Made by a program: the position numbers and the translations under genes. From positions 186,001 to 250,000 of the forward strand of contig JAFVQU010000020.1 of the NCBI GenBank assembly GCA_017504625.1: a stretch of DNA of 64,000 nucleotides, given 5' to 3'. Of the stretch, positions 1 through 64,000 are shown one piece after another (within the stretch, counting starts at the first letter, position 1; each line of letters begins with the position of its first letter). Source of the stretch: Clostridia bacterium (lineage in GTDB: Bacteria; Bacillota; Clostridia; Oscillospirales; CAG-272). The notes under the pieces are model-generated. The model ran no database searches. It was not told the origin of the DNA and saw only the letters and a program-made list of their open reading frames with translations.

Positions 1-674
1 AGAAGATCGTTATCGAGAAGAAGTACGGCTTTGTAAGCGTTTGTATGGGCGACGGAATCAGAGATATGTTCCTTGACGTCGGAGTTGACAACATTATTAC
101 GGGCGGTCAGACGATGAATCCCAGCACGCAGGATATTATAGATGCGGTAATGAAGACGCCCTCGGAGTATGTTTTCGTTCTTCCAAATAACAAGAATATT
201 TGTATGGTCGCAAATCAGGCGGCAAATATCGTTACCGAGCGTAAGGTTATCGTAATTCCCACAGAAACCGTTCCTCAGGGAATGGCGGCAATGATAGCGT
301 ATAACCCCGACGGTGAGGCTGAGGAAATCACGAAAGAAATGAACGATGCCGCCGCTATGGTCACCTCAATGTCGGTCACGTTTGCGGTCAGAGATACTCA
401 GATCGACCGCTTCAACATCACAAAGGGACAGTTCCTCGGTCTTGTTGAAAATAAGATCGCGTGTGTAACTAACGATAACTTCAGCTGTATGAAGCAGTTG
501 GCTCGCGGAATGACGGGCGCATCCTACGTAACCTTGTTCTACGGTGAGAACGTTACCGAGGAGCAGGCAAACGAGGTAGCGTCAATGATCTCCAATAAGG
601 TTGGCGGAGGCTGTGAGGTCGCAGTGCTTTACGGCGGTCAGCCCCTCTACGATTATATCGTATCTGTTGAATAA
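1..674 (+). CDS. fakA: Fatty acid kinase subunit FakA / YloV (DAK2 family), 3' part only
   Basis: The reading frame is open from the first complete codon (base 3), so the gene begins upstream of the window and only about 223 C-terminal residues are present. The sequence matches the C-terminal half of YloV/FakA: GGQTMNPST followed by VFVLPNNKNI, PTETVPQG, and a glycine-rich end near YGGQPLYDY. In the family, FakA has an N-terminal ATP-binding DAK2 kinase domain and this C-terminal region, and works with acyl-carrying FakB to phosphorylate exogenous fatty acids. The kinase domain is outside the window. A strong terminator follows immediately, so this is the last gene of its transcript. Assignment is confident. 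Confidence 0.9.
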   Translation, partial: KIVIEKKYGFVSVCMGDGIRDMFLDVGVDNIITGGQTMNPSTQDIIDAVMKTPSEYVFVLPNNKNICMVANQAANIVTERKVIVIPTETVPQGMAAMIAYNPDGEAEEITKEMNDAAAMVTSMSVTFAVRDTQIDRFNITKGQFLGLVENKIACVTNDNFSCMKQLARGMTGASYVTLFYGENVTEEQANEVASMISNKVGGGCEVAVLYGGQPLYDYIVSVE

Positions 675-681
675 AAAGCTT

Positions 682-713
682 AACGGGCGAGTTAAACTCG
701 CCCGTTTTTTTGT
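682..713 (+). terminator. Rho-independent terminator after fakA
   Basis: An 11-bp perfect stem (AACGGGCGAGT with its complement) has a 3-nt loop and is followed by a run of seven T. It starts 8 bases after the fakA stop. Confidence 0.9.
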
Positions 714-718
714 TTTAT

Positions 719-1642
719 TTACTTATTTTCTTCGTTCTTCTTAGCTTTTTTAGCTCGACGTTTATTTCTCGTGAGGATAAGAACGAGAGTCACAACGACC
801 GCTGCAATTACAAGCTCGGGCAAGATATACGCGATACCTACCGATATTCCACTCACAATATCAACAAAGGTTTCCCAACCGCCAACGAAGGCGTTACCAA
901 GTCGCTCAAAGAAGGTGTCGTCCTCGGTATCCTCGGTATAATCAATCACCTCGTTTACGTAGAGCGTAAGAGTTGAGTATGCAACCTGATCGTCATATAC
1001 CTTTATCTGAGTCTGGTATGATTCGATCTCCGCAATTACGTCGAAAAGCTTATCTTGAAGGTCAAGCAAGGATTTTATATCCTTGTAGTCGGTATAATTG
1101 TCGTACATCTCTTGAAGTGATGCCTTCTGAAGCTCCAAAACCTCAATTCGCGACTTGATGTCGTAGTATCTTGCGGTGACCTCGTTTGCATTGCTTGAGG
1201 AGTTAACAATATTGAGTGTTCCACCCAGCTCACTTGTAAACGTGTCAAGATTTTCCGCAGGAATTCTTATCGTATAATTTGCGTAGCGATAATTATACTT
1301 ACTGTTGTAATTTTTTCCGCGTACAGATGAGCTTTCAATATAACCGCCATTTGCTGCGCAAAGACCTTCAAGATAGGCAATGGCGTTGTCAAATTCTTTT
1401 GTTTCAGCAGTAACATTTGCGGTTTTGATTATTTTTCTTTCGTATTCTCCACCGACAATAGAGGGAAGCGATCCGCCACTTGACGAATTATCAAAACCTT
1501 CGCCTTTTTCAGACGGCATACTTTCTTCAACGTAGAAGTCGTTTCCCGCCTCCTTTGAGCGCGCCGCGCATGAAGCAAGGAGCGCGATCGACATAATAAG
1601 AGCGAGTGCTAACGTTAAATACTTAAAAAATCTCTTTTTCAT
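719..1642 (-). CDS. DUF4349-type lipoprotein with coiled coil and C-terminal TM helix
   Basis: The start is the ATG at 1642, preceded by GGAGG with 7-nt spacing; an in-frame start 25 codons upstream has no such site. The 307-residue product has a lipoprotein signal peptide (hydrophobic run ending LLASC), then an acidic Ser/Gly-rich linker. A globular part carries the ERKIIKTANVTAETKEFDNAI type of sequence seen in DUF4349 proteins, followed by a heptad-like stretch (ELQKASLQEMYDNYTDYKDIKSLLD pattern). The C-terminus has one hydrophobic helix and a Lys/Arg-rich tail. It should therefore be held at the outer face by both lipid and helix. DUF4349 has no settled function. It is separated from the upstream HAD gene by a terminator. 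Confidence 0.82.
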   Translation of the reverse strand: MKKRFFKYLTLALALIMSIALLASCAARSKEAGNDFYVEESMPSEKGEGFDNSSSGGSLPSIVGGEYERKIIKTANVTAETKEFDNAIAYLEGLCAANGGYIESSSVRGKNYNSKYNYRYANYTIRIPAENLDTFTSELGGTLNIVNSSSNANEVTARYYDIKSRIEVLELQKASLQEMYDNYTDYKDIKSLLDLQDKLFDVIAEIESYQTQIKVYDDQVAYSTLTLYVNEVIDYTEDTEDDTFFERLGNAFVGGWETFVDIVSGISVGIAYILPELVIAAVVVTLVLILTRNKRRAKKAKKNEENK

Positions 1643-1732
1643 AATCAACCTCCAAGAGAATAGACTTTGTAGAGCAAATTTGCTCCGTTCAATTAATATG
1701 TCGTCAAAAATTCTCAAAGGTTACACGAAAAT

Positions 1733-1760
1733 AAAAAAAGGCAGAAAAATTTTCTGCCTT
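1733..1760 (-). terminator. Terminator of the HAD phosphatase gene
   Basis: AAGGCAGAAA pairs with TTTCTGCCTT around a 3-nt loop. On the minus strand it is followed by seven T. It lies directly after the stop at 1766. Confidence 0.85.
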
Positions 1761-1765
1761 GATTT

Positions 1766-2593
1766 TTATATAAGTCCAAGATGAACGAATGCGTTGTAGA
1801 TTCCGTCCTTATCAACGTCAGTTGTGACGTAATCCGCAAGCTCCTTTATAGGCCCGGTAGCGTTGCCCATAGCGACAGCCAACCCTACTGTTTGCATCAT
1901 TTCAAAGTCGTTGCCGCTATCGCCGAATGCAATGGAATCGGACATTGGTGCGCCAATGTGAGCCATGAATTTCTCAATAGCAGTAGCCTTGTTGACCCCC
2001 GCCATATTCATCTCACCGAAATACAGAGGCGCATTTATCTTTCCAAGGCTGAAATCCACGACGTAGAATTCGCCGTTAAGATCATCGGAGATCTTTTTTG
2101 GGCCGTATGGGGAGAGATAGAAGGAGAATTTTTCAATGTTCGGCGTATTTCTGATGTCATCGATCAGTTTAATGCCGACAAAGGTCTTTTCAACAAGATC
2201 CTTGCTGCATCCCGCATCTACAAGTCCGGGAATTACAGCGTCTATAAAATCAGGCTCACAATACATAGCGGTAGATGTCTGTGCCAAGAACTGTATGCCC
2301 TCGCGCTTGAAGTATTTTACAACGTTTTCAAGGGCGTCCCCCTTTATTATGCTTCGGAAAATTGCCTCGCCTTTATAGAAAACACACGCGCCACCCGATG
2401 CGACTATTCCGTCAAAATCGACCGCCTTTAGAAGATCGGGATATATAATGGGGTAGGAGCGTCCCGATGCGATCATCACCTTGTGCCCATTCGCCTGAGC
2501 CATTTTAAGTGCTTTTACTGCAGAATCGGGAATTTTAGAGTCGTAGCCGACAAGAGTGCCGTCAATGTCAAGAAAAATATATCTAGTGTCCAT
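1766..2593 (-). CDS. Cof-type HAD-IIB family phosphatase
   Basis: This 275-residue protein has the HAD nucleophile motif DIDGTL at residues 9-14, an SGR motif near 43 (motif II), a conserved Lys further on, and the GDSGND motif IV near residue 224. It also has the large type IIB cap domain in the middle. This is the Cof/YidA class of soluble sugar-phosphate or cofactor-phosphate phosphatases. Substrate cannot be read from sequence. It is transcribed leftward downstream of valS but separated from it by a palindrome, and it has its own terminator. Length is normal for the family. Confidence 0.9.
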   Translation of the reverse strand: MDTRYIFLDIDGTLVGYDSKIPDSAVKALKMAQANGHKVMIASGRSYPIIYPDLLKAVDFDGIVASGGACVFYKGEAIFRSIIKGDALENVVKYFKREGIQFLAQTSTAMYCEPDFIDAVIPGLVDAGCSKDLVEKTFVGIKLIDDIRNTPNIEKFSFYLSPYGPKKISDDLNGEFYVVDFSLGKINAPLYFGEMNMAGVNKATAIEKFMAHIGAPMSDSIAFGDSGNDFEMMQTVGLAVAMGNATGPIKELADYVTTDVDKDGIYNAFVHLGLI

Positions 2594-2618
2594 GTTGCTT
2601 ACACCTTTTTTCTAAAGT

Positions 2619-2644
2619 CGAGGCTCTGTTTTAGCAGAGCCTCG
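2619..2644. terminator. 10-bp hairpin between valS and the HAD gene
   Basis: A perfect CGAGGCTCTG stem with its complement encloses a 6-nt loop. It lies just downstream of the valS stop on the minus strand. There is no long T-run directly after the stem on either side, so it may be a weak terminator or an RNA processing or stability hairpin. Confidence 0.5.
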
Positions 2645-2658
2645 TTGTAGTATAATTT

Positions 2659-5307
2659 TTAACCTAATTTAGCAAGTGCAGTCAAAATTCCGTCAAGATT
2701 TTCACGGTATTTAGCCATCTTTGCCTTTTCTCCATCAACTACTGCCGTGGGAGCCTTAGAAACGAAGCCTTCATTTGAAAGCTTCTTTTCAATTCTCTCG
2801 ATCTCACCCTCAAGCTTCTTTTTCTCGCCCTCAAGTCTTGCTTTTTCCTTCTCAAAATCAATTATATCGGAAAGAGGGAGGTAGATTGTAGCTGCGTCGG
2901 TGATTATCTGTACCGCGTTATCAGCGCTTACATCGTTGTCGGAGAAGTACTCGGCAACGAGGATCTCGGATGCCGATGCAAGACGAACAAAGAATGCCTC
3001 GCTCGATGCGCCGAAGATATCGGAGTACTTGGTCTGAACGTAAACCTTTGCCTTCTTGGAGGGAGGAACGTTCATCTCACTTCTGCGGGTACGGATAGCC
3101 TTAATAGCATCGATGATCTTTGTCATCTTCTCTGCATCTGAGGAGAAATTAAGCGCATCGCTTGCCTTAGGATATTCGCTTATCATGATGCTCTCGCAAT
3201 CGTGGGGAAGTGCCTGATAGATTTCCTCGGTGATAAAGGGCATAAAGGGATGGAGAAGCTTCAAGATACCCTGAAGAACGTATGCGATAACGTTCTGACA
3301 AACGAGGTTAGCTTCAGTGTCCTTTTCGTTAAGGCGAGCCTTTGCAAGCTCAATGTACCAGTCGCAGAAAATATCCCATGCGAAGCTGTAAATTGCACCG
3401 AGAGCAACGCCGACCTCAAAGTTGTCAAGGTTTGTAACTACGTTCTCGCAAAGCGCGTTGAATTCGTTTAGAATCCATTTATCCTCAAGAGAAAGCTTGT
3501 CGCTGTCGGGGAGCTTGATCTCGTCAATAGTAAGATTCATTCTTACGAATCTTGATGCGTTCCAGAGCTTGTTTGCAAAGTTTCTTGCCGCCTCGATCTT
3601 CTCGTCGGAGAATCTCATATCGTTTCCGGGAGAGTTACCGGTAGCAAGAGCGAATCTGAGCGCGTCCGCGCCGTACTGCTTGATAACCTCAAGAGGATCA
3701 ATACCGTTGCCGAGCGACTTGGACATCTTGCGTCCCTGCGCGTCACGTACAAGACCGTGAATAAATACGGTAGAGAAAGGCTTTGCGTCCATATGCTCAA
3801 GTCCCGAGAATATCATACGCGAAACCCAGAAGGTGATGATATCGTAACCGGTAACGAGCACGTCGGTAGGATAGTATTTTTTAAGGTCTTCGGTCTGCTC
3901 GGGCCAACTGAGAGTAGAGAAGGGCCAGAGAGCCGAGGAGAACCAGGTATCAAGAACGTCCTCGTCCTGTCTTACCTTTGCGCCACACTTGGGACAAGTG
4001 TCAATATCGGTCTTGGAAACGGTCATCTCGCCGCACTCGTCACAGTAGAAGGCGGGAATTCTGTGACCCCACCAGAGCTGACGTGAAATGCACCAGTCAA
4101 GAATGTTGTTCATCCAGTTAAAGTAGTTCTTGGAGAAACGCTCGGGAACGAAGTTGATGCTTCCGTTCTCAACAGCCTCGATAGCAGGCTCTGCAAGGGG
4201 CTTCATTTTAACGAACCACTGATCACTTGTAAGGGGCTCAACGGTAGTTCCGCAACGGTAGCAAACGCCAACGTTGTGGTCGTGAGGCTCAACCTTAACG
4301 AGATAGCCCTCTGCCTCAAGATCGGCAACGAGAGCCTTACGGCAAGTATATCTGTCCATACCCTCGTACTTGCCTGCATAAGCGTTCATAGTTGCGTCGT
4401 CGTTCATAACCTTGATCTGCTCGAGGTTGTGACGCTGACCAACCATAAAGTCGTTGGGGTCGTGCGCGGGGGTGATCTTAACGCAGCCCGTACCAAAGCC
4501 GATCTCAACGTAATCGTCTGCGATAACGGGGATCTCACGGTTTACAATAGGAAGAAGTACCTTCTTGCCGATGAGGTGCTTGGTCTTTTCATCCTCGGGG
4601 TTAACGGCAACCGCAGTATCACCAAACATAGTTTCGGGACGTGTGGTAGCTACCTCAACGTAGCCGTCCTCACCGATAATGGGGTACTTGATATGCCAGA
4701 AATTACCGGGCTGATCCTTGTACTCAACCTCCGCATCAGAAAGGGCGGTCAGGCAGCGAGGACACCAGTTGATAATACGGTATCCACGGTAGATAAGTCC
4801 TTTGTTGTAAAGGTTTACGAATACCTCGCGAACTGCCTTGGAGCAGCCCTCGTCCATCGTGAATCTCTGTCTTGTCCAGTCGCACGAAGCGCCAAGCTTC
4901 TTAAGCTGACCGGTAATGCGAGCCTCGTAGGTGTCCTTCCAACCCCAAACGCGCTCAAGGAACTTCTCACGGCCAAGATCGTATCTTGTAAGACCCTCGT
5001 CAACGCGGAGTCTTTCCTCAACCTTGATCTGAGTAGCGATACCCGCGTGGTCTGTACCGGGTACCCAAAGGGTATTGAAGCCCTGCATTCTCTTGTAACG
5101 GACGAGGATGTCCTGAAGAGTCTCGTCAAGAGCGTGACCCATATGGAGCTGACCCGTGACGTTGGGAGGGGGAATAACTATTGAAAACGAGGGGTTATTG
5201 TTGTTTTGGTCGGGTGTGAAGTAACCCTTTTCACACCACTCGGCGTAGATTCGATCCTCAAACTCGGAGGGCGAATACGTCTTTGGTAATTCGTTGTAGG
5301 AATTCAT
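2659..5307 (-). CDS. valS: Valyl-tRNA synthetase
   Basis: The enzyme charges tRNA-Val with valine. The 882-residue product is full length for bacterial ValRS. The class I signature HMGH is at residues 55-58 (after PPPNVTGQL), and KMSKS ([10 protein letters not shown]) is near residue 525. The editing domain (CP1) lies between them, with Cys pairs that look like zinc knuckles. A C-terminal coiled coil ([19 protein letters not shown]) begins near residue 820; this arm contacts tRNA in the family. The start at 5307 follows an AGAAAGGAAA ribosome site. Expression is under a T-box leader immediately upstream. Nothing is missing. Confidence 0.98.
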
Positions 5308-5350
5308 TTTTCGTTTCCTTTCTTTATGTGTTATAATTTAAAATCAAAAT

Positions 5351-5618
5351 AAAAAACGCCCGATGCTAAAATTGCATCAGGACGTAAAATACGCGGTACC
5401 ACCCAATTTGCGCTTGTCCAAAAACAAGCACCACTTAAACGGCTCTAACGTTGCCACCGTCGCAGGATTACACAAGGGATAACGAAATCGTAATCCCACT
5501 TCATCCGCGCCACTCACAAGCTACCTTCAATTTGCCACCTTACGCGCTCACACCTCCCGCGCGCTCTCTGAAAAGGGGAACAAACCTACTCCTCTTGGTC
5601 ATAGCGTTTTAATATTAC
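5351..5618 (-). promoter_or_regulatory. T-box riboswitch leader for valS
   Basis: Read on the minus strand, the leader has the AGGAGTAGG and AGAGAG-type Stem I elements near 5570-5605. The T-box core GGGTGGTACCGCG is at 5392-5404, and a terminator hairpin lies at 5356-5385 (ACGCCCGATGC with GCATCAGGACGT) followed by a T-run. A GTA triplet on the minus strand at 5522-5524, within GAAGGTAGC, is the best candidate valine specifier codon. In this class, uncharged cognate tRNA pairs with the T-box bulge and favours the antiterminator. Confidence 0.93.
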
Positions 5619-5623
5619 ACTAC

Positions 5624-5652
5624 ATTATATCATTTAAATTTTCCTTTGTCAA
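5624..5652 (-). promoter_or_regulatory. Promoter of the valS T-box transcript
   Basis: A perfect TTGACA (5647-5652) and TATAAT (5624-5629) are separated by 17 bp on the minus strand. Confidence 0.9.
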
Positions 5653-5695
5653 CAGGTTTTAAAAATAAAAATTGCACAGTAAACATTAAAATGAC

Positions 5696-5724
5696 TTGAC
5701 TTATTTTCTTTTTAATGGTAGAAT
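5696..5724 (+). promoter_or_regulatory. Promoter of the cohesin-like lipoprotein
   Basis: TTGACT (5696-5701), a 17-bp spacer and TAGAAT (5719-5724) lie 40 bp ahead of the start codon. Confidence 0.75.
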
Positions 5725-5763
5725 AATGTAAAACCAATTATAGTGCAGTTGGAGGACTAACTT

Positions 5764-6447
5764 ATGAAAAAGCTTATACTGATATTATGCATCGTGGCAT
5801 GCTTGGCAATCGTTGCATGCGCGGGGACAAATCCCGTTGAGCAAACTACTTCCGATCAGACACCTACTACAGAAAATCAGACTCCGACAATCGAGTCTGT
5901 GAACGAATCAAGTGAAGATAGGGATGAACCTACAGATGAATCTACAGAGGAGCCGACGGAGAAGCCCACAGAAGAACCCACAGAGGAGCCGACGGAGGAG
6001 CCGACTGAGGAAATAATTGACCCCACCGCTCCGCAGGTAGTTATTGACTCTACCGCTACTGAGCTTATAGCAGGTCAGGAATTCACCTTTACGGTTGCAA
6101 TAGCGAATAATCCCGGTATATTCTCGTTTACGTTTGATATCCCCATTGATACCGATGTATTTGAGTTTGTAGGCGCGGATACAAGCGAAACTATATGCTC
6201 GACGTTAGGTATTTGCGGATATGATGAAACTACATCCTCGTATAAATTCAACGGATACGGCGAATCACCCTTTGAAAACCTTACCGACGACGGAATAATA
6301 GTTACCGTAACGCTTAAGGTAAAGGATAGCGCGGTAGCAGGAAAATACTCAATCTCGATAAATCCTGATGATAAGAACATAATCAACGTTGATGCTCAAA
6401 AGGTTGCATTTGCGGGCGCAAAGCTTAAGATTGCCGTAACCGAATAA
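5764..6447 (+). CDS. Cohesin-like domain lipoprotein with EPT repeat linker
   Basis: The 227-residue product starts 6 nt after a GGAGG site. It has a lipoprotein signal (AIVAC, Cys19). A low-complexity Thr/Glu/Pro linker follows (tandem TEEPTEEP units, roughly residues 55-85). The C-terminal beta-rich domain of about 140 residues (PQVVIDSTATELIAGQEFTFTVAI, then NNPGIFSFTFDIPIDTDVF) resembles cohesin modules. Cohesins bind dockerins; a dockerin-bearing protein is encoded at 28.9 kb in this window. A role as a membrane-tethered cohesin is inferred. The gene has its own promoter and terminator. The cohesin call rests on pattern, not on a computed profile match. Confidence 0.72.
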   Translation: MKKLILILCIVACLAIVACAGTNPVEQTTSDQTPTTENQTPTIESVNESSEDRDEPTDESTEEPTEKPTEEPTEEPTEEPTEEIIDPTAPQVVIDSTATELIAGQEFTFTVAIANNPGIFSFTFDIPIDTDVFEFVGADTSETICSTLGICGYDETTSSYKFNGYGESPFENLTDDGIIVTVTLKVKDSAVAGKYSISINPDDKNIINVDAQKVAFAGAKLKIAVTE

Positions 6448-6450
6448 TAA

Positions 6451-6485
6451 AATAACCGCCTGATTTCAGGCGGTTATTATTTTTT
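6451..6485 (+). terminator. Terminator after the cohesin-like lipoprotein
   Basis: A 13-bp perfect stem (AATAACCGCCTGA) and its complement are followed by a T-run. Confidence 0.9.
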
Positions 6486-6490
6486 AAAAC

Positions 6491-6520
6491 AAAAAATCCA
6501 ACTCAAATGAGTTGGATTTT
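6491..6520 (-). terminator. Terminator of the tRNA-Thr transcript
   Basis: AAATCCAACTCA pairs with its complement directly after the tRNA CCA end on the minus strand and is followed by six T. Confidence 0.85.
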
Positions 6521-6596
6521 TGGAGCTGATAATCAGATTCGAACTGATGACCTCGTCATTACCAATGACGTGCTCTACCGACTGAGCTATATCAGC
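6521..6596 (-). tRNA. tRNA-Thr (anticodon GGT)
   Basis: The minus strand folds as a complete cloverleaf. The 7-bp acceptor stem is GCTGATA with TATCAGC. The D-arm includes AGCTCAGTCGGTAGAGC, the anticodon loop reads TTGGTAA (GGT anticodon), and the T-arm includes GTTCGAATC. The CCA end is encoded. It has its own promoter and terminator. Confidence 0.96.
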
Positions 6597-6624
6597 AAAT
6601 CGTCTTTTTCTTGACGACTTGTAT

Positions 6625-6653
6625 ATTATAGCAGACTTTTATCTGTTTGTCAA
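6625..6653 (-). promoter_or_regulatory. Promoter of tRNA-Thr
   Basis: A perfect TTGACA (6648-6653) and TATAAT (6625-6630) are 17 bp apart on the minus strand, about 28 bp upstream of the tRNA 5' end. Confidence 0.92.
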
Positions 6654-6682
6654 TACCTTTTAGAAAATATTTTTGGATTTTT

Positions 6683-7825
6683 TTAAGCTTTTTTGTCGAC
6701 CGAAAAGAAAGTCTTTCTGATATTGGACTTTAAGCATATCATTGGAACCGACACCGATGCCAAAAAGAACGAAACACAGGAGAATATCGGACTGACGAAC
6801 GGGAAATAGGCGTTATCTACCATAAATACTTGCTCCGCTCTCGGTAGAAGTTCGGGAAATAAGAATTTCAGCGATATTCCCATAAAGGCGGCACAAATAA
6901 GACCTTGTGTTGCTTTGGAAATAAAGTATTTTTTAAATGACAGATCTCTGCCCGAGCATATTGTAATAATCTGACAATGCACAGACAGTCCCGACCACGC
7001 CGTAAAAAGTGCGCAAAAAATCAAGGCGGATTGCCGCCCGTGATTTGAAACCGCGTTACTCACGCCGCTCGTCATTTCAAAAAATCCAAAAACCAAGGTG
7101 CTTAAACTGTCAGGTAAGTGAAGATGGTCAAAAAAAGTCGCAATGCAACCATTAAATGCAGAAAAGAAAACGACGTAAGCGCATACGGTCAGCATCGATA
7201 TAGCCGACGAGGCTACTGAAGAAGTAAATACCGTTACCGCATCACAGCCTTTTATCGAATTATACGTGCGCATAAAGTGCGCACTTTTCTTTTTGTCTGA
7301 AAGAATATTTAGAAATATCCCCATCGTTAGTGATGACAGTATCACACAGACGTAAAGCAATATTCCAACCTGCTTATTACCGAAAAGCGATATACCTACC
7401 GCGCTGATGACAAAGGCGGAGCCGGGATTATTACAAAAGCAGAGCAAACGTTCAAATTCATCCTTTGAAATTGTGCCTGCGTCATACATAGATGCCGCGG
7501 TTTTCGCGCCAATCGGGAAGCCGCAAAGCATTCCGAGGATCAGAGCGCAGCCTCCCGCCTCACTGATACCGAAAAGCCATTTCATAGGATGCTTCAAAAG
7601 CCCCCCGATCCTATATGTAAGCGGACTTTTTACCATAAGCTCGGAAATTATCATAAACGGAAAAAGCGACGGTATAACGCTCTTAGCGCATAGTCCAAGC
7701 CCCTTTTTCATATACTCTATTGCTACGTCTGAGAAGCTCAAAAATATGATAAATGCCGCAATCGAGCCTATTCCGTGCAGAACTGCAGTACGGTTATTTT
7801 TTTCTTTGATGCGTATACCTTTCAT
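6683..7825 (-). CDS. ylbJ: Sporulation integral membrane protein YlbJ
   Basis: This 380-residue polytopic protein has the YlbJ hallmarks: a nucleoside-recognition (gate) domain with GFPIGAKTAASMYDAG near residue 103 and FCNNPGSAFV near 132. Eight or so hydrophobic segments span the chain. In Bacillus, YlbJ is made in the mother cell under sigma-E and is needed for a heat-resistant spore. Length matches the family. It is divergent from the yqfC-yqfD run, another sporulation pair, which suggests shared mother-cell expression; I did not find a clear sigma-E site in the 54-bp gap. Confidence 0.87.
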   Translation of the reverse strand: MKGIRIKEKNNRTAVLHGIGSIAAFIIFLSFSDVAIEYMKKGLGLCAKSVIPSLFPFMIISELMVKSPLTYRIGGLLKHPMKWLFGISEAGGCALILGMLCGFPIGAKTAASMYDAGTISKDEFERLLCFCNNPGSAFVISAVGISLFGNKQVGILLYVCVILSSLTMGIFLNILSDKKKSAHFMRTYNSIKGCDAVTVFTSSVASSAISMLTVCAYVVFFSAFNGCIATFFDHLHLPDSLSTLVFGFFEMTSGVSNAVSNHGRQSALIFCALFTAWSGLSVHCQIITICSGRDLSFKKYFISKATQGLICAAFMGISLKFLFPELLPRAEQVFMVDNAYFPFVSPIFSCVSFFLASVSVPMICLKSNIRKTFFSVDKKA

Positions 7826-7879
7826 TTAGACCTCCGTTTAACTGATTCAAAATATTTATATTTGCTTTGAGGTGCTGAT

Positions 7880-8185
7880 ATGAGCAATAAAGGATATAAA
7901 AAGAGCGCGCTTATGGATTTTCTTACACAAAAGACTTGGCTCCCGTCTGACGCACTTGCAGGAGAATTCAGACTTGAGATACGCGGCCACAGCAGCGTTA
8001 TAGTGTGCGGATGCAGACGGATACTGAAATATACTCCAACCGCAATAGTTTTGTTATCAAAAGAATTCAGCGTGGGAATAGTCGGGGAAAAGCTTATATG
8101 TACGGCTTATCACGAGGGCGCAGTATGCATTGAAGGATTTGTAACTGGAGTAGAGTTCGATCCCGAATACACGATTGGAGGATGA
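7880..8185 (+). CDS. yqfC: Sporulation protein YqfC (YabP/YqfC family)
   Basis: This 101-residue protein has the compact YabP/YqfC domain (FRLEIRGHSSVIVCGCRRILKY, then KLICTAYHEGAVCIEGFV). It is directly followed by yqfD, 3 nt between stop and start, the usual partner order in spore-formers. YqfC is a small mother-cell protein of unknown biochemical role. The gene begins the rightward cluster ending in recO. Confidence 0.87.
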   Translation: MSNKGYKKSALMDFLTQKTWLPSDALAGEFRLEIRGHSSVIVCGCRRILKYTPTAIVLLSKEFSVGIVGEKLICTAYHEGAVCIEGFVTGVEFDPEYTIGG

Positions 8186-8188
8186 ATT

Positions 8189-9400
8189 TTGAATACGGTA
8201 AATTTTTTTCTTGGAAAGGTTAAAATTAAAGCAGATTTTGAAAACACTACGTCATTGCTTAATCTTTGTATGTACTATAAAATACCGTATTCAGATTTCA
8301 AAGCTTCTTCGGACGGCGTGAGTATGTGCTTTACCGCGCCTGATTATAAAAAATTTGAGAAAGAATCCTTGGAGCGTGAAATAAAGTTTTCCGTAGTGGA
8401 AAGAAAAGGTATCCCGTTCATTTTTGAAAGATACAAATACAGGCACGGAATAGTTTTAGGCGTAATCTTAGCTATTGCACTCGTTATTGTATCTCAAAGA
8501 TTTGTATGGAGCATCGACGTGACGGGAAACGAGAGCTTGACATCTGCGGAGATTATTTCATTGCTTAAAGACGAAGGCTTTGGTATCGGCTCGTACATAC
8601 CGACCGCCAATACCGACAGAATAGAAAACAAAATGCTTATTGATACCGCTCTCATATCGTGGATGTCAATAAACATAATCGGAACTCACGCTGAGGTGCA
8701 GGTAAGAGAATATGAGCAACCAAAGAACAATTCGGATAAGAGCGTCACGGCGGCAAATATAGTCGCATCAAAATCTGGAGTTGTTGAGGACGTGAGAGTT
8801 TATCAGGGAAACGTCGTCGTGGCGGCAGGTGCTTACGTAGAAAAAGGAGATCTTCTCGTAAGCGGTCTTTACGACAGTGAGCGCGTGGGATTTCGTTATA
8901 CACGGGCGTCAGGAGAGGTGATGGCGCGGACAACCAGTGAATTTGTGATAGAAATTCCGTACGAATATGTCACTTATGAGTACACGGGCGAGCAATATTA
9001 TGATAAATATTTAAATTTTTTTGACTATTTAATTAATATTTCAAAAAATAGTGGAAAAGAGGGGGCATTTTATGATAAAATAGATATGGTGGAGAAATGT
9101 TGCCTTTTCGGTTGTATAGACACGCCTTTTTCATGGCACACGGTAAAATATTCCGAGTATGTGGAAAAGACGGCGTACCGAACCGAATCGGAAGCTGAGG
9201 AGCTTGCATATTTCGAGCTTTCAAAAAAGCTTTCCGAAATGGCAGACGACAGCATCATTCTCCGCAAAACGATAATCCCACGTGTTGATGAGGATAGCTT
9301 TTCTATCTTTTGCACGGTCGTCGCAATTGAGAATATTGCCGAGACGTCAGAATTTGAGGTCGATATCAACGTTATTGACGACGAGAAGGATGTTAGCTGA
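8189..9400 (+). CDS. yqfD: Sporulation protein YqfD
   Basis: The start is TTG at 8189, preceded by GGAGG that lies inside the last codons of yqfC, so translation is likely coupled. The 403-residue product has one TM helix near residues 88-108 and a large extracytoplasmic part after it. This includes a POTRA-like segment (WSIDVTGNESLTSAEIISLL) and a biotinyl/lipoyl-like stretch around residues 190-215 (GVVEDVRVYQGNVVVAAGAYVEKGD). YqfD is linked to mother-cell-stage sporulation. Confidence 0.9.
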   Translation: MNTVNFFLGKVKIKADFENTTSLLNLCMYYKIPYSDFKASSDGVSMCFTAPDYKKFEKESLEREIKFSVVERKGIPFIFERYKYRHGIVLGVILAIALVIVSQRFVWSIDVTGNESLTSAEIISLLKDEGFGIGSYIPTANTDRIENKMLIDTALISWMSINIIGTHAEVQVREYEQPKNNSDKSVTAANIVASKSGVVEDVRVYQGNVVVAAGAYVEKGDLLVSGLYDSERVGFRYTRASGEVMARTTSEFVIEIPYEYVTYEYTGEQYYDKYLNFFDYLINISKNSGKEGAFYDKIDMVEKCCLFGCIDTPFSWHTVKYSEYVEKTAYRTESEAEELAYFELSKKLSEMADDSIILRKTIIPRVDEDSFSIFCTVVAIENIAETSEFEVDINVIDDEKDVS

Positions 9401-9417
9401 AGCGAAAGGAACTTTTA

Positions 9418-10467
9418 ATGGCAAACAAAATAATAAAGGTCGAATCGGCGGATATCATTGCGTCGGTATTCGGAAGCTGTGACGCAAACGTAAAGCTTAT
9501 CGAAAAGAAATTCGGTGTGTCTGTACACAATCGGGTTGCGGACGACGGAAGCGACGTTATTATCGTATCGGGTGATGACGAGGGTTATCTCGGAAGTGCT
9601 ACCGAGGCGATAAGATATCTTGTTAAGATGGCAAAATACAACGAGAACATAAACGATCAGAGTGTTGTTTACGTATGCGATATGGTATCATCGGGCAATT
9701 CCTCGTCACTTGAGGAGCTTGGCGACGATACGATATGCGTGACGATGAAGGGAAAGCCTATTAAGGCAAAGACGGTAGGTCAGAAGCATTACGTCAACGC
9801 GATAAAGAAAAACACGATAGTTTTGGGCATCGGTCCTGCCGGCACGGGTAAGACCTTCCTTGCGGTAGCTATGGCGGTAAAGGCATTGCGCGAAAAGCAG
9901 GTGTCAAGAATCATTCTCACCCGTCCCGCAATAGAGGCGGGAGAAAAGCTCGGATTTTTGCCCGGTGACCTGCAAAGCAAGATAGATCCTTATCTCAGAC
10001 CGCTTTACGACTCGCTATATGAGATGATGGGTGCGGAGAACTATCAAAGACAGGTCGAAAAAGGCGTTATAGAGGTAGCCCCACTCGCGTATATGAGAGG
10101 ACGTACCCTTGACGATTCATTCATAATACTTGACGAGGCGCAGAACTGCACTCCCGAGCAGATGAAAATGTTCCTCACACGTCTTGGATTCAGCTCGAAG
10201 GCGGTCGTTACGGGCGACCTTACGCAGACCGACCTGCCCTCAGGTCAGAAGAGCGGTCTTGCAGAAGCGGTCAAGATTCTTTCGGGTATTGAGGATATCG
10301 AAATTCACTCGTTTACAGAACGCGACGTCGTAAGACACAAGCTGGTTCAAAAGATCATTCTCGCGTATGAAAAATACGACAGAGAAAGACGTGAAAAATT
10401 CAACTCTCAAAAGAGCGACAATAAAAAGCATTATGCAAGAAAGGACAACGACGGAGAATACCGTTAA
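9418..10467 (+). CDS. phoH: PhoH family ATPase
   Basis: The 349-residue protein has an N-terminal KH-like part (residues 20-70) and a P-loop ATPase domain with Walker A GPAGTGKT at 139-146. Walker B (FIILDEAQN) lies near residue 235, and [10 protein letters not shown] follows as sensor region. It is the PhoH/PhoL class, cytoplasmic proteins tied to RNA metabolism. It lies between yqfD and ybeY, the conserved Firmicutes order, with a 14-bp gap to ybeY. Confidence 0.95.
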
Positions 10468-10481
10468 GTAAGGACAGGAAA

Positions 10482-10976
10482 ATGAAAAGAAAAATGAGTC
10501 TCAGAATATATTTTGAAAACGAGCAGGACAAGCTTCCGCTTACCTACAAGATGAAGATGCTTGTAAGGGAAGCAATCGAAACAACACTTGATTTTGAGGA
10601 TTTCAGAAATACCTGTGAGGTTTCGGTGACCTTTACCGATAATGAGGGAATTCACGAGCTAAATAAGAAATTCAGAGGTGTGGACAAGCCCACTGACGTG
10701 CTTTCCTTCCCACTCTTTGATTTTGAGGGCGAGACCGAGGAGCCTCCTATCGATGAGATCATCAATAACCTCGGTGATATAGTAATTTCTCTTGAAAAGG
10801 CGCAGGAGCAGGCGGAGGAGTACGGTCACAGCTTTGAGCGTGAGACCGCGTTCCTTTGCGTACATTCAATGCTTCACCTTCTTGGCTACGATCACGAAAG
10901 AAGTGAAGAGGAGGACGTTGAGATGCGCGCAAAGCAGAGAGAGATAATGGAAATCATGGGGCTTGGTGTTAAATAA
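10482..10976 (+). CDS. ybeY: Endoribonuclease / rRNA maturation factor YbeY
   Basis: The 164-residue product carries the zinc motif HSMLHLLGYDHE with His128, His132 and His138 as ligands. Conserved GDIVIS and TDVLSFP segments lie earlier. YbeY acts in 16S rRNA 3' end maturation and ribosome quality control. The stop codon overlaps the start of the next gene (TAATG), so the two are translationally coupled. Confidence 0.95.
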   Translation: MKRKMSLRIYFENEQDKLPLTYKMKMLVREAIETTLDFEDFRNTCEVSVTFTDNEGIHELNKKFRGVDKPTDVLSFPLFDFEGETEEPPIDEIINNLGDIVISLEKAQEQAEEYGHSFERETAFLCVHSMLHLLGYDHERSEEEDVEMRAKQREIMEIMGLGVK

Positions 10977-11557
10977 TGAAGCCAAGCGAAAGAAGGGCTC
11001 TTGAAGCCGAAAAAAAAGCGCAAAAGGAAGCTGAGATAAAAGAAAGATCGTTTCAAAGTGACTACGGCTCTGCCGATGACGGCAATTCTGAAAAGCGCGA
11101 GGGATTTTTCAGCAAGCATGTCCGAATAATTACCTTTGCGATATGCGTTGTGCTTATTTTGACCGTGCTTGGCCCTTGGAGCATTGATAGGCTTGTCACT
11201 AAGCACCGCGAGTCGATATTCGGCTCTGATATGAGCAACAAGGAGGATATAACTCCGAACGATATCGTCGCTCTTGCGCGGCTTGGAGAAACGCTTACGT
11301 GGAATGATCTTAACGATTTCAACTATAACGATCTTAGTCAGGAGTATCTTGATGAGGTCACCAATAAAAAGAGGACTGAGTACCGCAGGGAATATGCCGT
11401 TGACGGAATGCTTGTTGTCAGAGTCATAGGCAACAGCTTAAGCGGCCGCCCCGCAAGCGTACAGCTTTTATATTACGGCAAGGATGCTGAGGTAATGAAT
11501 GAAATAAGGGGAAAGGACGTAACAGACTTCCTCACACGACACGGATATCTGAAATAA
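10976..11557 (+). CDS. Unknown single-TM protein in the ybeY-era interval
   Basis: Not recognised. The 193-residue product has a charged, probably helical N-terminus (ERRALEAEKKAQKEAEIKE), a single TM helix near residues 47-66, and a roughly 125-residue outer domain. The outer domain starts with a helix-rich segment (TPNDIVALARLGETLTW) and ends in a beta-rich part (DGMLVVRVIGNSLSGRPASVQLLYY). Its start overlaps the ybeY stop. In many Firmicutes this position is taken by dgkA and cdd. The predicted topology is type II, with the domain outside. Confidence 0.7.
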   Translation: MKPSERRALEAEKKAQKEAEIKERSFQSDYGSADDGNSEKREGFFSKHVRIITFAICVVLILTVLGPWSIDRLVTKHRESIFGSDMSNKEDITPNDIVALARLGETLTWNDLNDFNYNDLSQEYLDEVTNKKRTEYRREYAVDGMLVVRVIGNSLSGRPASVQLLYYGKDAEVMNEIRGKDVTDFLTRHGYLK

Positions 11558-11569
11558 AGGAACACAGAA

Positions 11570-12454
11570 ATGAAAAGAACAGGATTTATAGCAATAGTCG
11601 GACGCCCTAACGTGGGTAAGTCCACGCTTCTTAATACGATTCTCGGAGAAAAGGTTGCGATAGTATCGTCAAAGCCGCAGACCACGAGAAACAGAATTAT
11701 CGGAATACATACGAAAGACGATGATCAGTACGTCTTTCTTGACACACCCGGTATTTTTAAGCCGAGAAATTCGCTTGGAACCTTTATGGTTAAAACTGCA
11801 AATTCGTCAATGCAGGATGCTGATGCAGTAATCCTCGTCGTTGATACGGGTAAGCCTATAAGCGACGTTGAAAAGAACGTCATAGAATATCTTAAAAAGA
11901 CAAAAACACCTGGCGTGCTTGCGCTCAACAAGATAGACACATATCGCCGTGAGCAGATCGCCGAGGCAATAGCTGCATATGCGGCACTTCACGATTTCTC
12001 TGCGGTAGTACCGATATGTGCAAAGAACGGTAAGGGAGTTGACGCACTTCTCGACGAGTGTGCGCCCTTCCTTCAGGAGTCGGATTTCTTCTTCCCTGAG
12101 GATATGGTAACCGACCAGTCTGAGCGTCAGGTTGCGGCCGAGATCATCCGAGAAAAGCTTCTTCGTACGCTCAACAAGGAGATTCCCCACGGTGTTGCGG
12201 TTGCAATAGAGGAATTCAAGGACGAGGGAAGTCTTGTCAGCATCCGTGCCGAGATATACTGTGAGAAGGCATCGCACAAGGGAATTATCGTCGGCAAAAA
12301 CGGCGAGGAGCTTAAGCGTGTAGGCTCGTACGCTCGTGCGGATCTCGAGGCGATTTTCGGAGCAAAGGTATACCTTAACCTTTGGGTAAAGGTCAAGGAA
12401 AACTGGCGCGACAGTCAGAGAGGTATTACCGATTTCGGATATTCCGAGGAATAA
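11570..12454 (+). CDS. era: GTPase Era
   Basis: The 294-residue protein has G1 GRPNVGKS at 11-18, effector Thr residues near TTRNRI, DTPG (G3) near 60-63, NKID (G4) near 122, and a C-terminal KH domain with GKNGEELKRVG. Era binds the 3' end of 16S rRNA and acts in 30S assembly. Full length. It lies in the ybeY-era-recO run. Confidence 0.97.
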   Translation: MKRTGFIAIVGRPNVGKSTLLNTILGEKVAIVSSKPQTTRNRIIGIHTKDDDQYVFLDTPGIFKPRNSLGTFMVKTANSSMQDADAVILVVDTGKPISDVEKNVIEYLKKTKTPGVLALNKIDTYRREQIAEAIAAYAALHDFSAVVPICAKNGKGVDALLDECAPFLQESDFFFPEDMVTDQSERQVAAEIIREKLLRTLNKEIPHGVAVAIEEFKDEGSLVSIRAEIYCEKASHKGIIVGKNGEELKRVGSYARADLEAIFGAKVYLNLWVKVKENWRDSQRGITDFGYSEE

Positions 12455-12473
12455 AAAAATTAGGGGGGGCAAT

Positions 12474-13271
12474 ATGGTTTTTGCGACCGACGGTATCATC
12501 ACTCGAGTGAGTGAATACGGTGTGAGCGATAAAATAATAAACATAATAACCCCCGAGTACGGACGAATCGGAGTTATCGTTAAGGGCGGTCGCTCACCCG
12601 GTGGAAAAAACACGCCGATATCTCAGTTATTTACATACGGGAATTTTGAAATATATAAGAAAAATTCTGCATATTGGCTGCGCGGTGGATCAATAATAAA
12701 TCCTTTTTATGATCTTTCAATAGAAATATCAGGGCTTGCTCTTGCCACTTATCTTTGCGATCTCGCTAACGAGTTGACCGATGAGGAGGATAGCGACGAC
12801 AACCGTGAGATTCTGCGGCTTCTGCTTAATTCGCTTTATCTTATTGGACGTAGGAAGAAGGATAAAACGCTTATAAAGTCTGTCTTTGAAATGCGCGCGG
12901 CGGCGATTTCGGGATATTGTCCCGAGCTATCTTATTGCGCGTATTGCAGAGAGCCAAATCCCGATCTAATGTACCTTGACGTCATGGGCGGTAAGCTTAT
13001 ATGCACCGATTGCATGGCTAAGCGGGGGAGAAAAGCAGACATCTCAAAAGAGTTTGAGGATATGCCCGAAGCAAGCGTTATTTGCCCGGTTTCCTTGAGT
13101 GCGGTTGCGGCTATGCGATATATCATATCTTCTTCTCAGGATAAGGTCTTTTCGTTTAATCTGAAGGATGAAAACGACATTCACGATCTTTCAAGAACTT
13201 GTGAAACCTATATTTTGAGTCATGTCGGCAGAGGCTTTGACTCGCTTGATTTTTATAAGGCTGTCAAATAA
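12474..13271 (+). CDS. recO: DNA repair protein RecO
   Basis: The 265-residue product has the N-terminal OB fold (GIITRVSEYGVSDKIINIITPEYG) and a C-terminal helical part with a four-Cys zinc site (CAYC near residue 157, CTDC near 180). RecO loads RecA on SSB-coated DNA together with RecR. The start follows AGGGGGG. It is the last gene of its run, followed at once by a terminator. Confidence 0.95.
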   Translation: MVFATDGIITRVSEYGVSDKIINIITPEYGRIGVIVKGGRSPGGKNTPISQLFTYGNFEIYKKNSAYWLRGGSIINPFYDLSIEISGLALATYLCDLANELTDEEDSDDNREILRLLLNSLYLIGRRKKDKTLIKSVFEMRAAAISGYCPELSYCAYCREPNPDLMYLDVMGGKLICTDCMAKRGRKADISKEFEDMPEASVICPVSLSAVAAMRYIISSSQDKVFSFNLKDENDIHDLSRTCETYILSHVGRGFDSLDFYKAVK

Positions 13272-13297
13272 AAAAGTCGGCATCAAGCCGACTTTTT
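13272..13297. terminator. Bidirectional terminator between recO and the TIGR04086-type gene
   Basis: AAAAGTCGGC pairs with GCCGACTTTT around a 5-nt loop. A-runs and T-runs flank both sides, so it can end convergent transcripts from both strands. Confidence 0.88.
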
Positions 13298-13791
13298 TAT
13301 TTGAATCTTCTGTGCTTTCTTGGGTCAACTTTTCTTTTTGCATTTCCCGCAAATGAGCCAAGTATGCAAAAGAGAATTGCGATGCCGTGAAGCAGGGATT
13401 GTTGCCAGAATTCATAGCCTGATACCGATATACCTTGCAAAAGTAAAGAGATAAGTATGGTAAAGACCGTAATGATTCCGCCCGTTACGATTCCACAAAG
13501 GAGCGGGGCATCTCCTGTTTTCTTGGTGCAAACAAATCCCGCAACAAACATCGATGGCAATAGGGAAGCCAGTGACATTGGCATTATAAGCGAATCGGGA
13601 TCGGGATTTGCATATGCGACCGCACATGCGATGCTTATAAGAACAATGCCAACCATCGCAAACGAAATAAGTCCCGACAAAGAATTGCGCAGAACTTGGG
13701 AGAAAAGCGGCTGATCGTCATTTGAGTGCGGTATCAATGCGGTCGATCTGCGTATGGCAGGCACTCCGCCGCGGTTATCTTTTCCGAGCAT
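13297..13791 (-). CDS. TIGR04086-type small membrane protein next to yajC
   Basis: The 164-residue product has a polar N-terminus of about 30 residues, then four hydrophobic segments (about 38-60, 72-90, 98-120 and 128-148) and a basic tail. Size, topology and position downstream of yajC fit the TIGR04086 membrane family of Clostridia, whose function is unknown. Its ribosome site (GGAGG) lies inside the descending arm of a large hairpin that also looks like the yajC terminator; see the separate entry. Confidence 0.7.
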   Translation of the reverse strand: MLGKDNRGGVPAIRRSTALIPHSNDDQPLFSQVLRNSLSGLISFAMVGIVLISIACAVAYANPDPDSLIMPMSLASLLPSMFVAGFVCTKKTGDAPLLCGIVTGGIITVFTILISLLLQGISVSGYEFWQQSLLHGIAILFCILGSFAGNAKRKVDPRKHRRFK

Positions 13792-13794
13792 AAT

Positions 13795-13856
13795 AAAAAC
13801 ACCTCCGAAAGAGTCATATATTCTTACAAAAATATATGTCGTCGGGGGTGTTTTTA
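13795..13856 (-). promoter_or_regulatory. Hairpin that joins the yajC terminator to the next ribosome site
   Basis: On the minus strand, AAAAACACC at the 5' side pairs with GGTGTTTTT at the 3' side. A second paired block, CATATAT with ATATATG, lies inside. The 3' arm contains the Shine-Dalgarno GGAGG and a T-run and ends 3 nt before the ATG at 13791. It can act as a terminator and, if read through, hide the ribosome site. Confidence 0.7.
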
Positions 13857-13875
13857 TGCCAGATGTTGAATATAA

Positions 13876-14202
13876 TCAGTCAACCGAATCTTCAGCCTTT
13901 ACGTCGACTCTGCTTACAGCAGACTTAAGAATTCTGATCTTAGTGCCGCCGCGAGTAGTTTCGATAACACAGGTCTCTTCCTTAATGCTTACGATCTTAC
14001 CGATAATACCGCCGATAGTAGTGATTTCATCACCAACCTGAAGGCCGTTTCTCATAGCCGCGGTTTCCTTTTCCTGCTTCTTCTGAGGACGGATGCCAAA
14101 GAAGTAGAAAACAACGACCATAACGACGAGAAGACCTATGGTAAGAAGTCCGGAACCGCCGCCCGTATTGGCTGCTTCAAGTGCAAAAAGTGTATTGAAC
14201 AT
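13876..14202 (-). CDS. yajC: Preprotein translocase subunit YajC
   Basis: The 108-residue protein has one N-terminal TM helix (residues 18-38), the signature FGIRPQKKQEKE, and a small beta-rich cytoplasmic domain (GDEITTIGGIIGKIVSIKE). YajC associates with SecDF-SecYEG. The family is normally 85-115 residues long. It is transcribed leftward, divergent from rimM. Confidence 0.94.
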   Translation of the reverse strand: MFNTLFALEAANTGGGSGLLTIGLLVVMVVVFYFFGIRPQKKQEKETAAMRNGLQVGDEITTIGGIIGKIVSIKEETCVIETTRGGTKIRILKSAVSRVDVKAEDSVD

Positions 14203-14351
14203 AATTTGAAAGTCCTTTCTATTTGATTATACTACCTATATATTTTACCATCTTTTCCCCGAAATTCAACCACTTATTTGTAAATTTTTTGATAACCAAC
14301 GGTAAGATGGCATAATTATCAGCCTTGATTTAAAAAAATTGGCTCGTTTAC

Positions 14352-14380
14352 TTGCTTTTTGTAATAATGTGTGATATAAT
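14352..14380 (+). promoter_or_regulatory. Promoter of the rimM-trmD operon
   Basis: TTGCTT (14352-14357), a 17-bp spacer and TATAAT (14375-14380) with upstream TGTG lie about 46 bp before the rimM start. Confidence 0.7.
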
Positions 14381-14426
14381 TACTCTGTATAATAATATTT
14401 ATTTTAAATTACTATGCGAGGAATAT

Positions 14427-14945
14427 ATGGAAAGAAAAAAATTTCTTGAATGCGCAATAATCATAAACACACACGGTGTTCGCGGAAACGTAAAGCTGGA
14501 ATCGCTTTGTGACTCTCCCGCAGTATTGGCAGATCTTCCGAGAGTTTTCGTCAAGGAAGGCAACAATTACCGAGAGATAAAGGTGCTTCACACGTCTGTT
14601 TTCAAGAGCTTCGTTCTTGCAGATCTTGAGGGAATAACCGATATGGATGCCGCGGCCGCTATGAAGGGTACGACTCTTTATGCCGCGCGTGAGGACTTTG
14701 ATCTTGACGAGGGTGACTATTTTATTGCCGATCTTATCGGGCTTGACGTCGTAGATGTAGATGACGGTAAAAAATACGGCGTAATAAAGGACGTTATCAA
14801 CCGCGGTTCGTCGGATATTTACGTTGTTAATACCCCAAACGGTGAGAGAATGATGCCTGCCGTTGAGGAATTTGTCAAGAAGGTTGATATTGACGGCGGT
14901 AAGGTTTTCGTAAAGCCTATTTCCGGACTTTTGTCCGATGATTGA
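14427..14945 (+). CDS. rimM: Ribosome maturation factor RimM
   Basis: I place the start at the ATG at 14427 after GAGGAATAT; the longer open frame runs back into the promoter. The 172-residue product has the N-terminal RimM beta-barrel (IINTHGVRGNVKLESL) and a C-terminal PRC-barrel-like part (YFIADLIGLDVVD... MMPAVEEFVKKVD). It assists 30S maturation and binds S19. It lies 15 bp upstream of trmD, the conserved pair. Confidence 0.95.
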   Translation: MERKKFLECAIIINTHGVRGNVKLESLCDSPAVLADLPRVFVKEGNNYREIKVLHTSVFKSFVLADLEGITDMDAAAAMKGTTLYAAREDFDLDEGDYFIADLIGLDVVDVDDGKKYGVIKDVINRGSSDIYVVNTPNGERMMPAVEEFVKKVDIDGGKVFVKPISGLLSDD

Positions 14946-14960
14946 TTAAGGAAGACGGGT

Positions 14961-15668
14961 ATGAGATTTGATATAATGACGCTCTTTCCCGATATGGTGG
15001 ACTATATTCTTAGCGAGAGCATTATCGGCAGAGCGAGAAAAAGCGGCGCGGTTGAGGTAAACGTTTACAATATCCGCGATTACAGCGAGGATAAGCACCG
15101 CAGAGTTGACGATACGCCTTACGGAGGCGGTAAAGGAATGCTTATGATGGCTCCACCTATCTACAATTGCTATTCTGCTATACTTGAAGAGCAGAAAAAG
15201 GTAGGACTTGAGGTCGAACATCGCAAAGTCGTCTATATGTCGCCCGCAGGCAAGGTATTAAATCAGAAAAAAGCTGAGGAGCTTGCCGCGTATGATAATA
15301 TAATAGTCCTTTGCGGACATTACGAGGGTGTTGACCGCAGAATTATTGACGAAATAGTTGACGAGGAAATATCAATAGGAGATTTCGTGCTTACGGGTGG
15401 CGAGATACCCGCAACGATACTTGTCGACTGTGTGTCACGACTGCTACCCGGTGTACTTTCCGATCCCGAGTGCTATGAAAAGGAGAGCATTTCGTCGGGA
15501 ATGCTTGAATATCCGCAGTATACAAGACCTTACGAGTTTCACGGTGTAAAGGTGCCTGACGTTCTCATCTCCGGACATCACGCAAATATCGATAAATGGA
15601 GGGACGAGTCCGCAAGGCGTCTTACTGAAGAAAACCGTCCCGATCTTCTCAAAAAGGAAAACTTTTAA
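14961..15668 (+). CDS. trmD: tRNA (guanine-N1)-methyltransferase TrmD
   Basis: The 235-residue SPOUT methyltransferase makes m1G37 in tRNA. Visible motifs are the N-terminal MRFDIMTLFPDM, DDTPYGGGKGMLM near residue 50, the trefoil-knot region LCGHYEGVDRRI near 115, and IGDFVLTGGE near 138. Full length. rplS, which often follows trmD, is not next here; the following gene is a polytopic membrane protein. Confidence 0.97.
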   Translation: MRFDIMTLFPDMVDYILSESIIGRARKSGAVEVNVYNIRDYSEDKHRRVDDTPYGGGKGMLMMAPPIYNCYSAILEEQKKVGLEVEHRKVVYMSPAGKVLNQKKAEELAAYDNIIVLCGHYEGVDRRIIDEIVDEEISIGDFVLTGGEIPATILVDCVSRLLPGVLSDPECYEKESISSGMLEYPQYTRPYEFHGVKVPDVLISGHHANIDKWRDESARRLTEENRPDLLKKENF

Positions 15669-15697
15669 ATTATTCTGTATGAAAGGAGGATACCGAC

Positions 15698-17692
15698 TTG
15701 CAAAACGAGCATAAAAACAACTTGGAAAAGAGAAAATCTCAATCCTTTATTGTCAACGGTTTGAATAGCGTGTTTTTAATAATATATTCTTTTTTTGCAA
15801 GATGCGGTCTTATCAGACAGGTATCTTCAAACGATAAGCTATACGATGACGACGTGATCGTTGGAGCACTCAAGCCTAAGGCAACCGCGTCGAAAAAAAG
15901 ATCATTTAAAGCCGACAGCCTGCTTGAAGGCTCAAAATCATTGAATGTCATCGGTAAATTAGGCGCAGGTCTTGCGCATATGTCCGTCAACGTTTACGGT
16001 GTCTTTTTCTTCGTATATTCTCTTATCTCAATATTTATGTTTTACGTTAAGTCATCACTTAACGGACAAAGCGTTGACGGTGCATCGACCATTTTAACCG
16101 CAACGGTCATTCTGATCTGCTCAATACCCATGGTGTTCACGTCAAAATCTGCGTTGAGCGCGGTTTCGGGAAGTAATATAGCAAGAAGGATAGTCCTGAC
16201 CGTGTTTGCCGTACCTGAGGAAAAGCTCAGATCCAAAAAGACTTACGGTGGAAGTGAATACGTCTTTACAGCCGTAGTATTGGCAATATTGTTAGGAATA
16301 TTTACGTATTTTCTTCATCCCGCTTATGTTCCGGCTTTGGTTGGAATATTGCTTGCGATATGTATTGTTTTTGCAAATCCCGAGGCGTGCGTTCTCGTAA
16401 CGATTGCGGTAACTCCGTTCCTTCAGTATACAAAGAATGCTGAAAATATTCTCGGATTGCTTATTGCTGCCGGATTGATCTCGTATTTTGATAAGCTGGT
16501 TAGAAAAAAGAGAACGAGGTATGCTTCAATTGAAGGCATTTTTATCGTTTTGATCTGCGGATTTATTCTGGTGTCCGGAATTTTCTCGGTTGGCGGAGCG
16601 GATACCTTTATGAGAAGCGTTAATACCGCACTGACGGTTGCGGGCGGATTTTTCCTGACGTATAATCTTATAAGAGGTGAAAACAAGCTTAACACCGCAA
16701 TTAAGATCCTTCTCGTTTCCTTCTCGGCAATTTGCCTATCGGGAATATGGAATATGTTCTATAACGCCTTCGTTGCTCAGAATATTTACTCGCTGCATGA
16801 AGAGGTCGCTCCTATATTTGAGAATAACGTAATTTACATAGCGGACAGTGCTTCGGTATTCAGCGTTATGTCGGTTTTGCTTATGCCGCTGCTTTTTGCC
16901 AACGTAGCGAAGCGCAAAAGCTTTAAGGGGAAGGCATTGGCACTGGTTCTTGCATTTATTGCCATTGTTGCCGCGTATATATACGGCAGCTACGAGGCGG
17001 TTATCGCAATATCTGTTGAATGTCTGATTTTCCTAGTGCTGTATAGCCATAAGACTCTTACGGCTATATTCGTTGCATTAATTCCGATTTCAATATGTAT
17101 ATTGATCTATCCGTATTTTATGACGAGATTCGGACTTCCGAGCTTTCCTGACGTACTGAGAAGCGTACTTCCTCTCAACGCGCCCGAATCAGAGTATCGT
17201 GCGGAAAACATAGAATGCGTCTGGAACATTATAAGAGATGGCAACTGGAGCGGAATAGGAGTCGGAGATAGCGTACTGAACGTTTATTACAGAGCGTATT
17301 CTGATTCTGTATCGGTAGGCTTGATCGGTACCGGTAACGTATGGATGCAGTTATTGTGCTGGTCGGGAATCGGCGGATTTGCTTCATTGACGGTTGGTTT
17401 GATCCTGATATGTCTTAAATCCTTGGGACATATCATCAGATCGGAGAAATCGACACAAAGAGCTGATATGCTTGCTCTGTTTTGCGGAGTAATAGGCTCG
17501 CTTTTGCTTGGCTCGGTCAGCTGTCTGTGGAATGATATCAGGATGCTATACCTTTTCTTCGTGTGCAGTGCATTGCTCGCCGTCTATTCACACGAATACA
17601 GAAGAAAAGAAAGACAGAGGAGCTTGTCTATGAACGATTACGGTGATTCAAAGGACTTTGAATTCAGAAACCGTATAGGCAAAGAAAGATAA
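15698..17692 (+). CDS. O-antigen ligase-like polytopic membrane protein
   Basis: The start is TTG at 15698, 7 nt after a perfect AGGAGGA. The 664-residue product has a basic N-terminal cytoplasmic part of about 95 residues, roughly ten to twelve TM helices, and a large outer loop near residues 480-540. This layout is typical of the Wzy/WaaL (O-antigen ligase/polymerase) superfamily. Within that loop, NGNWSGIGVGDSVLNVYY resembles the conserved G-x-G-x-G region of such proteins. It probably handles a lipid-linked surface polysaccharide, but substrate is unknown. Two membrane-anchored genes follow closely and may form a complex with it. Confidence 0.75.
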   Translation: MQNEHKNNLEKRKSQSFIVNGLNSVFLIIYSFFARCGLIRQVSSNDKLYDDDVIVGALKPKATASKKRSFKADSLLEGSKSLNVIGKLGAGLAHMSVNVYGVFFFVYSLISIFMFYVKSSLNGQSVDGASTILTATVILICSIPMVFTSKSALSAVSGSNIARRIVLTVFAVPEEKLRSKKTYGGSEYVFTAVVLAILLGIFTYFLHPAYVPALVGILLAICIVFANPEACVLVTIAVTPFLQYTKNAENILGLLIAAGLISYFDKLVRKKRTRYASIEGIFIVLICGFILVSGIFSVGGADTFMRSVNTALTVAGGFFLTYNLIRGENKLNTAIKILLVSFSAICLSGIWNMFYNAFVAQNIYSLHEEVAPIFENNVIYIADSASVFSVMSVLLMPLLFANVAKRKSFKGKALALVLAFIAIVAAYIYGSYEAVIAISVECLIFLVLYSHKTLTAIFVALIPISICILIYPYFMTRFGLPSFPDVLRSVLPLNAPESEYRAENIECVWNIIRDGNWSGIGVGDSVLNVYYRAYSDSVSVGLIGTGNVWMQLLCWSGIGGFASLTVGLILICLKSLGHIIRSEKSTQRADMLALFCGVIGSLLLGSVSCLWNDIRMLYLFFVCSALLAVYSHEYRRKERQRSLSMNDYGDSKDFEFRNRIGKER

Positions 17693-17711
17693 GCGGAAAG
17701 GAATTTATAAG

Positions 17712-18314
17712 ATGTCAGAAAATAAAAATTATGATTCAAAGCAGGACTTTGATTTGAAGAGTGCTGATGCTCATAAGAAGGAAAGTGGTGCAGGATTGCA
17801 GTCATCACCCGGAGGAGTTAAGAATTTCAAGATGACATCCGGTGGCGCCCCTGCTAATAAAGGAAAGAAAAAAACTCCCATAGTAGCTGATATAATAGCG
17901 GGTATTCTCATCATCGCGATTGCAATCGGAGTAATTGTGGGAACTGTATATATGTTCAGATATCAGTCGAATGATTACGGAAATATTAATATAGAGTACC
18001 AGATGCTCATTTACACTGATAAAGATGAAAGCTATTATGCGCCGATGAAGAATAAATCCCTTTACGTCGATGCGGACGATAATTCAATATACTTCGGTAA
18101 GGTGACCGATATGGAGTTCTCAGCCGATACAAAGGGAAATGATGTGCTTATTTTAACTGTTTCCGCGCAGGTGAAGCATAGAAAGAGCGACGGATATTCG
18201 ATAAGCGGCAGCAGATTGGCTGTTGGATGTGAATATACAGTCAGATCGGAATCTATTGCGGTCAGTGGTATTATAGTAGAGCTTGGTACCGCAGCCTCGG
18301 AAGGAGGAAAGTGA
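17712..18314 (+). CDS. Unknown single-TM protein between the ligase-like and DUF4330 genes
   Basis: Not recognised as a named family. The 200-residue product has a polar Ser/Gly/Lys-rich cytoplasmic part (residues 1-58), one TM helix (59-82), and a beta-rich outer domain of about 115 residues. The outer domain includes NKSLYVDADDNSIYFGKVTDMEF and a repeated strand pattern. The outer domain loosely resembles the DUF4330 protein that follows; the two may be paralogous. It lies 19 bp after the ligase-like gene, and its stop is 1 bp ahead of the next start, so one operon is likely. Confidence 0.65.
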   Translation: MSENKNYDSKQDFDLKSADAHKKESGAGLQSSPGGVKNFKMTSGGAPANKGKKKTPIVADIIAGILIIAIAIGVIVGTVYMFRYQSNDYGNINIEYQMLIYTDKDESYYAPMKNKSLYVDADDNSIYFGKVTDMEFSADTKGNDVLILTVSAQVKHRKSDGYSISGSRLAVGCEYTVRSESIAVSGIIVELGTAASEGGK

Positions 18315-18315
18315 A

Positions 18316-18879
18316 GTGAAGAACGGTAATAAATCAGACGTAATAAGACGATTTAACGTATTTGACCTGATAGTCATTTTGCTCGTTATCGTGCTTATAG
18401 CAAGCTTCATTTACAGAATATATGTCGGTGCCGATAAGGTGTCCGATAAGTCAGTGGGAAGATATGCGATCAGCTTTGAAAGTGATGCGGAATATAACAG
18501 TCTCTTGAATTACGTTAAAGAGGGAGATGCGGTATATTTCGAGCATAACGGTGTTCTTCTTGGATATTTGTACGCCGGTGATGATGATGAAAACGGTGCG
18601 GTATATGAGCTTATAGACGATATTCCTACGTTTGCGGAAGACGGATCGACGGATGTGTCGGTTGAATCTGAAAATGCCGAGATCGTTGCGGAGGGATGTA
18701 AATACAAAAAGATAAAGATCGCAGGACAGATCAGACTTAACGTTGATACAGTTAAAGTAAAGAATGCGGGGCATTACGTTATCGGCGACACTAATATCTG
18801 TGAGGGAAGTGTGATCAACGTATATACCGAAACTGCAGTATTTACGTTAACTGTAAAGGACATATTCATCGTAGAATAA
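18316..18879 (+). CDS. DUF4330-type membrane-anchored protein
   Basis: The best start is GTG at 18316, 8 nt after GGAGG; an upstream TTG in frame has no site. The 187-residue product has one N-terminal TM helix (FNVFDLIVILLVIVLIASFIY pattern, residues 13-35) and a beta-rich outer domain with GDAVYFEHNGVLLGYL and a C-terminal TVKDIFIVE strand. The N-terminal helix and domain layout fit DUF4330. Function is unknown; linkage to the ligase-like gene suggests a role in envelope polysaccharide export or assembly. Confidence 0.7.
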   Translation: MKNGNKSDVIRRFNVFDLIVILLVIVLIASFIYRIYVGADKVSDKSVGRYAISFESDAEYNSLLNYVKEGDAVYFEHNGVLLGYLYAGDDDENGAVYELIDDIPTFAEDGSTDVSVESENAEIVAEGCKYKKIKIAGQIRLNVDTVKVKNAGHYVIGDTNICEGSVINVYTETAVFTLTVKDIFIVE

Positions 18880-18964
18880 TTTTTTAACATATAAAATGCG
18901 TTTTATTGTATAATATGCAATAAATAATGCAAAAAAACTTGTAAAATATATATAATATTACCCC

Positions 18965-18993
18965 TTGATTTTGAGAAAGAAATTTGATATACT
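18965..18993 (+). promoter_or_regulatory. Promoter of ptsH
   Basis: TTGATT (18965-18970), a 17-bp spacer and TATACT (18988-18993) lie in the AT-rich 203-bp gap before ptsH. Confidence 0.65.
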
Positions 18994-19082
18994 ATTTATA
19001 GTGATATTTGTGGCTAAAAATAGATTTATATCGAAAAGGTACTTATCTTACACTATAATTTACATACAAACAGGGGTAAATC

Positions 19083-19346
19083 ATGAAAACTTGTGACGTC
19101 GTTATAACAAACGCAAGCGGTCTGCACGCAAGACCTGCTACATTCTTTATTCAGAAAGCAAATTGCTATAAGAGCACTATACTCGTTGAAAAGGACGACA
19201 GAAAGGTAAACGCTAAGAGCCTTCTCGGCGTTCTCTCCCTTGGTATTGCCAAGGGCATGACCGTTACCCTTATTGCAGACGGTCAGGATGAGGATATGGC
19301 GCTCAGCGGTCTTGCTGCGCTTATCAATTCGGGCTTTAACGAATAA
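19083..19346 (+). CDS. ptsH: Phosphocarrier protein HPr
   Basis: This 87-residue protein is typical HPr. The active-site His15 lies in GLHARPA and is phosphorylated by Enzyme I. Ser46 in NAKSLLGVLSLG is the HPr kinase site used for carbon catabolite control in Firmicutes. Both residues are present, so it can act in sugar uptake and in CcpA signalling. No Enzyme I gene is adjacent. It is monocistronic, with its own promoter and terminator. Confidence 0.96.
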   Translation: MKTCDVVITNASGLHARPATFFIQKANCYKSTILVEKDDRKVNAKSLLGVLSLGIAKGMTVTLIADGQDEDMALSGLAALINSGFNE

Positions 19347-19365
19347 TAGAATTTGCAGAATAGCA

Positions 19366-19410
19366 AAAAAGCGGTTGCAGTTCCTTAAAGGATTGCACCG
19401 CTTTTTATTT
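19366..19410 (+). terminator. Terminator after ptsH
   Basis: AAAAAGCGG...TGCA pairs with TGCACCGCTTTTT around an A/T-rich loop, ending in a T-run. Confidence 0.85.
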
Positions 19411-19432
19411 TCAAATTTTTACGGAGGTGTAT

Positions 19433-21268
19433 ATGCCAATCAAGGACGAAGATATGAAAAAGCTACTCGAAAAAGCAAATACGCTTCCCATGCGCCCCGG
19501 TGTATACATTATGAAGGGGGCGGGTGACAATGTAATATATGTTGGCAAGTCGAGAAAGCTTAAAAACCGCGTGTCACAGTATTTTCATGACGGTGACAAG
19601 AACGTTAAAACCGCAAAGATGGTTAGAGCGGTCAAGGACTTTGATTATTACGTCTGTGACACCGAAATTGAGGCTCTGACGCTTGAAAACACGCTTATAA
19701 AGCAATACACCCCTAAATACAATATACGTCTTAAGGACGCAAAATCTTACCCCTATATAAAGATAACCGACGAGGTATATCCCCGACTCGTGATGACGAG
19801 GACAAGAAACAGCGACGCTTGTAAGTATTTTGGCCCGTATTCGGGCACGTCAACCGTATTTTCGGTAATAAATACACTTTCAGCAGTTCTCGGTCTTCCT
19901 ACGTGTACAAGGAAATTCCCTAAGGATATTGGCAAGGAACGTCCGTGTCTTTATTACCAGATGAAGAAATGCTGCGGAGTGTGTACAGGCGAAATTACAC
20001 CCGAGGAATATTCCGAGAAGGTAAGATATGCCTCTGACGTGTTGCGCGGAAATATTTCCGAGGTCAAGCGAGATCTTACGGAGAAAATGTACGCTCACGC
20101 CGAAGCTGAAAGATTTGAATCTGCGGCAAAATGCCGTGATACTATCAGTGCGCTTGAAAGGCTCGGACAAAAGCAGAAGGTAGTTGCTTCTCCCGACGTT
20201 GAACACGATATAATCGCACTTTACAACGATGACGTTTGCTCTTGTATTTCCGTGTTTTATATACGTAACGGTGCTATAAGCGACCGATCTGAATTCGTAT
20301 TTGGTGCGGACAGAATAATCGACGAGCAGAATATCAGCTCCTTTATCTGCGAGCTTTACAGAGTCAGGGAGTATATACCTAAGAGTATATTGCTCTCATT
20401 TGAGCTTGAAGATGAGGACAAGGAGCTTATCTCTGAATTTCTATCGGAGCTTGCAGGCAGAAGAGTTCAAGTAAGAACGCCTGAGAGAGGCGACGCGAAA
20501 ACGCTTTGTCAGATGGTCAAGGACAACGCCGCTGAGAAGGCAAAAATATATAGAAATGAAGCTGAGAAGGATGAAAAGGTGCTTTTGCGACTTGCAGAGC
20601 TTTTGAGTCTTGAAACCTATCCCGAGAGAATAGAGGCTTATGATATATCAAACCTCGGTCACGAGCATATTACCGCGGGAATGATAGTGACGAGCGGTAC
20701 GAAGTTCAAAAAATCCGACTATCGAAGCTTTAAGATATCCACGGTTCAGAATTCGACAGATGACTATGCAAGCATGCGCGAGGCGCTTGCACGCAGATTC
20801 GCTCATCTTGGAGATGATAACGGCTCGTTTTCTGAAATGCCCGATCTTATTTTGCTGGACGGTGGTCGCGGTCACGTTGCCGTTATCAAGGAGCTTATGC
20901 GAGAGCTTAATATTGATATTCCCGTATTTGGAATGGTCAAGGACGATTATCACAAAACGAGAGCGCTTTGCACCGAGAGTGATGAGATAAATATCGCAAG
21001 AGAAAACGCACTTTTTGTATTCATATACAAGATTCAGGAAGAGGTTCATAGATTTACCGTTTCAAAGATGGACAATGCCAAGAGAAAGACGTTGACCAAG
21101 TCTTCGCTGACAAAGATATCCGGAATAGGCGACACTAAGGCTAAGCTGCTTCTCAAGCACTTTGGAGGCATTACTGCGATCAAGAGCGCAACAATTGATG
21201 AAATAGCCGCAGTTAAAGGAATAAGCCGTGCGGATGCAACAAATATAAGGAATTATTTTGATAAATAA
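19433..21268 (+). CDS. uvrC: Excinuclease ABC subunit C
   Basis: I choose the ATG at 19433, 5 nt after GGAGG; the frame also allows a GTG two codons upstream inside the ribosome site. The 611-residue product has the GIY-YIG nuclease domain (GVYIMKGAGDNVIYVGKS, residues 21-38), Cys-rich CLYYQMKKCCGVC near 170, a UVR motif near 210-240, the RNase H-like domain (YDISNLGH near 404), and C-terminal helix-hairpin-helix motifs (LTKISGIGDTKAKLLLKHFGG pattern). It makes both incisions in nucleotide excision repair. It lies in a run with rsmD and coaD. Confidence 0.97.
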   Translation: MPIKDEDMKKLLEKANTLPMRPGVYIMKGAGDNVIYVGKSRKLKNRVSQYFHDGDKNVKTAKMVRAVKDFDYYVCDTEIEALTLENTLIKQYTPKYNIRLKDAKSYPYIKITDEVYPRLVMTRTRNSDACKYFGPYSGTSTVFSVINTLSAVLGLPTCTRKFPKDIGKERPCLYYQMKKCCGVCTGEITPEEYSEKVRYASDVLRGNISEVKRDLTEKMYAHAEAERFESAAKCRDTISALERLGQKQKVVASPDVEHDIIALYNDDVCSCISVFYIRNGAISDRSEFVFGADRIIDEQNISSFICELYRVREYIPKSILLSFELEDEDKELISEFLSELAGRRVQVRTPERGDAKTLCQMVKDNAAEKAKIYRNEAEKDEKVLLRLAELLSLETYPERIEAYDISNLGHEHITAGMIVTSGTKFKKSDYRSFKISTVQNSTDDYASMREALARRFAHLGDDNGSFSEMPDLILLDGGRGHVAVIKELMRELNIDIPVFGMVKDDYHKTRALCTESDEINIARENALFVFIYKIQEEVHRFTVSKMDNAKRKTLTKSSLTKISGIGDTKAKLLLKHFGGITAIKSATIDEIAAVKGISRADATNIRNYFDK

Positions 21269-21286
21269 AAAGGAAAGCAAACCTAT

Positions 21287-21853
21287 ATGATGAGAATAAT
21301 CACAGGAAAAGCAAAGGGAATTCGCCTTGAAACTCTTGAGGGAAATAATACTCGTCCAACCTCGGAAAGAGCTAAAGAAGCCGTATTTTCAATGATACGC
21401 TTTGACCTTGAGGGCAGAGACGTGCTTGATCTGTATGCCGGATCGGGACAGATGGGACTTGAGGCAGTATCATGCGGAGCGGCATCGGCAACCTTGGTCG
21501 ACAAATCAAAGGAGGCGGCGGCTATTATACGCAAAAACATAGATAAAACGAGGCTTGGAGATTACTGCAATCTTTTTTGTGCGGATGTCAATGATTTTCT
21601 AAGAACAGTCAAAGGCAGAAAGAAATACGACATAGTTTTCATTGATCCTCCGTATGCACTGCATGCGATACCGGACGTTCTTTCATCATTGCTTACAGAT
21701 GAGATAATCAAGCCTACCTCTATAATCGTGTGCGAGAGTGAGGAGAGTGATATATTTGAAGATCATCCCGATCTCAAGAGTAAATTTGATATTCTCAAAT
21801 ACGCAAAATACGGCGCGGCGCACATAACGATAGTTATGCCCACAAAATCATAA
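21287..21853 (+). CDS. rsmD: 16S rRNA (guanine966-N2)-methyltransferase RsmD
   Basis: The 188-residue Rossmann methyltransferase has TRPTSERAKEAVF near residue 24, SAM-binding DLYAGSGQMGLEA near 47, and the catalytic DPPY motif near 122. RsmD methylates G966 of 16S rRNA. Its usual partner coaD follows 15 bp later. Confidence 0.95.
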   Translation: MMRIITGKAKGIRLETLEGNNTRPTSERAKEAVFSMIRFDLEGRDVLDLYAGSGQMGLEAVSCGAASATLVDKSKEAAAIIRKNIDKTRLGDYCNLFCADVNDFLRTVKGRKKYDIVFIDPPYALHAIPDVLSSLLTDEIIKPTSIIVCESEESDIFEDHPDLKSKFDILKYAKYGAAHITIVMPTKS

Positions 21854-21868
21854 CATGGGAGGAACAAA

Positions 21869-22375
21869 ATGAACGCACTTATACCGGGCAGCTTTGCTCC
21901 TATAACGCTTGGACACGTTAATATAATTGAACGTGCTGCAAGGATGTTTGATAAGGTCTACGTTGCGGTTATGAATAACGACTCCGCAAAGCACGATGCA
22001 ACCCTTTCTTCAAAGACGTACACACTTGACATTGAAAAAAGACTTGAGATTGTTAAAGCCTCTGTATCACATATATCTAACGTTGAGGCAATATCCTCAG
22101 AAGGTATGCTGATAGACCTGTGCGACCTTATTGATACACATATCGTTGTTAAGGGAATAAGAAACGGTGAAGATCTTGAATACGAGATGAAACACGCCAA
22201 GTGGAATAAGGAGCATAATCCAAAAATAGAAACCATATTTTTGCCGTGTGACGAAAAGCTTTCCTCAATAAGCTCAACTCTTGTAAGAAAACTTATAAGC
22301 GAAAAAAAATATAGCGAGCTTGAAGGGATCGTCGCACCGTTGGCAATCAAGTTATTACAAGATTACGAAAGATAA
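21869..22375 (+). CDS. coaD: Phosphopantetheine adenylyltransferase
   Basis: This 168-residue nucleotidyltransferase performs the fourth step of coenzyme A synthesis. The TxGH motif (TLGH, residues 14-17) and the C-terminal ISSTLVR (residues 132-138) are present, as is VVKGIRNGEDLEYEM. Two departures are visible: the usual GSFDP near the N-terminus reads GSFAP, and the loop after the second strand (NNDSAKHDATLSSKTYTLDIEKR) is longer than usual. Because the two catalytic motifs remain, I expect it to be active. A strong terminator follows. Confidence 0.92.
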   Translation: MNALIPGSFAPITLGHVNIIERAARMFDKVYVAVMNNDSAKHDATLSSKTYTLDIEKRLEIVKASVSHISNVEAISSEGMLIDLCDLIDTHIVVKGIRNGEDLEYEMKHAKWNKEHNPKIETIFLPCDEKLSSISSTLVRKLISEKKYSELEGIVAPLAIKLLQDYER

Positions 22376-22405
22376 AAAGGTAAGGAAAATCCTTACCTTT
22401 TTTGT
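22375..22405 (+). terminator. Terminator after coaD
   Basis: A 12-bp stem (AAAAGGTAAGGA with its complement) is followed by a T-run. Confidence 0.9.
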
Positions 22406-22511
22406 TTAACAACTCAAAAACTTCACAATAAATTCATTAATTGATGTTATCATATATTATAGAATAGTATTGGCAATAATACAACCTATAAAATAAATAC
22501 GAGAGGGCAAA

Positions 22512-22970
22512 ATGGGAAGATTCAGAGACAAACTGTATAGATTTATGTACGGCAGATACGGAACCGATGAGTTATATAACTTTCTCTTTGTTGCGTTCTT
22601 TGTCGTGTGGATAATTGAGCTTATTACGATAGCGATAATGCCCAAAGGACTCGCAGCCACAATTGTTTCGCTTATATTTTCGCTTATAACGTCGTTACTG
22701 ATATTCTTTATATTATTTCGTTTTTTTTCAAAAAATATATATAAGAGAAGACGCGAAAACGAGGCTTATTTAAAGGCACGCCGTGCAATATCTCAATTAT
22801 TTAATGGAAATACTTCTAAAAAGACAAAAAGCTCAAACGTTGATACGGCGGAATTTGTATTCAGAGATTGTACAAGGTGCGGTGCAACGCTCAGATTACC
22901 TCGAAAGTCAGGAAAGCACAAGGTAAAGTGCCCCAGATGCTCACATAGTTTTTTTGTAAAGTCCAAATAA
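22512..22970 (+). CDS. Two-TM protein with C-terminal zinc ribbon
   Basis: Not assigned to a named family. The 152-residue product has two TM helices (about 24-43 and 47-72), a basic linker, and a C-terminal four-Cys ribbon, CTRCGATLRLP near 117 and CPRCSHSF near 141. This is the MJ0042/zinc-ribbon pattern found on membrane proteins of Firmicutes. The ribbon should be cytoplasmic. It follows a GAGAGGG ribosome site and lies 24 bp upstream of pyk, so it may share its transcript. Confidence 0.75.
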   Translation: MGRFRDKLYRFMYGRYGTDELYNFLFVAFFVVWIIELITIAIMPKGLAATIVSLIFSLITSLLIFFILFRFFSKNIYKRRRENEAYLKARRAISQLFNGNTSKKTKSSNVDTAEFVFRDCTRCGATLRLPRKSGKHKVKCPRCSHSFFVKSK

Positions 22971-22994
22971 CAAATTAAACAATGGAGTGGCAGT

Positions 22995-24425
22995 ATGAAT
23001 AACAATTTCAGAAAGACTAAAATAGTATGTACGATGGGCCCTGCAAGCCTTAAGGAATGTGTTATAGAGGAGATGCTTAAAAACGGCATGAATATTGCGC
23101 GTTTCAACTTTTCCCACGGCACTCACGAATATCACAAGGAAGGAATCGAGCTTTTCAGAAAGGTTCGTGACAGACTTAAAATGCCTGCCGCAGTTCTTCT
23201 TGATACCAAAGGCCCCGAGATAAGAATAGGTACGTTTGAAAACAAAAAGATTACTCTCCACACGGGTGATATTTTCACTCTTACCTCAAAGGACGTTGCA
23301 GGCAGTGCCGAAATGGTTTCCATAACCTACAAAGAGCTTCCTCGCGAGATTTCTATCGGCACGAAGATATTGATAGATGACGGAAGACTTGAGCTCCGAG
23401 TTACCGATGTGACCGATACTGATATAGTATGTCGCGTTATAATCGGTGGCGAGCTTTCCGAGCGCAAGGGAGTTAATATTCCCAATATGCATTTGAATAT
23501 GCCCTATATTAGTGAACAGGATGAAAAGGATCTTCGCTTTGGTATAGAGATGGACGTTGATTTCGTTGCGGCATCATTCGTAAGAAGCAAGAACGATGTT
23601 ATTGAGCTTCGTAAGCTTCTCAATTATTACGGCGGTCACGACATCAAGATAATCGCTAAGATAGAAAACAACGAAGGCGTAGAGAATTTTGAAGAGATAC
23701 TTGCCAACAGCGACGGAATTATGATCGCAAGAGGCGATATGGGCGTTGAGATCGAATTCGAAAAGCTTCCTGGTATTCAGAAGAAATTTATCCGCAAATG
23801 TTACAGTGCGGGCAAAATGGTTATTACCGCAACGCAGATGCTTGAAACAATGATCCATTCGCTAACTCCTACGAGAGCGGAAATAACCGACGTTGCAAAT
23901 GCAGTATTCGACGGTACGTCAGCGGTAATGCTTTCGGGTGAAACCGCTATGGGAGATCATCCCGCGCACGTCGTTTCTGTTATGGCAAAGATAACCGAGC
24001 GAGCCGAGCAGGACGCGCTTGAAATGAAGATATATCAGGGAATAAGTCACGATGCGGATTTCAGCGATATGACAAACGCCATTTGCGATGCTGCTTGTAC
24101 TACCGCAAGAGATATCAGAGCGAGAGCGATCATCGCCGTTACAAAGTCAGGTACGACTGCGCGCCGCGTGTCAAAATTTAGACCGAGCGAGCCAATAGTA
24201 GCGGCAACGCCCGATATCAAGACATATCACCAGCTTTCATTATCCTGGGGTGTTTATCCCGTGCTGGCTCTTAATCAGGACGATACCGACCGCCTTTTCC
24301 TTCACGCGATCGATTGCGCAAGACAGCTTGATATCGTGTCAAAGGGAGATAAGGTCGTAATTACGGCAGGTGTACCTTTGAAACTGTCGGGAACTACCAA
24401 TCTTTTAAAGGTTCAGGTAGTTTGA
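22995..24425 (+). CDS. pyk: Pyruvate kinase
   Basis: The 476-residue enzyme converts phosphoenolpyruvate and ADP to pyruvate and ATP. Key segments: RKTKIVCTMGPAS at the N-terminus, MNIARFNFSHG near 31, the LDTKGPEIR loop near 68, IIAKIENNEGV with the catalytic Lys near 219, MIARGDMGVEI near 243 and ATQMLETMI near 279. It lacks the extra PEP-utiliser C-terminal domain seen in Bacillus enzymes. The length is the standard short form. Confidence 0.97.
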   Translation: MNNNFRKTKIVCTMGPASLKECVIEEMLKNGMNIARFNFSHGTHEYHKEGIELFRKVRDRLKMPAAVLLDTKGPEIRIGTFENKKITLHTGDIFTLTSKDVAGSAEMVSITYKELPREISIGTKILIDDGRLELRVTDVTDTDIVCRVIIGGELSERKGVNIPNMHLNMPYISEQDEKDLRFGIEMDVDFVAASFVRSKNDVIELRKLLNYYGGHDIKIIAKIENNEGVENFEEILANSDGIMIARGDMGVEIEFEKLPGIQKKFIRKCYSAGKMVITATQMLETMIHSLTPTRAEITDVANAVFDGTSAVMLSGETAMGDHPAHVVSVMAKITERAEQDALEMKIYQGISHDADFSDMTNAICDAACTTARDIRARAIIAVTKSGTTARRVSKFRPSEPIVAATPDIKTYHQLSLSWGVYPVLALNQDDTDRLFLHAIDCARQLDIVSKGDKVVITAGVPLKLSGTTNLLKVQVV

Positions 24426-24452
24426 GCTTAATCTTTAAAGGAGCTTTTGATT

Positions 24453-25391
24453 ATGGCAGCAAAAAGAAAAAAGAGAAAGAATAGCCGATCACCAATTGTA
24501 CTGTTCTTTATAATAATACTTGCAGTTCTGGCTATTCTGTATAACCAGTTTGGCGAAAAGCTCGGACTTCCCGATCTTTTCGGATCTTTTGAACAACAGA
24601 CTACCACTCCTCCTCCCGTTCCCGACGGCGAGGAAGTGTTGATTCACATGATTGACGTTGGTCAGGGCGATGCTATTCTTGTTATGACATCGGACGGAAA
24701 CATGCTGATAGATACCGGTGAAAGCACGGCGAGAGAAGAACTTGTGTCGTATTTTAATTCGGTAAACATCACGAGCTTTGAGTACGTGGTCTTTACGCAT
24801 CCTGATTCAGACCATATTGGAAACGCCGATTATATCGTTCAGAATTATAGTATAAAAAATATCATTATGCCCGACAAGGTATCGACGACCAAGACCTATG
24901 AAAGAATGATCGATGCTATTGAAAACAGTCAGGCTAACGTAATTATGGCAGAGCCAGGATATGAATTTTACCTTGGTGCATTGCAGAATACCATAATAGC
25001 GCCTAATAAGGATTATAAGGATCCTAACGAGGCAAGCGTTGTTATAAAGTCGACCTACGGAGATACGTCTATAATGCTCACGGGTGATGCGGAAAAGGAG
25101 TCAGAGGCTGACATATTGAGTATCTGGAGCAAGGATGCACTTAAGTGTAACGTGCTTAAGGTTGGGCATCACGGTTCAAGCACATCAACCTCTCCCGCGT
25201 TTCTTGATGCGGTTGATCCCACAATTGCACTGATCTCCTGCGGAGAGGGAAATAAGTACGGTCATCCGCTTCCTGAAACCATCAAGAAACTTGAGGACAG
25301 GGGAATAACGATATACCGCACGGACAAAAACGGCTCTATCGTTATCCGCACCGACGGTAAGGAGTTTACTCTAATAAGTACGGAAAAGTAA
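24453..25391 (+). CDS. Anchored metallo-beta-lactamase-fold hydrolase (ComEC C-domain type)
   Basis: The ATG at 24453 is 8 nt after AAAGGAG; an in-frame TTG two codons upstream is too close to that site. The 312-residue product has a basic start, an N-terminal TM helix (about 13-32), a Thr/Pro linker, then an MBL domain. Visible metal-site motifs are DVGQGDA, HPDSDHIGN, GDAEKESE, and VGHHGSSTS with the late YGHP. This matches stand-alone relatives of the ComEC/Rec2 C-terminal domain, which are linked to extracellular DNA or nucleotide hydrolysis. Substrate is unknown. It is the last gene before the accessory island. Confidence 0.85.
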   Translation: MAAKRKKRKNSRSPIVLFFIIILAVLAILYNQFGEKLGLPDLFGSFEQQTTTPPPVPDGEEVLIHMIDVGQGDAILVMTSDGNMLIDTGESTAREELVSYFNSVNITSFEYVVFTHPDSDHIGNADYIVQNYSIKNIIMPDKVSTTKTYERMIDAIENSQANVIMAEPGYEFYLGALQNTIIAPNKDYKDPNEASVVIKSTYGDTSIMLTGDAEKESEADILSIWSKDALKCNVLKVGHHGSSTSTSPAFLDAVDPTIALISCGEGNKYGHPLPETIKKLEDRGITIYRTDKNGSIVIRTDGKEFTLISTEK

Positions 25392-25465
25392 TAAAAAGGA
25401 TGAGGCAATAGAGCGCACTCTAAAGGATATTTTTTGAAAGTATTAAGCGTAAATAATAACAAATT

Positions 25466-25503
25466 AAAAAACACGAGAATCATTTTGATTTTCGTGTTTT
25501 TTT
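25466..25503 (+). terminator. Terminator after the MBL-fold gene
   Basis: AAAACACGA...AATC pairs with GATTTTCGTGTTTT across a short loop, followed by a long T-run. Confidence 0.85.
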
Positions 25504-25571
25504 GTACAACAACTTAAATATTTTTTATCTCGTCGTGTTAAAATAATTAGATAGAAGGAGGATGATAGACT

Positions 25572-26411
25572 ATGAGAAAAATAACAACCGAAATGAAAGA
25601 ATCATTCAATGACTATATGATTAACGAGGAAAAGGCGGTGGCAACCGTCAATAAGTATTTGCACGATGTAGGTGAGTTTCAAATGTGGCTTGGCGAGCAA
25701 GAGATATGTAAAACGGCGGTTCTTGCGTACAAATCATATCTTTGTGAGCATTATGCCCCTGCGAGTGTGAATGCCGCACTCTCATCACTCAATAGCTTTT
25801 TCAATTTTATGGAGTGGTACGATTTGAGAGTGAAGAATCTTAAAATTCAAAAACAGATCTTCGCGTCCACAGACAAAGAATTGACAAAGGCGGAGTATGA
25901 CCGCCTTTTGCAAGCGGCGAAGCAGAAGAAAAATGAGCGATTATATCTCTTGATGCAGACAATCTGTTCTACGGGAATCCGCGTGTCCGAGGTTCGATAC
26001 GTTACTGTCGAGGCGGTGGCGCGCGGTGTTGCTGAAATCAACTGCAAGGGTAAGCGCAGATCGGTATTCCTGCCAAATCAACTTTGTCGGATTTTGAAGC
26101 AGTATATCAAAGAGAAAAAAATAAAAAGCGGTGCCGTGTTCGTAACAAAGAACGGCAATCCGCTTGACAGATCGAATATTTGGAGTGATATGAAAAAGTT
26201 ATGTAAGGCTGCGAACGTGTCGGAGAAAAAGGTGTTTCCGCACAACCTCCGTCATCTTTTCGCGCGCACTTATTATAGCTTGCAAAAGGACATTGTTCGA
26301 CTTGCCGATATCCTCGGGCATAGCAATGTAAACACAACGAGAATTTATACGATGGAAACAGGCGAAATGCACAGAAGACAAATTCAAAAATTAGGGCTTT
26401 TGCGGTGTTAA
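25572..26411 (+). CDS. Tyrosine recombinase, probable DNA invertase of the adjacent switch
   Basis: The 279-residue protein has an N-terminal SAM-like core-binding domain (about residues 5-90) and a C-terminal catalytic domain. The full catalytic set is visible: Arg137 (TGIRVSE), Lys159 (CKGK), His224 and Arg227 (PHNLRH), His250 (LGHSNVNTT) and Tyr259 (RIYT). It is the size of Xer-like phase-variation recombinases and shorter than ICE or phage integrases with arm-binding domains. It starts 7 nt after AGGAGGAT. A dif-like 28-bp site begins 19 bp after its stop, and a second copy lies inverted 220 bp further on, so its probable job is to flip the segment between them. Confidence 0.9.
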   Translation: MRKITTEMKESFNDYMINEEKAVATVNKYLHDVGEFQMWLGEQEICKTAVLAYKSYLCEHYAPASVNAALSSLNSFFNFMEWYDLRVKNLKIQKQIFASTDKELTKAEYDRLLQAAKQKKNERLYLLMQTICSTGIRVSEVRYVTVEAVARGVAEINCKGKRRSVFLPNQLCRILKQYIKEKKIKSGAVFVTKNGNPLDRSNIWSDMKKLCKAANVSEKKVFPHNLRHLFARTYYSLQKDIVRLADILGHSNVNTTRIYTMETGEMHRRQIQKLGLLRC

Positions 26412-26429
26412 AGAGGGTAAAAAAGAAAT

Positions 26430-26457
26430 CTACCACATAATTTGCCTTATGTGGTAG
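26430..26457 (+). repeat. Left recombination site of the invertible segment
   Basis: An 11-bp arm CTACCACATAA, a 6-bp centre TTTGCC, and the perfect complementary arm TTATGTGGTAG form a 28-bp site. This is the arm-spacer-arm layout of Xer/dif-like tyrosine recombinase cores. A near copy lies at 26650-26677 in the opposite orientation. Confidence 0.88.
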
Positions 26458-26478
26458 TTGCAATATTTAACCATTACG

Positions 26479-26507
26479 ATTTTATCATAAAAGTCGTCGA
26501 AAGTCAA
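26479..26507 (-). promoter_or_regulatory. Promoter inside the invertible segment
   Basis: On the minus strand, TTGACT (26502-26507) and TAAAAT (26479-26484) are exactly 17 bp apart. As oriented, it would transcribe across the left recombination site into the antisense strand of the recombinase gene. Confidence 0.82.
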
Positions 26508-26569
26508 TAAGTTTACCGTAAATAATGGCTGTTTTTAATAGAAATTTACATAAATGAGTATAACAAATC

Positions 26570-26600
26570 GACCAATGAAACGACTGTTTTTTCATTGGTC
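26570..26600. repeat. 11-bp hairpin in the invertible segment
   Basis: GACCAATGAAA pairs with TTTCATTGGTC across a 9-nt loop. No T-run follows on either strand, so it is not a clear terminator. It might be a protein site or a structure that insulates the promoter. Confidence 0.55.
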
Positions 26601-26649
26601 TTCTGTAGCGTACATATATGGCGTGCGCCCTTCTTTTTTATTTTCTTTT

Positions 26650-26677
26650 ATACCACATAAGGCAAATTATGTAGTGA
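26650..26677 (-). repeat. Right recombination site of the invertible segment
   Basis: Read on the minus strand this is an inverted copy of the left site: 24 of 26 central bases agree, including the whole run ACATAA-TTTGCC-TTATGTGGTA. The asymmetric centre (TTTGCC on minus, GGCAAA on plus) fixes the opposite orientation, so recombination would invert and not delete. Confidence 0.87.
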
Positions 26678-26709
26678 AAACCTAAGCAATGTTATGGAGG
26701 TAACTTGAC

Positions 26710-28839
26710 ATGAAAAAACAAATTTGCATCAAATTTTTAGCTGTGTTCACACTTGTACTTATGCTAAGTATAACCACTATAATCACAGCGTTTGCTGAAT
26801 CAAGCACTTCGGCATACGTATCTTCTGGTACAGAGGTTTCTCGAGGAGAAGAAATTACTATCTCTGTCGGAATCAGCAATGGATCGGAAATTCAGAGTAT
26901 TTTGATTATACCTGAATATGATAGTGACACTTTTGACTTAGTCGATGGAGGTTGGACTCTTTCCGGCGGACTTATGTCGGATTTCAGTGTTAGCTCCGGT
27001 GACGGCGTTATTTTGTTTAATCCCGGCATAAATGTAGATGGAAAAGTTCTTACCTTTACGCTGATAGCAAAAGATGATGCCGCATTTGACACATATAGTA
27101 TTTCTGCGGAGGTTGTCATCACCGACAGCAACGGCAACACCACGTTAACTACAACTCCTGCTACTGTACAAGTGAAGTGTGACCACAGTTTCACAAAGGA
27201 AGACACTACATATTTGAAGAGTGCCGCTACTTGTACAAATCCCGCAGTTTACTATAAGAGCTGTGTAACTTGCGGTGAAAAAGGTATTGAAACTTTTAAC
27301 TATGGCTCAACGATAGAACACTCATATACAAGAAAAGTAACTACCGATGCCTACAAGGTATCTGGAGCTACTTGTACAGTACAAGCCGTTTACTACTACT
27401 GTTGCGCTACTTGCGATGCCAAAGGCACCACGACCTATGAAGACGAAAAACCGCTTACACACAACTACACAAGAGAAGTAATAACAGATACTTATAAAGT
27501 CTCCGATGCGGATTGCGACAGTAAGGCGGTTTATAATTACTGCTGCGCTACTTGTGATGAGAAGGGCACAACGACTTTTGAACACGGCGAGGTTCTCGGT
27601 CATACAGGCGGAACGGCTACTTGTACTGCAAAGGCTATTTGTACTCGTTGTAGCCAAGAATACGGCGATACTCTTGACCACACATATGATCAAGAGGTAG
27701 TGCAGGATAAATATTTAGCTTCGGCTGCATCTTGTACGGCTAAAGAGAAGTATTATAAGTCTTGCACTTGCGGAGCTAAAGGATCGGTAACTTTCGAGGT
27801 TGGCGACAAGAGGCCTCACGACTATATGGAAAAGGTTGACGCGCTTTATTTGAAGGATGCGGCTACCTGCACGACAAAGGCAGTCTATTATGAAAGCTGT
27901 TCTGTGTGCGGCGAAAAAGGAACTGCTACGTTTGAGACGGGCGATGCACCGAGCCACAGCTACAGAACAAATTGGACTTCTGACTCGACATCGCACTGGC
28001 ATGAATGCTCGAAGTGTGGAGATAAGAAGGATTCTGCTTCACATACTGAAGGTGCGGCGGCAACGGAATATACCGCACAGACCTGTACTGTTTGCGAATA
28101 TGTAATCACTCCTGCTCTTGGTCACACACATCATTATAACACTACTTGGTCAAACGATGCAGATAACCATTGGTATGCTTGCTCAGGCTGTAGTGAGCCG
28201 AAGGACAAGAGCGCACATATCTACAAGAATGCTTGTGATACGGATTGTGACGTTTGCGGATATACAAGAGAAATAACTCACAATTATAATACAGATTGGG
28301 CGAAGGATGCAGAAAAGCACTGGTATGAGTGCACGATTTGTGGCGATAAGAAAAATGAAACGGTACATACTCCAGGCGCGAACGCTACCGAAACCACTGA
28401 TCAGACCTGTACCGTTTGTGGTTATGTGATCAAGGAAGCACTCGGCCATACTCATAACCACAACACGATTAAGAACGATGAAACGAACCACTGGAATGAG
28501 TGTGCTTGCGGAGATAAGACGGACGTAGCGGCTCATACTTGGGATGACGGCGTTGTTACTAAAGAAGCAACCTATGACGAAGAAGGCGAAAAGACCTTTA
28601 CTTGCTCAACTTGTTCTAAGACAAAGATTGAAAGTGTCGAAAAGCTGGTTCGAGATGACGAGACAAATACAGATACTGAAGGCAGCGCGGATGTACCTGC
28701 TGACACAGATAAGGACACTGATGCAACCGAACAGCCTTCCGATGGATGCCGTTCTGCAATTGGAATCGAAGCCGGTTCAATTGTGGTAATTGCTATGATT
28801 TGCGGTGCAGTTGTCTTTGTGAAAAAGAAGAAAGCATAA
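26710..28839 (+). CDS. Membrane-anchored surface protein: cohesin-like domain plus Cys/His repeats
   Basis: The start is 9 nt after GGAGG. The 709-residue product has a Sec signal (cleavage after AFA, about 29) and a cohesin-like beta domain at about 33-155 (SSGTEVSRGEEITISVGI, then KVLTFTLIAKDDAAFDTYSI). About ten Cys-rich repeats follow; the early ones follow a Y-K/L-x-x-A-x-C ... Y-x-C-C/S-x-x-C-G-x-K-G-T-x-T-F pattern, the later ones HWYEC-x-x-C-G-x-K. The end is an acidic Thr/Asp linker, then GCRSAIGIEAG, a TM helix and a KKKK tail. It should be cell-bound with its cohesin-like domain outermost. It is the first gene downstream of the invertible promoter. Confidence 0.8.
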   Translation: MKKQICIKFLAVFTLVLMLSITTIITAFAESSTSAYVSSGTEVSRGEEITISVGISNGSEIQSILIIPEYDSDTFDLVDGGWTLSGGLMSDFSVSSGDGVILFNPGINVDGKVLTFTLIAKDDAAFDTYSISAEVVITDSNGNTTLTTTPATVQVKCDHSFTKEDTTYLKSAATCTNPAVYYKSCVTCGEKGIETFNYGSTIEHSYTRKVTTDAYKVSGATCTVQAVYYYCCATCDAKGTTTYEDEKPLTHNYTREVITDTYKVSDADCDSKAVYNYCCATCDEKGTTTFEHGEVLGHTGGTATCTAKAICTRCSQEYGDTLDHTYDQEVVQDKYLASAASCTAKEKYYKSCTCGAKGSVTFEVGDKRPHDYMEKVDALYLKDAATCTTKAVYYESCSVCGEKGTATFETGDAPSHSYRTNWTSDSTSHWHECSKCGDKKDSASHTEGAAATEYTAQTCTVCEYVITPALGHTHHYNTTWSNDADNHWYACSGCSEPKDKSAHIYKNACDTDCDVCGYTREITHNYNTDWAKDAEKHWYECTICGDKKNETVHTPGANATETTDQTCTVCGYVIKEALGHTHNHNTIKNDETNHWNECACGDKTDVAAHTWDDGVVTKEATYDEEGEKTFTCSTCSKTKIESVEKLVRDDETNTDTEGSADVPADTDKDTDATEQPSDGCRSAIGIEAGSIVVIAMICGAVVFVKKKKA

Positions 28840-28864
28840 TAGCAATTAATCATAGACAAACTTC

Positions 28865-28894
28865 AAATGCAAGTGCTCTTAAGCACTTGCATTT
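28865..28894 (+). terminator. 13-bp hairpin between the two surface genes
   Basis: AAATGCAAGTGCT pairs perfectly around a CTTA loop. The T-run after it is weak (ATTTGTT), so partial termination or mRNA protection, giving different levels of the two proteins, is more likely than a full stop. Confidence 0.6.
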
Positions 28895-28916
28895 GTTACA
28901 ACGAGAGGAGAAGCCA

Positions 28917-31900
28917 ATGAAAAGAAAATTTAAACTGTTGTTTCTGGGCGTGATAGCAGTATTCATGCTATCATTGCTTTGCATCTCTGCTTCTGCTACA
29001 AGCAGCAATGCAGTTCTTGGGGATATGAATGGCGATTCTGTTGTAAATATCGACGATGCTATATATCTTTTAAAGCATACAATGATGCCATCGAGATACC
29101 CCGTATCTCAGCCCGCGGACGTTAACGGAACGGGCGACGTTAATATCGACGATGCCATATATCTTTTGAAACATACGATGATGCCGTCGAGATATCCGAT
29201 TATTGATCCGACTTTTTGTTCGCATAAATTCATGCAGCAAAACACAGAACCTGTATACCTAAAGTCTATAGCTTCATGCAAATCGCCTGCGGTATACTAT
29301 CATTCCTGTATTTGTGGTGAAGTGGGAGAAACCACTTTCGCTGTTGGTGATACTCTAAACCATGATTTTGGAAACTGGATTGTAATAGAGGAAGCAACCT
29401 CTGACAAAAACGGACTTAAAGAACGCGTATGCCAAAACTGTAATGTAATCGAACAAATTAAGCTTTTGAGATGTCCGACCTGTTATGGAAAAGGGTATGA
29501 AAGCTTTTACCCCGGATGCTGTACTTCCGGTCGTGTTCAAGCAACGTGTTACAGATGTGCAGGATCGGGAAAAATCAATGATCCAATAGTGTGTTATATT
29601 TGTGACGGAGTCGGCTCTTATGTTGATGGTTTAGGCACGACACGAAAATGTAGCTGCGATGGCGGACGTGTGTATCCCCAATGTTATAATTGTAACGGTA
29701 CAGGTTATACACTGGTTACATGCCCATCCTGTAAAGGAAATCCATCACAAAAAAATTGTGATGAATGTAATGGTCAAGGATATTATGACTATATTTTGCT
29801 CAAATATAATCTTAATGGAGGGGATGGGGTTGTTGAAGACTCTGTGTTTTGTGGAGATTATTGTGTCATAACCGATACAATACCAACAAAGAGTGGATAT
29901 GTTTTTCTTGGATGGAAAGATATTAAGACCGGTGCTTTATATAAAGCAGGCCAAAGTTATTCCGATGATGCACTTGAATTATATGCCGCGTGGTTGCCTA
30001 TTTGTTCCACGTGTGAAGGGGAAGGAGGAAGCTACACCGAATCAGTTTGCACTAAATGTGATGGAAATTATATATCTACGTCTACAACAAAAAAATGTAA
30101 TTCGTGCGGAGGCAGCTATATTGTTGGAAGCACCACAGGTTGGGGCACAACTTATTATTGTAAGACATGCTCATCGCATGATGTGTCAATAACAACTAAT
30201 ACATATACATGTTCTTGTGGCGATGGTAAGGTGGTAACAAAAACGCCATGCTCATATTGTAGCGGAAATGGCTATATAGGCGATGTTTCAGATTGTGAAA
30301 TTGATGTATCCAAACACATTCATAATTATCAATTTCATGAACAAAAAGTTGTAACATGGTCTGAGATTGGCTGGAATGAATATTACACATGCGATGGATG
30401 TGGTTTTTCAGGATATGTAGAAATACCTGCTATTGGAGCTGTTTTAGTAGAGAAGAATCTTTCAGATGCAGGAAGTGTTGAAATATCCATTAATCCGGAT
30501 AATTCTATTACGCTGAAAGCAATTAGCAATAAAGGATATACTTTTCTTGGCTTTTATAAAGGCGACAATCTTGTAGTATCTACCGATGTTTATACATTTA
30601 CTCCTCACAAATATAATAAGGAAATTGCTGCAAAGTGGCAAATTAATAACTATTCTGTTTCTATTACACAAAACATTGTTGAAGGTGGCAGTGTTAGCAA
30701 AAGTGGAAACTATGACTTTGGAACCTCGGTAACCGTAACGGCGACTACCAATACAGGATATACATTCCTTGGATGGTATGAGGAAGATACTAAAGTTTAT
30801 TCGGAACATGAATACACTTTTTCTATAACAAAAGATGTAGTACTGACTGCTAAATGGTTGAAGAATTACAATGTCGTTTTGCAACAAAATATTTCTAATG
30901 CAGGTAGGGTTGCAGGCGATGGTAATTTTGTTTCCAATAGTTCTGTGACGGTAATTGCAAGAACAAATATGGGTTATACCTTTGTTGGATGGTATGAAAA
31001 TGGCTTCCCGATTTCGTTTGATGAAACCTATACATTTGAAATTTCAAATGATAGAACTCTTATTGCAATATGGGAATTAAAGGAAGAGTACGCGGCTCTC
31101 TCAGACTTTGAATTTCGATTAACCGAATATTCGTGTGAAATAACCGGTGTTATAGATAAAACTAAAACGGAGTATATAATCCCAAATTACGTAACGAGTA
31201 TTGGATCTTCTGCGTTCTATGGTTGCACGAGTCTTACAAACATCACGATACCGAACAGCGTGACGAGAATCGAATGGGATGCGTTCTCCGGCTGTAGCGG
31301 ACTTACGAGTGTAACGATACCCAACAGCGTGACGAGCATCGGCTCTTCTGCGTTCTCCGGCTGTAGTGGACTTACAAGTATTACGATATCGAACAGCGTG
31401 ACGAGCATCGGCTCTTCTGCGTTTGAGGGCTGTAGCGGACTTACGAGTGTAACGATACCCAACAGCGTGACGAGCATCGGCTCTTATGCGTTCTACAACT
31501 GTAGCGGACTTACGAGTGTAACGATACCCAACAGCGTGACGAGCATCGGCTCTTCTGCGTTTGAGGGCTGTAGCGGACTTACGAGTGTAACGATACCCAA
31601 CAGCGTAACGAGCATCGGCTCTTATGCGTTCTACAACTGTAGCGGACTTACAAGTGTAACGATACCCAACAGCGTGACGAGCATCGGCTCTTATGCGTTT
31701 GAGGGCTGTAGCGGACTTACAAGTGTAACGATACCCGATAGTGTAACGAGCATCGGCTCTTCTGCGTTCTCCGGCTGTAGCGGACTTACAAGTATTACGA
31801 TATCGAACAGTGTGACGAGCATCGGCGAGTATGCGTTCTACAACTGTAGCGGACTTACAAGCGTAGCGATACCGAACAGCGTGACGAAAATCGGCTTAAG

Positions 31901-33221
31901 GGCGTTCTCCGGCTGTAGCGGACTTACAAGCGTAATGATACCGAACAGCGTGACGAGCATCGGCGAGTCTGCGTTCTACGGCTGTAGCGGACTTACAAGT
32001 ATTACGATATCGAACAGTGTGACGAGCATCGGCGAGTATGCGTTCTACAACTGTAGCGGACTTACAAGTGTAACGATACCCAACAGCGTGACGAAAATCG
32101 ACTTAAGGGCGTTCTATGGTTGCACGAGTCTTACAAACATCACGATACCAAACAGCGTGACGAGCATCGGCTCTCATGCGTTTGAGGGCTGCAGCGGACT
32201 TACGAGCGTAACGATACCCAACAGCGTGACGAAAATCGGCTCTTATGCGTTCTTCGGCTGTAGCGGACTTACAAGCGTAACGATACCGAACAGCGTGACG
32301 AAAATCGGCTCTTATGCGTTTGAGGACTGCAGCGGACTTACGAGCGTAACGATACCCAACAGCGTGACGAGCATCGAAAGCGGTGCGTTCTATATGTGTA
32401 ATAAGCTCGTAGAGATTATCAATCACTCAAGACTCTCACTTTCCCTAGGTTCCACTTCTAACGGTGACGTCGCATATTATGCCAAAGAGATCCATCAAGG
32501 AAGCAGCAAGATCGTTAATCAAAATGATTACCTCTTCTATACCTATGGGGGTACGAATTATCTGCTGGGATACATTGGCAATGATACATCATTAACTTTG
32601 CCACAGAATTATAACGGTAAGTCGTACGAGATATATAAATATGCGTTCTACAAATGTAGCGGACTTACAAGTATTACGATACCGAATAGCGTGACGAGCA
32701 TCGGCGAGTATGCGTTCTCGGGCTGTAGTGGACTTACGAGTGTAACGATACCCGATAGTGTAACGAGCATCAGCAAGTATGCGTTCTACGACTGTAGTGG
32801 ACTTACAAGCGTAATGATACCAAATAGCGTGACGAGCATCGAATGGGATGCGTTCTCCGGCTGTAGCGGACTTACGAGTGTAACGATACCCAACAGCGTG
32901 ACGAGCATAGGCAGTGGTGCGTTCAGTGGTTGCACAAGTCTTACAAGCATTACAATACCCAACAGCGTGACGAGCATCGGCCAAGTGGCGTTCTATAGAT
33001 GTAGCGGACTTACGAGCGTAACGATACCGAACAGCATCACGAGCATCGGCAAGTATGCGTTTGAGGACTGCAGCGAACTTGCGAGAATCACCTTTCAGGG
33101 AACCGTGTCGCAATGGAAAGCGATTTCGACGGAGTCTGATTGGAATTTCAACACAGGAAGTTACACCATTTACTGCACCGATGGCACCATATCAAAAATC
33201 GGATCGGTAACTTACAACTAA
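28917..33221 (+). CDS. Giant secreted protein: dockerin, Cys-rich repeats, InlB repeats and 25 BspA-type LRRs
   Basis: I choose the ATG at 28917, after AGAGGAG; the longer frame has no ribosome site. The 1434-residue product has a Sec signal (to about 27). A type I dockerin pair at 34-95 has two calcium loops, DMNGDSVVNIDD and DVNGTGDVNIDD, each followed by AIYLLKHT. Then come CxxCxGxG knots like the DnaJ zinc centre (about 180-460) and InlB/Listeria-Bacteroides type repeats (GYTFLGWYE, about 490-730). There are 18 and then 7 leucine-rich repeats of 23 residues (SGLTSVTIPNSVTSIG), split by a non-repeat insert near 1165-1215. There is no TM helix, LPxTG or cell-wall domain at the end, so attachment through the dockerin to a cohesin is likely. 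BspA-type LRRs often mediate adhesion. Confidence 0.85.
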   Translation: MKRKFKLLFLGVIAVFMLSLLCISASATSSNAVLGDMNGDSVVNIDDAIYLLKHTMMPSRYPVSQPADVNGTGDVNIDDAIYLLKHTMMPSRYPIIDPTFCSHKFMQQNTEPVYLKSIASCKSPAVYYHSCICGEVGETTFAVGDTLNHDFGNWIVIEEATSDKNGLKERVCQNCNVIEQIKLLRCPTCYGKGYESFYPGCCTSGRVQATCYRCAGSGKINDPIVCYICDGVGSYVDGLGTTRKCSCDGGRVYPQCYNCNGTGYTLVTCPSCKGNPSQKNCDECNGQGYYDYILLKYNLNGGDGVVEDSVFCGDYCVITDTIPTKSGYVFLGWKDIKTGALYKAGQSYSDDALELYAAWLPICSTCEGEGGSYTESVCTKCDGNYISTSTTKKCNSCGGSYIVGSTTGWGTTYYCKTCSSHDVSITTNTYTCSCGDGKVVTKTPCSYCSGNGYIGDVSDCEIDVSKHIHNYQFHEQKVVTWSEIGWNEYYTCDGCGFSGYVEIPAIGAVLVEKNLSDAGSVEISINPDNSITLKAISNKGYTFLGFYKGDNLVVSTDVYTFTPHKYNKEIAAKWQINNYSVSITQNIVEGGSVSKSGNYDFGTSVTVTATTNTGYTFLGWYEEDTKVYSEHEYTFSITKDVVLTAKWLKNYNVVLQQNISNAGRVAGDGNFVSNSSVTVIARTNMGYTFVGWYENGFPISFDETYTFEISNDRTLIAIWELKEEYAALSDFEFRLTEYSCEITGVIDKTKTEYIIPNYVTSIGSSAFYGCTSLTNITIPNSVTRIEWDAFSGCSGLTSVTIPNSVTSIGSSAFSGCSGLTSITISNSVTSIGSSAFEGCSGLTSVTIPNSVTSIGSYAFYNCSGLTSVTIPNSVTSIGSSAFEGCSGLTSVTIPNSVTSIGSYAFYNCSGLTSVTIPNSVTSIGSYAFEGCSGLTSVTIPDSVTSIGSSAFSGCSGLTSITISNSVTSIGEYAFYNCSGLTSVAIPNSVTKIGLRAFSGCSGLTSVMIPNSVTSIGESAFYGCSGLTSITISNSVTSIGEYAFYNCSGLTSVTIPNSVTKIDLRAFYGCTSLTNITIPNSVTSIGSHAFEGCSGLTSVTIPNSVTKIGSYAFFGCSGLTSVTIPNSVTKIGSYAFEDCSGLTSVTIPNSVTSIESGAFYMCNKLVEIINHSRLSLSLGSTSNGDVAYYAKEIHQGSSKIVNQNDYLFYTYGGTNYLLGYIGNDTSLTLPQNYNGKSYEIYKYAFYKCSGLTSITIPNSVTSIGEYAFSGCSGLTSVTIPDSVTSISKYAFYDCSGLTSVMIPNSVTSIEWDAFSGCSGLTSVTIPNSVTSIGSGAFSGCTSLTSITIPNSVTSIGQVAFYRCSGLTSVTIPNSITSIGKYAFEDCSELARITFQGTVSQWKAISTESDWNFNTGSYTIYCTDGTISKIGSVTYN
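31190..33110 (+). repeat. 69-bp coding tandem repeats (LRR array)
   Basis: Twenty-five 69-bp units, many almost identical at DNA level, run in two blocks (about 31190-32400 and 32640-33110). The consensus core is ACGATACCCAACAGCGTGAC. They encode the LRRs of the giant protein and are prone to unequal recombination. Confidence 0.9.
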
Positions 33222-33372
33222 TATCTCAATCGATACAAAGTATTTCAAGGAAACGAGTTACGCTTTATTATTGGTGAAAACAAAATAAGAAAGGCACGGG
33301 CGATATTTTCCCGCCCGTTGGAAAAACGTATGAAAAAGCTTATATTTTTATCCGGTCAGGCAAGTTGTGCAT

Positions 33373-33474
33373 ATGGCTCAAACTCTGTTTGATATGATAA
33401 TGGATGCTATAAATCTAATAAAGAAATCACAACAAGCTTGCAATCAAAAATCAAGTACACAAAGCCAAAACTAA
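33373..33474 (+). CDS. Possible 33-residue open frame, perhaps a gene remnant
   Basis: The frame starts MAQTLFDMIMDAINLIKKSQQ and is amphipathic and helical in pattern. There is no good ribosome site before the ATG. It could be a decayed end of an older mobile gene or chance. I do not recognise it. Confidence 0.2.
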   Translation: MAQTLFDMIMDAINLIKKSQQACNQKSSTQSQN

Positions 33475-33503
33475 AGTTTAGAAATATAGCACAAACACTG
33501 AAA

Positions 33504-33551
33504 CCACCATCTCAACGTGTGAACCGCGCTGAGATGGTGGACTTGTTTTTT
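33504..33551 (+). terminator. Terminator of the accessory surface operon
   Basis: CCACCATCTCA pairs perfectly with TGAGATGGTGG and is followed by ACTTGTTTTTT. Confidence 0.82.
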
Positions 33552-33603
33552 ATATTATGCTATATCCATTTTATCTGACGAGCACTGCATTCTGTACAGA
33601 AAT

Positions 33604-33643
33604 ACAAAAAATACGGCATACCTCTTTCGAGATATACCGTATT
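33604..33643 (-). terminator. Terminator of clpX
   Basis: On the minus strand, AATACGGTATATCTC pairs with GAGGTATGCCGTATT around a 4-nt loop (one mismatch), followed by six T. Confidence 0.85.
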
Positions 33644-33693
33644 CTTGCAAATTGTCATTTAGGGTACGTCCCTAATGATTCGTCTTTTTTAAT

Positions 33694-35019
33694 TTATTTT
33701 TCAATAAGGTTAGCTGCACCCTTCTTAAGAACAAGGCGCGGCTTTGTCTTTTTTGTTACGCATTCCTTCGTAATAATGACCTTTTCAACATCATTTCGGG
33801 AAGGAATTTCGTACATGATATTGGTCATAAAGCCCTCGATTATAGAGCGCAATCCTCTCGCACCCGTTTTTCTTTCGGTCGCAAGCTCTGCAATTGCTTC
33901 AAGCGCTCCCTCTGAGAAGGAAAGAGTAACTCCGTCGATTTCAAAGAGCTTGATATACTGCTTCGTAACGGCATTCTTAGGCTCACACAAAATGCGTACA
34001 AGAGCATCGTTTGTAAGCTCAGTAAGAGATACCATAACGGGTAGACGTCCGACAAGCTCGGGGATAAGTCCGAACTTTACTATATCGTGAGCTGTAACGT
34101 CGGAGAACATACCGTTTCCGCCGTCGCTTATAGCAGAGGTTTTGTCATGCTCACTGCTAAAGCCGATAACTCTGTTGCCCTTACGCTTTTCAATGATCTT
34201 TTCAAGACCGTCGAACGCACCGCCGCAGATAAAGAGAATATTTTCGGTGTTTATCTTAATGAATTCCTGATTGGGATGCTTACGTCCGCCCTGAGGAGGA
34301 ACGTTTGCAACCGTGCCTTCAAGGATTTTTAAGAGTGCTTGCTGAACACCCTCGCCCGATACGTCGCGGGTGATAGAGCGGTTTTCACTCTTTCTTGAAA
34401 TTTTATCTATCTCGTCGATGTAGATGATTCCGCGCTCTGCAAGCTCTACGTCGTAGTCAGCCGCCTGAATAAGGCGAAGGAGAATGTTCTCAACGTCCTC
34501 TCCGACATATCCTGCCTCTGTCAAGGTTGTCGCGTCTGCAATTGCAAAGGGAACGTGGAGAGTTTTAGCGAGAGTCTGAGCAAGATAGGTCTTGCCTACG
34601 CCCGTAGGGCCGAGAAGAAGAACGTTACTTTTTTGAATATCGATACCGTCGTCAGAAGCCTTCTTTTGATTTCTGTTTCTTCTTGTTCCGATATCCTTTG
34701 AGAGTATTCTCTTGTAATGATTGTAAACAGCCACGGACAAGGCGATTTTTGCTTCATCCTGACCGATGACGTACTCATCAAGAGATTTCTTGATGTCAAT
34801 AGGCTTGGGAAGAGTATCAAAGGAAAGAGAACTATCACTTTGAGCTCTCATATCCATTTCTGCGTCATAAATAAGCTCTGAGCATGATTCAACGCAAAAA
34901 TCACAGATATAAGCGCCCGATTGAGAGGGGATAAGGAAGTTTACCTGTTCCTCATTTCTACCGCAAAACGAGCAAAATCTCGAATTATTACCGTGAGTGT
35001 GCTTGTTGTTAGATGACAT
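33694..35019 (-). CDS. clpX: ATP-dependent Clp protease ATP-binding subunit ClpX
   Basis: The 441-residue AAA+ unfoldase has an N-terminal zinc-binding domain (CSFC near residue 16 and CDFC near 38), Walker A GPTGVGKT near 139, Walker [11 protein letters not shown] near 198, the ClpP-binding IGF loop (RVIGFSS near 284) and sensor 2 GARGLR near 398. It unfolds substrates and feeds them to ClpP. It is 20 bp downstream of clpP. Confidence 0.97.
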
Positions 35020-35039
35020 AGTCTGACAGCAACCCTTTC

Positions 35040-35645
35040 TTACTCGTGCTTTTCAAGAATGCGGTCAATAATGCCGTATTCAAGAGCCTGTTTAGCAGTC
35101 ATAAAGTTATCTCTGTCGGTATCCTTTTCAATCTGCTCGATAGGCTTGCCTGTATTTTCGGAGAGGATCTTGTTAAGCATATCACGGGTGCGGAGAATAA
35201 GCTCTGCACGGATCTTGATATCACTTGCCTGACCCTGCGCACCGCCGAGAGGCTGGTGTATCATTATCTCACTGTGAGGAAGAGCAATTCTCTTGCCCTT
35301 AGTACCGGCTGAAAGAAGAAAAGCACCCATGCTTGCCGCCATACCTATGCAAATGGTGGAAACGTCGCACTTGATATACTGCATAGTGTCGTAAATAGCC
35401 ATACCTGCGGTTACAGAGCCACCGGGGCTATTGATGTAGAAGGAAATATCCTTGGTAGGATCCTGCGCCTCAAGAAAGAGCATCTGTGCTACTACAAGAG
35501 AAGCGGTTGCGTCATTAACCTCATCAGAGAGAAAAATTATTCTGTCGTTGAGCAGACGCGAAAAAATGTCGTAAGAGCGCTCACCGCGGCCCGTCTGTTC
35601 GATAACCATAGGAACCAATGCGTTTCTCATAATTGAGTTATCCAT
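35040..35645 (-). CDS. clpP: ATP-dependent Clp protease proteolytic subunit ClpP
   Basis: The ATG at 35645 gives a 201-residue product starting [18 protein letters not shown], the usual ClpP start; a longer in-frame start 26 codons upstream lies in the structured leader. The catalytic triad is visible: Ser in GMAASMGAF, His in MIHQPLGG, and the late Asp in DTDRDNFM. It forms the tetradecameric protease with ClpX. It lies between tig and clpX, the standard trio. Confidence 0.97.
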
Positions 35646-35674
35646 AAATCTACCGTACCTTTCTTGTTTTGTTA

Positions 35675-35704
35675 TTAAAAAGCCGTTTACGCTAAATAAA
35701 CGGC
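35675..35704 (-). terminator. Terminator-like hairpin between tig and clpP
   Basis: On the minus strand GCCGTTTA pairs with TAAACGGC around a 7-nt loop and is followed by five T. It would limit readthrough from tig into clpP. Confidence 0.75.
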
Positions 35705-35705
35705 C

Positions 35706-35760
35706 GCGCCGTGCATACGACAAAGCAGAGAGGTCTGCTATATGTATATATTCACGGCGC
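35706..35760. repeat. Nested palindrome between tig and clpP
   Basis: An outer GCGCCGTG/CACGGCGC arm pair encloses an inner perfect hairpin AGCAGA-GAGG-TCTGCT. It directly abuts the tig terminator hairpin. The function is not known; it may be a control element or an RNA processing site for clpP-clpX. Confidence 0.6.
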
Positions 35761-35785
35761 TAAGCTTTGTTTACTTATTTTTAAA

Positions 35786-37144
35786 TTATTCTTCGGTCTT
35801 TACTTCGGTTTCAGCTTCAACCGGTTCCTCAACCTTAGCCTTTTTAGCTCTGGGCTTGGATGCCTTCTTAGCCTTAGCGTTGTCCTTGACTATCTGCATA
35901 GCCTTTCTAACGCTTACGTCTGCTTTAACCATCTCTGCGTCAACAAACTCGCGAACCTTGTCAGCTTCGATATTGTACGCCTTAGCAATGGTTTCGTATT
36001 CAGCGGTAAGCTCATCCTCGGCAACCTCAATAGCTTCTGCGGTAGCAACAGCCTCAAGAGCAAGTCTTGCCTTTACCTGCTTTTCAGCCTGGGGACGAAG
36101 CTGTGCGCGGAGAGCATCGAGATCAAGACCGGTGTACTGGAAGTAGGTCTTGAGATCAAGTCCGCTCTGGCGAAGTCTGTTGTCGTAGTCACGAACGAAG
36201 TTCTCGGTCTCAGCTACGAACATAGCCTCGGGAATTTCAGCCACAAGCTTTTCGATAAGAGCGTCTATAAGCTTTTCCTCGAACTCAGCCTCAGCTGCGT
36301 TCTCGTGTCTCTTTTCGATTTTTGCCTTAACGTCTGCGCGGTATTCAGCAAATGTATCAAATTCAGAAACGTCCTTAGCGAAATCGTCGTCAAGCTCGGG
36401 AAGCTCAACCTTGGTAATAGAGTTTACCTTACACTTGAAGCAAGCCTCTTTGCCTGCAAGCTCCTCTGCGTGATAGTCAGCAGGGAAAGGAACGTTTACG
36501 TCGAACTCATCGCCGATCTTGTGACCCGCAACCTGCTCCTCGAATCCGGGGATGAAAGAGCCGGAGCCAAGCTTAAGGGAATAGTTCTCGCCCTTGCCGC
36601 CTTCAAAAGCAACTCCGTCAATGAAGCCCTCGAAGTCGATCTTGGCAACGTCGCCCATCTCGGCAGCAGTGTCGCCCTCAACCTCGATCTCGCGGGAGTT
36701 TCTCTCTCTTACCATCTTGATATCGTTGTCGATCTCTTCCTCGGTAACTGCCTCAACCTTCTTTGCAACGTTAAGACCCTTGTAGCCGTCGATCTTGCAC
36801 TCGGGCTTTACGGGAACGATTGCAGAGAGAACAAGTCCGTTGTCGTCGATAGAAACGATGTCGATCTCGGGCTGACCAACGGGTTCAAGTCCTGCTTCCT
36901 TAACTGCAGCAGTATAGTTGTCGGGAATAAGGTCGTTGATTGCATCCTCGTAGAATACACCCTTACCGTACATCTTCTCAACGATTGCACGGGGGGCCTT
37001 ACCTGCTCTGAAGCCGGGAACGTTGATCTTCTTTACCTGCTTGCGGTAAACCTTTTCAACTGCTGCTTCAAAGACTTCCTTGTCAATGGCGAATTCGATT
37101 TTTACAGTACTCTTTTCGCCCTGTTCTGTTTTCAAAAGATTCAT
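35786..37144 (-). CDS. tig: Trigger factor
   Basis: The 452-residue ribosome-bound chaperone has an N-terminal ribosome-binding domain with INVPGFRAGKAPRAI near 40, an FKBP-type peptidyl-prolyl isomerase domain about 150-240 (GDVAKIDFEGFIDGVAFEGG), and a helical C-domain. An unusual Lys-rich then Glu-rich tail ends it (about 425-452). The start follows CCGGAGG. Its own promoter lies about 100 bp upstream. Confidence 0.96.
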   Translation of the reverse strand: MNLLKTEQGEKSTVKIEFAIDKEVFEAAVEKVYRKQVKKINVPGFRAGKAPRAIVEKMYGKGVFYEDAINDLIPDNYTAAVKEAGLEPVGQPEIDIVSIDDNGLVLSAIVPVKPECKIDGYKGLNVAKKVEAVTEEEIDNDIKMVRERNSREIEVEGDTAAEMGDVAKIDFEGFIDGVAFEGGKGENYSLKLGSGSFIPGFEEQVAGHKIGDEFDVNVPFPADYHAEELAGKEACFKCKVNSITKVELPELDDDFAKDVSEFDTFAEYRADVKAKIEKRHENAAEAEFEEKLIDALIEKLVAEIPEAMFVAETENFVRDYDNRLRQSGLDLKTYFQYTGLDLDALRAQLRPQAEKQVKARLALEAVATAEAIEVAEDELTAEYETIAKAYNIEADKVREFVDAEMVKADVSVRKAMQIVKDNAKAKKASKPRAKKAKVEEPVEAETEVKTEE

Positions 37145-37240
37145 TTTGAAACCTCCGGAAATTTTATCTAAATATTTTTTAACATAAAGTATCTTTGCGT
37201 GCGTCTGTCGACATAAGCAAATAATTTACGCATACATTAT

Positions 37241-37269
37241 ATTTTAACTTTTTTTTACTGATTTGTCAA
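37241..37269 (-). promoter_or_regulatory. Promoter of tig
   Basis: A perfect TTGACA (37264-37269), 17 bp and TAAAAT (37241-37246) lie on the minus strand. Confidence 0.82.
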
Positions 37270-37276
37270 TAGTTTT

Positions 37277-38014
37277 TTATATTTTTAAAGGGTAAAAACT
37301 CAAAAAATCCGATGAAGTAAGTGTAAATCTGATGTTTTGATAGGTGAAACGGCCGGGGAGAGAATAAGCGGAGTGAATATGTCCGAAAAAACACTCCTCA
37401 ATGCCGTATTCGTTCAACACGTCTACAAACTCCTGCATAACGAGATCGCACCATACTGGAGGAAAATGCAAAAATACTAAAATGGGCAATTTTACCCCAG
37501 ATTCCTTAAGGTGCTCCTCTTGTAATTTCACCGCGCAATCAAGACTTAATTTAAGTCTTATAAGCTCGCGGTTGACTATCTTGTCATAATCAGCATCATT
37601 TGTTGTATTTTGCTTGCTTTCATCGGGAAACCACCCGCGAGTACCGCAAACTATCCTGTCTTCGACGATATACGCGTTATTGTACAATATCTTCAAGCTG
37701 TCAAAGCCGTTTTCATCAAAGAATGAATAGAGTTTTGTAGCGGTTGACCACCAAAAATCGTGATTTCCTTTACCAATAAGCTTTTTACCGTTGAGAGAGT
37801 TGAGATAAGAGAGGTCATCACGTGCCTCTTCAAGTCTTGTTGCCCAGGAAATATCTCCCGGTACTATCACCGTGTCATTTTCCGTGACCACGGCGTTCCA
37901 ATTATTTTTGATTTTATTTAAATAATCGTTCCATCGTGATCCGAATACCTCCATTGATTTATTGGTGGTATCGTTCGTGGAAAGATGTAGATCTGACAGT
38001 ACGAACAGAGCCAT
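37277..38014 (-). CDS. Calcineurin-like metallophosphoesterase
   Basis: The 245-residue protein has the dinuclear-metal motifs: SDLHLS (residues 7-12), PGDISW near 52, GKGNHDFWW near 81, HFPP near 183, and GHIH near 217. It is in the predicted serine/threonine-phosphatase-like class, common as single genes in Clostridia; the substrate is unknown. It is divergent from the DUF1540 gene. Confidence 0.88.
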   Translation of the reverse strand: MALFVLSDLHLSTNDTTNKSMEVFGSRWNDYLNKIKNNWNAVVTENDTVIVPGDISWATRLEEARDDLSYLNSLNGKKLIGKGNHDFWWSTATKLYSFFDENGFDSLKILYNNAYIVEDRIVCGTRGWFPDESKQNTTNDADYDKIVNRELIRLKLSLDCAVKLQEEHLKESGVKLPILVFLHFPPVWCDLVMQEFVDVLNEYGIEECFFGHIHSAYSLPGRFTYQNIRFTLTSSDFLSFYPLKI

Positions 38015-38133
38015 TTAAAATTCCTTTCATTAAGGTATTTTGTTGGTGTCGCAAAATGATTACATAAAGCAACTATATTCCGTCAATAATAGATTTGACG
38101 GTCGTTTGCGATCGCAATAAAGAAAGGTTAGGT

Positions 38134-38331
38134 ATGTTTATTATGAACGATTACGGCAAGAAGTCCTGCGGTGCTGATTGTAAGCACATCAAGGGTATCA
38201 ACTGCGCAGTAAAGAACTGTGTATATCACGACGGTGAGAGCTACTGTACGGCAGAGCACATAAACGTTGCTCCCGCGCACGCTACCTCCTCAACTGAAAC
38301 CGCCTGCGCAACATTTAAGCCCGAGGGCTGA
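38134..38331 (+). CDS. DUF1540 small Cys-rich protein
   Basis: The start ATG at 38134 follows AAAGGTTAGGT; an alternative ATG is three codons later. The 65-residue product has the metal-knuckle pattern of DUF1540: CGADCKHIKG, then CAVKNCVYHDGESYCTAEHI and a final CATF. The six conserved Cys suggest zinc or another metal. Function is unknown, but such proteins are common in spore-forming Clostridia. Confidence 0.87.
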   Translation: MFIMNDYGKKSCGADCKHIKGINCAVKNCVYHDGESYCTAEHINVAPAHATSSTETACATFKPEG

Positions 38332-38342
38332 TATCTTTCTAT

Positions 38343-38374
38343 GACCCGACGTGTAAACGTCGGGCCATTTTTTA
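38343..38374 (+). terminator. Terminator of the DUF1540 gene, facing thrC
   Basis: CCCGACGT pairs with ACGTCGGG, followed by CCATTTTTT. The stem lies between two convergent genes and may serve both. Confidence 0.85.
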
Positions 38375-39856
38375 TGCGTTCAAATAATCCTTTACGGCAT
38401 CAAGCATTTCTTTAGGATCAACAGTTTTGTTAAAACGTATCTCACGCTTGTCAAGATCCTTCAGGGGATAGGATATCTCCATACCGGAAACAGACTTCAA
38501 AAGTGCAAGAGCATCAAGATCGTCCTCGGGCTTTTTGTGACCGAGAGACGCGCAAACATCTGCCGCAAACTTGTAAGGACTTGCTGTAGATGCGACGATC
38601 ATAGGAGTATTATCACCCGAATCGCTAATATACTGTTCTGCGCTATAAAGAGCAACGGCGGTATGCGTGTCGGAAAGATAACCGTATTTTTCAAAATACG
38701 TCTTGATCGTAGCAGCGCAGGAAGCCTCATCGGCGTAGTATCCTTTAAAGTTTTCGTCTATCTTCGACTTAACATCGCAGTCAACCTCGTAATATCCCTT
38801 ATCTGCAAGTGCCTTCATATATTCGTTGGTTTTTTCCTTGCCTGCGGTAAAGCAGAGAAGGCGTTCAAGATTCGACGAAATAAGAATATCCATAGAAGGC
38901 GACATGGTGCAATGGAAATCACGGTTGCGGTCGTATCTGCCGCTGTTGAGAAAATCGGTAAGTATATTATTGGTGTTTGAAGCGCAAATGAGCTTGCCGA
39001 TCGGAAGTCCCATAAGCTTTGCAAGATATGCTGCAAATATATTGCCAAAGTTACCCGTAGGCACGCATACGTTGATCTTGTCACCAAGCTCGATTTCTCC
39101 CGACGAAAGTAAATCGCAGTAAGCGGAGACGTAGTAAACGATCTGAGGAGCAAGGCGTCCCCAGTTTATGGAGTTTGCGCTTGAGAAGAAGTATCCGCGC
39201 TTGTTAAGATATGCCTCAGCATCTTTATCGGAGAAAATCACCTTGACTCCGCTTTGTGCGTCGTCAAAGTTACCGTTTATGGAGCAAACGTTGACGTTGT
39301 TACCCGTCTGTGTTACCATCTGAAGCTTTTGTACCTTACTTACACCGTCAACAGGGTAGAAGACCATAATTTTGATGCCGTCAATGTCCTTGTAGCCCTC
39401 AAGTGCAGCCTTTCCGGTATCACCCGAGGTTGCGACGAGGATAAGTGCAGTACGATCTTCGCCTGTCTTTACAAGCGCTCGTGAAAGAAGACGCGGCATT
39501 ATCTGAAGCGCCATATCCTTGAATGCGGAGGTAGGGCCATGCCAAAGCTCAAGAGAATGTATATTGTCGTGCACCTTTACGAGAGGAGCAGCACCGTCCG
39601 GAAAGCTTTTTTCGCAATATGCGGCCTCGCAATCAGCCAAAAGCTCGTCGTAAGAGTAATCAGTCAGATATTTAGAAAGAATTTTTGCGGCTCTTACGGG
39701 GTAACTGTCCGAGCAAAGCGACTTGATCTCGTCAAGTGAGATAGTAGGGATTTCTTCGGGAATAAAAAGTCCTCCGTCGCGTGCAAGACCTTGCTTGATA
39801 ATTTCCGCTGATGAAAGGCTTTCGCTTGATATTCCTCTTGTGCTTTGGTATTTCAT
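38372..39856 (-). CDS. thrC: Threonine synthase
   Basis: This PLP enzyme converts O-phosphohomoserine to threonine. The 494-residue product is the long form (with the N-terminal MKYQSTRG start), has the PLP-Lys motif GPTSAFKDMALQ near residue 115, and SGDTGKAALEG near 149. It is last of the leftward operon apgM-lepB-rbgA-rnhB-yraN-dipeptidase-thrC, 28 bp after the dipeptidase gene. Confidence 0.96.
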   Translation of the reverse strand: MKYQSTRGISSESLSSAEIIKQGLARDGGLFIPEEIPTISLDEIKSLCSDSYPVRAAKILSKYLTDYSYDELLADCEAAYCEKSFPDGAAPLVKVHDNIHSLELWHGPTSAFKDMALQIMPRLLSRALVKTGEDRTALILVATSGDTGKAALEGYKDIDGIKIMVFYPVDGVSKVQKLQMVTQTGNNVNVCSINGNFDDAQSGVKVIFSDKDAEAYLNKRGYFFSSANSINWGRLAPQIVYYVSAYCDLLSSGEIELGDKINVCVPTGNFGNIFAAYLAKLMGLPIGKLICASNTNNILTDFLNSGRYDRNRDFHCTMSPSMDILISSNLERLLCFTAGKEKTNEYMKALADKGYYEVDCDVKSKIDENFKGYYADEASCAATIKTYFEKYGYLSDTHTAVALYSAEQYISDSGDNTPMIVASTASPYKFAADVCASLGHKKPEDDLDALALLKSVSGMEISYPLKDLDKREIRFNKTVDPKEMLDAVKDYLNA

Positions 39857-39884
39857 TTTCTTGTTTCCTTTGCTATGTATAAAT

Positions 39885-40835
39885 TCAATTAAAGACTTTT
39901 TTTATAAATTCGTAGAAGTTCTTGTAGAATATTTTTTCTATAAGCTCGTTTGAGTAATTTATTCGAGCAAGCTCGTCTGCTATCTTGTAAAGATCGTTTA
40001 CACCGTTGAATCCTTGAGGGAGGTCTGTGCCGTCAAGATCGCAACCAAGACCGAGCACGTTTTCAGCTCCGAGCTCAAGATATTTTTCTATATGAGCTAC
40101 AACGTCGGATACAGTACATATTCCGTCCGACATATCCTTGATATGATACGGACAAAGGCTTATTCCGACGATGCCACCAAGCTTTATTATATCGTTAAGG
40201 TGCTTTTCTCTCAAATTCCTCGTGTGAGGGAAAAGGGAATAACAGTTTGAGTGAGATGCTATGAACGGTTTTTTATGTTCAAATGCAAGTTGAGATATTT
40301 CCTCCGTTGTTTGTTCGTTTGAATGAGAAATGTCGGGAATAATACCGTATTCAAAGCATTTGTGAACGACCGCTCGTCCAAAGTCGGTAAGTCCTCCGTC
40401 AACGTCGTGCGACGAGCCTATGCAGGTCTCACCGCCCCACATCATTGTGAGATATTTTACGCCGCGTTCCTTTAAAACATCAAGTCGCTCGATCCTTCCT
40501 CCAAGAATTCGCGCGTCTTCAACCGCTAAAAATGCAGCGGTTTTGTTGTTATTCCATGCAGCATTCATTTCCTCAAAAGTTTTTACCGACGAAATTTTAT
40601 CACAATAGGTGTTTATCTGTTTAATAAAATTATCGCTTACCTTGAGAAAATCGTCAAACGCCTCGTCATCAGTGCGGCGTTTGTTTGCCCATATCGCAAA
40701 AAATTGCGTGTAGTTTGTGTATTCACGCGCTTTTTCAAAATCAATATGACAAGAGTTTTTTTCAATTTCTTCACCCCTGTGCCATAGCTCAAACGCCGTG
40801 TCACAATGTGTATCTATAAGCCTGAGCCTTTGCAT
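39885..40835 (-). CDS. Membrane dipeptidase (peptidase family M19)
   Basis: The ATG at 40835, after GAGGA, gives 316 residues; the longer frame would overlap the upstream gene without a ribosome site. The zinc motif IDTHCD at residues 6-11, then VEDARILGG, GIIPDISHSNEQT, KPFIASHSNCYSL and GLGCDLDG are the M19 (renal dipeptidase) pattern. It cleaves dipeptides, with broad stereochemistry in the family. There is no signal peptide, so it should be cytoplasmic. Confidence 0.92.
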   Translation of the reverse strand: MQRLRLIDTHCDTAFELWHRGEEIEKNSCHIDFEKAREYTNYTQFFAIWANKRRTDDEAFDDFLKVSDNFIKQINTYCDKISSVKTFEEMNAAWNNNKTAAFLAVEDARILGGRIERLDVLKERGVKYLTMMWGGETCIGSSHDVDGGLTDFGRAVVHKCFEYGIIPDISHSNEQTTEEISQLAFEHKKPFIASHSNCYSLFPHTRNLREKHLNDIIKLGGIVGISLCPYHIKDMSDGICTVSDVVAHIEKYLELGAENVLGLGCDLDGTDLPQGFNGVNDLYKIADELARINYSNELIEKIFYKNFYEFIKKVFN

Positions 40836-40851
40836 AAACAGTCCTCTGATA

Positions 40852-41265
40852 TCAATATTTTTTGCCGTTTGCGCCAAATGCGTTTCTGATATGGTTGAGC
40901 TTTATTACTGTCGGATCCGCAAGAGCGTTTTGTTTTAGATAGACCTCAATAACGTCAATTCTCGGTTGCTTTTTTGTGCGGTGTGTTGCGAGATATGCGC
41001 GAGACGCTTTAATGGTATCAGTGCGTTTTTTTCTGTCTACCGCCATAGCGGGAGTGCCATAATCGGAGTTGCAATCGTCACTTATATACGATCTCGTTTT
41101 TACCTCGACGAAAACTATATATTCCTCATCTTCAGCCACTATATCAAGCTCGTTATGTGACAAATGCACGTTTCTTGCTTTGACAACATATCCGTTTTCG
41201 CGCAAATATCTTGCGGCCGCTTCCTCGCCTATATTGCCAACTATTTTTTTCTTGGTCAAAGGCAT
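40852..41265 (-). CDS. yraN: YraN family (UPF0102) endonuclease-like protein
   Basis: The 137-residue product has the UPF0102 fold of restriction-endonuclease type: GNIGEEAAARYLRENGY near the start, NELDIVAEDEEYIVFVEVKTR (D-x21-E-V-K arrangement) about 38-58, and a late RIDVIEVYL. It is next to rnhB, as in many bacteria. The biological role is unknown. Confidence 0.92.
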   Translation of the reverse strand: MPLTKKKIVGNIGEEAAARYLRENGYVVKARNVHLSHNELDIVAEDEEYIVFVEVKTRSYISDDCNSDYGTPAMAVDRKKRTDTIKASRAYLATHRTKKQPRIDVIEVYLKQNALADPTVIKLNHIRNAFGANGKKY

Positions 41266-41271
41266 AGCTGT

Positions 41272-41877
41272 TCACCCGTTTTCGTCTAAAAATCTAATAA
41301 ATTTCTTTCTGTGAATGGGGGAGGGACCATGCTCTCGAAGCGCGTCCATGTGCGCCTTTGTGCCGTAGCCCTTATGCTTTGCAATTCCGTACTGTGGATA
41401 TTCTCGGTCAAGGTCGTCGCATATTCTGTCTCGGGCAACCTTTGCAAGAACAGATGCCGCCGCAATGCTCATGCTGACCGCATCTCCCTTAATAACTGCC
41501 TTGGCGGGAATCTGAAAATCTCTTGCGATGTTTCCGTCAATTATGGCAAAATCAGACTTTATCTCAAGACCGTCGATAGCTCTGCGCATAGCAAGAAGAT
41601 CTGCCTCGAGAATATTCAATTCGTCAATTTCTTCAACACTTGCCTGCGCGATACAGTATGCAATTGCTTCTTTTGTGATGATATCAAAAAGCTTTTCGCG
41701 CTTTTTTGCCGTGAGCTTTTTAGAATCGTTAAGTCCTTCGATTTCAAGTCCGATCGGTAAAATGCATGCCGCTGCAAATACGGGACCGCAAAGAGGGCCG
41801 CGCCCAGCCTCGTCAACTCCGCATACAGCAGAGAAGCCCTGCTCTAAAAGACTTGCTTCTATTGAATAATCAGGCAT
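41272..41877 (-). CDS. rnhB: Ribonuclease HII
   Basis: The 201-residue enzyme removes RNA from RNA/DNA hybrids. It has GVDEAGRGPLCGPV near residue 19 with catalytic Asp and Glu, NDSKKLT near 51, and ASVLAKVARDR near 140. Its start overlaps the end of rbgA by 8 bp, which indicates translational coupling. Confidence 0.96.
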   Translation of the reverse strand: MPDYSIEASLLEQGFSAVCGVDEAGRGPLCGPVFAAACILPIGLEIEGLNDSKKLTAKKREKLFDIITKEAIAYCIAQASVEEIDELNILEADLLAMRRAIDGLEIKSDFAIIDGNIARDFQIPAKAVIKGDAVSMSIAAASVLAKVARDRICDDLDREYPQYGIAKHKGYGTKAHMDALREHGPSPIHRKKFIRFLDENG

Positions 41878-42757
41878 TGCTTTCTACCTCGCTTTGTATT
41901 CTGTCAAGCGTGATGCGGCCAAGCTTTGCGCTTCTGAATTCATCAAGAAGCATATCGGCGCATCTTTCTGTATTGATCTCTCCGCCGGAGATAAGAAATC
42001 CTCGTTTCTTTCCAATATGACAAAGAAGCTCGTAATCGGTCATGTCTATAAAGGATGAGATATCTCCAAGCTTGTATCTTGCGGCGAGCATATCGGGGTA
42101 AAGCGACTTCATTCTGCCGCAATATACCATAGCGAGAGATTCAATATCAAGGATATCGTCCTTTACCGCTCCCGTGAGAGCAAGATTTTCACCAACCGCC
42201 TTATCCTCAAACTTAGGCCAGAGAATGCCGGGCATATCAAGGAGGTCAACTCCTATTCCCGTAGATACCCATTGCTTGTCGCGAGTAACACCGGGGCGGT
42301 TTTCAACCTTCGCCTTCTTGCCACCGGAAAGCTTATTTATAAGCGTGGATTTTCCTACGTTGGGAATTCCGAGTACCATAGCGAAAAGTCTTCTGCCTAC
42401 CATACCCTTGCTTTCGTACTTTTCAAGCTTTTCCTTAAGCAAAAGCTTTATTGTGGGGAGAATCTTAGAAAGACCTTCTCCTGTAAGGCAGTCTACAAGG
42501 ATACAGGCGGTGTTGTCACTGCTGTAATATTCCTGCCAAAGCTTATTCTGTACGGGGTCTGCAAGGGATGCCTTGTTCAGAATAATAAGCGACGGCTTGT
42601 TTTCAATAAGCTTCGTTATTTCGGGATTTCTTGACGAAAGCGGAATTCTTGCGTCAAGGATTTCTATAACTATGTCAACGTTTTTGAGATTCTCCGATAT
42701 CATGCGGCGGGTTTTCGCCATATGACCGGGGAACCACTGTATGACCTTTGATTGCAT
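41870..42757 (-). CDS. rbgA: Ribosome biogenesis GTPase RbgA (YlqF)
   Basis: The 295-residue circularly permuted GTPase has WFPGHMAKT near residue 8, G4 (NKASLAD) before G1 (GIPNVGKSTLIN, near 130), and DMPG (G3) near 174. It is required for late 50S subunit assembly. It lies between lepB and rnhB, the usual Firmicutes order. Confidence 0.95.
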   Translation of the reverse strand: MQSKVIQWFPGHMAKTRRMISENLKNVDIVIEILDARIPLSSRNPEITKLIENKPSLIILNKASLADPVQNKLWQEYYSSDNTACILVDCLTGEGLSKILPTIKLLLKEKLEKYESKGMVGRRLFAMVLGIPNVGKSTLINKLSGGKKAKVENRPGVTRDKQWVSTGIGVDLLDMPGILWPKFEDKAVGENLALTGAVKDDILDIESLAMVYCGRMKSLYPDMLAARYKLGDISSFIDMTDYELLCHIGKKRGFLISGGEINTERCADMLLDEFRSAKLGRITLDRIQSEVESNA

Positions 42758-42781
42758 CTATTATCTCCTTTCGAGAGAATA

Positions 42782-43459
42782 TTATTTGAAAATCGTGAAT
42801 GGGGAAACTCTGAAAAGCGCCTTGCCAAGCACGGTATTCTTATCAACGAAGCCGACGGAGCTTGATCTTGAATCAGTCGATCCGTTTCTGTTATCTCCCA
42901 TAACGAAAAGCTTTCCTTCGGGAACGGTTACAACGTATTTAAGATGTCCGTCCTTGCTTCGCTCAACGTACATTGGGTTAAAATACGAGGAGTTATAGCC
43001 CTTTGAGCTGAAATAAGCATAGTCCTCAATAAGCTCAGCTCCGTCAATAAACACCTTCTGAGCGGTGATATCAATGACGACCTCCTGACCCTCAGTTGCA
43101 ATGACGCGCTTTACAAGGGGTTGATTATATCCGTTTTCCTGACATAAGTGGAAGACAATAATATCACCCTGGCGTGGCTCGTAAAAAAGATCTGAAATAA
43201 CGAGCGGTTCACCGTTTTTCAGCGTTTGATTCATTGAGCTGCCGTCTACTCTTGCCACTCTGAAGAAGAGCGAAAACAAGACGAGAACGGTAATGATCGA
43301 TATTACGAACACTTCAAAATAATCAAAGAGCGATGAGGATATATTTTTTGATTCCTTAGGCTCGGATGTATAATCGTCTTCATGCGTCGGTATTTCCGTA
43401 TTATTGGATTCCTCAATGGCATCGTTTAAATCGTTGTTGTATTCGGGATTTTCATTCAT
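42782..43459 (-). CDS. lepB: Signal peptidase I
   Basis: The 225-residue protein has an acidic N-terminal cytoplasmic tail (residues 1-45), one TM helix (47-67), then the catalytic Ser in DGSSMNQTL near 75 and the Lys in LVKRVIATEGQEV near 118, and GDNRNGSTDSR near 190. It cuts Sec signal peptides. The long Asn/Glu-rich tail is longer than in the minimal family form. Confidence 0.94.
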   Translation of the reverse strand: MNENPEYNNDLNDAIEESNNTEIPTHEDDYTSEPKESKNISSSLFDYFEVFVISIITVLVLFSLFFRVARVDGSSMNQTLKNGEPLVISDLFYEPRQGDIIVFHLCQENGYNQPLVKRVIATEGQEVVIDITAQKVFIDGAELIEDYAYFSSKGYNSSYFNPMYVERSKDGHLKYVVTVPEGKLFVMGDNRNGSTDSRSSSVGFVDKNTVLGKALFRVSPFTIFK

Positions 43460-43497
43460 GTGAAATTCCTTTCATCGCGTAATAGATCGCGATATGT

Positions 43498-44706
43498 TTA
43501 TTTTTCAATTAAGCTGTCCATAAGAGTGTAGCCGTTTTTGATATACAGTCCGGTTGCTTTTGCAGATTCCTCAGAGAAGAGGGAAACACCCTCATTATCC
43601 TCGCGTGAGGAATATATCATAAACGGTACAGGATCAATGGTATGCGTACGTATACGTACGGGAGTGGGGTGGTCGGGAAGGATCATGATCTTGAAATCCT
43701 CACCGCAGGATTTTAAGTATTCGTAAACGGGAGCAAGTATCTTACTGTCGATAAGCTCGATAGCCTTCACTTTATTCTCGGTTTCAGCTCTGTGACCGCA
43801 TTCATCGGGTCCTTCGACGTGTACGTATACGTAATCTGCACCCGACTTAAAGGCATCAATAGCCGCATTGGCTTTACCGTTGTAATTGGTTTTATAGTTA
43901 CCCGTAGCACCCTCAACGTCAACAGATTGCATACCTGCGCAAAGTCCGATTCCTTTAATTAAGTCGACCGCGGATATTACCGTGCCGTCAAGGCCCCATT
44001 TATCCTTGAAGGATGGAAGCGCGGGCTTTTTACCGGGACTCCAGAGCCATATTGAGTTAGCGGGGCGAAGTCCGCGAGCGCGTCTTGCCTCGTTTACGGG
44101 ATGATGCTCAAGTATATCCCAGCTTGCTCTCATAAGGTCATAGAATACCTTTCCGTCATCACCGGAAGGGAGATATTCCTTGATGCACTGACCGAGTATG
44201 TCGTGGGGGCGGTTGAAGCTGTAGCTCTCATTTCCGTTTTCCCAAAGAATACAATGGCGGTAGCTTACGCCGGTGTAAAATCTCAGTATATCATTACCAA
44301 GCTTTTCGTCAAGAGCCTTTATAAGCTCGTCTGCTTCTGCAGTGGTTATCTCGTCTGCGCTATGGTCAAGCATGATCTTTTCATCATACTCACCACCGTC
44401 GGAAAGGGTAACTATATTGCATCTGTAAGCAACCTGTGTGTCAGTCATCTTAAGCCCCATACTGAACGCCTCAAGAGGAGAGCGTCCCTTGGAGTATATC
44501 TTAGGATCAAATGAGAGAATAGCCATATTTGCGGTATCGCTTTCGGGAACCATGCCGTCAGGCACGTTAGATACCGTACCTACAAGGGATCGCTTGGCAA
44601 GCTCATCCATAGTAGGCTTGAAGGCATACTCCATAGGGGTTTTATTGTTCAAAGACGCTATTTTTTCGTCTGCCATTCCATCGGGGATCAAAACGAGGTA
44701 TTTCAT
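43498..44706 (-). CDS. apgM: Cofactor-independent phosphoglycerate mutase, ApgM (archaeal) type
   Basis: The 402-residue product is of the alkaline phosphatase superfamily: IPDGMAD near residue 7, ESDTANMAILSFDP near 54 (the metal-binding Ser), VEGPDECGHRAE near 296 and DHPTPVRIRTHT near 345. It interconverts 3- and 2-phosphoglycerate. This is the aPGAM class, unlike the GpmI type of Bacillus; it is scattered in Clostridia. It begins the seven-gene leftward operon. Confidence 0.93.
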   Translation of the reverse strand: MKYLVLIPDGMADEKIASLNNKTPMEYAFKPTMDELAKRSLVGTVSNVPDGMVPESDTANMAILSFDPKIYSKGRSPLEAFSMGLKMTDTQVAYRCNIVTLSDGGEYDEKIMLDHSADEITTAEADELIKALDEKLGNDILRFYTGVSYRHCILWENGNESYSFNRPHDILGQCIKEYLPSGDDGKVFYDLMRASWDILEHHPVNEARRARGLRPANSIWLWSPGKKPALPSFKDKWGLDGTVISAVDLIKGIGLCAGMQSVDVEGATGNYKTNYNGKANAAIDAFKSGADYVYVHVEGPDECGHRAETENKVKAIELIDSKILAPVYEYLKSCGEDFKIMILPDHPTPVRIRTHTIDPVPFMIYSSREDNEGVSLFSEESAKATGLYIKNGYTLMDSLIEK

Positions 44707-44770
44707 CGTAGGAAAGTCCTTTCAAAAGGGGTATTGCATATAATTTCATTTGAAAAAAATTATTCATTAT

Positions 44771-44799
44771 ATTATATCACATTACTTAAAAATAAACAA
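44771..44799 (-). promoter_or_regulatory. Promoter of the apgM-thrC operon
   Basis: TTGTTT (44794-44799), 17 bp and TATAAT (44771-44776) lie on the minus strand, with a TGTGA extended -10. Confidence 0.75.
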
Positions 44800-44901
44800 T
44801 ACCTTTTTTGATTTTTAACGATTTTTTGAAACATTTTCGTTATTATATAAAACGTCAGTCAACATTTTGCATACGTTTAAACATTTTGACGCACTTTATT
44901 G

Positions 44902-44930
44902 TTGAAATACCGGAACAAATATGATATAAT
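44902..44930 (+). promoter_or_regulatory. Promoter of the unknown TM protein gene at 44969
   Basis: TTGAAA (44902-44907), 17 bp and TATAAT (44925-44930). Confidence 0.75.
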
Positions 44931-44968
44931 TAGCTATAGTCGAAAATATATTTTGAAAGGTGTAATAT

Positions 44969-45622
44969 ATGTCAAACAATACAGTGAAAAAAGAGGCGGG
45001 AAAGAATAAATTTGCGTCAAAAATAATAGCTGCTTCAATTATACTCGTGTCAACTCTGTTGCTGATAGTTGTTTTAGGCACTGTAATAGCGAATCTGACA
45101 AATAAAGGTGTAGATGAGGAGATAACGGTTGATCCCTCAAAGCTTGCGGAAACAAAGGAAGAGGGATTTGATATAATGGAATACGATGAATATCTCAACC
45201 TCAACAGAGTTATTATGTTCTCGGATAAAAACTCCGGTGTTGCATATAGCGTTGATGAGAGCAATTACAAGGGAGTTGGTGCCGACGTTGAACTTGTGTA
45301 TGAGCTTATTAATGCAGTCATCTTCGGAGATAATAAAACGTATAATAGCTTTATAAACGATGAATCAAAGCATATTGATGGATTTACCCAGCAGCAGATA
45401 TACGACGTGGAAATAAGCCGACAAAGTGAAGAGTTTATCAATAACGAAGGTAAAGTATATATAGAATATATTGTTATCTTGACTTATAAAATACACGAAA
45501 ACAACGGAACATTCCGAAAAGATATTGAAAGCGACGTTTCAAGACCTCAATATCTCGTTATTAATAACAGTACGGGAGAATATAAGGTAATGGATATAGC
45601 TTACGTCAGATACTCTTATTGA
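44969..45622 (+). CDS. Unknown single-TM extracytoplasmic protein
   Basis: Not recognised. The 217-residue product has a Lys-rich N-terminus, one long TM helix at about 18-45, and a roughly 170-residue outer domain. The outer domain is acidic and ends in beta strands (PQYLVINNSTGEYKVMDIAYVRYSY). A signal-anchor topology is likely. It has its own promoter and an AAAGG ribosome site, and I see no clear terminator before the nfeD promoter. Confidence 0.7.
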   Translation: MSNNTVKKEAGKNKFASKIIAASIILVSTLLLIVVLGTVIANLTNKGVDEEITVDPSKLAETKEEGFDIMEYDEYLNLNRVIMFSDKNSGVAYSVDESNYKGVGADVELVYELINAVIFGDNKTYNSFINDESKHIDGFTQQQIYDVEISRQSEEFINNEGKVYIEYIVILTYKIHENNGTFRKDIESDVSRPQYLVINNSTGEYKVMDIAYVRYSY

Positions 45623-45690
45623 GCTTGAATTTGTGAGGTTTGTACTAAATAAACAGTAGCGATTTGTACAATATTTTCTTCGGAATACTA

Positions 45691-45719
45691 TTGACAATCA
45701 AATGACTGCGTGATATAAT
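45691..45719 (+). promoter_or_regulatory. Promoter of nfeD-SPFH with palindromic operator in the spacer
   Basis: TTGACA (45691-45696), 17 bp and TATAAT (45714-45719). The palindrome CAATCAAATGACTG occupies 45695-45708. The same palindrome type sits in the same register in two other promoters of the window (50528-50556 and 61832-61860). Confidence 0.85.
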
Positions 45720-45782
45720 ATAAACATAGGGCCGCGACGAAGATTTGATTTGTCGTATTGCCTGACAGAAAGGAGAATAACA

Positions 45783-46226
45783 ATGGAATCAATGGTTATT
45801 TTTTGGGCAGCAGTTATGGCGCTTGCTTTGTTTGGCGAAATCATTACTGCGGAGCTTGTGGCGGTTTGGTTTATTCCGTCGTCACTTGTGTCTATGATAC
45901 TTGCCTTTTTTAACGTTTCGATATGGATACAGTGGTTAGTGTTTTTAGCCCTGTCCGCAGTATTGCTCGTTGTTGCTTTCAAATTTTTAAGAAAGCTTCT
46001 TCTGAAAAACATCGGAAACAAAAAGACGGATACTGATATTTTAATCGGCAAACTTGCGCGCGTTGAGGAGGATATTGACAATGCAGAAATGCAGGGCGCA
46101 GTTAAAATTGACGGAAAGATCTGGAGCGCGCGAATGGTTGATGATTCAGAGTCCGCGCAAAAGGGAGAATTTGTCATAGTGGAATATATTTCCGGCGTTA
46201 AGCTTATATGCAGAAGACAAAAATAA
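45783..46226 (+). CDS. NfeD-like membrane protein
   Basis: The ATG at 45783 follows AAAGGAG. The 147-residue product has two or three TM segments (about 5-28, 29-48, 50-70), then a soluble OB-fold of about 60 residues (ILIGKLARVEEDIDNAEMQGAVKIDGKIWSA pattern). NfeD proteins partner with SPFH (stomatin/flotillin) proteins, one of which follows 31 bp later. The pair probably shapes membrane microdomains. Confidence 0.85.
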   Translation: MESMVIFWAAVMALALFGEIITAELVAVWFIPSSLVSMILAFFNVSIWIQWLVFLALSAVLLVVAFKFLRKLLLKNIGNKKTDTDILIGKLARVEEDIDNAEMQGAVKIDGKIWSARMVDDSESAQKGEFVIVEYISGVKLICRRQK

Positions 46227-46257
46227 TAAAATATAACATTATAGAAAGGAAATAATT

Positions 46258-47175
46258 ATGCTGTACTTTTTTATTGCACTTGCGATAGTAGCTATCGTAA
46301 TTATCATTTCTAACGTTAACGTTGTGCCCCAGGCGAGAGCTTACGTTATTGAGCGACTTGGAGCATACCACACAACGTGGGGAACCGGTATTCACTTCAA
46401 GATTCCGTTTATTGACAAAATTGCAAAGAGAATCAACAAGATGGAGCAGGTGGCTGACTTTCCGCCTCAGCCCGTTATTACAAAGGATAACGTAAGAATG
46501 CAGATAGATACGGTCGTATTCTATCAAATCACCGATCCAAAGCTCTTTACCTACGGCCACGCAACCCCTATGACCGCTATTGAAAATCTTACCTCGACAA
46601 CGCTCCGTAATATTATCGGTGATATGGAGCTTGATGAAACTCTTACGTCGCGTGACGTCATTAACGCAAAGATGCGTTCTATTCTTGATGAAGCAACCGA
46701 CCCTTGGGGTATCAAGGTGAGCCGAGTTGAGCTTAAGAACATCATTCCGCCCAAGGAAATTCAGGACGCAATGGAAAAGCAGATGAAGGCAGAGCGTGAG
46801 CGCCGCGAATCTATTCTTCGCGCAGAGGGTGAAAAGAATTCCTCTATACTTGTTGCTGAAGGTCAGAAGGCAGCCATGATCCTTAACGCAGAGGCAGAGA
46901 AGCAGTCGCAGATACTCAAGGCAGAAGCGATCAAGGAGGCAAAGATACGTGAGGCGGAGGGTGAAGCGGAAGCAATCCTCAAGATTCAGCAGGCAACCGC
47001 AGACGGTATCAGAATGATCAACGAGGCAAGCCCCGCGCAGGGTGTTATTGCTATCAAGAGTCTTGAAGCCCTTGAAAAGGTTGCTGACGGCAAGGCGACT
47101 AAGATCATCATCCCTTCCGAAATACAAAATATCGCAGGTCTTGTTTCAAGTATTAGCGAGCTTGCAGAGAAGTAA
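46258..47175 (+). CDS. SPFH / Band 7 (stomatin-like, QmcA type) protein
   Basis: The 305-residue protein has an N-terminal TM helix (2-20), then the SPFH domain (VVPQARAYVIERLGAYH near 22, WGIKVSRVELKNIIPP near 148) and a long Ala/Glu-rich coiled coil (about 175-245) that mediates oligomerisation. It is a paraslipin-type partner of NfeD. The operon pair is the common nfeD-slipin arrangement. Confidence 0.92.
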   Translation: MLYFFIALAIVAIVIIISNVNVVPQARAYVIERLGAYHTTWGTGIHFKIPFIDKIAKRINKMEQVADFPPQPVITKDNVRMQIDTVVFYQITDPKLFTYGHATPMTAIENLTSTTLRNIIGDMELDETLTSRDVINAKMRSILDEATDPWGIKVSRVELKNIIPPKEIQDAMEKQMKAERERRESILRAEGEKNSSILVAEGQKAAMILNAEAEKQSQILKAEAIKEAKIREAEGEAEAILKIQQATADGIRMINEASPAQGVIAIKSLEALEKVADGKATKIIIPSEIQNIAGLVSSISELAEK

Positions 47176-47180
47176 TAAAA

Positions 47181-47213
47181 AAATCCCGTGCGACGGCACG
47201 GGATTTTTTTATT
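47181..47213. terminator. Bidirectional terminator between SPFH and PBP-like genes
   Basis: AAATCCCGTGC and GCACGGGATTT form a perfect 11-bp stem with a GACG loop, flanked by A- and T-runs. Confidence 0.92.
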
Positions 47214-48552
47214 TTCTTACGTAATGCTTTCGTTTTGAATGCATTGATGAATGTGATTTGCTGTATATTATAAACGCTACAAGAAGAATGACGAAGCAGA
47301 CAACTGTGGAAATAAATGCTCTGCTTTTCGTATATTCTCCGAGTGTATCAATGGCAAGCATGATTCCATTAGTTTCATAGCCATCTTTGAGGATAAGCTC
47401 GCATTCACCAACGATCTCGCCGTTGCAGTGTACACGTACAACTCCGACTTTAGATCCTGCATCGATCGGTGCGGTAAAGAATTTTGAATCAAGTAATATG
47501 TTGTATGACAGCTCTATGTCGTACGTTGCATCTGTTGGGATATAAACATCGAGTGCGTCGGCGGTGATATAAGGGGCATCATTTCCCGTTACGCCGGATA
47601 ACTTTATTTTGGTAGTGCCCATTTGCTTTCCCACGGGAAAAACATTATACAGATTATATGTACTGCAAGCCCAGTTGACCAAAGTGTTTACTGCTTTATA
47701 TGCATATACCTGACTGCCGTCCTCATTCTCCTTGCCCCCAAGCACGATGCAGATATAATCTGCGCCGTCATCCTGTGCGAGAGTGATGACGCTCCAACCG
47801 CCCGCCTCACCTGAATATCCCGCGTTCATGCCGCGACATTTTGAGTTGTGGTAGTTTGTTCCCGAGCTGGAAGAAATCAGAGCGTTTCTGTTATAAACCG
47901 TGCGCTCCTCGCTTTTGTTTGTCGCTTTTATTCTATGACTGGTAGCCGAGCAGATTTCCATAAAAAGCGCATTATCGGATGCCGCAAGTGCGATCTTGAG
48001 TGTATCGCTTGCAGTCGTTATCATTGCCGCGTTATCGGGATATCCAATGGGATTTGTGTACGTTGTATAGGCTGCACCAAGATCGTAAGCCTTAAGATTC
48101 ATAAGTGAAACAAAATCGTTTATACTACCCGCGCAAATATATGCAAGCACATAGTAAGCGTCATTATACGATCCGCATATTGCGGCATAGAGAAGGTCGT
48201 CTATGCTTATTTTTTCGCTTTCGGTAAGCTTCATATTGTATCCGCTTACCCCCTCAAGCATTTCTGATGTTATTGAGATAACGTCATCGCGTCTGTTTTC
48301 AAGATTTTCACAAGCGATAAGTCCTGATATTATCTTTGCACTCGTAGACGTGTTGACTTGCTTGTCAATATTCTCCGACACTATCATTTTTTGATGAGTT
48401 TTGTCGTATAGACAGTAAGCATCAGCATTTGAAACGCTTGGAGGAGTGGGATTAGTGTATGCCGACACCAAAATAGAGAGGGAATTAGTTAAAATTAAAA
48501 TCAGCACCGCCGCAAACGCGACAATGCTTATATATCTGTTTTTGTCGCGCAT
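47209..48552 (-). CDS. D-Ala-D-Ala carboxypeptidase family protein with altered active-site motifs
   Basis: The 447-residue product has a signal/TM helix at about 9-30, a penicillin-binding (PBP5/DacF type, S11) domain about 40-290, a beta-rich C-terminal domain, and a C-terminal TM helix (about 414-432) with a basic tail. The three catalytic motifs are not standard: the SxxK place reads T-S-A-K (Thr70, Lys73), SxN is kept (SYN, 128-130), and KTG reads NAG (243-245). The protein may be inactive and act as a peptidoglycan-binding or regulatory homologue. It is last in the DUF1836-ireB-ribF operon. Confidence 0.85.
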   Translation of the reverse strand: MRDKNRYISIVAFAAVLILILTNSLSILVSAYTNPTPPSVSNADAYCLYDKTHQKMIVSENIDKQVNTSTSAKIISGLIACENLENRRDDVISITSEMLEGVSGYNMKLTESEKISIDDLLYAAICGSYNDAYYVLAYICAGSINDFVSLMNLKAYDLGAAYTTYTNPIGYPDNAAMITTASDTLKIALAASDNALFMEICSATSHRIKATNKSEERTVYNRNALISSSSGTNYHNSKCRGMNAGYSGEAGGWSVITLAQDDGADYICIVLGGKENEDGSQVYAYKAVNTLVNWACSTYNLYNVFPVGKQMGTTKIKLSGVTGNDAPYITADALDVYIPTDATYDIELSYNILLDSKFFTAPIDAGSKVGVVRVHCNGEIVGECELILKDGYETNGIMLAIDTLGEYTKSRAFISTVVCFVILLVAFIIYSKSHSSMHSKRKHYVRK

Positions 48553-48566
48553 AACGGCGGTTTCCT

Positions 48567-49535
48567 TTAACTGAAATTTAGGTTTGTGTTTTTAAAAAAT
48601 TCAATTGCATTGGCTTTGTCGTGCGATATAGCCAATGAAAGCTCATCTATTGAAGAGAATCGCTTTTCTTCGCGCAGATACGCGCAAAATTCAATCGTCA
48701 GCTTCTGACCGTATATATCACCCGAGAAATCACATATATATGTTTCGCAATTCGCAACGTGAGTATCAATATCGTCCGATATCGTTGGACGAACGCCGAC
48801 GTTGGACACTCCCATATATTTTGATCCATCCTCAAGGGTACACACTGTAGCGTATATTCCGTGTTTGGGGACTATAAGCTCTGAGGGGAAACATTGATTT
48901 GCTGTGGGAAATTGCATTTCTCGTCCAAGTCTTTTTCCGTGAACTACTGCAGAGGACAGGGAAAAACATCTGCCCAGCATCGCGTTTGCTTTTTCTATAT
49001 CACCTGATGATATTTTTTCTCTTATAGACGTTGAGCTTACAGTTTCTCCGAACATCGTGATTTCGTCAACCTCGATAACTCGTTCACAAGAAAATTTGCT
49101 TCTTAGCAGATTTGAATTTCCAAGCCCCTTATAGCCGAATTTGTGATTAAAACCGCACACGGTGGCAACACATCCAAGCTCATTAACTAAGATATTGTCA
49201 ATAAAGTCCTCTGCGGTTACGGAGGAAAAGCTCTTAAAATCACCAACGGCAACAAAATCAAGCCCCTGTGAGAGCATAATGCTTATCTTTTGATAAAGTG
49301 TTGTAAGCGCAGGAATATCTACGCCTCTAAGGATACTTGCGGGGCTCTGCTCAAAGCACCAGGCACCCGCAAAATCGGCTTGGATACGATTTTTGAGGTC
49401 AAGTGCCTCGAAGAGCAGCTTTTTATGTGCGATATGAATTCCGTCAAAGGTGCCAAGAGCCAATACTGAATTTTTCGGTATCGGTCTTTCCTCTTTATAA
49501 CGATCCGACCAGAATATCTTAAAACTGTTGTTCAT
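48567..49535 (-). CDS. ribF: Bifunctional riboflavin kinase / FMN adenylyltransferase
   Basis: The 322-residue protein has the N-terminal nucleotidyltransferase part (LALGTFDGIHIAHKKLL near residue 25, with HxxH as HIAH, and SSTSIREKI near 165) and the C-terminal flavokinase domain (GREMQFPTANQCF near 199, KHGIYAT near 217, and the late EFCAYLREEKRF). It makes FMN and FAD. It is preceded by ireB and followed by the PBP-like gene. Confidence 0.96.
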   Translation of the reverse strand: MNNSFKIFWSDRYKEERPIPKNSVLALGTFDGIHIAHKKLLFEALDLKNRIQADFAGAWCFEQSPASILRGVDIPALTTLYQKISIMLSQGLDFVAVGDFKSFSSVTAEDFIDNILVNELGCVATVCGFNHKFGYKGLGNSNLLRSKFSCERVIEVDEITMFGETVSSTSIREKISSGDIEKANAMLGRCFSLSSAVVHGKRLGREMQFPTANQCFPSELIVPKHGIYATVCTLEDGSKYMGVSNVGVRPTISDDIDTHVANCETYICDFSGDIYGQKLTIEFCAYLREEKRFSSIDELSLAISHDKANAIEFFKNTNLNFS

Positions 49536-49537
49536 GA

Positions 49538-49864
49538 TCAGCTGTTTTCTTTGTTTGCTTCATTTGTATCGGCAGTCTTTTCGATATGCTCTATATACTG
49601 CTTTACCATGTTTTCCAGCAGATCGTCGCGGTCGATTTTTGACATCATCGTTCTCGCATTATTATAATTCGTGATATGCGTGGGATCCTCTGAAATTATA
49701 TAGCCTACAATTTGAGAAACGGGATTAAACCCGCCTTCTCTTATCGCTGCGCATATCTCAACGAGCAATTCATCGGTATTGATCGGCGCGGATTCCTCTG
49801 CGGCAGGGGCGATCTGAGCCTTCATATTGAGTATTTTACAATCGTTTTTATTTTCCAATATCAT
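49538..49864 (-). CDS. IreB (UPF0297) family regulatory phosphoprotein-like
   Basis: The ATG at 49864 follows AAAGGA with 8-nt spacing and gives 108 residues; a longer TTG start at 49903 would overlap the upstream gene. The central part (VEICAAIREGGFNPVSQIVGYIISEDPTHI) and NARTMMSKIDRDDLLENMVKQYI match the IreB/YrzL family. In Enterococcus IreB is a substrate of the IreK kinase and restrains cephalosporin resistance. The N-terminal extension before the conserved part is longer than usual, and the usual alaX-ruvX neighbours are absent. Confidence 0.78.
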   Translation of the reverse strand: MILENKNDCKILNMKAQIAPAAEESAPINTDELLVEICAAIREGGFNPVSQIVGYIISEDPTHITNYNNARTMMSKIDRDDLLENMVKQYIEHIEKTADTNEANKENS

Positions 49865-49883
49865 TCTTCTTGTCCTTTGCGGA

Positions 49884-50462
49884 TCAAACGAGAATTTCGT
49901 CAAGTCTCGTATCCGAGTATTTTTTTATAATTGATGCATAGTATGCTACGACGATGATTTCAAGCGCGTTAGTGAGTCTTTCTCTCGCACCGGGGAATTT
50001 TTCATTATAATCGGCTGTAACTGATACTATCTCCTGATTTAGAGAGCCGATAGAGCATACGTCGTAAGATACGAGTCTGTCAAGTATTTTGCAGATATAG
50101 TCGTAGAGTACTGAGTCTGCAATTATATCGTCGCTTCTATCGTCAATATCACCGTTTATGTATTGAATAAGCGATGCTATCTTATCGAGCTGCATACAAG
50201 AACGAAGCATATTGATGATAAGAATATGAGCAACCTGATTAATATCGTATTTTTTGAGCTTGGAATTAGCTACCCAGCCGCGCTTTGTCCAGTTCTGAAG
50301 AGTAGACCCGTCGATACCCGAAATGTCACGTATCTGTGTGAGCATAACTCCGTCCGAAATGAAGAATATTTTTGCGAGAAATTCAAGTCCCGTGACTCCG
50401 CCTATTTCGGAGCGCAAAAGCTTTGTTCCCGGAATAAAATTGTCCTTTATTTGAAGATTCAT
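49884..50462 (-). CDS. DUF1836 (predicted HTH) protein
   Basis: The 192-residue product has a DUF1836 core with a helix-turn-helix near residues 33-75 (DGVMLTQIRDISGIDGSTLQNWTKRGWV), then a long all-helical part. DUF1836 proteins look like MerR-type DNA-binding proteins with no known effector. The gene heads the leftward operon with ireB, ribF and a PBP-like gene. Its promoter carries the same palindrome that lies in the nfeD-SPFH and second SPFH promoters, so autoregulation and control of those genes is a testable inference. Confidence 0.8.
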   Translation of the reverse strand: MNLQIKDNFIPGTKLLRSEIGGVTGLEFLAKIFFISDGVMLTQIRDISGIDGSTLQNWTKRGWVANSKLKKYDINQVAHILIINMLRSCMQLDKIASLIQYINGDIDDRSDDIIADSVLYDYICKILDRLVSYDVCSIGSLNQEIVSVTADYNEKFPGARERLTNALEIIVVAYYASIIKKYSDTRLDEILV

Positions 50463-50527
50463 AAAAACTCCTCGTCTTTCCTGGTTGTCCGTATTTCTAA
50501 CGGTATATTTTATTAATCTATATATTT

Positions 50528-50556
50528 ATTATATCTGACAGTCGCGTGATTGTCAA
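50528..50556 (-). promoter_or_regulatory. Promoter of the DUF1836 operon with palindrome in the spacer
   Basis: On the minus strand TTGACA (50551-50556), 17 bp, TATAAT (50528-50533). The palindrome CAATCACGCGACTG (50539-50552 on the plus side as its complement) has the same register as in the nfeD promoter. Confidence 0.85.
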
Positions 50557-50641
50557 TACAATTTATGCAAAAAGAAATATAAAATTTTGTTGCGTCATAA
50601 AATGTAATCAAGAAAAACAGGTCTTTATGCGAGGGGAGAAA

Positions 50642-51319
50642 ATGAAAAGATTTAAGACTTTGATAGGACTTATGATGATGCTATGCGCGCTTGTGGTATC
50701 TGAAGAAGTGAACGTCTTGATAGTATATATTGTCGCGGCGATTGTTCACGAGCTGGGACATATAATTGCGGCTAAAATATTAAAAATAAAAATCAAGGAA
50801 ATATCGTTTGATTTTTCGGGTTTACGGATAGAAGTTGACGAAAAATTAACACCGTATGGCACGGAGCTTGTACTTGCGGCAGCAGGACCGTTTGCAAATT
50901 TTATTGCATCGTTTGCGGTATGTATTGTTATGAAGAAAGAAGGGGTGGATATTATATCTGCATTTGAGGCGGCTGAGAAATTCATTGATACCGGGGAAGC
51001 AAACTTTGCGGGTATTTGTGTTTTTTTTGTTATGTCGTCGTGTGTCCAGGCGGTCATAAATCTTTTGCCGGTAAAGACGTTTGACGGTGGAAGGATACTA
51101 TACTGCACGCTGGCGGGTGTATCAGATGAAAGAATTGCAGATTCGGTTTTATCCGTAACGTCATGTGTTTTTGCCTTCATGCTTTGGACGGTGTCGCTGT
51201 ACTTGATGCTAAAGATGTCCGCCGGGCTTGGAATTTATATTTTTTCTGCTTGTATTTTTGCGATTACACTGAAGGATTCATCATTCCGCGACTTTAATTC
51301 AAGTATAGAAAAATATTGA
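50642..51319 (+). CDS. M50 family intramembrane metalloprotease (SpoIVFB-like)
   Basis: The ATG at 50642 follows GAGGGGAGAAA. The 225-residue polytopic protein has the zinc motif HELGH at about residues 35-39, a conserved AAAGPFANF segment near 79, and LLPVKTFDGGRIL near 141 (the N/P-x-x-D-G motif of site-2 proteases). Size and simple architecture, with no PDZ domain, fit the SpoIVFB type that processes pro-sigma-K, but the link to sporulation is inference; other S2P roles are possible. Confidence 0.8.
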   Translation: MKRFKTLIGLMMMLCALVVSEEVNVLIVYIVAAIVHELGHIIAAKILKIKIKEISFDFSGLRIEVDEKLTPYGTELVLAAAGPFANFIASFAVCIVMKKEGVDIISAFEAAEKFIDTGEANFAGICVFFVMSSCVQAVINLLPVKTFDGGRILYCTLAGVSDERIADSVLSVTSCVFAFMLWTVSLYLMLKMSAGLGIYIFSACIFAITLKDSSFRDFNSSIEKY

Positions 51320-51338
51320 AAATAAAAGCAAAATTCCA

Positions 51339-51368
51339 TTGACACGCGGAGGTATATAATGGTATAAT
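51339..51368 (+). promoter_or_regulatory. Promoter of the SDR oxidoreductase
   Basis: A perfect TTGACA (51339-51344), 18 bp and a perfect TATAAT (51363-51368), 40 bp upstream of the start. Confidence 0.82.
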
Positions 51369-51408
51369 TAATACGTTATAGACTATGCATTTGAATGGAG
51401 ATAAGAGA

Positions 51409-52233
51409 ATGAATAAGGTATGTGTTATTACAGGCGCGGGCGGTGTTCTTTGTGCTGAATTTGCAAAGGAAATGTCGAAAAACGGATATGCGGTTGCGCT
51501 TCTCGATATAAATGAGTCTGCGGCAAAGCTGGTTGCAGATGAAATATGCTCGTGCGGCGGACTTGCAAAGGCTTATAAGGCAAACGTACTTGACAGGGAC
51601 TGCCTTGATGAGATTCACGATCAGATCGTAGCAGAATTCGGTAGATGCAACGTTCTTATAAATGGTGCGGGTGGAAACAGTAAAATTGCCACAACTGCGC
51701 ACGAATATTTTGAAGAAGGGGACGAGTGCAGGGAAGATATACTTACATTCTTCAACCTGGATAAGAGTGGATTTGATTTCGTATTTGACCTTAATATGAA
51801 AGGCGTTTTACTTCCAACTCAGGTGTTTGCCGTTGATATGATAGGACGTGAGGGTTGCTCAATTGTTAATATATCCTCTATGAACGCATATGCGCCTTTA
51901 ACCAAGATACCCGCATACAGCTCCGCGAAGGCGGCTGTGTCAAACTTTACTCAATGGCTTGCCGTGCATTTTGCTAAGGCGGGAATACGAGTAAACGCGA
52001 TTGCTCCCGGATTTTTCTCGACTAATCAGAACAAGGCGCTTTTGTGGAATGACGACGGAACGCCTACGGACAGAACAAGAAAGATTCTTAATGCAACGCC
52101 TATGGGTAGATTCGGTAATCCCGAGGAGCTACTTGGTGTTCTCAAGTTTTTGACAGATCCCGTAGCGGCGTCGTTTGTGACGGGAACCGTTATACCCGTT
52201 GACGGCGGATTCTTGGCGTATTCGGGTGTATAA
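51409..52233 (+). CDS. SDR oxidoreductase, likely D-mannonate oxidoreductase (YjmF/UxuB SDR type)
   Basis: The start at 51409 follows GGAGATAAGAG; the in-frame ATG eight codons earlier has no site. The 274-residue product is a classical SDR: TGAGGVLCAEFA near residue 7, INGAGGN near 85, the catalytic Ser in NISSMNAYAP and YxxxK in YSSAK near 175. The late GFFSTNQNKALLWNDDGTPTDRTRKI and PMGRFGNPEELLG segment is characteristic of SDRs annotated as D-mannonate oxidoreductase (fructuronate reductase). Uronate catabolism neighbours are absent, so the substrate call is moderate. Confidence 0.78.
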   Translation: MNKVCVITGAGGVLCAEFAKEMSKNGYAVALLDINESAAKLVADEICSCGGLAKAYKANVLDRDCLDEIHDQIVAEFGRCNVLINGAGGNSKIATTAHEYFEEGDECREDILTFFNLDKSGFDFVFDLNMKGVLLPTQVFAVDMIGREGCSIVNISSMNAYAPLTKIPAYSSAKAAVSNFTQWLAVHFAKAGIRVNAIAPGFFSTNQNKALLWNDDGTPTDRTRKILNATPMGRFGNPEELLGVLKFLTDPVAASFVTGTVIPVDGGFLAYSGV

Positions 52234-52267
52234 CAAACTGCTATTAAAACTATAAATGCATAAAAAT

Positions 52268-52293
52268 TGCACACGGTCAAAAAACCGTGTGCA
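52268..52293 (+). terminator. Terminator-like hairpin after the SDR gene
   Basis: TGCACACGGT pairs with ACCGTGTGCA around a CAAAAA loop. The T-run after it is short. Confidence 0.65.
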
Positions 52294-52358
52294 GCTTTAA
52301 AAATTGAGAGCATTTCCAAGGGAAGCGAAGCAAAGCTTTTAATTGCATGGATATAACT

Positions 52359-52388
52359 AATTATACAAAATCAAAATTTTGTATAATT
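52359..52388. repeat. 13-bp AT-rich palindrome downstream of spoIIID
   Basis: AATTATACAAAAT pairs perfectly with ATTTTGTATAATT around a CAAA loop. It lies between the convergent SDR and spoIIID genes. It could be a second terminator element or a protein-binding site. Confidence 0.5.
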
Positions 52389-52406
52389 CGGAGAGGTAAA
52401 AATACG

Positions 52407-52430
52407 TAAAAAAGACCTAATAATGTCTTT
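52407..52430 (-). terminator. Terminator of spoIIID
   Basis: On the minus strand AAAGAC pairs with GTCTTT across an 8-nt loop, followed by three more T. Short stem, so moderate strength. Confidence 0.55.
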
Positions 52431-52465
52431 CAATCCATATCATCCTCATTTTAGCCCGATTTTCC

Positions 52466-52726
52466 TTAGTTTGATTCGTGCATGTATTTTTGTTTTGTTG
52501 CTTCGCCTCCGCGAATATGTCTTTCTTCTTTGTTTTTTTCTAGAACACTTTTAACGTCAAGATACAAGGATTTGTTTATATTTTTTAAAGTTTGAGTTAC
52601 GTCCTTATGTACGGTGCTTTTACTTATTCCGAATCTTGAAGCGGTTGCTCTTACGGTAGCGTTGTTCTCGATTATGTATAACGCTAATACTACCGAACGT
52701 TCCTTGCCGGATGACAGATACATCAT
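52466..52726 (-). CDS. spoIIID: Sporulation transcriptional regulator SpoIIID
   Basis: The 86-residue protein has the SpoIIID helix-turn-helix (NATVRATASRFGISKSTVHKDVTQTL, about residues 22-47) and the diagnostic C-terminal basic segment RHIRGGEATKQKY. In spore-formers it is the mother-cell regulator made under sigma-E that reshapes that regulon. It is monocistronic between convergent and divergent neighbours. Confidence 0.95.
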   Translation of the reverse strand: MMYLSSGKERSVVLALYIIENNATVRATASRFGISKSTVHKDVTQTLKNINKSLYLDVKSVLEKNKEERHIRGGEATKQKYMHESN

Positions 52727-52828
52727 TATTAATACCTCTTCACATTATTTCTTTAAGGTGTTACAATATGTATATGCAACCGTGTCCGGCTATATTAACC
52801 ATTGCTATTAATTTTACGGAGATTACAC

Positions 52829-53599
52829 ATGTTATTTGATACTAGCGTTTACGATATATTTGAAGGTATGACTTCAATATCTGCCGTTATTAAGTCAATA
52901 TGCGAGCTTCACAGTAATCGCACGATCGTCAAGGTGCTCTTTGACGATAAGCGCTCAAAGCAAAAAAGCCGTGAGCTTAAATTCCTTTCGCACAAGGCTC
53001 AGGAGCTTGGCTTTGCTCTTGAAGCTACCTCGTCTGACATGATCGACGAGCTCTGCGCAGGCAAAACACATGGCGGAATAGTAGCTATTTGCACTAAACG
53101 AGACTTCCCTATGCTGAATGTTAATTTTTTAACAAATGGCTCTTTCTTTGCCTTGATAGACGGTATTGAGGATCCTTATAATTTCGGATATTCCGTAAGA
53201 TCTCTTTATGCTGCGGGCGTTGACGGAATTGTGTTGCCTGAGCGAAATTGGATGGATTTTGCCGGTACTGTAGCAAGATCTGCTGCGGGCACGTCTGAGC
53301 TTGCAAATATGTGCTTCTGCAATTCGCTTGAAGCGGTTAAATTCTTCAAGGAACAAGGATTTCAGATAGTCTGCGCAGGCATACGCGACTCTGTATCAAT
53401 CTATGATCACGATTTTAAAAAGCCGGTTTTACTTGTTGTAGGCGGTGAAAAACGAGGCATTTCGGGACAAATACTTGAAATGTCTGACGCAAACGTCAGA
53501 ATTGATTATGCACGCGAATTTATGGGTTCACTTCCCTCTGCTTCAGCAATATCTGTAATTGCCTTTGAAATTGCACGTCAGAGAGCCATAAAGAAATAA
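52829..53599 (+). CDS. TrmH/SpoU family rRNA/tRNA 2'-O-methyltransferase
   Basis: The ATG at 52829 follows CGGAGA. The 256-residue protein has an N-terminal substrate-binding domain (L30e-like, 1-95), then the SPOUT domain: IDGIEDPYNFGYSVRSL near 112 (motif 1), VVGGEKRGI near 207 (motif 2) and LPSASAISVIAFEI near 238 (motif 3). Methylation target cannot be read from sequence. Divergent from spoIIID. Confidence 0.9.
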   Translation: MLFDTSVYDIFEGMTSISAVIKSICELHSNRTIVKVLFDDKRSKQKSRELKFLSHKAQELGFALEATSSDMIDELCAGKTHGGIVAICTKRDFPMLNVNFLTNGSFFALIDGIEDPYNFGYSVRSLYAAGVDGIVLPERNWMDFAGTVARSAAGTSELANMCFCNSLEAVKFFKEQGFQIVCAGIRDSVSIYDHDFKKPVLLVVGGEKRGISGQILEMSDANVRIDYAREFMGSLPSASAISVIAFEIARQRAIKK

Positions 53600-53631
53600 A
53601 AAAGACCCAAATTTCATTTTTAACTGAAATA

Positions 53632-53660
53632 TTGATTATTGATCAAAAATGTGATATAAT
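53632..53660 (+). promoter_or_regulatory. Promoter of the DUF624-like gene
   Basis: TTGATT (53632-53637), 17 bp, and TATAAT (53655-53660) with a TGTGA extended -10. Confidence 0.72.
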
Positions 53661-53733
53661 CAAGTGTATGAACGTACCTTACAAGCCATGAGCTTGATTA
53701 AAATAATGTTTTTGATTAAGAAGGATATTAAAA

Positions 53734-54690
53734 TTGGAAAACAAGATCAAGAAACCCAAATTTAAGCTTTTTGATATGAACCGCGACGGCAAAGGCGTTG
53801 AAAAAGGCGAGGATACTACCCCTAATCTGAAATTTTTCTTCAAGCAGCTTTGGAGAAAATTTTCAAAGATAATTTCGCTTAATATTCTCGCGATATTTCA
53901 GATAATTCCCTTGATCGTTATTGCGTATCTCTATTTTGCGGCTTCACCAACGACGCCTACCCAGTATTACCCCGAATATTCCGCGTTGTTTGGAATTGGC
54001 GAGGCGGCTACAACTGCAACCAATGTCGTTAATACCGGAGTGTTTTCGTTCCAGCTCGGTATTCCCACGTATAACACGTACGTATATTGGGTAATAGGCG
54101 CTATACTCGTAGTTTACGTGCTTACATACGGTTGGCAAAAGGTTGGAACCGTGTACGTAACCAGAGGGCTTGTAAGAGGTGATAGCGTATTTGTATTCTC
54201 CGACTATTTTTACGCCATCAAGAAAAACCTTAAGCAAGGCTTTATTCTCGGTATTATCGACTGCGTTATTATGATTACTCTCGGTCATAATATCCTGTAT
54301 TTCTATTCGTCTGCACCTACAATGATGAATAATATTATGTACGTGTTGACTCTTGCGCTGATAGTGATGTATATCATTTTCCGATTCTATATATACCTTA
54401 TGCTCGTAACCTTTAATATGAAGCTCGGTAAGATATTCAAGAACGCGCTCATATTTATGGTGCTTGGAATTAAGAGAAACATTATGGCGCTTATCGGTCT
54501 TGTCGTTCTCAGTGCAATAGCACTTGGAATGATATTCCTTTTCTTACCTATGGGACTGGGTGTAACTCTCGTTCTACCGCTTATATATTATCTCGGTGTA
54601 TGCTGCTTCATTTATACCTATGCGGCATATCCCGTAATAAAGAAATATATGATAGACCCCGTCGCTAAGTCTGACGAGGACGAAGAATAA
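53734..54690 (+). CDS. DUF624 (YesL-like) polytopic membrane protein
   Basis: The start is TTG, after AGAAGGATATT. The 318-residue product has a charged start (to about 30), then six or so TM helices (about 47-68, 128-150, 170-190, 200-225, 250-275, 280-300) with a GW/Y-rich loop, and a C-terminal acidic tail. The layout (FKQLWRKFSKIISLN, then KVGTVYVTRGLVRGDSVFVFSDYFYAIKKN) fits DUF624/YesL proteins, which often accompany sugar transport loci. Function unknown. It is monocistronic and ends at a hairpin. Confidence 0.72.
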   Translation: MENKIKKPKFKLFDMNRDGKGVEKGEDTTPNLKFFFKQLWRKFSKIISLNILAIFQIIPLIVIAYLYFAASPTTPTQYYPEYSALFGIGEAATTATNVVNTGVFSFQLGIPTYNTYVYWVIGAILVVYVLTYGWQKVGTVYVTRGLVRGDSVFVFSDYFYAIKKNLKQGFILGIIDCVIMITLGHNILYFYSSAPTMMNNIMYVLTLALIVMYIIFRFYIYLMLVTFNMKLGKIFKNALIFMVLGIKRNIMALIGLVVLSAIALGMIFLFLPMGLGVTLVLPLIYYLGVCCFIYTYAAYPVIKKYMIDPVAKSDEDEE

Positions 54691-57600
54691 AATTGAAACC
54701 GACAAGGAATACATCTTCCTTGTCGATTTTGGATATTGTCGCCTTTTTTTCGTCCATAATATCCTTGAATTTGTCGGTACTGTATTGATTAATTCTCTCA
54801 ACAAGCGCGTCGATCTCCTTCTGTGTGAAAGTCTTGGCGTCGGTCTCATAAGCGTCCCGCGCTATCTGTTGAGCAAGTGACCTATTTTCACTCTTTAATT
54901 TTGCCGTTTTAGATCTTGATTCATTAAGCTTTTTGTTTAATCTTTTGTTGCCTTCCTTATACGCCTCGTTGCTTCGCTTGGCGCTTTCAGCTTCTTTTTT
55001 ATAACTCTCTGCTACTGCTCGCTCAAAGTATACGTCGTTTCCTCTGTTCGCCTCATGCTCCGGCTTTGTCTTTAACGGATTGCTCTTTTTCGGCGCAAGA
55101 TCGCGCTTACCTATAACCTGCATCTTTTCCAAATTTGTGGGAGTTACATTTTTTTTCGCAGAACCTGTTGACAAATCCGATTTTTGTGGTATACTATTAT
55201 TAGAAGATGTCATGTCACTTCGGGGCGGCTCTGTCAAAGAGCTCATACCCTCAGACATGGCATTTTCTTTATATCTAAATGACGTAGGTGTCATTTTAAC
55301 AATGTCGTGTAATTCACAAATTCCTTTTTTTGTAAAGCCAATTACAACTTCTGCGTCGTACTGATTACCTGATACATCAATTAAAATTTTACCGCGAGCA
55401 AAATCAATAATATTATCCTTTCTTGGATGATTCAAGCCCTCGTTGATATAGTTTGTTGTGGCATAAATTATATCCTGCGGATGTTGTCCCACTCTCATCT
55501 TATCTAAAAATGCAGTCCTATCGTTATGTTCAATCCACGTTGTGTATTTGGAACTAGTGTATTCATTTGCAGTATCACTTATAAAATAAATGCTTTGTTT
55601 GTTTATTGGAACCTTTTTGAACCTTCTAATAGCAACCTTTACAGCATTTTTGATTTCGGTGTCATTTTTAAGACCTTTGGTAATATCGTCGTTTACTACG
55701 ACTACCAATCTATTATTTGTTGTTATACCTATGCTGTTATACAAGTCACTGCCTTCTACAAACACCACATCCTCCCGATCCACATCAGGTCGGGTGTTTT
55801 TTCGTTCTTCAGCTGTCATGTCCGCTCTGTTTGCTACGTCACGCGCTTCAATTTCACCGGCAGTGTTTCGGTATTGCTCATATGCTTCGCGCTCTGCCGT
55901 CTGCTCTTCTCGCATAGTCTCTTTTACCATTTCAATCACTTGTTTTTGGTAATTGTATAAAGCCAAGCCTTTGCGAGATTTCTCGGCAAGGAATTGCTCC
56001 TCAAGACTTTCAATAGTGTCTGGGTCTATCTCCATGTTCCATGCCTTTTCCCAAAGAGATTCGCTGTATTTATCAAAGCCTATCTCCTTGTATATGGCTT
56101 CAAGCTCTTGAGATACTTTTTTCTGCTCTTCTTTCAAGATATACAGTCGGTTTTTTAATTCGGGTGAAACTTCTTTTACATCCGCTCCTTCGGTGAACCC
56201 TTCCGTATACTGCACTGCGTGTTGTATTTCGTGTAACAATGTTTTTCTAACATCTTCGGCTTTAGGATTTATCTTGATTGAAAATAGAAGCGGATAGAAT
56301 GTACCGTTCTCCTTCATGCTCGAATCGAAAGACACTCTCACTCGTTTCAACTCCGGATAAGCTTCAAATAGAGCTTTATGCTTAACAAATTGATCAAGCC
56401 TATGTAAATTGATATCTTTGATATCCTGAGGCGTGTTTCTAAGCTCTTGCAGCTCCGAATCAGATATGGTGCCCTCGAGGAATTTCAATTCGATCTCCTT
56501 GTATCTCAAGTAGTCGGGATTGAATCCATTGCGCGAATATTCCATATCGCTATCATCAATCTCAAACCTCCACTCGCCGTCATAGCCCTTAAACCAGCCA
56601 GTCTCTTTACGCACAGTTTCGCTGTCAACACCATTTGCAAGCATTTCCTGTGCGGTAGCAAGTTTTAATTTATCTGCCGTTTCTGCTTTTTTGCCAGCAA
56701 ATGAATACTTCGCCGTCTTCGTCCCTTCGCTCTCACTCGTCACGTTCCCCTTGATCACCTCGTCGAACTTCAGAACAAGCTTCGTCATCTCATCGGCGGT
56801 TGCCTTGTCCTTATCCTTGAGGTAGCTGACGGATGCGCGGAGGAACCGGAAGATCTTCTTGATCATCGCGTCGTCCTTCGTCGCGTACTTCTTGAGGAAC
56901 TTCTCGTTATTGAGCCGCAAGCCGATAAGCTTCGCCACGACTTCGCTTTCAATAAGCGCCCCATGCTCCTTGGTCGCCATTCTCTCGGCGACCTTTTTTG
57001 TTACAGCGTCACCGGTGAGCCCTGCCTCCTCTGACTCAGCTGTGTAAATGCCCTTATAATGCTCGTTGTATTCTCCCTCGATCTCCGCGATCTTTTCCTT
57101 CTTCGCAGTCTTCAGCACGTAATCTGCAAGCTCACGGTAGCCCTTGCGGTTTTCAATATAGTGAACAACCTCGTGCGCGATCGTGCCCTTAACGGTTTCC
57201 TTGAAATCGGCATCCGAGTTTATAAGGATCAGCACCCTGCGATTCTCGCCCTCACCGATGTGAGTATAAAGACCGCCGTCAACAATGCCCTCGGCAAATC
57301 GAAGCTCAAGATCAGGCATCACCAGCCTGCCGTCGCGGCGGCGCATCGTCATAAGGTTAGCAACGCCCTTGAGAGTATTCTTGTCAACCTTGCCGTCTGC
57401 CGAGCGCAACATTTTAAACACAGACGTGCGCATGCTTGGAGGCAGGCTATCAAAGTCCTTAATATACTCGCGCGCCGTGTTAAGCTCCTTTGTTGTGGGC
57501 TGTGTTTTATTCTCCCACTCGATCAGCTTTTCCGCTCTCTTTACCGCTCTCTCGACTCTCTGTTTGTCGGTGAGTGCTTCCTTGGGCTTTCTTATAACGG

Positions 57601-58687
57601 GCTTGTCCGCCTCATTTTTTCTTTCTGCGCTCTTTCCTTCGGTTTTGCTCTCAACTGTCTTGTCGGCTTTTTCTTCGCTCTTCTGTGAAGGATTTGATGC
57701 AAGATCACGCTTTGAATTTTTTTTGCTTTTTGACTTGACAGTCGGCTTGTTTTGGTGTATACTATCAGTAGTGGACTTTGAGGTTGATCTGCGGTCTTGT
57801 GCCGTTCTTGCCTCACTGTCCACTATCTTTTTGCCTTGAATATTGACGACATCATAAAGAACCGCAGTTCCGCTCTTTGTTGTACCGACTATAATATCTG
57901 CCGAGTACCCATTATTACCAACCTTAAAGTCGACAACTCCGCGGGCAAATTCAACAAACGCGTCTTGCCTCTGATGCTTTTTTGCTTCTCCCACGTAATT
58001 CTTGGCAACTTGAAGTAACTCGTTAGCGTTCCCGAAAGCGTTAACCTTGTCTATAAATGCCGCGCTGTCCATATTATTTAATTTGACCGCGTCATTAGAA
58101 TATACCCATTCTTTAGCTGTCTTTGCGTTTATACCGATTTTCTGTCCTTTAACGTTTATAAAATCCGTGAACTTTGTGCGTACCATGTCAGCTAAGGTTT
58201 TTACAATTTGCTTCGGTGAATCGTTATTGCTTACAATAGACTCGTCTACGTCAACGTAATTGTTGCCCGACGAGTCTTTTTTTATTGAATATTTCGCTTC
58301 CTGGAGTGCTGATACACCGTCAGTTACGTCAGCACTCACCGCGCTCTGTTCTCCCTCTACTGCTTCCGCGCTCTCCTGCTGCATCTCACCCACAACGTCA
58401 CCGATCGCGCTCTCCTGCGCCTGATCAGCTTCAAGGCTTGAGATCGCGTCAGCGTAGTTTATAAACGTGGGGCTTGCAAACTGCATAATACCAAGCTGGG
58501 TAGCAATGCCGTCAGTATCGTTGGCAATATCGTCTGCTGTGTAATCGCGCGGACGATTCTTTTTGTCAATCGACTTATTTACGTACTCGGCAAGGGTTGC
58601 TCTGTTTTCTTCGCTTGAATTTTTAATATTCTCAGTCAATCCGTAGTGCGCCGATTGAATCTCCGCAAAGAACAGTGATGCCTTCAT
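54665..58687 (-). CDS. Fragment of a phage/ICE-type polyvalent protein with two HExxH and two LPD3-like domains
   Basis: The 1340-residue frame opens without a convincing ribosome site and the coding pattern continues upstream of the first ATG, so the true 5' end may be missing. Its last 26 bp overlap the end of the DUF624-like gene. From the N-terminus: a Gln/Glu-rich part, an LPD3-like domain (about 195-290), a Lys/Glu-rich low-complexity linker (300-370), a putative zincin (HEVVH at 505-509), a second zincin-like part (HEIQH at 819-823) followed by GEIEARDVANRADMT (LPD23-like), a second LPD3-like domain (about 1040-1185), then coiled coil. Such proteins ride on phages, plasmids and ICEs. 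This copy is probably a relic. Confidence 0.75.
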   Translation of the reverse strand: MKASLFFAEIQSAHYGLTENIKNSSEENRATLAEYVNKSIDKKNRPRDYTADDIANDTDGIATQLGIMQFASPTFINYADAISSLEADQAQESAIGDVVGEMQQESAEAVEGEQSAVSADVTDGVSALQEAKYSIKKDSSGNNYVDVDESIVSNNDSPKQIVKTLADMVRTKFTDFINVKGQKIGINAKTAKEWVYSNDAVKLNNMDSAAFIDKVNAFGNANELLQVAKNYVGEAKKHQRQDAFVEFARGVVDFKVGNNGYSADIIVGTTKSGTAVLYDVVNIQGKKIVDSEARTAQDRRSTSKSTTDSIHQNKPTVKSKSKKNSKRDLASNPSQKSEEKADKTVESKTEGKSAERKNEADKPVIRKPKEALTDKQRVERAVKRAEKLIEWENKTQPTTKELNTAREYIKDFDSLPPSMRTSVFKMLRSADGKVDKNTLKGVANLMTMRRRDGRLVMPDLELRFAEGIVDGGLYTHIGEGENRRVLILINSDADFKETVKGTIAHEVVHYIENRKGYRELADYVLKTAKKEKIAEIEGEYNEHYKGIYTAESEEAGLTGDAVTKKVAERMATKEHGALIESEVVAKLIGLRLNNEKFLKKYATKDDAMIKKIFRFLRASVSYLKDKDKATADEMTKLVLKFDEVIKGNVTSESEGTKTAKYSFAGKKAETADKLKLATAQEMLANGVDSETVRKETGWFKGYDGEWRFEIDDSDMEYSRNGFNPDYLRYKEIELKFLEGTISDSELQELRNTPQDIKDINLHRLDQFVKHKALFEAYPELKRVRVSFDSSMKENGTFYPLLFSIKINPKAEDVRKTLLHEIQHAVQYTEGFTEGADVKEVSPELKNRLYILKEEQKKVSQELEAIYKEIGFDKYSESLWEKAWNMEIDPDTIESLEEQFLAEKSRKGLALYNYQKQVIEMVKETMREEQTAEREAYEQYRNTAGEIEARDVANRADMTAEERKNTRPDVDREDVVFVEGSDLYNSIGITTNNRLVVVVNDDITKGLKNDTEIKNAVKVAIRRFKKVPINKQSIYFISDTANEYTSSKYTTWIEHNDRTAFLDKMRVGQHPQDIIYATTNYINEGLNHPRKDNIIDFARGKILIDVSGNQYDAEVVIGFTKKGICELHDIVKMTPTSFRYKENAMSEGMSSLTEPPRSDMTSSNNSIPQKSDLSTGSAKKNVTPTNLEKMQVIGKRDLAPKKSNPLKTKPEHEANRGNDVYFERAVAESYKKEAESAKRSNEAYKEGNKRLNKKLNESRSKTAKLKSENRSLAQQIARDAYETDAKTFTQKEIDALVERINQYSTDKFKDIMDEKKATISKIDKEDVFLVGFNFILRPRQT
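54696..54729 (+). terminator. Hairpin after the DUF624-like gene (left copy)
   Basis: CGACAAGGAA pairs with TTCCTTGTCG around a 6-nt loop, then ATTTT. It closely resembles the hairpin at 58763-58796 at the other end of the polyvalent fragment. Confidence 0.75.
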
Positions 58688-58762
58688 CTCGCCAAGTATC
58701 GTTTCCGCAGACGCGCTGGTCTGTTGTCCTTTTTCAACATGAATACCACACTTATAAAACGT

Positions 58763-58796
58763 AAAACCGACAAAGAAGTTCCTCCTTGTCGGTTTT
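58763..58796. terminator. Hairpin at the right end of the polyvalent fragment
   Basis: AAAACCGACAA pairs with TTGTCGGTTTT across a 12-nt loop. It ends the leftward deacetylase transcript and shares the AAACCGACAA...CCTTGTCG frame with the hairpin at 54696-54729. Confidence 0.8.
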
Positions 58797-59521
58797 TATT
58801 CAATACCTATAAGCTCACTTACAACAACGAACTTGTATCCTTTTTCAAGAAGAACGGGTATAAAAATCTTGATAGCCTCAACAGTTGGACTGTTGTGACC
58901 AATATAATCATGCATGAGGATTATATCTCCCGAGGCTATATTTGAGATAACATTTTCTGCAATTTTCTCGGGGGGCTCGTGTGCCCAATCACGAGTGTCT
59001 ATATCCCACATTATCACCTTATAATCAAGACTTCTGAGAACTGTGCGGACGTCTGCATCAATCATACCCTCGGGCGGGCGGAAAAGCTTGGTTTTATAGT
59101 CTGTGAGCCCATATATTGTTGATTCGCATTTCTCAACTTCATCTGTAAGCGTATAGGTGTTCAATCCTGATACGTGAGGATGTGAGTAGGTGTGGTTGCC
59201 TATTTCGTGTCCCTTTTTTATAACGTCTATGAGAGAATCGGGATAATTCTTGGCATTGACACCAACTACGAAAAAGGTTGCTTTTATATCATACTCTTCA
59301 AGCACGTCAAGGATTTGTCCCGTATAACGAGGATGAGGGCCGTCGTCAAATGTGAGTGCGATCTTCATATACGAGTTTTCGTTTTTATAATAAATATCGA
59401 CGTCACAATCCCCTTTTTTATCCGCACTGACGGTAAAAAACACGGCAGACGTTGTTGATGAAATAATAAGTGACATAACAAGAGATAATATTTTAATGTG
59501 TGTTTTATGAAATTTTTTCAT
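58796..59521 (-). CDS. Secreted polysaccharide deacetylase (NodB domain)
   Basis: The 241-residue protein has a signal peptide/anchor (to about 34) and a complete NodB domain: catalytic TFDDGPHP (57-64), metal-binding HTYSHPH near 109, RPPEG near 148, a WDIDTRDW segment near 174, and LMHDY near 203. It should de-N-acetylate a cell-wall glycan. The first codons overlap the end of the upstream deacetylase gene by 17 bp, so the two are coupled. Confidence 0.92.
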   Translation of the reverse strand: MKKFHKTHIKILSLVMSLIISSTTSAVFFTVSADKKGDCDVDIYYKNENSYMKIALTFDDGPHPRYTGQILDVLEEYDIKATFFVVGVNAKNYPDSLIDVIKKGHEIGNHTYSHPHVSGLNTYTLTDEVEKCESTIYGLTDYKTKLFRPPEGMIDADVRTVLRSLDYKVIMWDIDTRDWAHEPPEKIAENVISNIASGDIILMHDYIGHNSPTVEAIKIFIPVLLEKGYKFVVVSELIGIE

Positions 59522-60302
59522 TCGTTAATTCATCAAGAGTTCCAAACCTGAAGCCCTCGGCTTTAAGTGAACGTATAACATCACCGAGAATTTCAGCGTT
59601 CGTGGAGGACGTCGGATGCAGCAGCATTATCTCACCGTTATGAATGTTACTCAATATCTTGTTTTTGGCGTATTCGAAAGAGGGCTGCTTATCGTTTTCC
59701 CAATCCACGTATCCAAAGCTCCAGAAAATAGTTTTATATCCAAGATTGTTTACACATTCAAGACTATCCCTGTCAAATTTCCCTTCGGGCGGACGATAGT
59801 ATTTAGCCATATCGTACCCCGTCTGTTCATTGCAAAGGCTTTCAAGTTTTTCAAGCTCCGTCTTTATTTCGCTTGAGCTTTTGTTTACCATAGCGCAGTG
59901 CGAATAAGTGTGATTGCAAACGAGGTGTCCATCCTCAAACATCCGCTTAACTAATTCGGGATTTTTTTGAACGAGGTTGCCTAAAATAAAGAAAGCACCT
60001 GTAACCTTTTCTTCCTTCATGACGTCAAGTATTTTTTCAACGTTGCCGTTTTCATAACCCGCGTCAAAGGTAAGATATATGACCTTGTCATCGCAATCGT
60101 CACCGTGGTTTTTATCAATATAGTAGCCTCCGAAATCCTCTATAAAGGAAAGAGTATTATCTATGATTGGTTGCTTGTGATCTTTTCTGTGAACGCAGTA
60201 CCAGTTTACAGCGCCGTCTGCATATACGTTTATTATTAAAAGACATACGGTAAGAGCAAGACAAATAATTGAGGATATCGTTTTATAAAGTTTTCGTTTC
60301 AT
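59505..60302 (-). CDS. pdaA: PdaA-type delta-lactam polysaccharide deacetylase
   Basis: The ATG at 60302 follows AGGAAGGGAG. The 265-residue product has a signal peptide (to about 29), then the PdaA-type start with NWYCVHRKDHKQP, and the NodB motifs: TFDAGYENG (second Asp replaced, a PdaA trait), HTYSHCAM near 130, YRPPEGKFDRDSL near 164, and MLLHPTSS near 227. PdaA removes N-acetyl from MurNAc on the way to muramic-delta-lactam, a spore cortex mark. Fits the sporulation genes elsewhere in the window. Confidence 0.88.
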   Translation of the reverse strand: MKRKLYKTISSIICLALTVCLLIINVYADGAVNWYCVHRKDHKQPIIDNTLSFIEDFGGYYIDKNHGDDCDDKVIYLTFDAGYENGNVEKILDVMKEEKVTGAFFILGNLVQKNPELVKRMFEDGHLVCNHTYSHCAMVNKSSSEIKTELEKLESLCNEQTGYDMAKYYRPPEGKFDRDSLECVNNLGYKTIFWSFGYVDWENDKQPSFEYAKNKILSNIHNGEIMLLHPTSSTNAEILGDVIRSLKAEGFRFGTLDELTNEKIS

Positions 60303-60393
60303 TGCTTCATCTCCCTTCCTCAATATTGTTTGCAGTTTTTTATCACTTAATTGAGTAAAAAAATTCTATTGCGAAAAAATAAAGTAAAAAGTA

Positions 60394-60423
60394 TTGACAA
60401 GAAAGCGTTTGGTGTGTTATAAT
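60394..60423 (+). promoter_or_regulatory. Promoter of the trpS T-box transcript
   Basis: A perfect TTGACA (60394-60399), 18 bp and a perfect TATAAT (60418-60423). Confidence 0.88.
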
Positions 60424-60429
60424 CCACGT

Positions 60430-60716
60430 ATAATATAAAACCTATGAGAAAGAATAGTAGACCTTTTCCCTTTTCTTCAGAGAATCGCGGGTGGTGTGAT
60501 CGCGGTGAAAAAATCAGGTTGAATGGACTTTTGAGGGCAAACGGAAATTGCAAAAAGCAAGAGTATGGGCGACGGAGTAGGCTCTCCGTAATAAAAACAG
60601 TATATTTGATCGTCAAGTATAATGAGAGGACGGTAAAACCGTCAAGCAGGGTGGCACCGCGGGAATTTTTTACCTGTCCCGGCAAAGTGATTTGTCAGGG
60701 GCGGGTTTTTTGTTTC
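60430..60716 (+). promoter_or_regulatory. T-box riboswitch leader for trpS
   Basis: A Stem I region is followed by GAATGGAC, which places TGG (60524-60526) as the Trp specifier codon. The T-box core GGGTGGCACCGCGG is at about 60648-60661. A terminator follows: an ACCTGTCCC arm pairs with GGGGCGGGT and runs into six T (about 60670-60711). The coding start is 42 bp later. Uncharged tRNA-Trp should stabilise the antiterminator. Confidence 0.94.
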
Positions 60717-60757
60717 TTGTCCCGAAAAAAGTAATTAATTCAAGGAGGACATACATT

Positions 60758-61759
60758 ATGTTCAATGGTCAGAAGGTATCGTTTTCAGGCATTCAGCCCA
60801 GCGGCAATCTTACGATAGGAAACTATCTTGGTGCGCTTAAGAATTTTTCGTCGTATAGTGAGCAGTATAAGTGCTTTTACTGTGTAGTTGACTCTCACGC
60901 AATAACCGTTCGTCAGGTTCCCGCGGAGCTTCGCCGCCGCACCTATGAAACGCTTGCGCTTTACATGGCAGCGGGACTTGATCCCGAGAAGAACACCCTT
61001 TACGTTCAGTCACATGTTCACGAGCACGCAGAGCTTGCATGGATCCTCAATTGCTTTACCATGTTTGGTGAGCTTTCCAGAATGACGCAGTTCAAGGATA
61101 AGTCGGCAAAGCACGCAGACAATATAAACGCAGGACTTTTCACTTACCCTGTGCTTATGGCATCGGATATTCTGCTCTATCAGACTGACGTAGTTCCCGT
61201 CGGTGTAGATCAGAAGCAGCACGTTGAGCTTTGCCGTGATATCGCGGAGCGTGTCAATCAGATATATCCTGATATGTTCACTATTCCCGAGCCTATAATT
61301 TCAACGACAGGCAGAAAGATAATGTCGCTTGCCGATCCCATGAAAAAGATGAGTAAGTCCGATGAGAACACCAACGCGGTGGTTTACATTCTTGACGACA
61401 AGGATACCATCATTCGTAAGTTCAAGAGAGCGGTTACTGATTCCGATATGGAGATCAGATACGCTGAGGGTAAGGACGGTATAAACAACCTCATCAATAT
61501 TTATGCTTGCTTCACCGGTAAATCCAACGAGGAGATCGAGCGCGAATTTGCCGGTAAAGGCTACGGCGACTTTAAAATGGCGGTAGGTGAGGTTTGTGCC
61601 GATGCTCTTGCTCCCGTTCAGGCAAGATTTAACGAGATTCTTGATGACAAGACGGCACTTGAGGTGCAGATGAAGAAGGGCGCGGAGGAAGCCTCCTACG
61701 TAGCAAGAAGAACCCTCTCAAAATTGCAGAAAAAGCTTGGATTTGTTCAGGTAAGATAA
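60758..61759 (+). CDS. trpS: Tryptophanyl-tRNA synthetase
   Basis: The ATG at 60758 follows AAGGAGGAC. The 333-residue class I enzyme has the HIGH-like motif PSGNLTIGNYLGAL near residue 11 (TIGN), the KMSKS motif in MKKMSKSDE near 199, and the adenylate-site GVDQKQH near 148. Full length for bacterial TrpRS. Controlled by the T-box just upstream. Confidence 0.98.
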   Translation: MFNGQKVSFSGIQPSGNLTIGNYLGALKNFSSYSEQYKCFYCVVDSHAITVRQVPAELRRRTYETLALYMAAGLDPEKNTLYVQSHVHEHAELAWILNCFTMFGELSRMTQFKDKSAKHADNINAGLFTYPVLMASDILLYQTDVVPVGVDQKQHVELCRDIAERVNQIYPDMFTIPEPIISTTGRKIMSLADPMKKMSKSDENTNAVVYILDDKDTIIRKFKRAVTDSDMEIRYAEGKDGINNLINIYACFTGKSNEEIEREFAGKGYGDFKMAVGEVCADALAPVQARFNEILDDKTALEVQMKKGAEEASYVARRTLSKLQKKLGFVQVR

Positions 61760-61831
61760 TTCTATCAATAATTTGTCTATTTTCAATAAATTTGCATTTG
61801 AAAGTTTATGCATGTTTTCTTGAGAACATCA

Positions 61832-61882
61832 TTGACAATCATATGACCGTGTGATATAATTAATTATACAGTCATATGATTG
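61832..61882 (+). promoter_or_regulatory. Promoter of the second SPFH gene with two palindromic operators
   Basis: TTGACA (61832-61837), 17 bp, TATAAT (61855-61860). Operator 1, CAATCATATGACCG (61836-61849), lies in the spacer; operator 2, CAGTCATATGATTG (61869-61882), lies just downstream. Together they form a 13-bp perfect inverted repeat around the -10 box. Confidence 0.87.
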
Positions 61883-61919
61883 TTATATTTTTATTGTCAT
61901 ACTAAGGAGGATCAATTTT

Positions 61920-62897
61920 ATGGCATGGGTTATTTTTTCAATCATTACGGTTGTAATCGCGTGGGCATTGCTTGGTATTACTAAATCGGGATGGAAAATG
62001 AACAGTAAGCAGTTTGTTGCCTTTTTTGGATTTCTGTTTATTGCTTTTGGCGTCGTTACGTCAGTACCTACCGGACATACCGGTATACTTACTACCTTTG
62101 GAAAGGTTGAAGACGTAACACTTGAGGCGGGTGTTCAATTTAAAGCTCCCTGGCAGGAAATTGTGTGCATGGACAACCGCACACAAAAAGGAACTGTTGA
62201 AATGAAGGGCTTTTCAAAGGATATTCAAGAGGTCTCGATAAAATATTCTATAAACTACCAGATAAACAAAAATAATGCACAGAATATTTATAAGAGCATA
62301 GGTATTGATTATTACGACAGAGTCATGTCTCCCAGAATTCAGGAAACTGTTAAAAACGTAATAGCAAACTATGATGCAGAGCAGCTTATCAATTCCCGTG
62401 ATACTCTTTCAAGCGAAATAACTACTCTTTTAAAAGCGGAGCTTGCCGTGTATAACATTGACGTTGTAAGTACAGCTATTGAGGATCTTGACTTCTCAGA
62501 CGCTTTTACAAATGCCGTTGAGGATAAGGCGGTAGCTGCACAGGCGCTTCTTAAAGCTAAGACAGAGCAGGAACAAAAGACCATGGAGGAAGAGCAGGCG
62601 GCAGAGCGTCAGAAGATCCAGGCGGAAGCAAGTGCAGCAGTTGCCAAAATTGAGGCTGAAGCTGATGCTGAGGTTTTGAAGATCCAGGCTGACGCCGCAG
62701 AGTACGCGGGACAGCGAGATGCGGCAATCAACGAGGCACTTGCAAAGTCCTTGACCGATATACTTATTCAGTATTATGAAATTCAGCAGTGGGACGGTAA
62801 GCTTCCCGAGACCTTCATAGCGGGTAGCGAGGGTTCTGTTCTTCCCATTATTGGAAATCTCCCTACTGAAAGCTCAAGCACAGAGAGTGCAGAATAA
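61920..62897 (+). CDS. Prohibitin-like SPFH domain protein
   Basis: The start follows AAGGAGGATC. The 325-residue protein has two hydrophobic segments at the start (residues 3-19 and 32-50), then an SPFH/prohibitin domain (PTGHTGILTTFGKVED near 52, YDRVMSPRIQETVKNVIANYDAEQLI near 129), a long Gln/Glu/Ala-rich coiled coil (about 200-265) and a Ser-rich tail. It is a scaffold-type membrane protein. Its promoter shares the operator with the nfeD-SPFH pair. Confidence 0.9.
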   Translation: MAWVIFSIITVVIAWALLGITKSGWKMNSKQFVAFFGFLFIAFGVVTSVPTGHTGILTTFGKVEDVTLEAGVQFKAPWQEIVCMDNRTQKGTVEMKGFSKDIQEVSIKYSINYQINKNNAQNIYKSIGIDYYDRVMSPRIQETVKNVIANYDAEQLINSRDTLSSEITTLLKAELAVYNIDVVSTAIEDLDFSDAFTNAVEDKAVAAQALLKAKTEQEQKTMEEEQAAERQKIQAEASAAVAKIEAEADAEVLKIQADAAEYAGQRDAAINEALAKSLTDILIQYYEIQQWDGKLPETFIAGSEGSVLPIIGNLPTESSSTESAE

Positions 62898-62930
62898 AAT
62901 AGAATATTAAATTTGTCAAAATTAAATGAT

Positions 62931-62965
62931 AAAGGTTCACCGATTTTTCGGTGAGCCTTTATTTT
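62931..62965. terminator. Bidirectional terminator between the SPFH and SGNH genes
   Basis: AAAGGTTCACCG pairs with CGGTGAGCCTTT around a 6-nt loop (one mismatch) and is followed by ATTTTA; convergent genes on both sides. Confidence 0.85.
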
Positions 62966-63812
62966 ACCATTTAAATCTTGCGTTGTGAATTCCCTTGCCT
63001 ATAAAGCCCGTTTGTCTGAAGTCATCGACGTTGTGGCGGATTATATAGTCGATATATGACATAACTATATGGGCCGTAAATAGATATCCCATAGTTGACA
63101 TATGACCGCCCATAAAGAAATTGTCGTAAACGGTGTTATCATATATCGGTGCATATTTGCGGAGGTCGATAACATAAGTGAATTCAAGGCGCTTTGCAAG
63201 CTCGCGCAGAAGCTCTGCGTGATAGTCGTAAGCTTTGTCGTAAAGCTCCTCCATACCTGCCTGACGAGGCATAGTCATTAAGAACATTCTTCCCTTTGGT
63301 TGAATCTCCTTATATCTTTGGACGATCTTTGCATAGTTACCGATAAAGGTGTCCTTGTTATTTCGCCAATCATTGAAATCGACGTCAGTTTCAATATTAC
63401 CAAGCAGACGCTTGAAATCCTCAAAATCTTTTCCGCCGTGAATACATCTGCAAGCGTTTACGTCGTTTACTCCGAGCGCAAAGATATAGGCTTCGCTTGC
63501 CAGAGAGGGATCCCAAAATCCATTTTCCTCCGCGAAGGACTTACAATACCAATCTGCCCTCATACCTCCACACGAGAAATTGTGTACCTTTGAACCGATG
63601 GCACGCGCAATATATTGCCCCCACGAGTGCTCGTAGTAGTCGTGCCAGCCTACCGTACCGTCATCTGTTTCCGATTCAAGCTCTCCTGATGAAAGGCTGT
63701 CGCCTATACAGGCAATAGTACGGAATATGGCGGTAAATCCGCCGTCGGTTACAATATTATCAAGAGGTTTTTCATTTTCATCGTTAAATCTGTAAAATTG
63801 ATTGATATCCAT
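62964..63812 (-). CDS. SGNH/GDSL family hydrolase
   Basis: The 282-residue protein has block I GDSLSSGE near residue 37 (catalytic Ser), a Gly in FSCGGMRAD near 79, block III LGVNDVNAC near 112 (Asn), and the late catalytic pair in the block V place, GGHMSTMGY near 235. No signal peptide is visible. Such enzymes are esterases or lipases, often on acylated glycans; the substrate is unknown. It has its own promoter and terminator. Confidence 0.85.
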   Translation of the reverse strand: MDINQFYRFNDENEKPLDNIVTDGGFTAIFRTIACIGDSLSSGELESETDDGTVGWHDYYEHSWGQYIARAIGSKVHNFSCGGMRADWYCKSFAEENGFWDPSLASEAYIFALGVNDVNACRCIHGGKDFEDFKRLLGNIETDVDFNDWRNNKDTFIGNYAKIVQRYKEIQPKGRMFLMTMPRQAGMEELYDKAYDYHAELLRELAKRLEFTYVIDLRKYAPIYDNTVYDNFFMGGHMSTMGYLFTAHIVMSYIDYIIRHNVDDFRQTGFIGKGIHNARFKW

Positions 63813-63846
63813 AAATATATACCTCGATAAAATATATTATAAGATA

Positions 63847-63875
63847 ATTCTACAGCAAAAACCGTACCAAGTCAA
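63847..63875 (-). promoter_or_regulatory. Promoter of the SGNH hydrolase gene
   Basis: On the minus strand TTGACT (63870-63875), 17 bp and TAGAAT (63847-63852). Confidence 0.72.
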
Positions 63876-63884
63876 GTATATTAA

Positions 63885-63914
63885 AAAATCCACGGTAAAA
63901 AACCGTGGATTTTT
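63885..63914 (-). terminator. Terminator of the gene at the right edge
   Basis: AAAATCCACGGT and ACCGTGGATTTT form a 12-bp stem with a 5-nt loop, followed by a T-run on the minus strand. Confidence 0.85.
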
Positions 63915-63917
63915 GTG

Positions 63918-64000
63918 TTATATGTCTGTTTTTCTGATTAGCGGTATTCTTGATATCGGTACTGCAACTATTGCAGTTATAATTATTTCGGGAATCATAA
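63918..64000 (-). CDS. C-terminal tail of an unknown leftward gene (partial)
   Basis: A minus-strand frame is open from the window edge to the stop at 63918. The last residues (IIITAIVAVPISRIPLIRKTDI) are a hydrophobic helix and a basic end, as in an integral membrane protein. Its terminator follows the stop directly, which supports a real gene. Too little is present to name it. Confidence 0.45.
   Translation of the reverse strand, partial: MIPEIIITAIVAVPISRIPLIRKTDI

Follow-up and report, generated by a model that had tools for sequence, protein, structure and literature searches.

A predicted invertible promoter switch beside a tyrosine recombinase faces away from a cohesin-like surface operon in a Clostridia bacterium

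A tyrosine recombinase gene, a pair of inverted repeats and an operon for surface proteins lie in a row in the genome of a Clostridia bacterium, which raises the question of whether the repeats bound a promoter that is turned round to switch the operon. The window analyzed here is a 64,000-nucleotide stretch of a 1.96-Mb genome assembly (97% complete, 30 contigs). The left site (26430–26457) reads CTACCACATAA-TTTGCC-TTATGTGGTAG, with its centre TTTGCC at 26441–26446, and the right site (26650–26677) is inverted, with the centre GGCAAA at 26661–26666. The two 28-bp sites are separated by 192 bp (220 bp from centre to centre), and a gap of 18 bp divides the recombinase stop codon from the left site. 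After inversion, 24 of the 26 central positions are equal by our own count (96% identity over 25 nt). The initial annotation had described two 28-bp inverted sites with a 6-bp centre and this degree of match, and its coordinates and counts were reproduced from the sequence. The segment between the sites (26458–26649) is flanked by inverted repeats with identical centres, as invertons are, and it aligns in inverted orientation with the corresponding segment of a relative (L037). No further site was found in the 1.96-Mb assembly by searches for whole sites with up to 3 mismatches and for arms with up to 1 mismatch. The background rate is 6 sites with at most 4 arm mismatches, away from recombinases, in 744,531 bp of loci. 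The inverted site pair is more than chance.

The recombinase gene (25572–26411, plus strand) encodes a 279-residue protein with SAM-like core-binding and catalytic domains. Its match to Phage_integrase (PF00589; E 3e-30, 105.6 bits against a cut-off of 27.1) identifies it as a tyrosine recombinase, and PF02899 is also over its cut-off; the gene is intact, as had been claimed for a complete recombinase gene upstream of the sites. Residues R137, K159, K161, H224, R227, H250 and Y259 are invariant in the recombinase alignment (22 homologue rows), and the R-K-H-R-H-Y residues presumably have the catalytic roles. No NCBIfam model reached its cut-off for this protein, and the equivalog cut-offs of the dif recombinases were missed (XerD, 130.9 versus 329.6; XerC, 115.8 versus 335.15). 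The nearest relatives are encoded by MAGs of uncultured Clostridia and Oscillospiraceae, many of them from ruminant or deer gut according to their titles. A defence role of the locus was considered and dropped, since PADLOC returned no match. Comparisons across the family used 60 loci from species-representative genomes and 20 from the window's own and related genomes; 3 of these 20 were left out as duplicates, and a distant homologue (L096) was left out of the site counts, which gave 76 loci. A separate search that scored whole-site matches gave the set of 62 loci used below for promoters, orientations and spacing.

The segment contains a predicted promoter on the minus strand (TTGACT, 17 bp, TAAAAT; 26507–26479), located by a motif scan and by the matching position in relatives, that points toward the recombinase in what we call the OFF layout. 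It scores 20.0 versus 15.5 for the best plus-strand candidate within the segment. Dinucleotide-shuffled segments of all 62 loci provided the null distribution (mean 16.5, 95th percentile 18.4), and the best promoter exceeded the 95th percentile of the shuffles in 57 of the 62. Inversion in silico moves the promoter to 26600–26628, where it faces right with 81 nt from the −10 box to the ATG at 26710, and a GGAGG ribosome-binding site is present by our own reading at 26696–26700 on the plus strand. The promoter inside the segment thus faces the gene in one orientation only, which by sequence is a property of invertons. The initial annotation had placed a promoter here on the minus strand, directed away from the surface gene, had seen no comparable promoter on the plus strand at present, had predicted that inversion would aim the promoter at the 26710 gene, and had called the window captured OFF. 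All four statements agree with these scores and positions and with the assembled layout, in which the promoter points at the recombinase.

The sites and the segment also contain terminator-like hairpins. On the minus strand, the left site and the U-tract outside it (26420–26457; an 11-bp stem, then ATTTCTTTTT) resemble an intrinsic terminator for the OFF transcript. The left-site hairpin folds at −17.7 kcal/mol (z −3.9), and the left site is listed by a terminator scan that returned 11 such sites in 8.5 kb against 6.7 expected. An outside U-tract follows the left site (minus strand) in 35 of 61 loci and the right site (plus strand) in 6 of 61, a contrast to which the purine-rich ribosome-binding stretch past the right site may contribute (L078 was dropped because it lacks the flank). 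Ordinary gene ends have a U-tract in 93 of 368 cases, versus the 35 of 61 at the left site (p 1e-6). Since the U-tract lies outside the left site and seldom outside the right, the site should end the OFF transcript and let the ON transcript through. Alignment, the scan and folding (z −2.9 and −3.8) point to a central hairpin (GACCAATGAAA...TTTCATTGGTC; 26570–26600) that looks like a two-way terminator and is conserved in the window and seven close relatives; its own U-tracts are short in the window. Once five ambiguous loci were set aside, 57 segments remained, of which 41 contain terminator-like hairpins when read in the OFF direction and 46 when read in the ON direction, versus 25% of 285 composition-only shuffles that were scanned in one direction. 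A weak terminator-like hairpin with a T-run (26608–26645, plus strand; −7.6 kcal/mol, z −1.5) is directed toward the surface gene in the OFF layout, and its counterpart is better formed in L040 and L041.

The OFF-facing promoter could also have a role of its own in antisense control of the recombinase, given that it points into the 3′ end of that gene in most loci and that a strong U-tract beyond the left site is missing in 26 of 61. We regard this as unlikely: in the window, as in 35 of 61 loci, the left-site hairpin and U-tract separate the promoter from the gene, so the RNA should end first.

Opposite orientations of the segment were found between relatives and between paralogues of one MAG. 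The L037 segment aligns with those of L040, L041 and L039 at 0.80–0.82 inverted and 0.58–0.62 direct, and the window segment aligns with that of L037 at 0.72 inverted and 0.60 direct, with a BLASTN minus-strand match to 26429–26675 (69%). Two paralogues in the same MAG, L068 and L093, align at 0.88 inverted and 0.56 direct. L037 and L097, a contig from a viral collection, have a recombinase gene (70% DNA identity) and a 2.7-kb cargo cluster from the right site on (76%) in common, and their switches lie in opposite orientations (alignment score 59 inverted, 20 direct). Orientation calls with a margin of 1.0 classified the 62 loci as 9 ON, 49 OFF and 4 ambiguous, and strong promoters alone gave 9 ON and 48 OFF; L078 counts as a doubtful ON, its promoter being 203 nt away from the near site. 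Mapped on a recombinase tree of 60 rows, the 9 ON labels require 8 changes of state, no fewer than 7 of which starred branches force, and they cluster no more than shuffled labels do (189 of 500 shuffles as low). The scatter of ON rows over the tree indicates that the state changes repeatedly. Contig breaks were also considered as a sign of mixed orientations; they were dropped as uninformative because contigs end within 400 bp on the upstream side of the recombinase about as often as on the downstream side (6 versus 8).

The preponderance of OFF calls among strong promoters, together with a greater divergence of the outer than of the inner arms between the two sites, could reflect a switch that was formerly active and is now locked OFF in the window, for example by the C/T mismatch in the right outer arm. 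A locked switch is improbable here, however, because the recombinase is intact, the centres are identical and the same kind of arm mismatch occurs in many loci, including ON ones such as L068.

The distribution of sites was compared with that of the recombinase in 146 family genomes, using E of at most 1e-40 to define recombinase carriers and at most 1 mismatch to define a site. There are 48 carriers and 18 genomes with a site; a backwards control pattern was found in 2 genomes. Sites occur in 17 of the 48 carriers versus 1 of the 98 non-carriers (p 9e-9), and the lone non-carrier has a single site without a partner. This contradicts the outcome that the initial annotation had said would count against a switch, namely that related genomes keep the sites while the recombinase is absent. 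Of the carriers, 31 have no site at this stringency, partly owing to the many related sites with different arms. In an order-wide draw, sites of a wider pattern were found in 53 of 394 genomes, against 4 for the control, and among the matches listed, a homologous recombinase (E 1e-25) adjoins 9 of 13 new pairs and is absent beside the other 4. The link of inversion to the recombinase is thus one of genomic association, and the recombinase, the sites and the predicted promoter are found together time and again in gut Clostridia. The switch might instead be flipped in trans by a different recombinase of the genome, with the adjacent gene merely travelling along: the genome has three more genes with a Phage_integrase domain, C. 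difficile RecV acts on several switches according to the accessible text of PMC5903667, and in some relatives no recombinase adjoins the site pair. This is very unlikely, since sites are nearly confined to carriers of the adjacent type of recombinase, where they lie just behind it, and since the searches above found no further sites in the window genome.

The centres of the sites were compared after defining sites by their arms alone, ignoring the centre, within 700 bp of the recombinase stop. At least two sites were found in 59 of the 76 loci, and in 59 of 59 the outermost two have the same 6-bp centre in inverted register, never direct and never different. The 54 loci with exactly two sites have 0 centre mismatches in 324 positions versus 63 arm mismatches in 972, and shuffling the centres among these loci gave a mean of 2.1 matches and a maximum of 8. 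The centres nevertheless vary between loci, with 43 different ones among the 62 loci of the separate search. Identity between left and right sites falls to near chance 1–2 bases beyond a 24-bp core. The order-wide draw added at least 13 new inverted pairs among the matches listed, with identical centres in 13 of 13, and the centres are identical in all 18 held-out pairs. Centres that are matched within loci and varied between them indicate that the centre is renewed in both sites together. Such paired renewal would fit a strand exchange that needs, and maybe enforces, identical centres; always-matched, fast-changing centres would thus mark the strand-exchange region without biochemistry. The arms rule finds fewer than two sites in the remaining 17 of the 76 loci. 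A contig end lies inside the recombinase or at most 28 bp from it in four of them (L047, L049, L071 and L087), a matched pair with more divergent arms is present in three (L018, L020 and L090), and the others, such as L015, L019, L021, L056, L086 and L095, show neither of these circumstances.

That the inverted sites are mere hairpin terminators around an ordinary promoter, with the recombinase an unrelated neighbour, is scarcely credible, because, although the left site does resemble an intrinsic terminator on the minus strand, a terminator needs no identical 6-bp loop 220 bp away, yet every locus with two sites has one and the loop sequence differs among loci, the segment is inverted in relatives, and the identity of the sites ends with their core. 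The matched centres, the opposite orientations in relatives, the scattered ON rows and the tracking of the recombinase by the sites bear out the invertible promoter switch of the initial annotation. As judged from these genome sequences, the window locus is very probably such a switch in its OFF layout.

Several loci depart from the two-site arrangement. A third site is present in L010, L013, L064, L069 and L075, and all three centres are equal in each, so two alternative segments could flip in these five loci; in genome G415 the extra, middle site has a different centre. The cassettes L058, L065, L068 and L093 of one MAG (SIG626, SVQV01) have the centre TTTTCA in common (1 ON, 3 OFF), which makes recombination between cassettes and larger inversions possible. 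Mismatches in 53 two-site loci number 13 in the inner arms and 48 in the outer arms. Contig C11:1–87 of G300 has two same-centre sites in direct orientation, 63 bp apart, at the contig start, and direct same-centre sites likewise lie beside the left site of L013.

The distances between the sites are helically phased. Centre-to-centre distances in the 62 loci range from 189 to 353 bp, and a free scan found a period of 10.50 bp (R 0.60, p 3e-10) with a phase near whole turns; the 220 bp of the window correspond to 20.95 turns. About 50 of the 62 loci fall within 2 bp of this phase and about 12 are more than 2 bp off. A shared ancestry of the loci was considered as the source of the phasing, and three analyses oppose it. 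Taking one locus per recombinase cluster retained the signal at 90% (n = 48, p 3e-7), 80% (n = 41, p 1e-5) and 70% identity (n = 30, p 8e-4), and clustering at 60% left 8 clusters, too few to judge (p 0.1). Among the periods tried, 10.5 bp best fits the length differences between sister loci (35 disjoint nearest-relative pairs, including nine viral-contig loci; 34 with unequal lengths; p 5e-5, or 3e-4 without differences below 4 bp). The 18 held-out pairs recovered the phase that had been fixed beforehand (p 6e-4), with the free scan of these pairs alone peaking at 10.25 bp, not 10.50. Six of the 11 family pairs (from G071, G121, G108, G141 and two from G101) had been dropped from the held-out set because their centre and distance match discovery loci; the 11 family pairs alone peak at 13.5. 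Ten family distances set beside the discovery loci contain duplicates of this kind as well and carry no weight here. The order-wide pairs were taken among the matches listed, with G460 and G216 among those incomplete; the outer two of the three G415 sites were paired, and the direct G300 pair was not counted. With the phase fixed beforehand, the nine viral-contig loci gave p 2e-3.

The promoter is also phased with respect to the near site. Distances from the −10 box to the near site cluster at 13–14, 22–26, 32–36, 43–46 and 55 nt, and distances of 17, 107, 111 and 203 nt occur once each. The test of this phasing used the discovery set only and was restricted to the 55 of 62 loci whose strong promoter lies under 60 nt away from the near site; it gave R 0.79 and p 1e-15, and p 1e-9 for 34 cluster representatives. 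The site-to-site phasing is what a stiff loop of 200–300 bp would demand. The promoter phasing came as a surprise and suggests that the promoter and the recombinase occupy a fixed face of the DNA, through either contact or loop geometry. The joining of two sites about 220 bp apart involves a loop near the stiffness limit of DNA and has mostly been studied in vitro. Evolution seems to have repeated this short-loop spacing experiment, with dozens of loci near whole turns and the promoter phased too. Within the accessible portions of the open-access literature, nothing on point was found for helical phasing in DNA inversion or Cre looping, and the word "helical" is absent from PMC7096588.

The first gene of the switched operon (26710–28839, plus strand) encodes a 709-residue surface protein that, by our own reading, has a signal peptide, CxxC repeats and a C-terminal hydrophobic anchor. 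Its cohesin-like domain is assigned by Pfam (PF00963, cut-off 24.1 bits), with 25.0 bits for the fragment, 24.7 with its neighbours and 20.5, below the cut-off, for the whole protein. The second gene (28917–33221, plus strand) encodes a 1434-residue surface protein with a signal peptide (own reading), InlB-type repeats, BspA leucine-rich repeats (LRR_5, E 5e-217) and a pair of repeats that we term dockerin-like, because their 18.2 and 20.0 bits stay below the Dockerin_1 cut-off (PF00404, 22.9); two repeats with a D-x-N-x-D-like pattern are visible in the protein by our own reading. A strong hairpin between the two genes (28864–28895) may set the ratio of their products. Further cohesins and dockerins are encoded elsewhere in the window genome, which has three cohesin-encoding frames. 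One is a second cohesin of the window (5764–6447, plus strand), a small gene that looks lipoprotein-like (own reading), with a proline/threonine/glutamate-rich linker and 35.4 bits, over the cut-off; its product could pair with the dockerin-like repeats encoded in the switched operon.

The cargo of the family was sampled from the first downstream proteins of the window and 44 other loci, picked mechanically and cut to 700 residues; loci with short contigs, without a plus-strand gene or from the related-genome set were left out. Matches at E 1e-3 among the 45 proteins were to Cohesin (9), Flg_new (9) and LRR_5 (8). Six of the nine Cohesin matches are over the Pfam cut-off, those of the window, L044 and L070 are below it, and two of the nine are paralogues in one MAG. 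A crude signal-peptide rule classified 29 of 44 first downstream proteins as exported. In six operons selected because their first gene encodes a cohesin, the genes further downstream were scanned, and additional cohesins or dockerins were found in L044, L048, L062, L070 and L084; the two later genes of L066 that were scanned had none. Cargo elsewhere is unlike this and includes TetR regulators, an ABC transporter, an SPFH protein and a serine recombinase. The pairing of such a switch with a surface operon had been called unusual, and this does not stand, as cohesin or leucine-rich-repeat surface genes are frequent cargo of the family. The literature searched for phase variation with cohesin and dockerin, as far as its texts were accessible, yielded nothing beyond a review on surface colonization.

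These results can be assembled into a mechanism for the window locus. The recombinase most likely binds the two downstream sites of 24–28 bp, which would be brought together across a loop of about 21 turns so that strands are exchanged within the 6-bp centre and the promoter segment is inverted. In the OFF state the promoter would drive a short RNA in the direction of the recombinase, most likely terminated at the left-site hairpin, and the surface operon would stay OFF. The inverted promoter of the ON state would face right, and its leader would cross the right site, which has no U-tract in the window, into a transcript covering first the cohesin gene and next the dockerin-LRR gene. Read-through from the recombinase gene is probably blocked by the central hairpin in both states. 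The sites, the predicted promoter, the matched centres, both orientations among relatives and the helical spacing are read from the genomes compared here. We infer catalysis by the adjacent recombinase, termination, expression and cohesin-dockerin binding. We are highly confident, on the strength of its gene and site arrangement, that the window locus is a self-contained phase-variation cassette. On balance, we favour a wider reading in which the family would consist of flipping promoters with one recombinase for one target and with three features: the sites lie whole helical turns apart; the promoter is held in a fixed phase with the near site, placing promoter and recombinase on a constant face of the DNA, where polymerase and synapse may interact; and the centre, fast-changing between loci but always renewed in both sites, serves as a private address. 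Such cassettes would repeatedly govern cohesin-dockerin surface proteins and make these assemblies phase-variable. The cohesin-dockerin link suggests that cellulosome-like surface assemblies of gut Clostridia may be ON in part of a population, and reading one MAG as one state would miss such switching.

Invertible promoters with tyrosine recombinases are established. The fimS element of E. coli is an invertible promoter that is turned by the tyrosine recombinases FimB and FimE and controls a surface structure, and it uses two recombinases versus one in the window. The window recombinase differs from this type, falling short of the FimB/FimE-type cut-offs (PRK09870, 35.1 versus 221 bits; PRK09871, 23.8 versus 222 bits). 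The window locus is like fimS, which is mentioned in the accessible text of PMC2784873, in combining an invertible promoter, a tyrosine recombinase and a surface structure. The C. difficile cwpV switch has 21-bp repeats 195 bp apart, the recombinase RecV and a surface protein, and an intrinsic terminator was proposed for its OFF transcript (PMC2784873, accessible part). It resembles the window in its short inverted segment, its surface protein and the terminator in the OFF transcript; in contrast, its promoter lies outside the segment and termination alone decides the outcome, as that part of the paper describes it. RecV also serves several loci in the available text of PMC5903667, whereas each cassette of the window family has its own recombinase and centre. 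In the C. difficile flagellar switch, inversion by RecV controls an operon, as in the window, but OFF is reached through Rho after initiation, whereas the promoter of the window itself turns round (PMC7446863, accessible text). Inversion signatures in other Clostridia, such as the one in Anaerotignum propionicum beside a chemotaxis gene (PMC5903667), are by their description in the available text similarly small invertible segments, whose cargo is not confined to surface proteins. For human-gut Clostridia, Jin et al. (2025; PMC11892184) defined inverton group 139 with invertase group 35; it comprises 33 invertons, 32 of them from Clostridia, and a tyrosine-type recombinase lies near almost every one, as stated in the accessible part of that paper, where inversion was detected from reads. 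These groups are possibly the same family as the window cassette. That part of the paper mentions possible terminator-like motifs only in general, and it contains no description of private centres, of a helical spacing or of cohesin cargo. The switch is thus ordinary in principle, and what is new within the literature searched is the helical phasing, the private centres, the insulation and the cohesin cargo.

The cassette occupies a variable slot (25391–33694) between a metallo-beta-lactamase gene and clpX. Homology of the window with the L037, L038 and L042 cassettes begins 57 nt before the recombinase, and that with L042 extends to the right site (25515–26680). The flanking genes of the window (pyk, the metallo-beta-lactamase gene, clpX and clpP) were found in none of L037–L112 by tblastn at E 1e-10 within flanks of up to 10 kb, many of them cut short, and an orthologous position of the locus in these relatives was dropped because no flanking genes matched. 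This slot was examined in 11 further genomes of the genus. Two of them, L113 and L114, have the metallo-beta-lactamase gene and clpX almost side by side, and L115–L119 have other genes in the slot, without sites, that are fucose-isomerase-like, AraC-like and glycosylase-like by our own reading; four genomes say nothing about the slot, as one of the two genes is absent or they fall on separate contigs. The near-empty or otherwise filled slot in congeners indicates that the recombinase, the switch and the surface operon occupy a variable slot. An intergenic stretch beside clpX (33565–33701) has 78–84% identity with L039 and L041; because these two loci lack the window's neighbouring genes, it is read as a shared intergenic repeat, perhaps a dispersed one. 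Relatives of the recombinase with 45–71% identity are also encoded by 16 viral-classed contigs of IMG/VR, and the cassette may ride on mobile elements. A matched site pair lies behind the recombinase in 10 of the 16 (L097–L103, L106, L110 and L111), and ParB-like or methylase-like genes (own reading) are found near some of these viral-contig cassettes.
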